From assembly GCA_012729535.1 (NCBI GenBank), contig JAAYCY010000067.1, positions 1 to 34,471 on the forward strand: a DNA stretch of 34,471 bases. The letters run 5' to 3'. The translations under genes and the position numbers were made by a program. The notes below the pieces were generated by a model. The model saw only the letters and a list, made by a program, of their open reading frames with translations, made no database searches and was not told where the DNA came from. This DNA is from Methanomicrobiales archaeon. GTDB lineage: Archaea > Halobacteriota > Methanomicrobia > Methanomicrobiales > Methanospirillaceae. This document shows, piece by piece, positions 1-34,471 of the stretch. Numbering within the stretch: the first letter of the stretch is position 1; the number at the start of each line of letters is the position of its first letter.

Positions 1-2
1 AA

Positions 3-107
3 CTCGAAAAGATCAAGTTGTTCGAGTTATCTCAAGGAGAAACTCTGCTGTCTGAAGTCAGTAAGAAAAACAGAGAAATTTTAGACCAACTGAATTTATG
101 TGCCTAA
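3..107 (+). CDS. C-terminal end of a truncated protein, possibly a transposase
   Basis: An open frame enters from the left edge and ends at a TAA after 34 codons. The visible tail is charged and helical and ends in a stretch reading KNREILDQLNLCA. Tails of this sort, with a short strand followed by a final helix containing EILD-L, occur in IS4/IS1634-type transposases, and this is the only reason for the suggestion. The start is outside the window, so neither length nor catalytic residues can be seen. It lies on the same strand as the flavoprotein gene that follows about 65 bases later. It could equally be the end of an unrelated protein. Confidence 0.35.
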   Translation, partial: LEKIKLFELSQGETLLSEVSKKNREILDQLNLCA

Positions 108-173
108 AAATCCGGGAGATGAGGTTTTAATGATGTAGAGATATTAATTATCTGAAAAACGATATGAGGTACT

Positions 174-767
174 ATGAAAGTCGTTGCATTCAACGGAAGT
201 CCGAGAAAGGATGGAAATACTGCTATTCTTCTCAATTATGTCCTACACGAACTGTCAGCGGAAGGAATCGAAACTGAACTTGTTCAGCTTGCAGGAGAGA
301 GGATTATCGGATGCAGGGGGTGTTACACCTGTTGGGAAAGAAAAGATGGACGTTGTGCTATTGATACCGATATTCTCAATGATTGCATAGAGAAAATGCT
401 CGACGCAGATGGGATACTTATGGGTTCTCCTGTCTATTATGGGGACATAACCGCTGAAATGAAAGCCCTGCTTGATCGCTCATTTTTTGTTGCACGGGCA
501 AATAACTATCTGTTTCGCCGCAAAGTAGCTGCTGCTGTAGTTGCCGTCAGAAGAGCAGGAGCATCAAATACTCTGGATACCATGTACCGGTATTTTACAC
601 CTGCTATGATGGTAATTCCCGGTTCAACATACTGGAATCTTGGTATGGGGGAAGCAATCGGAGAAGTGGAAAAGGATGAAGAAGGGATATTAACCATGAA
701 AAACCTTGGCAGGAATATGGCCTGGTTGATAAAGGCTTTACATGCCTATAATACATCAGGTAATTAA
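174..767 (+). CDS. Iron-sulfur flavoprotein (Isf family, flavodoxin-like)
   Basis: The 197-residue product is a flavodoxin-fold protein that should bind FMN and a [4Fe-4S] cluster and move electrons in the cytoplasm of the anaerobe. The N-terminus KVVAFNGSPRKDGNT is the FMN-phosphate loop of the NADPH-dependent FMN reductase superfamily. Cysteines 47, 50, 53 and 61 form the compact Cx2Cx2Cx7C cluster motif that defines iron-sulfur flavoproteins of methanogens. GSPVYYGDITAEMKALLDR (about 82-100) is the second flavin-contact segment. The length is usual for the family. The ATG is preceded by GAGGT five bases upstream. In methanogens Isf proteins have been linked to oxygen or peroxide defence and to ferredoxin oxidation; the partner here is unknown. 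The family assignment is secure, the physiological substrate is not. Confidence 0.9.
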   Translation: MKVVAFNGSPRKDGNTAILLNYVLHELSAEGIETELVQLAGERIIGCRGCYTCWERKDGRCAIDTDILNDCIEKMLDADGILMGSPVYYGDITAEMKALLDRSFFVARANNYLFRRKVAAAVVAVRRAGASNTLDTMYRYFTPAMMVIPGSTYWNLGMGEAIGEVEKDEEGILTMKNLGRNMAWLIKALHAYNTSGN

Positions 768-1329
768 TTAACACTCTTAAAGTAATATCGTGAAATTTAT
801 TGGAGCAGGCTCTTTCAAGCCCGAAGATCGAGGGATCATATGTCAGGCATATTGTCATCATCATCTATACAAAGGTAATCGATGAAGGCCGGTTTAATCG
901 AATGGTAATAAATGAACAAAACAAAAGGTTCCAGATCTGTGTCGGTACTCTGAATTGATGCATCGCTAAATACGCCCCTGGTCAGCGAACTTCTCCGCGT
1001 AGGAAAAGGGATTTCCTGTTTTTTAACATCTGCTCCGTTTCCTCCTTTACCCTTGCTAAATATTGTCTGATGTACTGTTTCTCCGGAGTCTATGAGTGAA
1101 ACCTATCCATCTATTCTGACCCACAAGGTCATCTGGGACAATTTCAGACAAGTTTTAGCATGATTGTATCTATTCTAATGGAAAAGGTGCCTACTCTCTA
1201 ATATTCCTCATTTATGAATTATTTCTGATTATCTAATAGTGCCAGAGTTTAGTATAACCTCGAATATGATGATATTTACATAACGACAGTACCGGCGATC
1301 TCCTACACCTCTAAAGACTATCGCATTTT
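768..1329. other. Intergenic stretch without a recognisable gene
   Basis: These 562 bases lie between two convergent genes. Both strands carry only short frames with no ribosome binding site and no recognisable protein motif. No hairpin followed by a clear T-run, no tRNA-like arrangement and no obvious repeats were seen. It may hold a degraded gene or a non-coding RNA, but nothing in the sequence supports either. Confidence 0.5.
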
Positions 1330-1599
1330 TTATTTTGAAGCCAGATTTCTGTTAATATGCCGGAAATATTTCCAGTGCAGGAGAATGTGGATAATTATCA
1401 GGCCAGCGAAAATCAGGCTGGTGTAGTCATGCATATTCAACCACTGGTCACGAGAAATATTCAGATATGATCGGCCTCCTAATCCTCTTCCTCCTCCAGA
1501 TGGCAGAAAAAGATATAAAACGACTCCCGATATGAATGAAGGTGCGAAAAAAACCAGAGCAGCAAGATCAACAATTGCATTAATTGTATACCGTTTCAT
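1330..1599 (-). CDS. DUF4405 family small membrane protein
   Basis: This is an 89-residue integral membrane protein of the DUF4405 type, a domain related to the two-helix haem-b cytochromes. One hydrophobic segment covers about residues 8-30 (IVDLAALVFFAPSFISGVVLY) and a second about 60-76 (SLIFAGLIIIHILLHWKYF). Histidines sit in MHDYTS and in HILLHWKYFRH, the positions from which related proteins coordinate haem, so it may carry one, though this is inference. A glycine-rich loop (PSGGGRGLGG) joins the helices. The gene stands alone, convergent with the iron-sulfur flavoprotein. A redox or sensor role in the membrane is plausible, but no partner is visible. Confidence 0.75.
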   Translation of the reverse strand: MKRYTINAIVDLAALVFFAPSFISGVVLYLFLPSGGGRGLGGRSYLNISRDQWLNMHDYTSLIFAGLIIIHILLHWKYFRHINRNLASK

Positions 1600-1804
1600 A
1601 GTATTTCATTCTATGATTGGAATGGAGAAAGTAAATAATTGTGGAGAACAAAAAAGTTCTAAAAAATCTTCAGGTAAAATTGTTCTTTTTTTCCAGAATT
1701 AGCTATGTGATATAGTCTTTTTTAACATTAACGAAAATGAAATTATTAAAAACAGGCTCTTACCGTTTTATGTTGGTAAGTTAAAGGTATTCTAATCGTA
1801 CTTG

Positions 1805-2716
1805 TTATTCCTCAAAATAATCAGAGTCGATTTTTTTAACGATGTACCGCGACTCCTCAGATACCCCCACATTATGATCTATCATCATTTGGGTCAGGGT
1901 TTCCCCATCAATTAATACAACCTTCTGTTCAATACGTTGGACATATTCAATAGCATCTCTAGAAAATCTTGATGTAGTAATGAATACTCCCTTACGAGCA
2001 CGATTCCCTGCAAGACTTCCTACAAAGGCCTGTATTTCAGGTCTTCCTACTGTGTTCTGCCATCTCTTGGCTTGAATGTTGACAATGTCTAGTCCCAGTT
2101 TATCTTCTTTGATTATGCCATCTATTCCATCGTCACCTGACTTACCAACTCGTTCTCCTGCTTCACTCCTAGACCCTCCATACCCCATTGCAACTAGAAG
2201 ATCAACGACCAGTCTTTCAAAGAACTCTGGGGAACTATTCATTACCTGAGTTAAGAGTTCATGAGCCAGTTTATTTCGTAAATCCTGATAACTGTTTTCC
2301 AGTATTTCCTGTGGGGTCAGGTTACTTTCCTGAAAAACAGTAACTTCATTGTATTTTAACTGATTCTCTGATTTAAAACCTTGAAATTCAAGAAATTCAG
2401 GAAACTGTTTCAGGAAGTTCTGATCTATCTTACTTGGATTCTGTTTTAATACTGATAAACCACGATCTGTGATCCTTACCTTCCCTCTTGAAGGAGTAGA
2501 AACTAACCCTGCTTTTTTAAGATACGTCTTGGCCCACCCTACCCGGTTATCAAAAGTAGACTGAACCCCACTTGGCAATTTCTGATTACGTTCATCTTCT
2601 GAAAGGTTGAATGAAGAAGCTATTTGGTTATATATTTCCTGAACATGGTGTTCCTTTCCATCTTTTACGGATAATAGGACTGGAAGCATGAATGTCTGAT
2701 AATCAGGAATAGTCAT
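1805..2716 (-). CDS. mrr: Mrr-type restriction endonuclease (type IV, modification-dependent)
   Basis: The 303-residue protein matches Mrr from end to end. Residues 1-95 are the winged-helix Mrr N-domain that reads DNA (PSGVQSTFDNRVGWAKTYL, then RITDRGLSVL). Residues 160-280 are the Mrr_cat domain with a PD-(D/E)XK-type active site: E168 in FFERLVVDLL, D199 in DDGIDG, and Q215-A-K217 in the strand NIQAKRW. All expected catalytic residues are present, so the enzyme looks intact. Mrr proteins cleave DNA carrying foreign methylation, so the likely job is defence against modified phage or plasmid DNA. It stands alone, with no methyltransferase or specificity gene beside it, as expected for a type IV enzyme. 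The ATG has no strong ribosome binding site, so the start is the least certain point. Confidence 0.9.
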   Translation of the reverse strand: MTIPDYQTFMLPVLLSVKDGKEHHVQEIYNQIASSFNLSEDERNQKLPSGVQSTFDNRVGWAKTYLKKAGLVSTPSRGKVRITDRGLSVLKQNPSKIDQNFLKQFPEFLEFQGFKSENQLKYNEVTVFQESNLTPQEILENSYQDLRNKLAHELLTQVMNSSPEFFERLVVDLLVAMGYGGSRSEAGERVGKSGDDGIDGIIKEDKLGLDIVNIQAKRWQNTVGRPEIQAFVGSLAGNRARKGVFITTSRFSRDAIEYVQRIEQKVVLIDGETLTQMMIDHNVGVSEESRYIVKKIDSDYFEE

Positions 2717-3026
2717 GTATACTATTCGATATCTTTCATAACACCATAATTACTTCGAAATAACTTTCTATGTATTATTTATTTAGTCCAGTCATTGAGG
2801 TTTAACTCGATTAAAGAGCGAATGGATACATATGTAGGTTTATGAAGATTTTGATATTATTTCGTCTGTTATCAATTGATTAAAGCAACAACATCCCTGA
2901 TATTTCATCTAAAGATTTACTTTTAAACCAATAATCTAAAAGCGGCTCAAATTTTTTAGATGCTTTCAAAGAACAAGGGATAATGCGGAAAAAGGGTAAT
3001 TATGCTGAAAAAAGAAAACCAGGGGA
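2717..3026. other. AT-rich gap between mrr and the VWA gene
   Basis: This 310-base gap should contain the mrr promoter (minus strand) and the terminator of the VWA gene. On the minus strand a frame of about 55 codons runs out of the VWA tail and ends near 2884, but it has no start signal and no convincing similarity. Otherwise nothing is visible. Confidence 0.4.
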
Positions 3027-4991
3027 TTATCTCATACTAGATGTGTATTGCCCGCTGTCTTCATTGTTTTTTACAATTATCCTGACAGTCCGCTTTCCTC
3101 CGTCAGTAATCTCGTCAGGGGTATAATAGCCGATTATGTAGGTCTGCGTGATAACCCCCTGTATCCTGTCCAGTATGGCTGAAAAATCGTCTCCATGAAT
3201 ATCAATGAAAAGACCACTTCCACCTAGGGATTTAATTAGCTCACGTTTATCGTTATTTTCATTAAAAACACCTGGAACGGTGGTCGGACCAACAAGTATG
3301 AAGCTGGTTCCATTATCAAGCAGATGATCTGCCGTTTCCGGAATGGTATACTTGGAAAATCTTGTTCCATCACCGCGGTAATGGGTTGTACTGTCAGTAA
3401 TGTCAAGGATCATATGCTGTGCATCAGGGCGGAAGCCAAAACCAAGGGCGGTTTCTATTGCATCGAGGTTTACTTCAGGATCATCAAAACCTTCCTCTGC
3501 AGTAAGGCTGTCAATTGCTTTTCTTATCACTGCCGGATCACTTGTCCATTCCTGCTGTACGACGACACTATCTTTAAAACTGATTAATGAGTACCTGCAG
3601 TCAATATTTGCTGCACTGATACTTTCTGTCAGCCCGTGGATCTTTTCTTTCATATCACCAATCTCATCTACCAGACTACCGGTGTCATCAAAAACAATCA
3701 CCAGATCAAGACTGGTTTTATCAGAACTATCGGTAAATGAGAATGATGTAATATTCATGAGTTCATCGTCTTCGTATACCTTAAAATCTGTCTCTGTAAG
3801 TTCTCCTGATCTTCCATCCGTTGTGTTTACCGTGACATATGAGAGTATATACGGGAAATTAACGGCATTTATTCCGGTAATGTCAACAATGGATCTTCCC
3901 AGTGTACTGATCTCATCTGATATATCGGAAATGCCAGTCTCCTGGTCACTTGTCTGATAGGTAATTAATGGAAGAGGTGCTGCCAGAGAATCCTGTATAT
4001 GTGAGACGGTAAACAGACCGCTGTCGAAATCATCTCCTACCCGAACCTCTATGGAAATTTTTTTATCTTTTTCATGGTAATTTGGAGAATAATACCAGAT
4101 GGTGTAGGTCTCAGTGATGATGGACTGAATTTTGTCCAGGATGACAGAAAATTCATCACTGTGAATATCAATAAAAAGGCCACTCCCTCCAAGAGCTTTT
4201 ACTAGTTCTTTCTTGTCACTATGAATGGTATAACCACCTGATGTCGATGCTGGTCCGACAAGTATGTAACTTGTCCCATTACTGATAAGATGCTCAGTTG
4301 TTTCAGGAATAGTGAATTGTGAGAACTCGGTGCCATCGCCGCGGTAATGAGTCATACTATCTGTTATATCAAGGATCATATGCTGGGCATCGGGACGAAA
4401 ACCAGACAATAGGGTAGTTTCAATTGCATCAAGGTTAACCTCTGGTGCGTCATCTCCTCCATCAGCTTCTAATCCGTCAACAGCATTTTTCATGATAGCC
4501 GGATCAGATGTCCATCCCTGTTTTATGATCACTTCATCATTGAAACTAATGAGTGAATACCTGCAGTCAATATTTGCAGAAGCAAGATTATCAGTCAGTT
4601 GTTTGACTTTGGCCTTTAGATCAGCGATCTCTTCGCTCATACTACCGGTTTCATCAAAAACAATGGCAAGGTCAAGTTTTGTACGAGAGGTCTTATCAGG
4701 GAACTGGACTGATGCAGTTTCCATCAGTTCTCCATCTTCAAAGATATGAAAATCTTCTTTTCTGAGCTGGCCTTCTCTCCCCTCAGGGGTATTTACCCTG
4801 ACATACGTGATAACATTGGGGAAATTTACCGCATTTACTCCGGTTATTTCAACAACAGAACTTCCCGGCATGCTGATTGGAACTGATGAAACCTGGCTCA
4901 CGCTATCTGCGAGAGCTGGCAGGCCTGCTTGTAACAACGTAAGTGCTATACAAACCAAAATTAAAAACCAGGTCAATTTTTTTGTATTCAT
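3027..4991 (-). CDS. Secreted protein with two tandem von Willebrand factor A units
   Basis: Start chosen at 4991, where GGGAG lies seven bases upstream and a signal peptide begins (MNTKKLTWFLILVCIALTLL, cleavage after LPALA near residue 28). A longer frame from 5027 would bury the signal. The 654-residue product consists of two copies of one ~290-residue unit. Each unit starts with a small beta-domain (ITGxNAVNFP, then GEL/GQL-xxxDFxxxEDxELM), followed by a VWA domain. The metal-ion (MIDAS) motifs are DETGS at 113-117 and DDTGS at 435-439, the DxTGS variant of DxSGS. Further matched blocks include SANIDCRYSLISF, PEVNLDAIET and RPDAQHMILDITDS. No transmembrane or sorting segment is obvious at the C-terminus, so it is probably released or bound to the cell sheath or S-layer. 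VWA domains bind protein partners through a divalent cation; the ligand is unknown. The two copies remain similar at DNA level, indicating a fairly recent duplication. Confidence 0.85.
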   Translation of the reverse strand: MNTKKLTWFLILVCIALTLLQAGLPALADSVSQVSSVPISMPGSSVVEITGVNAVNFPNVITYVRVNTPEGREGQLRKEDFHIFEDGELMETASVQFPDKTSRTKLDLAIVFDETGSMSEEIADLKAKVKQLTDNLASANIDCRYSLISFNDEVIIKQGWTSDPAIMKNAVDGLEADGGDDAPEVNLDAIETTLLSGFRPDAQHMILDITDSMTHYRGDGTEFSQFTIPETTEHLISNGTSYILVGPASTSGGYTIHSDKKELVKALGGSGLFIDIHSDEFSVILDKIQSIITETYTIWYYSPNYHEKDKKISIEVRVGDDFDSGLFTVSHIQDSLAAPLPLITYQTSDQETGISDISDEISTLGRSIVDITGINAVNFPYILSYVTVNTTDGRSGELTETDFKVYEDDELMNITSFSFTDSSDKTSLDLVIVFDDTGSLVDEIGDMKEKIHGLTESISAANIDCRYSLISFKDSVVVQQEWTSDPAVIRKAIDSLTAEEGFDDPEVNLDAIETALGFGFRPDAQHMILDITDSTTHYRGDGTRFSKYTIPETADHLLDNGTSFILVGPTTVPGVFNENNDKRELIKSLGGSGLFIDIHGDDFSAILDRIQGVITQTYIIGYYTPDEITDGGKRTVRIIVKNNEDSGQYTSSMR

Positions 4992-5179
4992 AATAAATCT
5001 CCCAGTGGATGTAGCTGGACATATCATGTTACACTTTTTTTAAGTGACGAATATATCCAAGGGTATTCACAGGGTAATCGATCATGAATGGGCATATACA
5101 TTTCGATATACGGTAAGGTAAAATAAAGAAAACCTGATGCTTAAAACTTGGAAAAGGAATTCTTTTTTGATTATATCAA

Positions 5180-5226
5180 TTAATTATCAAAAAGAAGCTG
5201 TTAATTATCATTAGTGAGTATAGATT
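5180..5226 (+). promoter_or_regulatory. Direct repeat TTAATTATCA x2 and TATA-like element before the TIR gene
   Basis: The 10-base sequence TTAATTATCA occurs exactly at 5180-5189 and 5201-5210, start-to-start 21 bases, i.e. two helical turns, so both copies face the same side of the DNA. An AGTATAGAT element follows at about 5217-5226, some 25 bases before the ATG at 5249, where an archaeal TATA box would give a short leader. Two same-phase repeats just upstream of a TATA box are typical of activator or cooperative regulator sites. AT-richness makes chance repeats possible. Confidence 0.4.
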
Positions 5227-5248
5227 TGTTAACGGAAGGTTTTGCTGC

Positions 5249-5818
5249 ATGCCTAAAAAAGTTTTTTTCTGTATTGCTAACCAGGATATGAATGATCTTC
5301 GAATAAACGTGGTAAGATCTCATAAAATTACTCATGATAATCACGGCGGTTATTTCCCACCATATCTATGGGAAGCTGCTACAAAATCCGGAGATGATTC
5401 TATTAGAAAACTGATTGACGTACAGATTCAGCAATCTTGTGTTTCTGCTGTTTTGATTGGTACTAATACCTACAATCAACGGTGGGTTAAATATGAAATT
5501 TTTCGAAGTATGAAAAAAGGTAACAAACTTCTTGGTATCCATATAAACAGTATTGAAGGACGTGATGGACGAGGAAAACCTCTTGGCCCGAATCCTTTTA
5601 GTTATCTAGGGTTCTCATATAGTCCGGACGGAAAAGAATTTATCCCTCATGAATATGTAGATGAAAATTGGGTTCCTTTCAAGGATATGCCTGTATATAA
5701 GGTCAGAGAGGTCCCTGAGCAACATCGGAATAAAATATTTACCTTAACGAAAATTGCAAAAACCTATGACTGGATGGCAGACAAAGGTCAGGTAAATTTT
5801 CCCCAATGGATAGAGTAA
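5249..5818 (+). CDS. TIR-like (DUF1863/ThsB-type) protein
   Basis: The 189-residue protein is a single TIR-like domain of the MTH538/DUF1863 group, the group that includes ThsB of the Thoeris anti-phage system. Diagnostic parts are the first strand and loop (KKVFFCIANQDMNDLRINVV, residues 3-22), the WEAATKSGDDSIRKLID segment (41-57), and SAVLIGTNTYNQRWVKYEI (66-84). In the last, E83 sits where TIR NAD-hydrolases or cyclases carry their catalytic glutamate. A purine-rich GGAAGG lies about ten bases before the ATG. In Thoeris, ThsB makes a cyclic ADP-ribose signal that switches on ThsA, an NADase with SIR2 and SLOG domains. No ThsA-like gene is present here: the neighbours are a VWA protein and a transglutaminase. 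It may be an orphan signal generator acting on an effector elsewhere, a stand-alone NAD-consuming toxin, or a non-defence protein. The fold is confident, the function is inferred. Confidence 0.8.
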   Translation: MPKKVFFCIANQDMNDLRINVVRSHKITHDNHGGYFPPYLWEAATKSGDDSIRKLIDVQIQQSCVSAVLIGTNTYNQRWVKYEIFRSMKKGNKLLGIHINSIEGRDGRGKPLGPNPFSYLGFSYSPDGKEFIPHEYVDENWVPFKDMPVYKVREVPEQHRNKIFTLTKIAKTYDWMADKGQVNFPQWIE

Positions 5819-6110
5819 AATCGGGCGTTCCGGATAATCCTTTTTTTGATAAATTGATACGTCATCCGGCTTTTCTGAGTTTTAATTGAGCGAATCATAC
5901 CTGTGAACGAATCATGTCCCCGGGTGAATCCTGCATACATTTTACGTTCCCGTGCTCTTGGTACATTTCGGACCGGATTTGATAGTTATATTGCCCATGA
6001 GGGAACCAAACTTAGTCTTGATGATCTAATAAACGATAATCTAATTCAACCGATTGTCATCTTTTTTGATGCTGACAACACTTATTTTCCTTTTGTCCTC
6101 TTATTGTTAT
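5819..6110 (+). other. Gap before the transglutaminase gene
   Basis: The stretch carries one open frame beginning at a GTG (5903) and running into the transglutaminase gene at 6160. Its sequence (FRTGFDSYIAHEG, then LNDNLIQPIVIF-like residues) resembles no family I know and it overlaps the signal-peptide region in another frame. It is treated as a probable non-gene or a remnant. Confidence 0.3.
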
Positions 6111-7619
6111 ATGATGAAATTATCAGTCATAACTGCTCTTCTCCTCATCATCTCCTGTAGTATTAGTTATGCAGATATAAATGGAGATGAACTGTTCAAA
6201 TCAGGATTAGATGCATTCAACAATCATAACTTTGAAAAATCAATTGATTTTTTCAACCAGTCGATAATCGTTTATGATGAGGAAAAAAACCTAGAAGCTG
6301 CACGAAATGCCCATCATATGAAAAACCGGGCAACATGGATGCTGGTTGAGATGGTCTACAATATAACACAGGCCAGAGAGGTTCTTAGATCAAGTTATCC
6401 AAATCTTTCAGAAGAGGAGCGTGAGCGATATCTTTTACCCGGTGAATCAATACAAATGATTTCTGACGGACAAGTCCGGTTTTTTATTGGAATTGCAAAT
6501 AATGCCGCCTATCATAATATCAGTATTTTAAAGGAAATTTCCCGATCAAAGGGCCAATCTGAAGGTTTTGATGAACTCTATCCGGTCATCACTGCTGATA
6601 GCAGGTTTAATGGTCCGTATGGGAATCCTAAAACCTTCCAGGCAAACAATACGTTAAGCATTCCCCGGGAATATCTGCCGGATTTGGGCACCCTTCAGGT
6701 ATGGCTTCCTCTGCCCATTGAACTTGAAAGTCAGAAAGATATCTCCGTAAACTATCTGGAACCTGCAGAATATGTCAAATCCGAACCGATAACCAACGGG
6801 GATCATGGTCAGGTATATTTTGAGATTCCGCTTTCTGAAATGAATGGTCCATTTCTGAATGTATCAGCTGGTTACCAGTTTACAGTATTTGAGCGCCGGC
6901 ACAAAGTTGATCCGGAACGTATAAGTCCATATGATAAATCAACTAAATTTTACCCGCAATATACCCGGTCACAGCCCAATATTAAAATTACTCCGGAGAT
7001 TTCTGATCTGGCAAAGGAGATAGTCGGCGATGAAATGAATCCCTACCGGATGGCAGAGAAGATATACTGGTATATTCTCGATACTTATCCATACAGCACT
7101 GTCCCCCATACATATCTTGCTGCAGCAAAAATTCCGGAATCAAATTTTATGTATGAAACCGGATATGGTGATTGTGGAACCCAGAGCATGTTTTTTTGTG
7201 CCCTTTGTAGATCGCTTGGGATTCCTGCACGTTCTGCCGGAGGATACCAGTTGATTCCAGGTCTTGCCGGTCCTCATTTCTGGGCAGAATTTTATCTCCC
7301 CGAATATGGTTGGATTCCGGTGGATATTACCATTGCAGGAAGTGCTGATTCAGCTTTTGATAAACCTGTAGAAGATCTGGAAAGGTATAAGGCGTATTTC
7401 TTTGGAAATATGGATCCGTACCGGTACACCATTCAAAATGATGTTGATATTCCAGTCTCCCCGGACCCTGAAAATGATATTATCTTTACAATGGTACATC
7501 AGGCACCGGTTGTTGTCTGCAAAGAATCCTGGGAAGATGTTGAACTGATAGGAATGGGATATCGGACCATCACTTTTTCAGAGGTGTCTACATTAAAAAA
7601 TGCCTTAAACCTTTTGTGA
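6111..7619 (+). CDS. Secreted transglutaminase-like protein with N-terminal helical/TPR region
   Basis: The start at 6111 gives a short basic N-terminus and hydrophobic core (MMKLSVITALLLIISCSISYA), a signal peptide or possibly a lipoprotein leader with a Cys near residue 16. The 502-residue product continues with a TPR-like helical region (LFKSGLDAFNNHNFEKSIDFFNQS), a beta-rich middle (about 200-285) and a transglutaminase-like core. The core has all three catalytic residues: C355 in GYGDCGTQS, H389 in GPHFWAEFY and D405 in WIPVDIT. Such proteins outside eukaryotes usually act as papain-like proteases or amidases on surface proteins or peptides rather than cross-linkers. No strong ribosome binding site precedes either adjacent ATG (6111 or 6114). 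It is followed by the phosphatase-like gene after a 51-base gap and may share its transcript. The fold is confident, the substrate unknown. Confidence 0.85.
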   Translation: MMKLSVITALLLIISCSISYADINGDELFKSGLDAFNNHNFEKSIDFFNQSIIVYDEEKNLEAARNAHHMKNRATWMLVEMVYNITQAREVLRSSYPNLSEEERERYLLPGESIQMISDGQVRFFIGIANNAAYHNISILKEISRSKGQSEGFDELYPVITADSRFNGPYGNPKTFQANNTLSIPREYLPDLGTLQVWLPLPIELESQKDISVNYLEPAEYVKSEPITNGDHGQVYFEIPLSEMNGPFLNVSAGYQFTVFERRHKVDPERISPYDKSTKFYPQYTRSQPNIKITPEISDLAKEIVGDEMNPYRMAEKIYWYILDTYPYSTVPHTYLAAAKIPESNFMYETGYGDCGTQSMFFCALCRSLGIPARSAGGYQLIPGLAGPHFWAEFYLPEYGWIPVDITIAGSADSAFDKPVEDLERYKAYFFGNMDPYRYTIQNDVDIPVSPDPENDIIFTMVHQAPVVVCKESWEDVELIGMGYRTITFSEVSTLKNALNLL

Positions 7620-7670
7620 ACAATTTTTTTAGAATATATGTCTAATCCATGCTTGGAGACAGGAGCCATC

Positions 7671-8102
7671 GTGAGAATCCGGATATTATTTATCAGCACA
7701 GATAACGCTATCCGCTCACAAATCGCTGAAGGTTATCTGCGTTTTCAGTATGGAGATATCTTTGAAGTATACAGTGCTGGAATACGTCCTTTAACGGTTC
7801 ATCCCATGGCAGTCGAAGTGATGCAAGAGATAGGAATTGACATATCCAGACAACAATCAGATGATATTTTTATGTATCTGGATAAAAATATTGATCTCGC
7901 TGTATCACTCTGCGAAAAAGCCTCATACGCTTGTCCAGTGTTTCCAGGTGCTAGAAAAACAGTTCACCAAGAGTTTTTCTACATAACCTGCCCTCAGGAA
8001 AAAAATGATAATTATAGAAAAGAGTTTCTTCTTCTTCGGGATGAAATAATCTCTTGGATTGATGAAAATGCAAAAACCGGAGGATTATTTCATTTTCTCT
8101 AA
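7671..8102 (+). CDS. Arsenate-reductase/LMW phosphatase homologue lacking the catalytic cysteine
   Basis: A GTG start at 7671 is chosen because AGGAG lies five bases upstream; the in-frame ATG at 7638 has no such signal. The 143-residue product aligns along its length with the low-molecular-weight phosphatase/ArsC family: ILFISTDNAIRSQIAEG (phosphate loop), YSAGIRPLTVHPMAVEVMQEIGIDIS, and CEKASYACPVFPG with cysteines 81 and 88. Functional members have Cys-x5-Arg in the loop; here the Cys is Ser9 (codon AGC) while Arg15 is kept. The usual Asp-Pro near residue 105-110, the general acid, appears as TCPQ. Both chemistry-bearing residues are therefore gone, although the resolving-type cysteine pair remains. 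The reading frame is intact, so it may be a phosphate- or anion-binding pseudoenzyme rather than debris. A normal thioredoxin-linked arsenate reductase is excluded by the missing nucleophile. Confidence 0.8.
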   Translation: MRIRILFISTDNAIRSQIAEGYLRFQYGDIFEVYSAGIRPLTVHPMAVEVMQEIGIDISRQQSDDIFMYLDKNIDLAVSLCEKASYACPVFPGARKTVHQEFFYITCPQEKNDNYRKEFLLLRDEIISWIDENAKTGGLFHFL

Positions 8103-8184
8103 CAGAAAAAATCACACAAAAAACGAAAATGTTGGTAATATCCAAAAACCATTCTTAATTACCGCACCTGAATTTTCAAAAAAA

Positions 8185-8553
8185 TTATTTTTCATGAAGG
8201 TATAGGGCCATCCCCATCCGGATGTTAATCATAGCTTCAACATATTCACCATTCTTTTTCAGAACCAGACCCCTGTTATACCATGCCTCCGGATTATACT
8301 GATCGACTTCTATCAATGAACCATATGCCCTGATAGCTGCCGGATAATTCCCCAAATATTCGTATGTTTTTCCTTTATTCATAAGTGCGGCCTTATTATT
8401 AGGCTCTTTTTTAATCACCCTGTCATAAAGTCGTAATGCAACACTATAATCCCCTTTATTCATAGATAGGTTTGCATCATGAAGTATGGATTCTACTGCT
8501 TCTTTCAATCGCTGTTGATAATTCCAAGTTGATGTGATTGTGCCTGATGTCAT
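8185..8553 (-). CDS. Small TPR-repeat protein
   Basis: The 122-residue protein is made almost entirely of about two and a half tetratricopeptide repeats: ANLSMNKGDYSVALRLYDRVIKKEPNN (about 27-53), ALMNKGKTYEYLGNYPAAIRAYGSLIEVDQYN and AWYNRGLVLKKNGEYVEAMIN. The consensus W-LG-Y-A-P pattern is clear. There is no signal peptide, so it should act in the cytoplasm as a protein-binding scaffold. It is convergent with the phosphatase-like gene and preceded on its own strand by the methyltransferase gene after 245 bases. The partner is not suggested by its neighbours. TPR proteins of this size are numerous in methanogens, and a specific role cannot be assigned. Confidence 0.8.
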   Translation of the reverse strand: MTSGTITSTWNYQQRLKEAVESILHDANLSMNKGDYSVALRLYDRVIKKEPNNKAALMNKGKTYEYLGNYPAAIRAYGSLIEVDQYNPEAWYNRGLVLKKNGEYVEAMINIRMGMALYLHEK

Positions 8554-8798
8554 ACAGATTCCCTCCTGTTTTATGATGAATTGTTCTCATCTTTTTAGGA
8601 TTATTTTATGATATACTCGTTAAATATTAATTATTTGCACTCCAGAGACGCTCTGCACAGGTGCAACACATGTTTGCATTCAGGAAATGCAGTATAAATC
8701 TGCTAGTTGGATCTGCATTACACAAATGCCATGCAATAGGAAAAAAGAAGATAACTGGTATGACTTCAATTGTATCAAATATTTTCAGTAAATATTTA

Positions 8799-9473
8799 TT
8801 ATTTTTTCCCAACCGTGACTAAAAAGGTACGGTTACGGTATACAACATCAACATCAGAAAAACCGGCATTAGAAAGCCACCGTATTTGATCTGATAATTT
8901 TTCATTCTGGTCCATTTCGCATCTCCTTCTTAAAATCTCCAAGCGTTCAGGTTCATTGAATGATCCGGACATGAGAAAATCGTTCCAGTATGCCTGATAC
9001 CGGTTAGAAAAATAAGGTGTCTCTCCTTCTGACTGGTCGGCATTAACAAATATTCCTCCAGGATTGAGTGCAGAATAGATCTTTTTGAATAATTTCTTTT
9101 TATCCTCAGATATCAGGTGGTGGATGGATAGTGCTGAGCATACAATGTCATATGGGCCACCAATGTCAGATTTGCTGTAATCAGTAACTATGTAATTAAT
9201 GTTATTATTTCCAGAAAATCGTTTTCTTGCAATTTCAAGCATATTCTTTGCAAAATCCATGAGAGTGATAGTTGCATGGGGAAATTTCTTAAGGACAAAC
9301 ATGCTTAAAAGGCCGGTTCCTGCACCAATGTCCAGAATATTCGGTTCCTCTAAAGGTGATTCTGCAGCCCAAACAGCTGATCCGTAAAACTGGTGAAAAT
9401 CAGGAATGATATGTTCCCGGTGTTTATCATATTCCTGTGCAAGGGAATCGAATGCCTTACGAATATTTTCCAT
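8799..9473 (-). CDS. Class I SAM-dependent methyltransferase
   Basis: The 224-residue protein is a Rossmann-fold methyltransferase. Motif I is ILDIGAGTG (46-54), followed by TLMDFAKNMLEIARKR (acidic residue of motif II and the helix after it), YIVTDYSKSD (motif III) and the DIVCSALSIHHL strand (motif IV). The leading segment FDSLAQEYDKHREHIIPDF is the helical cap seen in UbiE/BioC-like small-molecule methyltransferases. The substrate cannot be told; there is no quinone or biotin gene beside it. The ATG has an AGGT ten bases upstream. It is transcribed alone, with a 245-base gap to the TPR gene, and its start faces the remains of a histidine kinase on the other strand. Confidence 0.85.
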   Translation of the reverse strand: MENIRKAFDSLAQEYDKHREHIIPDFHQFYGSAVWAAESPLEEPNILDIGAGTGLLSMFVLKKFPHATITLMDFAKNMLEIARKRFSGNNNINYIVTDYSKSDIGGPYDIVCSALSIHHLISEDKKKLFKKIYSALNPGGIFVNADQSEGETPYFSNRYQAYWNDFLMSGSFNEPERLEILRRRCEMDQNEKLSDQIRWLSNAGFSDVDVVYRNRTFLVTVGKK

Positions 9474-9516
9474 GGTAATGTATTACCTTTGGTTTATTTA
9501 GCAGCTGGTTAGATGA

Positions 9517-9689
9517 AAACCTCATCACGAGCAAATAATACCGGTATGGGGCTGTTCCTGATAAGTGAAATACTTGAACTTACTGGTATTCCCATTACCG
9601 AAAATGGAACATATGGAGCAGGAGTCAGGTTTGAGATGCGAGTGCCAGAGGGAGGATGGCGGATTATTTGCGATGAAAAATTTGATTAG
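9517..9689 (+). pseudogene. C-terminal fragment of a histidine kinase
   Basis: A frame open from 9517 to a TAG at 9687-9689 encodes NNTGMGLFLISEILELTGI followed by a beta-hairpin ending FEMRVPEGGWRI. This is the G2 box and final strand of a HATPase domain. It closely parallels the end of the complete kinase at 9816-11123, which reads NTGLGLFLSREILLITRI and then ARFEILLPDD. Everything upstream (dimerisation domain, N box, G1 box) is missing and a TGA precedes it at 9514. It lies on the strand opposite to the intact kinase, tail facing tail. It is probably the remnant of an inverted partial copy or of a second kinase lost by deletion. Confidence 0.7.
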
Positions 9690-9815
9690 GGTAGTTGGTA
9701 TGTATGTCTCTGATCCAACCATGTCAGTATTGTGCACCATACCACTATCTTTCATGTTAAAACAAAATTTTTTAAAATTTACGGATTTCTGTTTGTATCT
9801 GAAGGTTTTTATCTC

Positions 9816-11123
9816 TTATTTTTCAACAAACCTGATGGTGTCATCAGGGAGTAGTATCTCAAACCGGGCTCCTTCTCCTAATACTCCCCTTTCTCGGATA
9901 GTTATTCTGGTAATTAACAGAATTTCTCTTGAGAGGAATAGACCCAGACCGGTATTTTTTCCATATTGATACTGAAAAATAATCTCTTTTTCTTCCGGTA
10001 AAATCCCCAATCCATCATCCTGGATAATGATCTGTTTTGTCCCCTCGTGTTCCTCATAGGTAACAAGAATTTTGCTGATCTTTCCTCCATATCTTACGGC
10101 ATTATCAATCAAATTGGAAAAGACCTTTTCTATTAGAGGATCAGCAAATATTTCTAACGTGTACGGGATGGCATTAACTAGGGAAACCTGGTCAAGTGAG
10201 ATGTATTGCAGGGATTTATCAATCAGATGTCGGCAATTATGCCATACCGGGTTTTTTATACCTATCTCCTGGTATTCTCTCGTAAATTTTACCGTACTGA
10301 TAGTTTTCTGGAGCATTATCCATGCTTTATCGATATAGGTCCATGCATCCTGCTGGTTTGCTGTCCGTTCCATTGTTGCAAGTTCAAAATAGCCCTGAAG
10401 AGAATTTAACTGGTTAAGCAGGTCATGGCGGGTTATACTCGCCATCAGTTGTAGTTTATTATTGGCATTTTCAAGAGCAGTTTCCACCAATTTCCGTTCC
10501 TGGTTTTCTATTGACAGATCTGCATTTGTTTGTTGGAGTTCTGATAGTGTTTTTTGCATCTGGTCATTTAGGTAGTGGAGTTTTTCCTGAGTCTCGTGCA
10601 GGTCTGCATTATTGTGAATAGCAACCTCGTAGGTTGAGAGGAGGATATTTATTATCTGTTTTGTTGTAGCATGTATCCTATAAGACTGGTTGTTATAGGT
10701 TATGCAGAGTGGTTTTTCTCCCCATTCGGGGGTTTTTTCATATTCCTGCTGAACTAATTTTTCAACGGTTGTGAGTATTATCTCCGGTGTATATGGTTTT
10801 ATAATAAAATTATCCGCTCCTGCTTCAAGTCCCCTGATAATATCAACCGGATCATACAGATGGGTTACTAGTATTACCGGTATGTCAGCCATGTCTTTTT
10901 GGATTTTTATACGGTAACAGAGTTCATATCCATCCATCTCAGGCATCATGATATCAGTTAAAATCAGGGAAGGGCGGGTTTTTTCGATGACACAAAGGGC
11001 TTCATTCCCGTTGGATGATAAAAGGATCTGGTATCCCTCTCTTTCCAGAATATATCGTAAGAATTCTGCCTGAGTCCGGTTATCTTCAACAATGAGAATC
11101 GGCAGAGAAGAGGGATTATTCAT
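9816..11123 (-). CDS. Receiver-histidine kinase hybrid (REC-coiled coil-HATPase)
   Basis: The 435-residue cytoplasmic protein starts with a receiver domain (about 8-125): acidic pocket at E13/D14, phosphoacceptor D57 in LTDIMMP, and lysine 109 in IIKPY. A helical linker (about 165-225, rich in Q, L and E) follows. The dimerisation helix has H233 in TRHDLLNQLNSLQGY, the archaeal variant of the H box. The HATPase domain (about 330-430) has the N box FSNLIDNAVRYG, G1 box IIQDDGLGI and G2 box NTGLGLFLS. There is no membrane segment and no PAS domain. It is the last gene of the chemosensory operon, 61 bases after cheA. A receiver at the N-terminus suggests it is phosphorylated from another kinase, possibly CheA, and that this gates its own kinase activity. 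The output regulator is not in the window. Confidence 0.88.
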   Translation of the reverse strand: MNNPSSLPILIVEDNRTQAEFLRYILEREGYQILLSSNGNEALCVIEKTRPSLILTDIMMPEMDGYELCYRIKIQKDMADIPVILVTHLYDPVDIIRGLEAGADNFIIKPYTPEIILTTVEKLVQQEYEKTPEWGEKPLCITYNNQSYRIHATTKQIINILLSTYEVAIHNNADLHETQEKLHYLNDQMQKTLSELQQTNADLSIENQERKLVETALENANNKLQLMASITRHDLLNQLNSLQGYFELATMERTANQQDAWTYIDKAWIMLQKTISTVKFTREYQEIGIKNPVWHNCRHLIDKSLQYISLDQVSLVNAIPYTLEIFADPLIEKVFSNLIDNAVRYGGKISKILVTYEEHEGTKQIIIQDDGLGILPEEKEIIFQYQYGKNTGLGLFLSREILLITRITIRERGVLGEGARFEILLPDDTIRFVEK

Positions 11124-11184
11124 AGACGATTTACATCCAAATTATATTATATCAATCGAATCAGATCGGTAATAACTTTCGGAT

Positions 11185-13578
11185 TTATGATAACAAGTTC
11201 CTGACAGTTCTGACCAGTTCAGACTTCTCAAAATTTCCTTTTTTGATGTATGCATTTGCTCCTGATGATAATCCATGTTCCCTGTCCTCTTTTGAATCAA
11301 GTGCGGTAACCAGAATAATAGGAAGAGAAGATAATTGCTCATCTTTTCTTATCTTCTCGGTAAGAGTAAAACCGTTCATCCTGGGCATGTCAACATCTGA
11401 TACTATGATATCGACCTCCAGTTCATGCAGCATGGAAAAAGCCTCCATTCCGTCAGTTGCAGTAAATACCTGGAATCCTGCTCTTTCAAGAGTATTCTGC
11501 AGTAGTGCCCGCGAGGTTACTGAATCTTCAACAATAAGTACTCTTCCGCTTTTTGATAATGAAATGTCAGGAGTTTTAACCTGCGTGGACAGGCGAAGTC
11601 CTTCCTGGATTAATTCCGGGGGGTCAAGAACCAGAGCAAGTTTTCCATCTGCAAGAATAGATGCACCGGTTATCCGTTTTACCCACCGGAGTTGCGAACC
11701 AAGTGGACGAACAATAATCTCCTGAACCTGTGAGATCTCATCTACAGAGCATGCGATTTTTCCGGCACCATACGCTATAATGATAATCGGAATGTCAGGA
11801 ATATCTGGAGGACCGAAATCCTTGGACCCAAGTGCCTCAGCAAGCCGTATAATCGGGATTGTTTCTCCTTTGTACTGAACTGTCGGCCTTTGATCGGTAG
11901 ATTTCAATGAATTAGTCTGGATCCTTATGACCTGAACTATCTGCTGGATAGGGATTACATATACTGATATTCCTGTTCGTACCACCAGTCCCCTCAGGGT
12001 TGCAAGACGTATTGGAAGAATCAGGGAAAAAACCGTGCCTTTTCCTAATTCAGATGACACCAGGACATTTCCTCCCATACGGGCAATTGTGTCCTCAACG
12101 ATAGCAAGACCAAGACCTCTTCCTGAAATATCGGTAATTTCAGGCCTGGTAGTTAGTCCTGATTTAAAAATGAGCCATATTGATTCATCATCATCCAGGG
12201 CCCGGTCTTGTTCACTTGTGAGAAATCCCTTTTCCCTTGCATTCTCACGTATTGCCTGACAGTCTATGCCCCACCCGTCATCAGAAATAGTTACCTCAAC
12301 TTTGCTCCCCGAATGAGGGCTGATTTTTATACTAATGGTACCCCGCTGAGGTTTTCCAAGTGAAACCCGCTGATCCGGATATTCAATTCCATGATCTATA
12401 CAGTTATTGACAAGGTGCATCAGGGGGACTTTGAGCATATCAAGGATACGACGATCTATCTCGATCTCTTCTCCCTCTGTTTTCAAGTCAACTTCTTTTC
12501 CAAGTCTTCTTGAACTTTCTCTTATCTGTCCGTTAATAGGAACAAGAATCGATGATACTGGTACCAGAACCGCATCGTGGATAAGGTCTGCAATTTCTGT
12601 GGTACTAGCTTCAAGGGCCAGGCGGTCATGGTCAGTCTCATGAATATGGGAAGACAGATCATGCTGGAGACTTGTTACAAATTCACGGTCATAGATTAGG
12701 AAATCCATGATACGCTCCAAAAAAAGTATTAACTCCGGTGGAATACTGACCCTGTTTGTCCCTGAAATATTTTCCCTGATAAGATGCAGGTCATTAAAAA
12801 CAAGGCTGTGATTCCACTTCCACAGGGAAAACCTACTGATTATTTCCTCAAGTTCCTGTATCCGATGGGTAAGAAACAGCCTGGTTGAAAGGAGTTCCTC
12901 AGATCCTTCAATCAGGCGATCTAATTTTTTAGCTGCAATTCTTACCGTTCCACTCTCCTGTGAGTCAGATGTATGGTAGATCTCTGAATAATTATCCTGT
13001 CCCTTCAGGTATTCTGCTGGTTTTATTTCTATAAATGAACCAGAACTGGCAAAAATTGAGGGATCATGATCCTGGGGAATAATCTTTTTTACTTCAGAAA
13101 AAAATCGTTCGTATACCTGTGTTTTTTTTATGGGTTCAGAAAAACCTGAAGGATATTGCCTTTTTTCGGCAGATTCTTTAATATTATTAGCCAAGAGATC
13201 TCTCAGGCTTTTAGTGATTTCAGCGGGATGAGGACTCTTCAATTCGTTTTCAGAGACAACATTTCTGATGCTTTTTATTGCGTCATGAAAAAGATCAAAT
13301 TCTGCTGCAGTTGCCTTGAATTCATTCTTCTTCATCAGTGAAAAAATATTTTCAAGGTTTAGGCAGACAGATTCTATTTCCCTGAAGTTTACTGCCCGTG
13401 CAGCTCCTTTCAGGCTGTGGGTTTTTCTGAACACATCCTCGATGAGTCCTGGGTCTGGATTATCTTCAGCCTGCTCAAGTTTGATAAGCCCTGCTGTAAT
13501 TTCGGTAAGCAGTTCTTCAGCATCCTCACGAAAGGTAGCGAGGAGGCAGGCAAAAAACTCATCGTCCTGGTTTGTCAT
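11185..13578 (-). CDS. cheA: Chemotaxis histidine kinase CheA with C-terminal receiver domain
   Basis: The 797-residue protein contains, in order: an Hpt domain (1-108) with phosphorylatable H54 in THSLKGAARA; a weakly conserved linker (110-215); the dimerisation helices (215-335); the kinase domain (335-525) with N box MHLVNNCIDHGIEY (387-400), G1 box ISDDGWGID (431-439) and G2 box GRGLGLAIV (486-494); a CheW-like regulatory domain (526-665); and a receiver domain (678-797) with phosphoacceptor D728 in VSDVDMPRMNG. The usual P2 CheY-docking domain is not recognisable, in keeping with the response regulator being fused on. It receives signals from the receptor through CheW. The ATG lies eight bases after the receptor stop codon, with GGTG inside the receptor's last codons, indicating translational coupling. 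A CheA-REC fusion is typical of alternative-function chemosensory systems rather than motility systems. Confidence 0.95.
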   Translation of the reverse strand: MTNQDDEFFACLLATFREDAEELLTEITAGLIKLEQAEDNPDPGLIEDVFRKTHSLKGAARAVNFREIESVCLNLENIFSLMKKNEFKATAAEFDLFHDAIKSIRNVVSENELKSPHPAEITKSLRDLLANNIKESAEKRQYPSGFSEPIKKTQVYERFFSEVKKIIPQDHDPSIFASSGSFIEIKPAEYLKGQDNYSEIYHTSDSQESGTVRIAAKKLDRLIEGSEELLSTRLFLTHRIQELEEIISRFSLWKWNHSLVFNDLHLIRENISGTNRVSIPPELILFLERIMDFLIYDREFVTSLQHDLSSHIHETDHDRLALEASTTEIADLIHDAVLVPVSSILVPINGQIRESSRRLGKEVDLKTEGEEIEIDRRILDMLKVPLMHLVNNCIDHGIEYPDQRVSLGKPQRGTISIKISPHSGSKVEVTISDDGWGIDCQAIRENAREKGFLTSEQDRALDDDESIWLIFKSGLTTRPEITDISGRGLGLAIVEDTIARMGGNVLVSSELGKGTVFSLILPIRLATLRGLVVRTGISVYVIPIQQIVQVIRIQTNSLKSTDQRPTVQYKGETIPIIRLAEALGSKDFGPPDIPDIPIIIIAYGAGKIACSVDEISQVQEIIVRPLGSQLRWVKRITGASILADGKLALVLDPPELIQEGLRLSTQVKTPDISLSKSGRVLIVEDSVTSRALLQNTLERAGFQVFTATDGMEAFSMLHELEVDIIVSDVDMPRMNGFTLTEKIRKDEQLSSLPIILVTALDSKEDREHGLSSGANAYIKKGNFEKSELVRTVRNLLS

Positions 13579-13586
13579 TGAGAGGA

Positions 13587-15974
13587 TTACACCTGGTATT
13601 GCAGCGTGATCTTTTTCAGCCTTATTCCCAGTTCGTGTAGGTCTTCTGCGGTCTTTTCTGCTTTATGTGTAATTTCAAGGTTTTTTTGTGCGGCATTCCG
13701 GATATTTTCTATTGCATCAGATATCTGGTCCATTCCTGCTACCTGGTCCTGGATAGAACTGGTAATTTCGATAGCCTCATGTGATGAATCAGCAATAGAC
13801 CGGGTCAGAACCTCGATAGCCTTTCTTGCATCGGTTGTCAGTCTGACTGCATCAGCCACGGTGGTAAACCCTCGTTCAGCGGACACCACTGTTGACGATA
13901 CACCACGCTGGATATCAGTAAGGATTGTCCTAATCGTACCGGTAGCCTGTTTTGACTGCTGAGCCAGGTTGTGTATTTCATGAGCGACAACTGCAAACCC
14001 TTTTCCGAAGTCGCCTGCTTTTGCGGCTTCAATTGATGCATTCACAGCAAGAAGGTTTGATTGTTCAGATATGTCAGTAACCGTTGCAATGATCTCCCCG
14101 ATAGCCTGGCTTTGCTCTGATAGTTTGATTACGCTCATACTGATCATGTCCATCTGTCTCTGGATGTGGTTCATCCCATCAAGGATTTCCTGGACTGACT
14201 GCTGACCGGTTTCTGAGACCTCAATAGCTTTCATAGCTTTTTCTGACATAGATTTTGTCTTCAGGTTTACAACGTCAGTCTTTTTCCTTACCGTCTCCAC
14301 TGTATCGGATGTTTCGTTAACTGTTTTTGCAGTCTGACTACTTGCTGAAGATAGTTGCGAGGTGACGTTGAGGATTTCACTGGATGCAACAGAAAGGACT
14401 GATACACCCTCAAAAAGTTCTTCGGTGATGAGTTTCATGAGCCGGGACAGTTCGATACCAATGGTGTTAAGAGCATTTCGATATGCAACAAATTCTCCGG
14501 CTACCGGTATCGTTTCATCAAACCGTGCAGTAAAGTCACCGGATGCATAACAACCTGCAAGTCTCATTGCTTCATTAACCGGTTCGGTGATGGTCTCAAG
14601 AGTTTTATTAAATCCAGCGATAATCATCCGGTACCCACCACGAAATGCCTTTTCATCACCACGGATAGAAAGGTCTCCTGCACGGGCTGCATCTGTCAGT
14701 TTTATTGTTTCTATGTGGAGGTGGTCAAGAGATTCTACCAGCAGGCGAAGTGAAGGTCTAATCTGATCATGTTCATCAACCGGCCCGGTAAACTCCTGGA
14801 TATATTCACCATTAGCAATTTTTACAATGTTACCAACCACATTTGTCTGAAGATCATCTGCAAATTCATCCATGGTTGCAGCCATGATACCAATTTCATC
14901 TTCCTGTTTGATATTCAGCCTGGCTGAAAGATGACCATTGCGTAGTTCTTTAATCATGACCACAACCTGCTGGAGTGGTCCGGCAATGGATCGTCCAAAC
15001 AGAATGGCGATTACTGCACCGATAATTATCGAGGCAACAACAATTGAGATAATGGTGTTTCGTATTGTATCGATTGGAGCGGTAAAATCAGACATCTCTG
15101 CCCGTGATACAATATACCAGTCAAGCGGCTCAAAATATGTATATGCATCCAGAACCGTGGTTCCGTTGATATCATGGATAATCGCACCTTCCTTTTTTGA
15201 CAGCATCTCCTGGACATAGTCCATATTGGACCAGTTTGCATCATCCAATGTTGGATGGACTAAAACCATACCCTTGCTGTCTAAAACGTACATGTACCCG
15301 TTTTGACCAACGACCGTATCACGAATACTCTTCTTAACCACATCAAGAGTCTGCTCTTCTTCAGTTCCGACAAAAAGAACACCAATGACCACTCCATTAG
15401 GGTCTTTTATCGGTTCATACGCAGTAACATAATTCACTCCAAAGAGATCTCTTCTTCCATAATAGGTCTCTCCTTCTTTTACTGCTACTTCGTACACGTT
15501 ATCGGTAAGATGAGTCCCGACAGCACGTTCTCCGTCTGTGCCTTTAACGTTTGTAGAAATCCTGACTGCATAAGAGTTATTGTGTACCTGAAATACTGTT
15601 GCAGCACCACCGACAAGATCCCTGACCCCGTCAACAATTTCAAAGTTATCATTGACAACAAAATATTTTCCGGTTTTGTCAATAAGAGTTAATTTATCGT
15701 TTATAATTTCTGGTGTTCCCTTTGCATAGAAGTTCTGTCGGAGCACATTCAGGTCACTATTGACTTTATTTCTGGCAAGTTTGTAGACATCATTTGTCCA
15801 CCCTTTCATGTCAACAACCTGGGTTTCGAGCAGCGTTTCTATTTGCTCATTAATCACATTCGTAGAACTGGAATATGCAACCAGTCCAAGCATGAGTGTT
15901 GGAATGATAGCTAAAAACAAACATATTACCAGGATTTTTGTTCCAACTTTCAGGTTAGTAAAAAAATTACTCAT
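13587..15974 (-). CDS. Methyl-accepting chemoreceptor with double Cache sensor
   Basis: The 795-residue membrane receptor has TM1 at about 13-34 and TM2 at about 306-327 around an extracellular sensor of about 270 residues. The sensor looks like a Cache_3/Cache_2 arrangement: membrane-distal part 37-210 with [24 protein letters not shown]-type features, proximal part 212-300 with [17 protein letters not shown] and a WYIVSRAE end strand. A HAMP domain follows (328-385), then a second HAMP-like or linker region (390-520) and the cytoplasmic signalling hairpin (about 535-785). The tip is [20 protein letters not shown], a slightly altered form of the canonical EQTNLLALNAAIEAARAG. Double Cache sensors bind small organic acids or amino acids; the ligand is unknown. 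GGAG lies six bases before the ATG. The gene is between the double-CheW gene and cheA and is probably the dedicated receptor of this system. Confidence 0.93.
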
Positions 15975-16058
15975 GAAATCTCCGTTAAAGCAGTATCAGT
16001 TTTCATACCCGGCCTATTTTCTGTAAATTTTTCAGGTAAAACACCATATTTTTCATTA

Positions 16059-17069
16059 TTATGCTTCACTATCATCAATTATCATTCGTGGATCAGTCAG
16101 GAGAGATGCTGCATCAAGGACGATAAGAGAATCAATCATGCCCTGACAATACTGATTCCAGACTGGATTGCCTTGTGTATTGCATTTTTTAATGTCATCG
16201 GTTTTTATCACCCCTATTCCGGTGATCTGGTCTGCAAGGATTCCAAATTTGTTACCACAATCACTCAGGACAATCACCCGGTTTAAATCAGTCAGTCCCT
16301 TATCCGGAATAGAAAGGAGGATGCGAAGATCGACAAGGGAGATTATTTCACTCCTGACAGAACAAATACCTGCAATAAAATCCGGTGTTCCGGGAACAGG
16401 AGTAATCTCGGAGGTTTGGATAACTTCACGGATATATTTCATTTCTATAGCGTATTCCTGATACATCAGGTTAAACCTGATAACCTCCTTTAATGGAGGT
16501 TTCTCCTCTTCTATTTCAGGTAATGAGAGCTCTGATGCACGTTTTTGCAACTCCATCTCAATGGTATTATAGTCGCGCACTGTAAAAGACCGGGTTAATT
16601 CATCCGGCATTGTATTGTCGGATTTCAGAATCTCTCCCAATTTTGTTGGTGAATGAATTCCATATTCGAGGAAATTGCGGATATCTGAGAGTATAACCAG
16701 GTCAGTTCTTATGATCCTGATCCCCGGGATTATTGTCTGGATGGATTCTGAAGTAAACCGTGTATCGACCATTATCTCTCCTGGCTGAACAATATCTGTT
16801 TCATCAACCCAGAAGGCAACGGTGTCAGCCCCGCTCTTTATGATGATCAGGTTATCAGTAAGGAGTGGTTTTCGTTCTAAAAAACCAAACAGGCTCCGAA
16901 GAGAATATACTGGCACTGTCCTGCCATGTAGATTAATAGTTCCTGCATTCTCTTTTTTTGCACTGGTTTGCGGTGTGATGCTGACCATACGGAGCATACA
17001 CTGGGCATTTTCAACCGGAATACCGCACTGGATGTTAGCGACTGTAAAGAATAGATACCGTTTTAACAT
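16059..17069 (-). CDS. cheW: Double-domain CheW coupling protein
   Basis: The start is placed at the ATG at 17069; the frame also has a TTG one codon earlier. The 336-residue protein contains two CheW folds joined by a linker. Domain 1 (about 4-140: YLFFTVANIQCGIPVENAQ, then GRTVPVYSLRSLFG) is divergent. Domain 2 (about 190-325: IRFNLMYQEYAIEMKYIREVI, GTPDFIAGICSVRSEIISLVDLR) fits the consensus well. CheW couples receptor tips to CheA; a tandem version could bridge two contact sites in the array, or one domain may have become purely structural. It is the first gene of the operon, 84 bases before the receptor start, and its promoter region is shared with the divergent wHTH regulator. No clear ribosome binding site precedes the ATG. 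Confidence 0.88.
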   Translation of the reverse strand: MLKRYLFFTVANIQCGIPVENAQCMLRMVSITPQTSAKKENAGTINLHGRTVPVYSLRSLFGFLERKPLLTDNLIIIKSGADTVAFWVDETDIVQPGEIMVDTRFTSESIQTIIPGIRIIRTDLVILSDIRNFLEYGIHSPTKLGEILKSDNTMPDELTRSFTVRDYNTIEMELQKRASELSLPEIEEEKPPLKEVIRFNLMYQEYAIEMKYIREVIQTSEITPVPGTPDFIAGICSVRSEIISLVDLRILLSIPDKGLTDLNRVIVLSDCGNKFGILADQITGIGVIKTDDIKKCNTQGNPVWNQYCQGMIDSLIVLDAASLLTDPRMIIDDSEA

Positions 17070-17089
17070 CAACTGAGAATAAATCCAGA

Positions 17090-17270
17090 TTTGGTTTTAT
17101 TATAATATAATACCCGAGTATATGATATTTATTGTTGTCAGGACTTAATCACTATTATAATCACCATTTGGGATTAAATCTCAATTTAAGTTGCTAATTA
17201 TCTTTAAAATATTAACTCCGCTCTGAAGTCATGATTTGATCGATATAATAATAATATAATAAAAACAATG
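17090..17270. promoter_or_regulatory. Divergent promoter region between cheW and the wHTH regulator
   Basis: The 214-base divergent spacer is very AT-rich. A TATTATATTATAA-like element at about 17096-17112 lies 27-43 bases upstream of the cheW start on the minus strand. An ATATAATAATA-like element at about 17238-17255 lies about 30-45 bases before the regulator start on the plus strand. Both fit archaeal TATA spacing. The arrangement makes the regulator a natural candidate for control of the chemosensory operon, which is inference. Confidence 0.4.
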
Positions 17271-17283
17271 GAATGAATCAGGG

Positions 17284-17682
17284 ATGGGGATGGGTCCGGA
17301 TACAATGGTACATCTTTCGGATACCGATATTCAGATAATTGATATCCTTTCTGACGTTGGTTTGAAAAGCGGGGAATCCAGGATTCTGGTTGTACTCTTT
17401 AAAGGGTATGATCTCACTTCACGTGAACTGGAAAGAATTTCTGACCTACGCCAGCCGGAAGTCAGTATAGCAATTAACCAACTCATCAAAAGAAAATGGG
17501 TTTGGGTTACCAGTCATATTACCGAGAAGAAGGGGCGCCCGGTTAAAGTATACAGTCTGTCAAAAACAATTGATGATATTCTTGATGAAATAAAAGGAGA
17601 TATCGAGGGAGACTACCGCAAGAAGATGGAGATCATCGAGCGGGTCAGAGTCATGGTCAAGGAAGCAAAGGAAACAGAATAA
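17284..17682 (+). CDS. Winged helix-turn-helix transcriptional regulator (TrmB/ArsR-like)
   Basis: The 132-residue protein has a predicted winged HTH at about 25-95: GLKSGESRILVVLF, then LTSRELERISDLRQPEVSIAINQL (recognition helix) and the wing KKGRPVKVYSLSK. It ends in a charged helix (EGDYRKKMEIIERVRVMVKEAK), which probably dimerises. The pattern resembles small archaeal regulators of the TrmB/ArsR type; no metal-binding cysteines are present, so it is not a metal sensor of the classical ArsR class. An in-frame ATG two codons in (17290) is an alternative start, and no strong ribosome binding site helps to decide. It is divergent from cheW and may regulate that operon. The effector is unknown. 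Confidence 0.8.
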   Translation: MGMGPDTMVHLSDTDIQIIDILSDVGLKSGESRILVVLFKGYDLTSRELERISDLRQPEVSIAINQLIKRKWVWVTSHITEKKGRPVKVYSLSKTIDDILDEIKGDIEGDYRKKMEIIERVRVMVKEAKETE

Positions 17683-17842
17683 TATTTACCAATGTTTCTT
17701 TTTCTTACATTATCAGGCAAAAAGAGAATCTGGATATTTCATCATATGAGAAGGTTTTTTCCCGGATCACTATTCCGGTTGTATTCCACCAGAAATATCA
17801 GTCAATGATGTAATACCATACTAGTTAATCTGGTGATCATCT

Positions 17843-19477
17843 GTGAGATTTGCTTTCTTTGCATCATTACTACTAGTCTTCCTGTTAACAGCTGCATCTT
17901 TTGCGTCTGGTGAAGATATGACCGATCGGATTGTATATCCTGAATACTGGTACCAGCAGGGTGTATCTGAATATCTATTACAGCATTATGATCGGGCACT
18001 TTCTCTTCTTGACACTGCTATAGCCCAGGATCCTGACTTTGCTGACGCATGGTACTGGCGCGGGGTTGTATTAAGCGCCCTTGGAGACAGTGCTGGATCT
18101 CTTGATTCAATTGCTAAATCAAAAACGATTAATCCGACAATAGATGATCCCTACCGTCGGAGGGTGGGGGATCTTGCTGACATATCAATCACTCCGGTTC
18201 CAACTCCGAGGATAGAAAGAATTGAAGATGATAGTCCCCAGATGATAGAAACCAATATCGATATCTCAAAGCAACCTGACCCTACTGGTCCGGACATCAT
18301 TATTACTTCCTTTGAACCGACGGTCCGTGAAGGAAATTCACAGCTCGAGATTAAGGCAACTCTGGTTAATCAGGGATATCGTCCGACAACCGACTTTTTT
18401 GTTACCTTCTATGCCTCAGATGATAAGACAATAACACGGGATGATGAAGCAATCGGGTATTATCTTGTTACTAATCTTGAGCAGGGCAAAGAAAAGAAAT
18501 TGACCGGATATTTCCCGATGGAACGGATGACACCCGGTTATTATTATATTGGTGCTATTGCCGACCCCGGAAATGAGATAATGGAAGTATCCGAGGATAA
18601 TAACGTGATGTCCTCGAATAATCGTATAACGATACCTGATGTAAAAAGTTCTGCCTTTCTTGTTACTACCGGAACAATTCCGTTTGTTTCCGAAGAATCT
18701 GAAGAAGATAGCAGGTTTTCCACCAACCGCCCGGATCTTGTAATCAGTAAAGTTACTGCACCTCAAAGTGCTGTGCAGGGCGGAACAATTATGGTGAATA
18801 CAACGGTTAAAAACCAGGGAAGATCATCAGCAGGACCTTTCAGGATTTCTGTCTATCTTTCACCTGATGCATTGATAACTGAAAAAGACCGTGAGGTTGG
18901 ATATGGTGAGGTTTCAGATCTCGGTGCCGGTATGATGAGGGACGGCTCTGCGGTAGTTACCGTTCCAATTGATCTTGCTTTTGGAACCTATTACCTTGGT
19001 GTGACGATTGATTCAGAAAAGGCTATAAACGAAGAGAATGAGGCAAATAACATCCTTTTTGCAGACAAAATGATTGCTATCAGGGCTCCTGAAGTTCAAA
19101 AAACTACCATGGAGCTGCTTCCTGACCTGACTGTTGCAGATCTTTCTTCTGATTCACAAGGAACACCAGGAGGCGTCATGAATGTTTCGACCTCGATCCG
19201 TAATAGTGGTTCTGGAAATGCCGGTCCCTTTGTTGTTGAATTATATCTCTCATCTGATAATTCCATATCTGAAGAAGATATCCTGATTGGTATGGGAGAA
19301 ATTCCGGAGCTTCCTACAGGGACCCAGTCAGATGGAACTGCTGCGTCACCAATACCCACAAATATGGAGACTGGTTTATACTACTTTGGAATCATCATAG
19401 ACAGTGAAGATGACGTTAAAGAAATTAATGAAAATAACAATATAGGTTTTGCACAAAATCCCGTATCAATACAATAA
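17843..19477 (+). CDS. Secreted protein with TPR and three CARDB domains
   Basis: A GTG start is chosen because GGTGATC lies a few bases upstream and a signal peptide follows directly (VRFAFFASLLLVFLLTAASFASG). The 544-residue product has a TPR pair (about 33-98: YWYQQGVSEYLLQHYDRALSLLDTAI, then AWYWRGVVLSALGD). A Pro/Thr linker follows, then three CARDB domains of about 105 residues, beginning near 150, 292 and 424. Each has the pattern PD(L/I)xI...NQG/NSG...GPFxVxxYxS and a closing NNI or NNV turn. CARDB domains are extracellular Ig-like folds used for adhesion or as spacers on archaeal surfaces. No C-terminal membrane anchor is seen. The gene appears monocistronic, 160 bases after the regulator gene. 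Its partner or ligand cannot be told. Confidence 0.88.
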   Translation: MRFAFFASLLLVFLLTAASFASGEDMTDRIVYPEYWYQQGVSEYLLQHYDRALSLLDTAIAQDPDFADAWYWRGVVLSALGDSAGSLDSIAKSKTINPTIDDPYRRRVGDLADISITPVPTPRIERIEDDSPQMIETNIDISKQPDPTGPDIIITSFEPTVREGNSQLEIKATLVNQGYRPTTDFFVTFYASDDKTITRDDEAIGYYLVTNLEQGKEKKLTGYFPMERMTPGYYYIGAIADPGNEIMEVSEDNNVMSSNNRITIPDVKSSAFLVTTGTIPFVSEESEEDSRFSTNRPDLVISKVTAPQSAVQGGTIMVNTTVKNQGRSSAGPFRISVYLSPDALITEKDREVGYGEVSDLGAGMMRDGSAVVTVPIDLAFGTYYLGVTIDSEKAINEENEANNILFADKMIAIRAPEVQKTTMELLPDLTVADLSSDSQGTPGGVMNVSTSIRNSGSGNAGPFVVELYLSSDNSISEEDILIGMGEIPELPTGTQSDGTAASPIPTNMETGLYYFGIIIDSEDDVKEINENNNIGFAQNPVSIQ

Positions 19478-19576
19478 CAAATTTTTATAGATATCCGTAG
19501 AATTCTCATAAACCCGGCTTTTTACTACTTTTATAGTTTAAAAGAGCATATGACGCAACGTGCCAGGAATGGTATT

Positions 19577-19739
19577 ATGACAATTAATAATGTGGTTAAA
19601 AGAATCTCTCAAGACTGGAAGGAATATCCCATTGCGTGGAAAATCCAGAAAAAGAATTGATGACCTTTCATTCTCATCACATGAGATTGCACTTTTGTCC
19701 GGTAACCTAAAAAAGCAGGCAGACCGGTTTAGTCTTTAA
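19577..19739 (+). pseudogene. Decayed C-terminal end of a chemoreceptor
   Basis: Reading across two or more frame changes gives INNVVKRISQD, then GISHCVEN, then RIDDLSFSSHEIALLSGNLK with final residues KKQADRFSL and a TAA at 19737-19739. This is the usual end of a methyl-accepting protein: last signalling helix, then S-EIA-LS-LKKQA-RF. No single frame encodes it, and no upstream sensor or membrane part remains. It is probably a relic of a receptor gene once located next to the chemosensory cluster. Confidence 0.45.
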
Positions 19740-19779
19740 AACCGTAGAATTATTTAGATCTGCGTGAATACATATAATT

Positions 19780-20256
19780 ATGATAAAGCTTTATGGCGTT
19801 CATGTTTTAATTCTTCTTTCTCTTGCTTTTTGCCTATTTCCTTCAACCGCAGCTGAAATTTCATTGACCTGTGAGGATGAATCCTTTCTATCAGACATGC
19901 AGGAAATCGGAATGCCGATGCTGCATCAGATTCCGGAAGCCATGAATACCGGGGTTTTCTATGGTAGGGATTCTGCAATAGCTGACATCGCTTTTAAGAA
20001 AAAACAGGAAGTTCAGGATTTTACCGATAAAATCTCTGCGTACACCCTTTCAGCGGATGTATCTCAAATTCGGGATTTATGGTTGACTGCAGGTCAAACC
20101 CTTGAAAAGAGTCTTGATGAGTATGGGAGCCTTACTCCTGGATGTGGTTCGTGTGTAGCATCCATGAATGCCATGTACCCGGAGCTGGTCAATGCTGCTC
20201 AGGTTGTCCAAAAGGATCTGGTCTCATTTTACGTGAAAAATCAGATTTCTCCCTGA
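19780..20256 (+). CDS. Secreted protein of unknown function
   Basis: This 158-residue protein is not recognised. It has a clear signal peptide (MIKLYGVHVLILLSLAFCLFPSTAA, cleavage near 25). The mature part is mostly helical and contains Cys near 31 (LTCEDES) and a late CGSC pair (GCGSCVASMNAMYP, about 121-134) that could form a disulfide or bind metal. The helix KKKQEVQDFTDKISAYTLSADVSQIRDLWLTAGQTLEKSL suggests a four-helix-bundle arrangement. It is convergent with the XRE-type regulator, whose stop codon lies two bases away. It is probably a genuine exported protein because of its signal peptide and intact frame; no function is proposed. Confidence 0.7.
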   Translation: MIKLYGVHVLILLSLAFCLFPSTAAEISLTCEDESFLSDMQEIGMPMLHQIPEAMNTGVFYGRDSAIADIAFKKKQEVQDFTDKISAYTLSADVSQIRDLWLTAGQTLEKSLDEYGSLTPGCGSCVASMNAMYPELVNAAQVVQKDLVSFYVKNQISP

Positions 20257-20258
20257 TT

Positions 20259-20747
20259 TTATTCAATTTTTCTACACAGTACGTCGATTGCTTCCTTGAA
20301 TGTCCTGCTATCAGGACGGAGAATAACAACAGGTACATCTACTATTCTCTCTATCAGGGTTGCTAATATAGGGGCACAGACAATCCCTGCTGCACCTTCT
20401 TTTTCTGCCCGTACCGCGGCAACAATGCAATCTTCCATGGTATTTGCCGTATATCCTTTTATCCTGATTTTTCTGCCATTATGCTCAATTGGTTCTCCTC
20501 CGATCTCATCAAGGAGAAATTTAGCGGCTATAATGGCAATCACATCCTGGTCATATGGTTCAAGAGCCATGACGATTGCCCTGACAGTTGAAAGACGGGG
20601 ATCGCGTTCACCTGATGTTATCTTGTACAAGGTTGCAGGGGGTATGCCTGCCAGTTCTGCAAGTTCTTTCAGACTCATCTGACGCCGATCAAGCGCTTCT
20701 TCGAGTGCAACTTTAAAATCCAGTCTGAAGATCGAGCGTGAAAACAT
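20259..20747 (-). CDS. XRE-type HTH regulator with C-terminal sensor-like domain
   Basis: The 162-residue protein begins with an HTH of the lambda-repressor type (about 10-65: FKVALEEALDRRQMSLKELAELAGIPPATLYKITSGERDPRLSTVRAIVMAL). A compact alpha/beta domain follows (about 95-160: KIRIKGYTANTMEDCIVAAVRAEKEGAAGIVCAPILATLIERIVDVPVVIL). The second part resembles the small PrpR-like or amino-acid-binding sensor fold of archaeal regulators found near hydrogenase and methanogenesis genes. It is divergent from hypD with about 105 bases between the starts, so hypD is the obvious candidate target. A nearby early start is certain within a few codons. The ligand is unknown. Confidence 0.82.
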   Translation of the reverse strand: MFSRSIFRLDFKVALEEALDRRQMSLKELAELAGIPPATLYKITSGERDPRLSTVRAIVMALEPYDQDVIAIIAAKFLLDEIGGEPIEHNGRKIRIKGYTANTMEDCIVAAVRAEKEGAAGIVCAPILATLIERIVDVPVVILRPDSRTFKEAIDVLCRKIE

Positions 20748-20852
20748 AATATCTAGTTATTGGTTCTTTGGGTATGTGATGGTTCAGGTTCTATTTGACC
20801 GCCCGGAAAAATATTTGCCGAAGTTCATGTATCACATTTTTCTTCTCTCGGG

Positions 20853-21899
20853 ATGACATTTAAGAGATTTATGGCCTTAAAAAATCCAATAGCTGAAAAG
20901 ATCTATGACCTAACAGACCGGGATATGACCTTCATGCACGTATGCGGGACACACGAAGCGTCAATTGCCAGACATGGGATACGCAGTCTTCTGCCAGAAA
21001 ATCTGAAGATTGTGATGGGTCCGGGCTGCCCGGTATGTATCACCCCCCAGGGTGAGATCGATGCAGCGTTGGAACTTGCCGAAAAAGGATGTATAATAGC
21101 AACATACGGAGATCTGCTCAGGGTTCCGGGATCGCACGGTTCTCTTGAGAGCAGCGGTGCTGATGTCCGTGTTGTCCAGGGTGTCTATAAAGCGGTAGAG
21201 ATAGCAAAAGGCACTGACAAGGAAGTTGTGTTTGTTTCGGTAGGGTTTGAGACGACGGCCCCTACGGTTGCTGCAATGCTCCTTACCCATCCACCGGAAA
21301 ATTTTTCCATACTCTGTTGTCATCGTCTGATTCCCCCTGCAATGGACTGGTTACTTGCTCAGGGAGAGGCATCTCTCAATGGATTTTTGCTTCCTGGTCA
21401 TGTTCTCACGGTAACAGGTCTTGCCGATTACCGCCGGTTTCAGGTCCCGCAGGTTGTGGCTGGATTTGAACCTGATGATATTCTTCTGGGCATTCTCATG
21501 CTTGTGGAGCAGGTTCGGGAAGGGGTTGCAAGACTTGATAATGCATATCCCCGAGCAGTATTTGATGAAGGAAACCCGAAAGCCCTTGAGGTAATGAACC
21601 AGGTATTTGAACCATGTGATGTTGAGTGGAGAGGGTTTCCAGTAATTCCGGGTTCCGGTCTTAAAGTCAGGGAGGAATATGCTGCATGGGATGCCCAGAA
21701 AAAGTTTGGTATTATATTTAAACAAACGAAGAAACATGCTGCATGTATCTGTGACAAGGTTCTCCGGGGGATTGCAACGCCAGTGGATTGTCAGTTATTT
21801 GGAAAAGTATGTACGCCAAGAACCCCGGTAGGTCCGTGCATGGTTAGTCATGAAGGAGCCTGCAAAATCTGGTACCATTATTCCATCAGGAAGGTATAA
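20853..21899 (+). CDS. hypD: [NiFe]-hydrogenase maturation protein HypD
   Basis: HypD is the scaffold on which, together with HypC, the Fe(CN)2CO group of [NiFe] hydrogenases is assembled in the cytoplasm. The 348-residue protein has all family signatures: FMHVCGTHE with C31, GPGCPVC with C59 and C62, GFETTAPTVA, FLLPGHVLTVTG and the cluster-binding C-terminus (CICDKVLRG, CQLFGKVCTP, GPCMVSHEGAC). Those cysteines hold the [4Fe-4S] cluster that drives cyanide transfer. Start could also be the Met at 20871. A TATA-like AAAAATATTTG lies at about 20806-20816. No other hyp genes adjoin it, so it is an isolated locus, as is common in methanogens. The divergent XRE-type gene may control it. Confidence 0.97.
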   Translation: MTFKRFMALKNPIAEKIYDLTDRDMTFMHVCGTHEASIARHGIRSLLPENLKIVMGPGCPVCITPQGEIDAALELAEKGCIIATYGDLLRVPGSHGSLESSGADVRVVQGVYKAVEIAKGTDKEVVFVSVGFETTAPTVAAMLLTHPPENFSILCCHRLIPPAMDWLLAQGEASLNGFLLPGHVLTVTGLADYRRFQVPQVVAGFEPDDILLGILMLVEQVREGVARLDNAYPRAVFDEGNPKALEVMNQVFEPCDVEWRGFPVIPGSGLKVREEYAAWDAQKKFGIIFKQTKKHAACICDKVLRGIATPVDCQLFGKVCTPRTPVGPCMVSHEGACKIWYHYSIRKV

Positions 21900-21968
21900 T
21901 ATCAATTTTTCAAAATTAATTTTCATTTTGTATATTCCTGAGGAAAAAAACCTAAAAAAAAACGAAAA

Positions 21969-22160
21969 TTATCGGCAGTCATCACCCGGGATCAGAAGAC
22001 AAATCCCGCGAACAATAGTTGTAACCTTGAAGTTCCCATCAACAGTTGTTTCATATTTGTCTTCGCATAATTTCCGATAAGCCCTGCATTGTTCTTTAAT
22101 GCAATGAACCATTTTATCTGATCTGGACATAAATGGGCAAATTTTCAGGTCATCTGTCAT
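21969..22160 (-). CDS. Small cysteine-rich protein
   Basis: The 63-residue product is not a recognised family. It has six cysteines: one in KICPFMS, CIKEQCRAYRKLC in the middle, and CLLIPGDDC at the end. This is enough for a zinc or Fe-S site. GGGGAC a few bases before the ATG (minus strand) supports translation. It is convergent with hypD, 69 bases apart. The motif CPFMS...CIKEQCxxY resembles short Cys-rich proteins common in Methanomicrobia with a CP-M-S...C--C-LW pattern. It is likely a genuine metal-binding protein of unknown role. Confidence 0.6.
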   Translation of the reverse strand: MTDDLKICPFMSRSDKMVHCIKEQCRAYRKLCEDKYETTVDGNFKVTTIVRGICLLIPGDDCR

Positions 22161-22711
22161 GGAAAGTCCCCGGTGATTCTGATAATATCAGGTGTATAGG
22201 AAAATGATTGGAAATCAGATTGGTAGTTGTGATTAGGATTCTTAAAATAAAAAAAATATGAGTGAAAGAACTGATCTGTTTGAAATTCATATCCTTTTCT
22301 TTTTTTATTGGCAATAAATCCCACTGATTACCTGCTGAATTCAAGAAACTATACAATTATTTTTAAAAACAATAATATCATTAACTCTATTATTAGTAAT
22401 AAAGGTAACTAATTGTGGGTTAAATTAGTTTAAATACTATTATATGGATTGCCTTTATTTATTCTCGTATGTTGAATTAACACTGAATAAATTTCGAGTA
22501 TTTGCTGGATTTTCGGATAAAAAAATGCCTGCCTGGTATTTTTAAAATAATAACTCTACGATAAAAAAATTATATCACTATTTATGTATTTTGTTTTCAA
22601 TAAAATTTAGGTATTTCTTACGATTTTATTTTTTATTGGCAAATTATATCATCACTTTAGGTTAAAAATACCGTTGGATTTATCTGCTTTGAGTGATTAT
22701 ATTATGAGGTT
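22161..22711. other. Long AT-rich intergenic region upstream of tRNA-Arg
   Basis: These 551 bases are strongly AT-rich. An inverted repeat AACTAATT/AATTAGTT sits at 22407-22430, directly followed by TTTAAATA (22429-22436) and a possible 33-codon ORF at 22444-22545. Towards the tRNA a GGTTAAAAATACCG element at about 22659-22672 may be its TATA box. No other gene is visible. Confidence 0.5.
22407..22430. repeat. Inverted repeat, operator-like
   Basis: AACTAATT (22407-22414) and AATTAGTT (22423-22430) are perfect 8-base inverse complements with an 8-base spacer (GTGGGTTA). The right arm overlaps a TTTAAATA TATA-like element. This is the layout of a dimeric repressor site, but its AT-rich surroundings raise the odds of chance. 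Confidence 0.4.
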
Positions 22712-22783
22712 GCCCCGATAGGGTAGTGGATATCCTTGGAGCCTCCGGAGCTTCAGACCTGGGTTCAAGTCCCAGTCGGGGCG
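22712..22783 (+). tRNA. tRNA-Arg (anticodon CCG)
   Basis: The acceptor stem GCCCCGA (22712-22718) pairs with TCGGGGC (22776-22782), with discriminator G at 22783. The anticodon stem GGAGC/GCTTC (22738-22742, 22750-22754) closes a seven-base loop CTCCGGA with anticodon CCG at 22745-22747, reading CGG (Arg). The T arm CTGGG-TTCAAGT-CCCAG is canonical. No intron and no encoded CCA are seen. Immediately downstream are gene fragments, as at tRNA integration sites. Confidence 0.95.
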
Positions 22784-22807
22784 CTACGTAAAAGAATTAA
22801 TCATAAC

Positions 22808-22818
22808 TTTTCTTTTTT
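22808..22818 (+). terminator. T-rich terminator after tRNA-Arg
   Basis: TTTTCTTTTTT lies 25 bases after the tRNA 3' end. Archaeal RNA polymerase stops at such oligo-T tracts without a hairpin. No other T-run of this length is nearer. Confidence 0.45.
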
Positions 22819-22863
22819 AGATCCATAATAATTGGTGATTCTGCTTTTTTCGAGAACATTTTG

Positions 22864-22965
22864 TCATAGAGCAATCTGATTTACTTCATATGATTTACCA
22901 TAGTAGCGGATTGCTTCATTGGATTTGCCTTTCAGCACAAGCAAAATGGTTGTGGTATCAATAAG
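22864..22965 (-). pseudogene. N-terminal fragment of a VapC-type PIN-domain toxin
   Basis: On the minus strand a frame without a start codon reads LIDTTTILLVLKGKSNEAIR, then YYGKSYEVNQIAL and a TGA at 22864-22866. This is the first third of a VapC PIN-domain ribonuclease: strand LIDT with the first catalytic aspartate, then the LLKGKS-EAIRYF helix. The initiator codon is replaced by a T-run and the remaining two thirds, with the other acidic residues, are absent. No vapB antitoxin is beside it. It is part of a scar downstream of the tRNA. Confidence 0.55.
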
Positions 22966-22997
22966 AAAAAAAAACGAGCCGTTGCAATTCCAGAAAT

Positions 22998-23336
22998 ACA
23001 AAATGCCCTCACAATGGACATACATATCAGTGGGCTAACTGGAATAGTGGAGGGGGTATGAATGGTCCGCTATCAATTGATATTGTATTTTCTGTAGATG
23101 AGGTGGTGACGATAACTGGTACTTTTGAGGGAGATGATGGGAGATTATCAGGGACTTTTGGTAAATTTAATCAATTGAAAGGAACATGGGCAGAAGCTCC
23201 TTCATACTCTGGTGATAAGGATTCCGGCGGATTTACTTTTACATTTTCTGATGATTTAACGTCATTTTATGGTACCTATTCCTATGGGACAACTCCGGGT
23301 TTTGCTGGCGAATGGAACGGAAAAGGGTCTAATTGA
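22998..23336 (+). pseudogene. Truncated C-terminal end of a beta-rich secreted protein
   Basis: The clear frame from the Met at 23058 gives 92 residues, but the frame is open further upstream and continues the same protein (YQWANWNSGGG before that Met). So the Met is internal and the true N-terminus is lost. The content (VVTITGTFEGDDGRLSGTFG, LKGTWAEAPSYS, GGFTFTFSDDLTSFYGTYSY, FAGEWNGK) is a repeat type common in methanogens. It consists of short strands with GT or GxW turns, like a calycin or lipocalin-like barrel, usually preceded by TNWGxMxLxQ. No signal peptide remains. It could be translated from 23058, but the fold would lack its first strands. Confidence 0.55.
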
Positions 23337-23445
23337 CTATAAATTTTAATTCTTTTTTATCCGATCTACATTATAATTAACATTCCTCCGGTGATCACTA
23401 CTTCGAATAAAAACATATCAGGATCAAAGGAACATATGATTACTC

Positions 23446-24933
23446 ATGGCAGAAATTTCTCTCTCTCCGGTAGCAAGAGGCGAGACTGATATTTTTATTG
23501 AACCTTCTATGGCCAACCGTCACGGACTTATTGCAGGAGCAACCGGTACTGGAAAGACAGTTACTCTCCGGGTACTGGTTGAACAGTTCAGTTCGATGGG
23601 AATTCCGATATTTCTCCCGGACATCAAGGGAGATTTATCAGGCCTGTGCACTCCGGGAGGAGGCAATAAAAAAATAGAGGAGCGTGCTGCTCTGTTAAAT
23701 ATTGCCGGTTTTTCGTATCAGGGATATCCGGTCAGGTACTGGGACCTGTATGGAAGAGACGGTCATCCTGTACGAACAACCATTTCAGAAATGGGGCCGA
23801 TGTTGCTCTCCCGGATACTTGATCTGAACGAAACACAGTCAGGTATTCTCTCAATGCTCTTTCGGTATGCCGATGATCACCACCTTCTTCTCATTGATAT
23901 CGCAGATCTTATCTCCCTCATTACCTTTGCATTAGAAAATACGGCTGAAATAAAAGGGAAATATGGTAACATGACCCCTTCATCCCTGGGAGCAATCCAG
24001 CGGTCTATACTCACTCTGGAAGAACAGGGAGCAGACCTGTTTTTTGGAGAACCCTCCCTGGTCCTCGGGGATATCATGGAAGTGAAGGACGGAAAAGGGA
24101 CAATTAACCTTCTTTCAGCCGGAGCCCTGATGAAATATCCGAAAATCTATTCAACCTTTTTATTATGGCTTCTCTCTGAGCTCTATGAGGATCTGCCTGA
24201 AGTAGGGGACATGGTAAAACCGAAGTTCCTTCTTTTCTTTGATGAAGCCCACCTGCTCTTTTCTGACACTCCAAAAGCACTTGAAGAAAAAATTATCCAG
24301 ATTGTGAGGCTCATCAGGTCAAAAGGAGTAGGTGTCTATTTTATCACCCAAAACCCAGCAGATATCCCTGATGATGTCCTTGGACAACTGGGGAACCGGA
24401 TCCAGCATGCTCTGCGGGCAACAACTCCAAAAGAGATGAAAGCAGTCAAAACCGCTGCAAAATCTTTCAGGCAGAATCCAAAAATAGATACGGAAAAAGT
24501 CATCACGGAGCTTGGAATAGGAGAAGCACTGGTATCAGTTCTTGATACGGGAGGAGTTCCAACTCCGGTTGATCGTGCCTTTGTCTACCCTCCGCATAGT
24601 ACCCTTGCTCCTTTAACTCCTGAAGAATTGCAGACACAGATAAAAAATTCAACCGTTTATGGCAAGTATGAGGAACAGATAAACAGGCGTTCTGCTGCGG
24701 AAATACTCGCCGAACATGAAAAAGAAAAAGAGACCATATTGCCTCCCGTGACCACACAAAGAACATCAAAACCAACACCGGTAAGAAAAACGAGAACCCG
24801 GACAACCAGAAGACAAAAAGATGTCGGTGATGTTATCGGAACAATTGCGGTCAGAACTGTAACAAATGTCGGGACACAGATTGGGAAAGAGATTGTCAGG
24901 GGAATGCTTGGATCATGGTTGAAAGGGAAATAA
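23446..24933 (+). CDS. HerA/YjgR-type ATPase (DUF853)
   Basis: The 495-residue protein is a RecA-fold ATPase of the HerA-FtsK superfamily, close to the YjgR/DUF853 group. Walker A is GATGTGKT (31-38) and Walker B is FLLFFDEAHLLF with D266 and E267. The segments LPDIKGDLSGL (after strand 2), GVYFITQNPADIPDDVLGQLGNRIQHALR (sensor and arginine finger region) and the PPHSTLAPLT end strand are diagnostic. The C-terminal tail (about 415-495) is basic and of low complexity, followed by a glycine-containing helix. Family members are hexameric motors that act on DNA or protein; the YjgR group is uncharacterised. No NurA nuclease is adjacent, so it is not the repair HerA pair. It begins the gene-dense block after the tRNA scar and is convergent with the flavoprotein gene. 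Confidence 0.9.
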   Translation: MAEISLSPVARGETDIFIEPSMANRHGLIAGATGTGKTVTLRVLVEQFSSMGIPIFLPDIKGDLSGLCTPGGGNKKIEERAALLNIAGFSYQGYPVRYWDLYGRDGHPVRTTISEMGPMLLSRILDLNETQSGILSMLFRYADDHHLLLIDIADLISLITFALENTAEIKGKYGNMTPSSLGAIQRSILTLEEQGADLFFGEPSLVLGDIMEVKDGKGTINLLSAGALMKYPKIYSTFLLWLLSELYEDLPEVGDMVKPKFLLFFDEAHLLFSDTPKALEEKIIQIVRLIRSKGVGVYFITQNPADIPDDVLGQLGNRIQHALRATTPKEMKAVKTAAKSFRQNPKIDTEKVITELGIGEALVSVLDTGGVPTPVDRAFVYPPHSTLAPLTPEELQTQIKNSTVYGKYEEQINRRSAAEILAEHEKEKETILPPVTTQRTSKPTPVRKTRTRTTRRQKDVGDVIGTIAVRTVTNVGTQIGKEIVRGMLGSWLKGK

Positions 24934-24938
24934 ACTGA

Positions 24939-25535
24939 TTACTCTTTTGGAAAAACCCTTGAGACGAGATCCTGAACATCTGATAACCACAAATTCCTGG
25001 TTATCTCATCACTTGTCACAACAACCCGGTATATCCTCCTGTGAACATCCAGAACACCACAAAGTCCAAAAACACAGTCCTTCCAGATCCGTTCGAGTGG
25101 ATCTCCAAATACGGTATTCTCCCTCGCCTCCGGAGTGTTGGCGGTGTTAAAAATTATTGCTGACTTTGCTTTTAGTAAACCCAGAGGGACTCCCTCACCA
25201 TTATCTCCTTCCAAAAACCGGTATGCAACACCCGGACGGATTACTCTGTCTATCCAGCCTTTCAATATCGCTGGTGGCTGACCCCACCAGTTAGGGTGAA
25301 CGATGATTATTCCCTCTGCTTTTGAAATTTCATCACAATGTTTCACTATTTCAGGATCCAGAACACTATCTCTACTTATTTCATCCGCAGGAAGAATTGG
25401 ATCAAATCCTTCTAAATATAGATCGTGAAAGATGACTGTATGCCCTGCTTTTTGGAGTGTGTTTTTAATCATTCCAGCAATTGCATGATTAAAACTATTC
25501 GGATCAGGATGAGCAAGAACAAGCAATACCTGCAT
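24939..25535 (-). CDS. NAD(P)H:quinone oxidoreductase-type flavoprotein (Flavodoxin_2)
   Basis: The 198-residue protein belongs to the NQO1/KefF/MdaB group, which reduces quinones or similar electron acceptors with NAD(P)H through FMN or FAD in the cytoplasm. Signatures are LLVLAHPDPNSFNHAIAG at the start, HDLYLEGFDP, and IIIVHPNWWGQPPAILKGWIDRV (about 75-97), the hallmark flavin-site segment; NTANTPEA follows. Length and architecture are standard. It lies five bases from the stop of the convergent HerA-like gene and is close to the Nudix gene on the opposite strand. In an anaerobe it more likely serves against electrophiles or oxidative stress than in a quinone pool. Confidence 0.88.
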   Translation of the reverse strand: MQVLLVLAHPDPNSFNHAIAGMIKNTLQKAGHTVIFHDLYLEGFDPILPADEISRDSVLDPEIVKHCDEISKAEGIIIVHPNWWGQPPAILKGWIDRVIRPGVAYRFLEGDNGEGVPLGLLKAKSAIIFNTANTPEARENTVFGDPLERIWKDCVFGLCGVLDVHRRIYRVVVTSDEITRNLWLSDVQDLVSRVFPKE

Positions 25536-25596
25536 GTCTATTCTAGTCGCAGGGATGTATTATCCGGTTTATGGTTTGATATCCGCAGGAGACAAT

Positions 25597-26058
25597 ATGA
25601 AACCTTTTTATCAGGCACGTATACTCTTTTATATGACATTAAAAACATTGGTTCTGTGTGTCAACCTTGTTCTTTTTGATCAGCAGGGACACATATTAGT
25701 ACTTAAAAGATCCTCGTCCTGCAAAACCAATGCCTCAAAATGGGAACTGCCGGGAGGAAAAATTGAATCCGGAGAGACTTTTGATGAAGCATTGAAACGT
25801 GAAATTCTTGAGGAAACAGGTTTTACCGTTGCTATCCACACAGCAGCGGGAACTGCAATGCAGGAGACTGATGAATTGAGGGTAGTTCACCTGGTTATGG
25901 TAGGCACAATACTAACCGGTGGGCTTTCAATCAGCAGAGAGCATGATGAATACAGGTGGGTTAGTGTTTCTGAACTAAAGGACTTAGATAAAGCAGACTG
26001 GTTTGAGGAGTATACAGGAATGTACATGGGGGCAATGCCTGAGCAGAATTCAGAATAA
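25597..26058 (+). CDS. Nudix hydrolase
   Basis: The start at 25597 is chosen because AGGAG lies six bases upstream. An earlier in-frame ATG at 25534 would overlap the divergent flavoprotein start and has no such site. The 153-residue protein has a complete Nudix box at 54-76: G-5x-E-7x-REILEETGF, including R68, E69, E72 and E73, which hold Mg2+ for hydrolysis of a nucleoside diphosphate linked to X. The preceding KWELPGG and the following strands are as in ADP-ribose or (d)NTP pyrophosphatases such as MutT-like enzymes. The substrate cannot be told from sequence. It is divergent from the quinone-reductase-like gene and 51 bases before the bactofilin-like gene. Confidence 0.9.
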   Translation: MKPFYQARILFYMTLKTLVLCVNLVLFDQQGHILVLKRSSSCKTNASKWELPGGKIESGETFDEALKREILEETGFTVAIHTAAGTAMQETDELRVVHLVMVGTILTGGLSISREHDEYRWVSVSELKDLDKADWFEEYTGMYMGAMPEQNSE

Positions 26059-26109
26059 TCAGGGCATTATTATTTATTCAAGCAAAACAAATCCGGAAAG
26101 TGAAACCAC

Positions 26110-27135
26110 ATGAAAAACTTCGAAATTACAATAATAATTTCTGCGATGATTCTGTTTCTTCTGGCAGGATTCATTACCCCGGTGTCAGCATTTGACACCA
26201 GGTCCGGTGAGAATATTGTTATCAGCGAACCGGTTGATGACGATCTTGTCGCTTCAGGGGGTTCTTTGATCATCAACGCCCCGGTCAAGAGTATTACGTG
26301 GGCTGGTGGAACCCTCATTATTAATGAACCGGTTCAGACTAATGTCATCGTTGCAGCGGGCACTATTCAGGTAAATGCTCCGGTTGGTACTGATCTTATT
26401 GCAGTAGGTGGAAATATTGATGTCAACAGTAATGTTGGCGGTAAGATCCTTGCAGTTGGTGGAACGGTTACAGTATCCGGAGAAGCTGAAAACGTTGCAG
26501 CAACCGGTGGAACAGTAATCCTGGGGAAAAATGCCGTCATCTCCAAGGATGTAATCATCAGTTCATCCGGATATACGACACAGGCGACAATCCTTGGTAA
26601 TCTGACCATTGAGGAAGGAAGTAGTAACAGTCATGAATTTGACATGAGCATCGTTCAGGATATGATCAGGACCATGGTTGCTATTTTTATGATAGTTTTC
26701 ACCTTTGGGTTTTTGATTCTTGGTATGATCCTGATAAAACTCTGTCCCGGTCTATTTGGAAAAGTCATCAGAACCGGGACAGAAAAAACCCTGTTATCCC
26801 TGGTTGCTGGAATTGCAGGACTTGTTTTAGGGTTTATTCTCTTTGTCATTCTGCTTATTACCATCATTGGAATACCTCTTGCATGTTTCATTTTCCTGCT
26901 CATGCTCCTTGGGTTGATGCTCTCGATTATTATTACCGGGGCACTGGCGGGTAAATGGATCCAGGACCTTGCCAAAAAAGAGGTGGGAATGATGTGGGGA
27001 TTTATTGTAGGATTTATTGTTATTAATGCCCTGTTTTTCATTCCTTTCATAGGGTTTATTTTCTGGATAATTGCAGTATTATTAGGATTTGGATCCCTGG
27101 TACTGGCTGTTTATGATGGCTATACCAGCACGTAA
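26110..27135 (+). CDS. Bactofilin-like membrane protein
   Basis: The 341-residue protein has a signal peptide or anchor (about 1-27, IISAMILFLLAGFITPVSA). A right-handed beta-helix of short hydrophobic/glycine repeats follows (about 30-175: NIVISEPVDDDLVASGGSLIINAPV, VIVAAGTIQVNAPVGTDLIAVGGNIDVNSNV), as in polymer-forming bactofilins. A C-terminal membrane domain has about four to five helices between 188 and 335. The helix part would polymerise or scaffold outside the membrane, while the C-terminal domain fixes it there. Such fusions are known in archaea but have no assigned role; a part in cell envelope organisation is likely. The ATG follows GTGA seven bases upstream. It is followed after 50 bases by another small membrane protein, perhaps the same transcript. 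Confidence 0.85.
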   Translation: MKNFEITIIISAMILFLLAGFITPVSAFDTRSGENIVISEPVDDDLVASGGSLIINAPVKSITWAGGTLIINEPVQTNVIVAAGTIQVNAPVGTDLIAVGGNIDVNSNVGGKILAVGGTVTVSGEAENVAATGGTVILGKNAVISKDVIISSSGYTTQATILGNLTIEEGSSNSHEFDMSIVQDMIRTMVAIFMIVFTFGFLILGMILIKLCPGLFGKVIRTGTEKTLLSLVAGIAGLVLGFILFVILLITIIGIPLACFIFLLMLLGLMLSIIITGALAGKWIQDLAKKEVGMMWGFIVGFIVINALFFIPFIGFIFWIIAVLLGFGSLVLAVYDGYTST

Positions 27136-27185
27136 CTTTTTTACACCCGGCCTTTATTATGTTTCACTGCTAATCCATTTTTTAT

Positions 27186-27473
27186 ATGCCTGATCCTGGA
27201 GGGTATAATGGCAGCCTGTTGATAGTCGGCGTCATCATTCTCATGGGAAGCATATTTATGTATATCATCACCGGAAAACCCCGGCTTCGGTTCATTTTGA
27301 TGGTGAATATCAGTCTCATCTTCTGGATGATCAGCTTTATTATGGGCATCCTTACAACCGGCCCTGAAATGTCTGGACTATGGCATATTATCAGCCTGAT
27401 GGGTATGACATTTGTCCTGTTCTCATTCCTGGCAGCATTTGTTGATTATGTAAAAAATGGCAGCAATTATTAG
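27186..27473 (+). CDS. Small three-helix membrane protein
   Basis: The 95-residue product has three hydrophobic segments at about 9-28, 34-55 and 66-87 with a short basic loop (TGKPRLR) between the first two. No family is recognised. The ATG follows a T/A-rich stretch without a ribosome binding site, so translation may be leaderless. The stop codon is TAG, rare in this window, and an in-frame TGA follows three codons later. It lies after the bactofilin-like gene and may be cotranscribed with it. The function is unknown. Confidence 0.6.
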   Translation: MPDPGGYNGSLLIVGVIILMGSIFMYIITGKPRLRFILMVNISLIFWMISFIMGILTTGPEMSGLWHIISLMGMTFVLFSFLAAFVDYVKNGSNY

Positions 27474-27600
27474 TTTTCATGAACATGATCACGTCTATTA
27501 TTGATTTTGATATTTTGGATCCGGACGCACTTTCTCTGCTATTCTTATCCTGCTTATGTAATAGAAAAACAGATATTATAAACAGGACGAATTAACACGT

Positions 27601-28851
27601 ATGCTTCTTCTCATGACGGTTGGGACAGGTATCGGGACTAGTCATGAAGATGCCCAGTCCAGACTAGTCAGATCCCTCAGTTATGCAATTTCATCGTATC
27701 ATCCGCAGACAATAATTTTTTTCTGCTCAGAAGAGAGTCAGAAAGCAATTGATCCAATACTCGCTGCACTCAAGAGAGATTATAAGATAGATCCACCATC
27801 TCATTCGCTGTGCATGGTTGAGGAACCGGCAAACTTCTCTCGTTGTTTTGAATTGATATACGGTGTAGCGTCTCTGTACAGGGAAGAAGAGGTAGTAATC
27901 GAAGCTTCATCCGGAACACGGGAGATGATTATGGCTGCAGAAATCGTCTCGTTCCTGACAAGAAACCCGGTTTCTCATGTTACCGGAGAAAAATCCGGCG
28001 GAATGGTGATTCCAGGGACGGAAAGAATCAAGGAGATGCAACTGTATGCCGCATATGACCGTCTCCAGCTCCACCGATCTATCGAAGCATTTAATGCATC
28101 CCATTTTAGCAGTTCACTTCGGCTTCTTGGAGGAATCAGTAGTATTCCTGAACGGGATATGTATTATGCACTCTTTAACGGGTACTGGCACTGGGACAAG
28201 ATGGATTATGAAAAGGCCTACCAGTACCTGAAACATATTCCTGATCTGGACCTTCTCATTCCTCTAAACCGTGAGTTTTTAAAACGTCTTCTTGAATTGG
28301 ATAGCCTTGATGATACCCTCCTGAACCGGAAAGAGCGGTATAAAGTCAGGCAGCAAAAGTATACCTACATACTAATAGACCTGCTCCATAATGCAAAACG
28401 ACGGATTGACGGAGAGCGGTATGACGACGGACTTGCCCGGCTTTACCGGGTGGTTGAACTGATTTCACAGGTTCTTCTGCTCAACTACGGAATTGATGAT
28501 AATGAAGAGAAGATACGGTTTGTTGATTTGAAGAAAAAACTGAAAAAACAGGATATATCTTCCTATGCCAGAAGGGCAGACCGGAACGGGATAATCCGCA
28601 TTGGTCTTCGAGCAAAATTTACGCTCCTTGAAGATTTAGGCCTGCATGGAGCAGATGAGTGGTATAACATTCTTCAGGATTATATCATGATCAGAAATGA
28701 TTCCATCCTTGCTCATGGATTAACTCCGGTGCCTGGTGATATTGCAGTTACCATGTGGGAAAAGGTTAGAAAAGTCATCACCGAGTCATGCAATGGATGT
28801 GGCCAGGACCTTGAAAAATTATATCAGTCATCAGAATTCCCGGTTTTATAG
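27601..28851 (+). CDS. CARF-HEPN protein (TIGR02710-like, CRISPR type III ancillary RNase)
   Basis: The 416-residue protein matches the TIGR02710 group. An N-terminal CARF domain (about 1-150) has the strand-loop MTVGTGIGTS (5-14), IIFFCSEESQ, and EASSGTREM (101-109), the conserved ligand-loop motif that normally reads D-T-SGTK-M. It is followed by HVTGEKSGGMVIPGTERI. The C-terminal helical domain carries R365-N-x5-H372 (RNDSILAH), the active site of HEPN ribonucleases. In type III CRISPR systems such proteins are switched on by cyclic oligoadenylate and degrade RNA. No cas gene or CRISPR array is in the window, so the signal must come from elsewhere or differ. The stop is TAG with an in-frame TGA eight codons later. 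It precedes ycaO by 69 bases in the same direction. The domain calls are confident, the trigger is inference. Confidence 0.85.
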   Translation: MLLLMTVGTGIGTSHEDAQSRLVRSLSYAISSYHPQTIIFFCSEESQKAIDPILAALKRDYKIDPPSHSLCMVEEPANFSRCFELIYGVASLYREEEVVIEASSGTREMIMAAEIVSFLTRNPVSHVTGEKSGGMVIPGTERIKEMQLYAAYDRLQLHRSIEAFNASHFSSSLRLLGGISSIPERDMYYALFNGYWHWDKMDYEKAYQYLKHIPDLDLLIPLNREFLKRLLELDSLDDTLLNRKERYKVRQQKYTYILIDLLHNAKRRIDGERYDDGLARLYRVVELISQVLLLNYGIDDNEEKIRFVDLKKKLKKQDISSYARRADRNGIIRIGLRAKFTLLEDLGLHGADEWYNILQDYIMIRNDSILAHGLTPVPGDIAVTMWEKVRKVITESCNGCGQDLEKLYQSSEFPVL

Positions 28852-28920
28852 ATAAGAACGGTACTTTATTACTGATTTTTTAACTGGCAGAGATGCGTTC
28901 ACTCATCATATTTTTTAGAT

Positions 28921-30216
28921 ATGGCAGAGTCATATACTGCAGGACAAACTCATAACCTGTTACTCTTTTTCTCTCTGGAAGAAAACGTATATGAACACAT
29001 GATACTCCAGTCCTGTAAAAAACTCTACCAGCAGGAGACTCACCGGACCAGGTCACCTGAAGAAACCTATGAACTGGTCAAAGACCTTACCAGCCCGGCC
29101 GGAATCACCCGTGTTGCTGATATCACCGGACTTGACCGGATCGGAATACCGGTTTTTTCATGCATCAGGCCGGTTGCAGCCGAAGGAGCAATCACGGTAT
29201 ACAATGGAAAAGGTGCAACCCCTATTGCAGCCCGGGTATCAGCCATCATGGAAGGGCTTGAGCGATATTCTGCAGAATTACATGACCGGCAGACGGTCAC
29301 GATGACCTATGACCAGATAAGGTCAGAGAAAAATGCCATCCACCCGGATTTTCTCATACTTCCGGAGGATACAAAGCAGGAATGGCCAATCCCCTGGTAT
29401 CCGGCATATGATATCATCCGGAATGAAGAAATCTGGGTACCAGCCCACGCTGTCTTTCATCCGGTTCCCCGGATAATGGGGAAATTATTCAGAACAAGTA
29501 CAAATGGAATTGCGTCAGGAAATACCTTCGAAGAAGCAGTGTTTCACAGTCTTTGTGAGATAATTGAGCGGGATGCATGGTCTTTAGTTGAAGCATGCCG
29601 GCTGGGCGGCCCGGTTATCACCAATATTACTCATCCGGTAGCAGCAGATCTTATTGAAAAATTCAGGGCAGCAGGTGTTGATGTTATTCTCCGGGACATA
29701 ACAAGCGACCTTGGAATTCCGACAGTTGCGGCAGTATCAGATGACACCCAGCTTCGTGACCCGACCCTGCTCTGCATCGGAATGGGTACACACCTATGCA
29801 AAGAGATTGCCATACTTCGTGCATTAACAGAAGTTGCCCAGAGCAGGGCAACCCAGATTCACGGAGCAAGGGAAGATACACAGTCCACTCATTTCCTCTC
29901 CAAGGTAGGGTATGACCGGGCAAAGCGGCTGAATAAAAAATGGTTTGACCCCGAACCAAGAATTTCATACGATGATATGTCATCATATCACACCGATGAT
30001 TTCCTTGACGACATCCATATCGTCATTGACCGGTTGAAAGAGGCAGGTCTTGACCGGGTTTTGGTTGTTGACCTGACAAGACCGGAGATCGGGATTCCGG
30101 TGGTCAGAGTTATTGTTCCAGGGCTTGAACATTATGCCATGGATCCTGAACGACTTGGAGAGCGATGCAGACGTGCAAGACGTAATTATTTACCTGGGTC
30201 CAAGCCTGCCAGTTAA
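28921..30216 (+). CDS. ycaO: YcaO-domain ATP-dependent thioamidation/cyclodehydration enzyme
   Basis: YcaO enzymes activate backbone amides with ATP; in methanogens the YcaO-TfuA pair installs the thioglycine of methyl-coenzyme M reductase McrA. The protein has the family blocks: GxATPIAARVSAIMEGLERYSAEL with the Mg-ATP binding glutamates (about 98-121), STNGIASGNTFEEAVFHSLCEIIERD (about 191-216), IGMGTHLCKEIAILRALTEVAQSR and the C-terminal PEIGIPVVRVIVPGLEHY. The frame from 28921 has 431 residues; the typical YcaO beginning (SCKKLYQQETHRT) follows an ATG at 28999, so the first 26 residues are doubtful, and neither start has a strong ribosome binding site. tfuA starts inside its last codons. 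Gene order ycaO-tfuA and the methanogen context make McrA the probable substrate; a peptide-natural-product role is less likely as no precursor gene is visible. Confidence 0.95.
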   Translation: MAESYTAGQTHNLLLFFSLEENVYEHMILQSCKKLYQQETHRTRSPEETYELVKDLTSPAGITRVADITGLDRIGIPVFSCIRPVAAEGAITVYNGKGATPIAARVSAIMEGLERYSAELHDRQTVTMTYDQIRSEKNAIHPDFLILPEDTKQEWPIPWYPAYDIIRNEEIWVPAHAVFHPVPRIMGKLFRTSTNGIASGNTFEEAVFHSLCEIIERDAWSLVEACRLGGPVITNITHPVAADLIEKFRAAGVDVILRDITSDLGIPTVAAVSDDTQLRDPTLLCIGMGTHLCKEIAILRALTEVAQSRATQIHGAREDTQSTHFLSKVGYDRAKRLNKKWFDPEPRISYDDMSSYHTDDFLDDIHIVIDRLKEAGLDRVLVVDLTRPEIGIPVVRVIVPGLEHYAMDPERLGERCRRARRNYLPGSKPAS

Positions 30217-30811
30217 CGAGGCAGAAAGAATCCTCCCAGCTACGTACCGCCCTCCGGTACGAAGAGTAGACCTCCTTGAAGCAATAAGGATTAAACCCCT
30301 GATTGTAGGCATCATTGACGGGGTATTCTTTGAGGATGCGGCTGTAGGACACCGGGAAGTGCTTGAGGTAATAAAAGCTGGGATCACCGTTGTGGGAGCA
30401 TCAAGCATGGGGGCACTCAGGGCTTCAGAACTCTATCCATTTGGCATGATAGGAATCGGAGAAGTATTCCGGATGTATAAAGAAGGAATCATCGAATCAG
30501 ATGATGAAGTAGCCCTTATGTGTGATCCGACAACGCACACCGCTTTTTCTGAAGCACTGGTAAATGTCAGGGTTACTCTTACCCATGGAGAAAAATCCGG
30601 TTTTTTCTCAAAAGAAGAAACAGAAAAAATAATAGAGACCGGAAAAAAACTCTGGTATCCGGACAGGTCATGGGCACGATTATTAACTGATAGTATTTCA
30701 GATACAAAGAGAAGAGATGAAATAAAAGCCTGGCTCGTGGCAAATGCGATAGATCAGAAGAGAGAAGATGCAAAGATGGCACTTATGCACATCAGAGACA
30801 TACTATCATGA
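30173..30811 (+). CDS. tfuA: TfuA-like partner of YcaO
   Basis: TfuA works with YcaO in thioamide formation, probably by delivering or activating sulfide. The start is set at GTG 30173, giving VQDVIIYLGPSLPVNEAERIL, which is the usual TfuA beginning, with GGAGAG about ten bases upstream. The in-frame ATG 60 bases earlier lies deeper in ycaO and adds residues not expected. The 213-residue protein keeps YRPPVRRVDLLEAI, IVGIIDGVFF, GHREVLEVIKAGITVVGASSMGALRASEL and IGIGEVFRMYKEG, all TfuA core motifs. It overlaps ycaO by 44 bases and its stop overlaps the next ATG (ATGA), so the three are translationally coupled. Confidence 0.93.
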   Translation: MQDVIIYLGPSLPVNEAERILPATYRPPVRRVDLLEAIRIKPLIVGIIDGVFFEDAAVGHREVLEVIKAGITVVGASSMGALRASELYPFGMIGIGEVFRMYKEGIIESDDEVALMCDPTTHTAFSEALVNVRVTLTHGEKSGFFSKEETEKIIETGKKLWYPDRSWARLLTDSISDTKRRDEIKAWLVANAIDQKREDAKMALMHIRDILS

Positions 30812-31539
30812 ACAATCAAAACTTTCCCGGAAGTTCCGGGCGATATGAAAGGCAGATTTCTCTTATCGGGCCAGAGGGTCAGAAAAAACTGAGTGATGCA
30901 ACCATCCTTATCGCCGGAGCAGGCGGTCTTGGATCTCCGGCAGCAACATATCTTGCACTTGCAGGTGTTGGTGAACTGGTAATCGTTGATGATGATATTA
31001 TCCAGGAATCAAACCTCAACCGGCAGTTTCTCCATGCATCACAGTCAATTGGCCTGCAAAAGGTGTATTCGGCACAAGCCACCCTTGAAAAACTGCAGCC
31101 TGATGTCTCGGTTGTTGCATACCCAAAGAGACTTGATGCTCAATCTGCTGACCAGCTCATTAAAGATGCTGATCTTGTTATCGATGCCCTGGATAACTAT
31201 GAATCACGGTTCATTCTTCATGAAGCGGCATGGAAGGCAGGAATTCCATTTATCCACGGTGCAATAGAAGGTTTCTCCGGCCAGCTTACCAGTATTATCC
31301 CGAAGAGTTCACCCTGTCTTTCCTGCCTGATACCATCGGCACCACCTGCAGGAAAAGTTTCTGTTATGGGAGCCACTGCGGGCGTTATTGGATCAATGCA
31401 GGCAATGGAGGCGATAAAATATATTACAAATTCGGGGAGCATGATATCCGGAAGACTTCTGATATGGGATGGTCTTTCAGGGAGAATTGAATTTATGAAG
31501 ACAGAAAAACGGAAAAACTGTCAGGTTTGTTCAAAGTAA
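30808..31539 (+). CDS. E1-like adenylyltransferase (ThiF/MoeB/HesA family)
   Basis: The 243-residue enzyme activates the C-terminal Gly-Gly of a ubiquitin-like sulfur carrier by adenylation. The ATP site is ILIAGAGGLGSPAATYLA (about 33-50), with RYERQISLIG before it and DDDIIQESNLNRQF (arginine finger and magnesium aspartate) after. The substrate segment is VIDALDNYESRFIL. Two CxxC pairs (PCLSCLIP near 170 and NCQVCSK at the end) form the zinc site. There is no rhodanese domain. It overlaps tfuA by four bases and precedes the moaD-type gene by 11 bases, so its carrier is almost certainly that protein. Whether it serves molybdopterin (as MoeB), thioamidation or both cannot be decided from the sequence. 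Confidence 0.92.
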   Translation: MNNQNFPGSSGRYERQISLIGPEGQKKLSDATILIAGAGGLGSPAATYLALAGVGELVIVDDDIIQESNLNRQFLHASQSIGLQKVYSAQATLEKLQPDVSVVAYPKRLDAQSADQLIKDADLVIDALDNYESRFILHEAAWKAGIPFIHGAIEGFSGQLTSIIPKSSPCLSCLIPSAPPAGKVSVMGATAGVIGSMQAMEAIKYITNSGSMISGRLLIWDGLSGRIEFMKTEKRKNCQVCSK

Positions 31540-31550
31540 CAGGTACAGGA

Positions 31551-31826
31551 ATGAAAATTACATTGCGATGTTATGCACGGTTTCGTGATGCATTTGGCGA
31601 AGAGCAGGAGAAGGAAATTCCGGAGGGATCAAGTATCAGGGATGCCGTAATCGCCCTTGCAGGGTCCGGCCCTGATGCAGATCTGCTTATTGATGCGGAA
31701 AAAAATATCAGGAGTTATGTTATGGTAATGTACAAGGATACCAGAATTTCCCCGATTGATGCAGATACTATCACCCTGTCTGATAACGACGTCATCATTC
31801 TCTTCCCACCAGTTTCCGGAGGATAA
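31551..31826 (+). CDS. moaD: MoaD/ThiS-type sulfur carrier protein
   Basis: The start at 31551 is chosen because AGGTACAGGA lies just upstream and the protein then begins KITLRCYARFRDAFG, the normal MoaD first strand; a longer frame begins inside the E1 gene. The 91-residue product has a ubiquitin-like fold and ends in PPVSGG, the Gly-Gly that is adenylated and thiocarboxylated. DNDVIILFPPVSGG is typical of MoaD, the small subunit of molybdopterin synthase. It is placed between its likely activating E1 and moaE, and could also pass sulfur to TfuA/YcaO. GGAGGAT at its end serves as ribosome binding site for moaE. Confidence 0.93.
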   Translation: MKITLRCYARFRDAFGEEQEKEIPEGSSIRDAVIALAGSGPDADLLIDAEKNIRSYVMVMYKDTRISPIDADTITLSDNDVIILFPPVSGG

Positions 31827-31829
31827 ATA

Positions 31830-32240
31830 ATGGTAATAGCAATTACACGAGACCCAATCGATCCATATCCGTTTATTGAATCGGCTAAAAAAAAGGAGTC
31901 CGGAGGAATTGTCACTTTTATCGGCACCGTCCGGGATGATGGAATCGATGCTCTGGATCTTGAAGTGTGTGAAGAGGTTGCACTTGCCGATCTCAAAACC
32001 ATCGGAGCAAGGGCGGTCAGCGAATATAATCTGAATTCGGTTGATATTGTGCACCGTGTCGGGAGAATGAACCTCACCGAAGTGATTGTGGTAATTGTTG
32101 TCGGGGCGTCTCACCGGCAGGAAGGATTTGCAGCCTGTGCATGGATCCTGGAAGAAATTAAGACATATGTCCCCATCTGGAAGAAAGATATCAGTCAGGA
32201 TGGAGAGTCCTGGCATTTTTCAGAAGAAAAGAAGAATTAA
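31830..32240 (+). CDS. moaE: Molybdopterin synthase large subunit MoaE
   Basis: MoaE with MoaD-thiocarboxylate turns precursor Z (cPMP) into molybdopterin, used in methanogens for tungsten/molybdenum formylmethanofuran dehydrogenase. The 136-residue protein has GGIVTFIGTVRDDG (about 24-37), the RVGRMNLTEVIVVIVVGASHRQEGFAACAWILEEIK core and the active-site lysines in PIWKKD (about 118-123). A GGAGGAT site sits seven bases before the ATG. It is three bases after moaD. The stop codon overlaps the stop of the convergent small membrane gene by two bases. Confidence 0.95.
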   Translation: MVIAITRDPIDPYPFIESAKKKESGGIVTFIGTVRDDGIDALDLEVCEEVALADLKTIGARAVSEYNLNSVDIVHRVGRMNLTEVIVVIVVGASHRQEGFAACAWILEEIKTYVPIWKKDISQDGESWHFSEEKKN

Positions 32241-32410
32241 AACCTTCTTCCGGTTTTGTACCCGTATGCCCCCATTGCAAAGATAATAATTCCGATAATA
32301 AAGGTAACATACCGCCACCATTGGGAACTGTGCAGGATATTGTTAATCCCAAGGCCGATGAAGATAACACCGGCAATCATGGTGATGATGTTCGAAGTTT
32401 TCACATCCAT
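32237..32410 (-). CDS. Small two-helix membrane protein
   Basis: The start at 32410 is preferred because GGTGAT lies nine bases upstream; an ATG three codons earlier abuts that site. The 57-residue protein has two hydrophobic helices (IITMIAGVIFIGLGINNIL and YVTFIIGIIIFAMGAYGY) and a basic end (KTGRRF). No family is recognised. It is convergent with moaE, with overlapping stop codons. The strong ribosome binding site and helix pair suggest it is a genuine gene. Confidence 0.6.
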   Translation of the reverse strand: MDVKTSNIITMIAGVIFIGLGINNILHSSQWWRYVTFIIGIIIFAMGAYGYKTGRRF

Positions 32411-32513
32411 GGATATCATATCACCTTGTCAGATATCGAAATAGTATTGTCAGAAGAGATTTTCGGTTGGGGGAAACCAGACATTCAACGTTACTTCACC
32501 CTATGGGCAAAAT

Positions 32514-34244
32514 CTAACCTGTCATCTCAAACACTGAAAATCCCTGGTTCCCGATACAATATATTACAAACAGCCGGATATTCGCTTCCGGATACTCTTG
32601 CCGGAGCCCTTCTGCATACCCCCGAATCTGGAGAGTATCCTCTTCCCGGACGGTGAACTCTTCAAGAGAGGTTTTCATCCCGTCCCATTCAGTATTTGAG
32701 AAATATTTGAACTCAATAATCCATCGAAGCCCGGCAAACTTCTCATTGAACTTACCGACAAATTCAAGATCAGTCCAGCCCTTCGGGTATGATCGTTCAA
32801 CATTCCAGACAAACCACGTGGAGAGGTACCGGCTACAAAGCTCAAAGAATGTTGTCCGGTAAAAATTCTCATTCACCTAGGAAAAGATAGCCTCAGGAAG
32901 CTGACTCACGTAAAGACGCCAGTAATCAGAGAAGAGCCGGGTAAGATCTGGTTTTCTGATAAAACCCTGCATCATCTCCTTGTATCTCTCCTGCCCAGGG
33001 TCAATACGAAATACTTCATTAAAGTACTCAACTGCAATCTCTTTCATTGAGAGATTTGGAACCTTCAGATCAAACTCATCCTTTCTGGTAAGGAGACCGA
33101 GGTAAAAGAGCGAGACCGGATAAAAAGCAGGTTCGAAGAATTCAAGCATATTAAACTGTGAGACAAGTGCCTTCCGGTTAAAAGGAATTGATTCGTCCGT
33201 TGTCAGCTGAAAAACCAATTCACGGGTATTCTCCTCATTGCCTCTGGTCAGTCTTCGTATCCATGTGAGGTCAGTCCTCATATTCAGGTCAAAGAGATCC
33301 GCAGGAATGGTTTTGTTCTCACTGAGCTGGCGGAGAAAGTACATGAGCATGGTTGGATTATACACCGCTTCAGAATCAGGATTCACAAAATGATACCCAT
33401 TATACTGATTTTTTATCAGGTCATTCACCTCTCCCCGGGTGGTTGGATCAATACAAAAATCCTGATATATCGTATCGACCAGTTCAGAAACTTCGGCCTG
33501 GGTAAACCCTAGCATATGCTCAAAGCCAGGGTCTAGCGTCAGAAAAGATGCAATATTATAACTCGAAGTCAGATCATCGATAGCTATGGGAAGCACTCCG
33601 GTAATGAATACATTCGCAACAGCACCGGTTTGTCGTCCTTCCTTGAGAACCTTAAAGAAAGTTCTAAGAAAACTTAACCCTGATGTTATCTCATCATACA
33701 GATGATCCTAGTGAGAGGTAATATACTGGTTGACAAAATTGTCATATTCATCGATGATTACATATACCTGGGATGCACCGGTTTTCTGCAGATAGCCAAG
33801 CCAGAGGGAGAGGGCAGTAGAGGCTTTTTCATCTGGGGCTAATTCAGGAGCAGACTCCATATAATCAGGATATGAGTACCATGTCTCCAAAATACGGCCG
33901 GTGCAATGACGGTTAAATGCATATTCAGTATCGTTGAGATCATCTGAAACAGCAATGACAGAAAAATCAAATTTCAGAACAATATACTGGTTATGTGTTT
34001 CGGTCGGGTTCTGTCCTATCCAGGTATGCCCGAACAGTTCCTCAAACCGATGAGCCTCACAGATATCATAGTAATATGCAAGTATCGAACAGAATAGGGA
34101 CTTTCCAAACCGACGGGGACGAAGGAAGACAGGATTTTGCACACCCTCAAGTCTTTCTATATATCTGGTTTTATCGATGAAATACCCCTTCTTCCGGACC
34201 ATCTCTGCATAATTCATTATCCCATAAGGAACCCGTCTCACCAT
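32514..34244 (-). pseudogene. AAA-ATPase-like/PD-(D/E)XK (DUF1703) gene with two in-frame amber codons
   Basis: One reading frame from 34244 (GGTGA seven bases upstream) to 32514 encodes a complete ~575-residue protein of the group with an AAA-ATPase-like domain and a C-terminal nuclease domain (DUF1703). Recognisable parts: YFIDKTRYIERL, the P-loop-like RPRRFGKSLF, VYVIIDEYDNF (Walker B), then FFKVLKEG and VFITGVLPIAIDDLTS, and finally NENFYRTTFFELCSRYLS and DLEF...IIEFKYF with nuclease-type acidic and lysine residues. The frame is interrupted twice by TAG, at codon 179 (33708-33710) and codon 456 (32877-32879). Nothing is shifted or missing around them. The terminal codon is also TAG (32514-32516), with TGA five codons further on. 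It is either an early pseudogene or a gene read through UAG. Family members are abundant in methanogens, often in multiple copies, and their role is unknown. Confidence 0.85.
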
Positions 34245-34471
34245 TCTCTTTCACCCGGATTGATAATCTTTCGTCTTTACGATATTTAGCAGCCATGATC
34301 GGAAAATGAGAGAGTTTTATCAGCCCCACTTATGCAACCTATATAGTAGAACTCAATAAAAAATCTCGAATATTTTATCACTAATATTAATTAATATTAA
34401 TTAAATATATTTACCTAAATCTTGCTGTACACCAATTGCATTTTCATGCAAATATCAAATGTATAGTCTCC
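34245..34471. other. AT-rich end of window, promoter region of the DUF1703 gene
   Basis: The 227 bases before the DUF1703 gene include two tandem copies of TAATATTAAT (about 34382-34401) in an A/T-only stretch, and a small hairpin TTGCAT-TTTC-ATGCAA at 34436-34451. No gene is visible. The TATA box of the minus-strand gene is probably among the A/T motifs near 34280-34300, but none stands out. Confidence 0.4.

What the first reader, a model, noticed from the sequence alone, without database searches (positions are those of the whole stretch)
7671..8102. LMW phosphatase/ArsC homologue with the nucleophilic cysteine changed to serine
The phosphate loop reads S9-TDNAI-R15, where active enzymes have Cys-x5-Arg, and the general-acid Asp-Pro appears lost as well. 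The ORF is intact, has a strong ribosome binding site at the GTG, and keeps the Cys81/Cys88 pair typical of thioredoxin-linked arsenate reductases. This suggests selection for a binding, non-catalytic role, such as a phosphoprotein trap or oxyanion sensor.
Basis: partly seen in the sequence, partly recalled or inferred. Interest (0 to 1): 0.5.

Follow-up and report, generated by a model that had tools for sequence, protein, structure and literature searches.

The report
Conserved dead arsenate-reductase-like protein in methanogen
A methane-producing archaeon carries a relative of arsenate reductase whose catalytic cysteine has become serine; a second species has the same change in the same gene neighbourhood, and selection keeps the gene intact, so it probably binds something instead of catalysing.

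Summary
Window 7671-8102 (+) encodes an intact 143-residue ArsC/LMWPc-fold protein with S9-TDNAI-R15 where the family has Cys-x5-Arg; the general-acid Asp-Pro is gone too. It is not a private mutation or sequencing error: a syntenic orthologue in Methanospirillum stamsii (67% identical) has the same AGC serine and also lacks Asp-Pro. dN/dS between the two is about 0.2, and neutral simulations at matched divergence never kept both open frame and observed identity. Of 40 columns conserved in 118 Cys-type relatives, both proteins keep 30, including P-loop residues; the shared losses include nucleophile and acid. No other intact LMWPc gene was found in the window's genome. Best reading: a genus-restricted pseudoenzyme that keeps an oxyanion/phospho-binding pocket. 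Binding and partner are inferred. Dead ArsC relatives are known in kinetoplastids (Cys to Gly), and I found a separate syntenic Cys-to-Gly clade in another genus of the same order.

The parts
7671..8102 (+). Ser-type ArsC/LMWPc pseudoenzyme, 143 aa, GTG start
   Evidence: orthologue L052:13131-13568
7695..7715 (+). P-loop S9-T-D-N-A-I-R15; Ser codon AGC at 7695-7697
   Evidence: Ser codon also AGC in M. stamsii
7911..7913 (+). Cys81 codon (Ser in M. stamsii)
7932..7934 (+). Cys88 codon (kept in M. stamsii)
7980..7985 (+). Tyr104-Ile105 where Cys-type relatives have the general acid Asp-Pro
7662..7665 (+). GGAG, ribosome-binding-site-like, five bases before the GTG
6054..7619 (+). transglutaminase-core protein (ORF from TTG; an ATG at 6114 is the likelier start), same strand, 51 bases upstream; neighbour also in M. 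stamsii (75% identical)
5249..5818 (+). ThsB-type TIR-like protein; syntenic in M. stamsii (87%)
8185..8553 (-). TPR protein; syntenic in M. stamsii (73%)

Best explanation
The ORF is a genus-restricted pseudoenzyme of the ArsC/LMWPc family in Methanospirillum. Shown: the nucleophilic Cys is replaced by Ser and the general acid is lost in two species at one syntenic locus, while the scaffold and most P-loop residues (Thr10, Asn12, Arg15, Ser16, Gln17, Glu20, Gly21, also Ser35) are kept, and the gene pair shows purifying selection. Inferred: it neither reduces arsenate nor dephosphorylates, but still binds an oxyanion or a phosphorylated partner in the P-loop and acts as a binding or scaffold protein.
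For: Orthologue with Ser in M. stamsii, syntenic across VWA/TIR/transglutaminase/ArsC/TPR. dN 0.20, dS 0.96 (NG86, 143 codons); third-position changes dominate. Neutral simulation: at d=0.6 and d=0.8, whose fourfold identity (0.60, 0.53) brackets the observed 19 of 35, 0 of 2000 runs each had no stop and at least the observed 94 of 139 identities. Of 40 columns at least 90% conserved in 118 Cys-type rows, 30 are kept in both Ser proteins, 6 lost in both (C9, M18, D104, P105, G110, R120), 4 lost in one. AlphaFold2 model mean pLDDT 86 from a 5-sequence alignment; the top solved matches are ArsC (best Z 19.1), the C10S/C15A mutants among them (Z 17.0 and 17.5). The window's genome has no second LMWPc match over the Pfam model, so a spare copy does not explain its upkeep there.
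Against: Only two species carry it (2 of 12 genus genomes; 2 of the 12 had no match at all), and the selection estimate rests on one pair. Its dN/dS, about 0.21, is the highest of the pairs computed: 0.07-0.17 for three Cys-type pairs, about 0.07-0.18 for four neighbours. At a low divergence, d=0.2, 40 of 2000 neutral runs did match, though their fourfold identity, 0.83, is far above the observed. The stem branch is long (1.19 changes per column). No expression, binding or partner data. Kept loop residues may serve folding alone.
Confidence: 0.62

Rival explanations
1. A scaffold or assembly protein with no ligand in the P-loop: the fold was recruited for protein-protein contact and the loop residues are kept only for stability.
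For: Kinetoplastid ArsC-like proteins have Gly for the catalytic Cys (PMC2175518 section 15), and an LMWPc-domain chain named mt-SAF26 sits in trypanosome mitoribosomal small-subunit structures (6sga, 7pua, 9hny; Z 15.6-16.7). That these are the same protein was not checked.
Against: Arg15, Ser16 and Asn12 are all kept in both Ser proteins although catalysis is lost.
Confidence: 0.2
2. The serine acts as a weak nucleophile that becomes phosphorylated, giving a stable phosphoserine trap or slow switch.
For: A solved structure of YwlE arginine phosphatase C7S, of the same superfamily, carries a phosphorylated active-site serine (title of 4kk4).
Against: That is an engineered mutant of another subfamily; Asp-Pro is lost here.
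Confidence: 0.1
3. A decaying gene that has only recently lost function.
For: ArsC copies do decay in this genus: the window genome's ordinary copy is a fragment with a stop at the Cys codon and Arg changed, and G156 has a broken copy.
Against: Both Ser copies are intact; dN/dS about 0.2; neutral simulations at matched divergence do not reproduce the pair.
Confidence: 0.05

Closest known systems
Thioredoxin-coupled arsenate reductase (pI258 / B. subtilis ArsC, TIGR02691)
   Same: Fold, length, P-loop Arg and Asn, Cys88; Cys81 in the window copy
   Different: Ser for Cys10, no Asp-Pro, score below the equivalog cut-off; Cys81 not conserved
Kinetoplastid ArsC-like proteins; LMWPc-domain chain mt-SAF26
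   Same: Catalytic Cys lost, P-loop Arg kept, ArsC branch of the family (PMC2175518 section 15)
   Different: Gly not Ser, general-acid Asp kept, both relay Cys lost, two long insertions (same section)
Engineered ArsC mutants C10S/C15A (1jf8, 1jfv) and C10S/C15A/C82S (2ipa)
   Same: M. stamsii naturally has Ser9, Ser81 and Cys88, the pattern of the 2ipa construct at those positions
   Different: Natural, and the general acid is lost too; the window copy keeps Cys81
STYX-type pseudophosphatases
   Same: Catalytic Cys replaced in a kept P-loop; a works-like analogy (passage in PMC2175518; listing)
   Different: Another phosphatase family, eukaryotic

Membership tests
LMWPc / ArsC superfamily | Sequence and fold of the family | tested here: met
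   Pfam LMWPc over cut-off; ArsC best solved matches
Thioredoxin-coupled arsenate reductase (TIGR02691) | Nucleophilic Cys in Cys-x5-Arg | tested here: not met
   Ser9 in window and M. stamsii
Thioredoxin-coupled arsenate reductase (TIGR02691) | Relay pair Cys82/Cys89 | tested here: inconclusive
   Both in the window, only the second in M. stamsii
Thioredoxin-coupled arsenate reductase (TIGR02691) | General acid Asp-Pro | tested here: not met
   Tyr-Ile and Asn-Ile
Thioredoxin-coupled arsenate reductase (TIGR02691) | Equivalog score cut-off 174.3 bits | tested here: not met
   96.9 bits
Pseudophosphatase (works-like class) | Catalytic residue lost, fold kept, change conserved under selection | tested here: met
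   (two species)
Pseudophosphatase (works-like class) | No enzymatic activity; ligand or partner binding | not testable with these tools
   Needs assays

The most novel reading that the evidence does not exclude
Methanogens of this order have at least twice turned an ArsC-type enzyme into a stable non-catalytic reader: a Ser form beside a transglutaminase gene in Methanospirillum, and a Gly form beside purE-like and thiC-like genes in another genus. Together with the kinetoplastid Cys-to-Gly proteins this would make the ArsC fold a recurrent source of phospho- or oxyanion-binding regulators.
Probability: 0.3. Interest if true: 0.6.

Novelty: new variant of a known kind. Interest (0 to 1): 0.4.

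Why it matters
Natural dead members of the ArsC branch seem little described: my three searches pairing pseudophosphatase or pseudoenzyme with this family returned 1, 2 and 0 papers, and the one I opened, on kinetoplastids, describes a Cys-to-Gly case. A conserved Ser form in a cultured archaeon would let the trap-like C10S state, otherwise an engineered tool, be studied as a natural protein, and would test whether archaea use pseudophosphatases.

Tried and rejected
Sequencing error or private mutation: rejected by the independent M. stamsii record. Redox role through Cys81/Cys88: weakened by Ser81 in M. stamsii. Arsenic-operon context: of the eight neighbouring proteins scanned with Pfam (window 174-9473), none is an arsenic-resistance protein; the rest of the genome was not searched for ars genes. 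Viral carriage: two viral-contig scans, with the M. stamsii Ser protein and with its Cys protein, confirmed no relative; such scans reach close relatives only.

Origin of the Ser clade is not settled. In the 145-row tree it joins a Methanospirillum paralogue whose Asp-Pro is also altered (91/88, not starred). In a tree of 50 rows chosen by hand it falls among Cys-type Methanospirillum copies (set of 6 with 98/99), and the first grouping is not rejected (p-AU 0.223). Both point inside the genus. The stem branch is long and the columns are few.

Rarity. The AGY-serine P-loop pattern matched 5 stretches in genome contigs (84,980 species; the window's own genome may be left out). All five match the window protein by tblastn: M. 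stamsii, a Planctomycetota, a Desulfuromonadales, a Pelobacter, and a Thiodiazotropha stretch, cut at the end of the fetched DNA, with Cys just before the Ser. In four of the five the neighbourhood was not studied. The TCN version matched 0 of 392 genomes of the phylum. The pattern is not fully sensitive: its Cys version matched 98 of 199 genomes of the order, while 160 of 199 have a relative by protein search. So these counts are lower bounds. The search for related loci on genome contigs with the window protein confirmed nothing. A paper search for mt-SAF26 gave nothing; a wider listing was not opened.

Full report
What is there. The ORF at 7671-8102 encodes 143 residues with S9-T-D-N-A-I-R15. 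It belongs to LMWPc and its best matches among solved structures are thioredoxin-type ArsC; the predicted model (mean pLDDT 86, 5-sequence alignment in which all rows have Ser there) gives the same answer by fold.

Where it occurs. G149 is in the genus group of the window's genome, so I infer that the window is from a Methanospirillum. The block VWA protein, TIR-like protein, transglutaminase, Ser-ArsC, TPR protein is conserved in both. In the genus search, 10 of 12 genomes have a relative and only these 2 have the Ser form. In eight stretches fetched around other transglutaminase relatives of the genus (L083-L090), no ArsC ORF was found beside them.

Selection. Differences per codon by position are 0.19, 0.17 and 0.41; dN is 0.20 and dS 0.96, ratio about 0.21. 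Three Cys-type pairs give 0.07-0.17 and four neighbouring genes about 0.07-0.18, so the Ser gene is constrained but the least so of those compared. In simulations without selection, runs with fourfold identity near the observed 19 of 35 (d=0.6 and 0.8) averaged 44 and 32 identities of 139 and 6-7 stops; 0 of 2000 each matched the observed 94 identities with no stop. At d=0.4 and 1.0 also 0 of 2000 matched; at d=0.2, 40 of 2000 did, but fourfold identity there is 0.83.

What was lost and kept. Against 118 Cys-type relatives, 40 columns are at least 90% conserved. Both Ser proteins keep 30. Lost in both are C9, M18, D104, P105, G110 and R120; lost in one are A47, K64, C81 and D124. The shared losses thus include the nucleophile, the general acid and its Pro; three others are not known to me as catalytic. 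Arg15, Asn12 and Ser16 stay. That Cys10, Cys82 and Cys89 are the redox cysteines and that the P-loop binds oxyanions is stated in passages I saw of PMC6193951 and PMC2714181; Asp as general acid is in PMC2175518 section 15. The roles of the other loop residues are recalled.

The ordinary copy. The window genome's other match is a 43-residue stretch at G000:C14 with a stop at the Cys codon and Arg changed to Ser; the frame ends soon after. A Pfam LMWPc search finds only the Ser gene in this genome (assembly 96.8% complete). M. stamsii keeps an intact Cys copy (L032:2427-2858).

Survey. Of 150 different readable matches from the order, genus and g19 searches, 122 have Cys and Arg, 23 Gly and Arg, 2 Ser and Arg; 3 are broken or not covered at the loop. 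A few genes appear twice (for example two rows of G022), the set was enriched for Gly forms, and not every match was fetched, so these are not frequencies. The Gly forms are one clade (100/100). In genus g19 they occur as near full-length copies in 22 of 35 genomes, one with an internal stop; an ORF I recognise as thiC-like is beside 21 and one purE-like beside 20 of these 22 loci (gene names recalled, not scanned).

Mechanism. Loss of nucleophile and acid makes reduction and dephosphorylation very unlikely (established chemistry of the family). The kept P-loop residues suggest binding; C10S/C15A ArsC has been crystallised folded (titles of 1jf8 and 1jfv). Binding, ligand and partner are inference. 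In M. stamsii only Cys88 of the three remains, the position that thioredoxin attacks in ArsC, so a single-thiol contact with thioredoxin is possible but untested.

Known precedents. Kinetoplastid ArsC-like proteins lack the Cys (PMC2175518, passages and section 15 seen). Searches pairing pseudoenzyme or pseudophosphatase with arsenate reductase gave 0 and 2 papers; one of the two was opened, the other seen in the listing only. No title in the listings for Methanospirillum with arsenate reductase (4 papers) or for M. stamsii (9 papers) is about this protein; none of these was opened.

Noticed in passing
L096-L117 (genus g19, same order): Separate ArsC clade with Gly at the nucleophile (FIGTNNAARTQ), Asp-Pro and both relay Cys kept, beside purE-like and thiC-like ORFs in 20 and 21 of 22 loci; looks like a second conserved pseudo-ArsC.
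   Followed up: partly
G000:C14:90846-90974 (L002): Fragment of the ordinary ArsC in the window's genome, with a stop at the Cys codon and Arg changed to Ser.
   Followed up: yes
L033, L034, L060/L081, L079: Second Cys-type ArsC paralogue in four other Methanospirillum genomes with Asp-Pro changed to DH, DQ or TP, next to an ORF related to the window's flavin-reductase-like gene.
   Followed up: partly
5249-5818 (+) and 3027-5027 (-): ThsB-type TIR-like protein beside a double-VWA protein; the TIR-like protein is the most conserved of the block between the two species (87%).
   Followed up: no
L092, L095: Two bacterial ArsC-like proteins with Ser in the P-loop, Asp-Pro kept and a Cys-rich insert.
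   Followed up: no
1805-2716 (-): Mrr-type restriction endonuclease gene.
   Followed up: no

Follow-up and report, generated by a model that had tools for sequence, protein, structure and literature searches.

What does UAG mean in a Methanomicrobiales archaeon where it twice interrupts an otherwise open reading frame? The window analysed here, 34,471 bases long, is an entire contig. It comes from a draft assembly of 86 contigs that adds up to 3.09 Mb, is 96.8% complete and has its nearest relatives in the collections in Methanospirillum. Close to its end lies a gene of the DUF1703 type with two internal TAG codons and a third as terminator (Table 1). The first-pass annotation took a recent pseudogene as the default explanation and raised, as an alternative, that UAG is read as pyrrolysine or suppressed. 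Its description of the gene, from the coordinates and the TAG codons to the TGA that follows the terminator, proved correct in every detail that we checked.

Table 1. Features of the interrupted DUF1703-type gene (window positions)
Feature	Position	Strand	Remarks
Whole gene, AAA-ATPase_like + PDDEXK_9	32514..34244	-	577 codons; two internal TAG
Upstream region up to contig end	34245..34471	-	kept in M. stamsii; start and promoter without obvious damage
Start codon ATG	34244	-	intact
Segment 1, open, 178 codons	33711..34244	-	Walker A-like RPRRFGKS 34121-34098; Walker B DEYD 33752-33741
In-frame TAG, codon 179	33708..33710	-	CAG (Gln) in 10/10 other Methanospirillum copies compared
Segment 2, open, 276 codons	32880..33707	-	remainder of AAA module and linker region
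In-frame TAG, codon 456	32877..32879	-	CAG (Gln) in 4/4 closest copies and most others
Segment 3, open, 120 codons	32517..32876	-	holds the entire PD-(D/E)XK nuclease domain; WTDLEFV 32777-32757 and EFKYF 32714-32700 contain candidate motifs
Natural terminator TAG, codon 577	32514..32516	-	same codon in M. stamsii ortholog, there TGA
In-frame TGA	32498-32496	-	five codons past terminal TAG

Pfam profiles recognise both domains. PF09820 (AAA-ATPase_like) reaches 147 bits from segment 1 alone; its positions 1-159 precede the codon-179 TAG, and positions 162-201 resume directly past it, in segment 2. PF08011 (PDDEXK_9) scores 79 bits on segment 3, with a match that begins one codon past the codon-456 TAG. 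This confirms the earlier observation that conserved motifs continue across the two sites. Both domains of DUF1703 are present and the whole-protein frame is interrupted at codons 179 and 456; the gene is therefore filed as a broken member of the family. Judged by its domains, the intact protein should be an ATP-controlled nuclease. None of the PADLOC defence models matched the gene, and a search by sequence for relatives of solved structure returned none.

Other genes of the window include one for a Csm6-type protein with Csm6 HEPN and 6H domains (27601-28851, + strand), which ends in TAG, and adjoining YcaO and TfuA genes (28921-30811, + strand), followed by genes of the ThiF and MoaE families. 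The YcaO/TfuA pair is known for thioamidation in methanogens. At 5249-5818 (+ strand), a protein with a ThsB-like TIR domain of the Thoeris type is encoded, possibly by a defence gene.

An open frame interrupted by TAG alone is what pyrrolysine decoding would produce. In this genome, however, the PylS N-terminal model and PylD find no match at E 0.001, and the PylS C-terminal model and PylB yield weak matches below cut-off, of a kind present in 13 of 14 control genomes; one control, Methanosarcina acetivorans, passes. PylS exceeds its cut-off neither here nor in any of 60 related genomes from the genus, family and order, 61 in all. This agrees with a published survey whose table enters M. hungatei JF-1 without pylS and which gives pylS as restricted to Methanosarcinales among the archaea then known (PMC3037878). 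The residue replaced is, moreover, a glutamine in a nuclease and not part of a methylamine methyltransferase. Within the limits of a draft that is 97% complete, these results rule out pyrrolysine decoding, and the chance that we leave to it is vanishingly small.

The tRNA complement also speaks against a reassigned codon. Of 43 candidates, 42 are readable and none has the anticodon CUA, in a set that is incomplete, tRNA-Trp and tRNA-Cys being missing as well; a tRNA gene that lies in a gap or carries a large intron could thus have escaped detection. The 43rd candidate is weak (25.7 bits), and ARAGORN does not accept it as a tRNA. A tRNA-Gln(CUG) is present. The tRNA-Tyr (L095:100-207) carries a 32-base intron; unless intron mode is switched on, ARAGORN takes it for a tRNA-Gly.

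TAG is an ordinary stop in this genome. It terminates 62 of 668 long ORFs (9.3%) in a 0.97-Mb sample made of stretches of the genome including the window, and 8.3% in the sample of the related genome G001. From about two TAG-ended genes in some thirty, the first-pass annotation had implied that such ends are rare; at about 9% of long ORFs over 974 kb, that rarity holds in a weaker form than stated. Open stretches past the stop have a median of 12 codons for TAG, 14 for TAA and 12 for TGA. Where a TAG-ended gene has an ortholog in the G001 sample, the two ends are no more than five codons apart in five of six cases, this gene's own end among the six, and the sequence past the TAG is unlike that of the G001 ortholog. 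Among 126 ortholog matches, only this gene has mid-gene stops; those of the others fall at extreme N-terminal codons and are explained by over-long start choices. With no PylS, PylB or PylD above cut-off, no CUA tRNA found and TAG an ordinary stop, the proposal of pyrrolysine or suppression is not supported, and suppression by another tRNA is unlikely. These are the outcomes that the first-pass annotation had named as refuting its alternative, to the extent that a draft genome lets them be obtained.

Comparison within Methanospirillum points to a plainer answer. The closest intact ortholog, in M. stamsii, has 92% protein identity and aligns over 576 codons with no gap, which bears out the claim of a single frame free of insertions and deletions. 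Further orthologs are found in genome G001 (88%) and in the M. hungatei MAG M59 (81%). Against the intact orthologs, the gene carries two disabling differences, both nonsense changes. The alignment of homologues places a CAG glutamine at both codons (Table 1); because relatives carry CAG there, the best explanation for each interruption is that one C-to-T change struck a glutamine codon.

That both stops are TAG is unsurprising on codon content, which makes TAG the commonest expected nonsense outcome. In the intact M. stamsii ortholog, 25 codons lie one C-to-T change away from a stop: 18 CAG, 3 CAA and 4 CGA. With this content, two C-to-T nonsense changes would both give TAG with a probability of 0.51; over all nonsense changes, the value is 0.23-0.30, depending on transition bias. 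It had been argued that random decay should leave mixed stop types and frameshifts. The argument fails for this gene, since codon content favours TAG and indels would not be expected after so young a loss. The main lesson is cautionary: a clean TAG-only break is expected in a freshly dead, CAG-rich gene, so any proposal of recoding should first set the identity of the stops against the gene's codon content.

The age of the loss follows from substitutions over codons 101-576; codons 1-100 were left out of the branch counts, which the mosaic identity to relatives makes unreliable there. Since the split from M. stamsii, the gene's own branch has accumulated 34 synonymous, 12 missense and 2 nonsense changes, and the sister branch 42 synonymous and 12 missense, with no difference between the two (Fisher P 0.50). 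The own branch is far from neutral (P 6e-13), with dN/dS of about 0.1. A Poisson bound leaves at most about a tenth of it free of selection, and no relaxation is measurable. Purifying selection almost throughout the branch implies that the stops arose in about its last tenth, and the absence of indels is accounted for by so recent a loss. If about 5-10% of the branch were neutral, only 0.3-0.7 new stops would be expected, against the two present. The same branch pattern is expected from assembly errors or from readthrough that sustains the protein, so the test dates the loss and does not by itself prove it.

The first of these, that the TAGs come from consensus errors or strain mixture in the draft while the organism itself has a whole gene, would fit a dN/dS with almost no relaxed period. 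The draft is in 86 contigs, the gene starts 227 bases from the contig end, and similar tandem copies of the kind seen in M. stamsii could have been mis-merged. Two errors of the same kind, both at CAG codons and without an indel, would nevertheless be unusual, and codon 179 is CAG in every Methanospirillum copy compared, so that no paralog seen could donate its TAG. We regard this explanation as improbable.

Low-level UAG readthrough by a near-cognate glutamine tRNA, for instance tRNA-Gln(CUG), would keep some full-length protein and is compatible with an intact, constrained frame in which glutamine is the residue replaced at both sites; the tRNA itself exists. Yet no suppressor tRNA appears among the 42 tRNAs (Trp and Cys missing from the set), no unusual RNA structure that could act as a readthrough signal follows either TAG (z -0.9 and 0.1), TAG is an ordinary stop elsewhere, and the loss is young enough for the constraint to be inherited. 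Such readthrough is very unlikely. Equally doubtful is the broader possibility that some full-length protein is still made, with UAG read as glutamine by an ordinary or undetected suppressor tRNA, whether as something tolerated or as low-level control of the nuclease. Were readthrough true, UAG suppression would, to our knowledge, be indicated in Methanomicrobiales for the first time.

Could the shortened products be functional, as a 178-residue ATPase piece, a separately started nuclease piece, or both? Each segment is conserved, and GTG AAT GAG stands right past the TAG at 32877, offering a start. In the relatives, however, that GTG is just the conserved valine codon that comes next, and no ribosome-binding site is evident at the usual spacing. 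None of the full-length open-frame relatives is split, and the 178-residue piece would lack everything past Walker B. Functional fragments therefore seem highly improbable.

The surroundings of the gene suggest an unsettled family. Along the gene, identity to relatives varies in a mosaic fashion, and its downstream flank matches that of a partial copy, the third member of the M. stamsii tandem cluster; for these reasons, the locus probably went through tandem gain or loss of copies together with recombination. The M. stamsii cluster (L004:5001-10102) consists of two complete copies in tandem, plus a 3' fragment, and the part of the window compared with it (32249-34471) has one copy. Upstream, the window copy is like the first M. 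stamsii copy, and its downstream flank is like the fragment, as if the array had contracted here or expanded there.

Broken copies of the family occur across the genus and in sister species, with TAA, TGA and TAG stops as well as frame breaks. The M. hungatei MAG M59 ortholog (L024:1501-3228 / L003:5001-6728) has a lone TAG of its own at codon 56 in a frame that is otherwise open; this codon is variable in the family, being CAG, GCA, CAC and others elsewhere. It is an independent break in the same gene. A second ortholog interrupted by TAG could be held against simple decay, but the variability of that codon and the TAA and TGA stops of other broken copies weaken the objection.

We now propose, with a probability of roughly 0.86, that this DUF1703-type gene for an AAA-ATPase/PD-(D/E)XK nuclease became a pseudogene very recently or, in the sampled strain, exists as a nonsense allele. 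The evidence thus supports the default reading of the first-pass annotation. The gene stayed under normal purifying selection in its lineage until recently, when two CAG glutamine codons turned into TAG, each by one C-to-T change. Translation would then halt at codon 179, just past Walker B, and no nuclease domain would be made; the third TAG is the ordinary terminator of the gene. The background is probably one of family turnover, with tandem, recombining copies, many of them broken in sister species. The data directly show the stops, the CAG codons opposite them in relatives, purifying selection on the branch, the lack of pyl genes above cut-off and of a CUA tRNA among those detected, and the use of TAG as a stop; that function was lost, and in what order things happened, is our inference. 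For a pseudogene, the tally of two stops, few if any surplus missense changes and no indel is slightly tidy. Selecting a gene for its two stops biases towards such a picture. The disabling observed is of an ordinary kind.

Several known systems help to place this gene. With the pyrrolysine-decoding genes of the mtmB, mtbB and mttB type it shares an in-frame TAG in an otherwise open frame; it differs from them in that no pyl machinery or CUA tRNA was found here, the gene is of another type, and close relatives have glutamine at the site. DUF1703 proteins (PF09820 + PF08011) have the same two domains in the same order, and the Walker A variant RPRRFGKS and Walker B motif DEYD, described for this architecture in a Methanospirillum hungatei protein, are shared by the window gene (PMC1913061); the window copy, unlike these proteins, is broken by two nonsense codons. 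In Cardinium, expansion of the DUF1703 family and recombination between its copies have been reported, resembling what we deduce for the family here (PMC6387759). Closest of all is the ortholog of M. stamsii Pt1, which has the same length, a conserved upstream region and the same terminator position, whereas its frame is unbroken: it reads CAG at codons 179 and 456, ends in TGA, and belongs to a cluster that comprises two complete copies plus a fragment.
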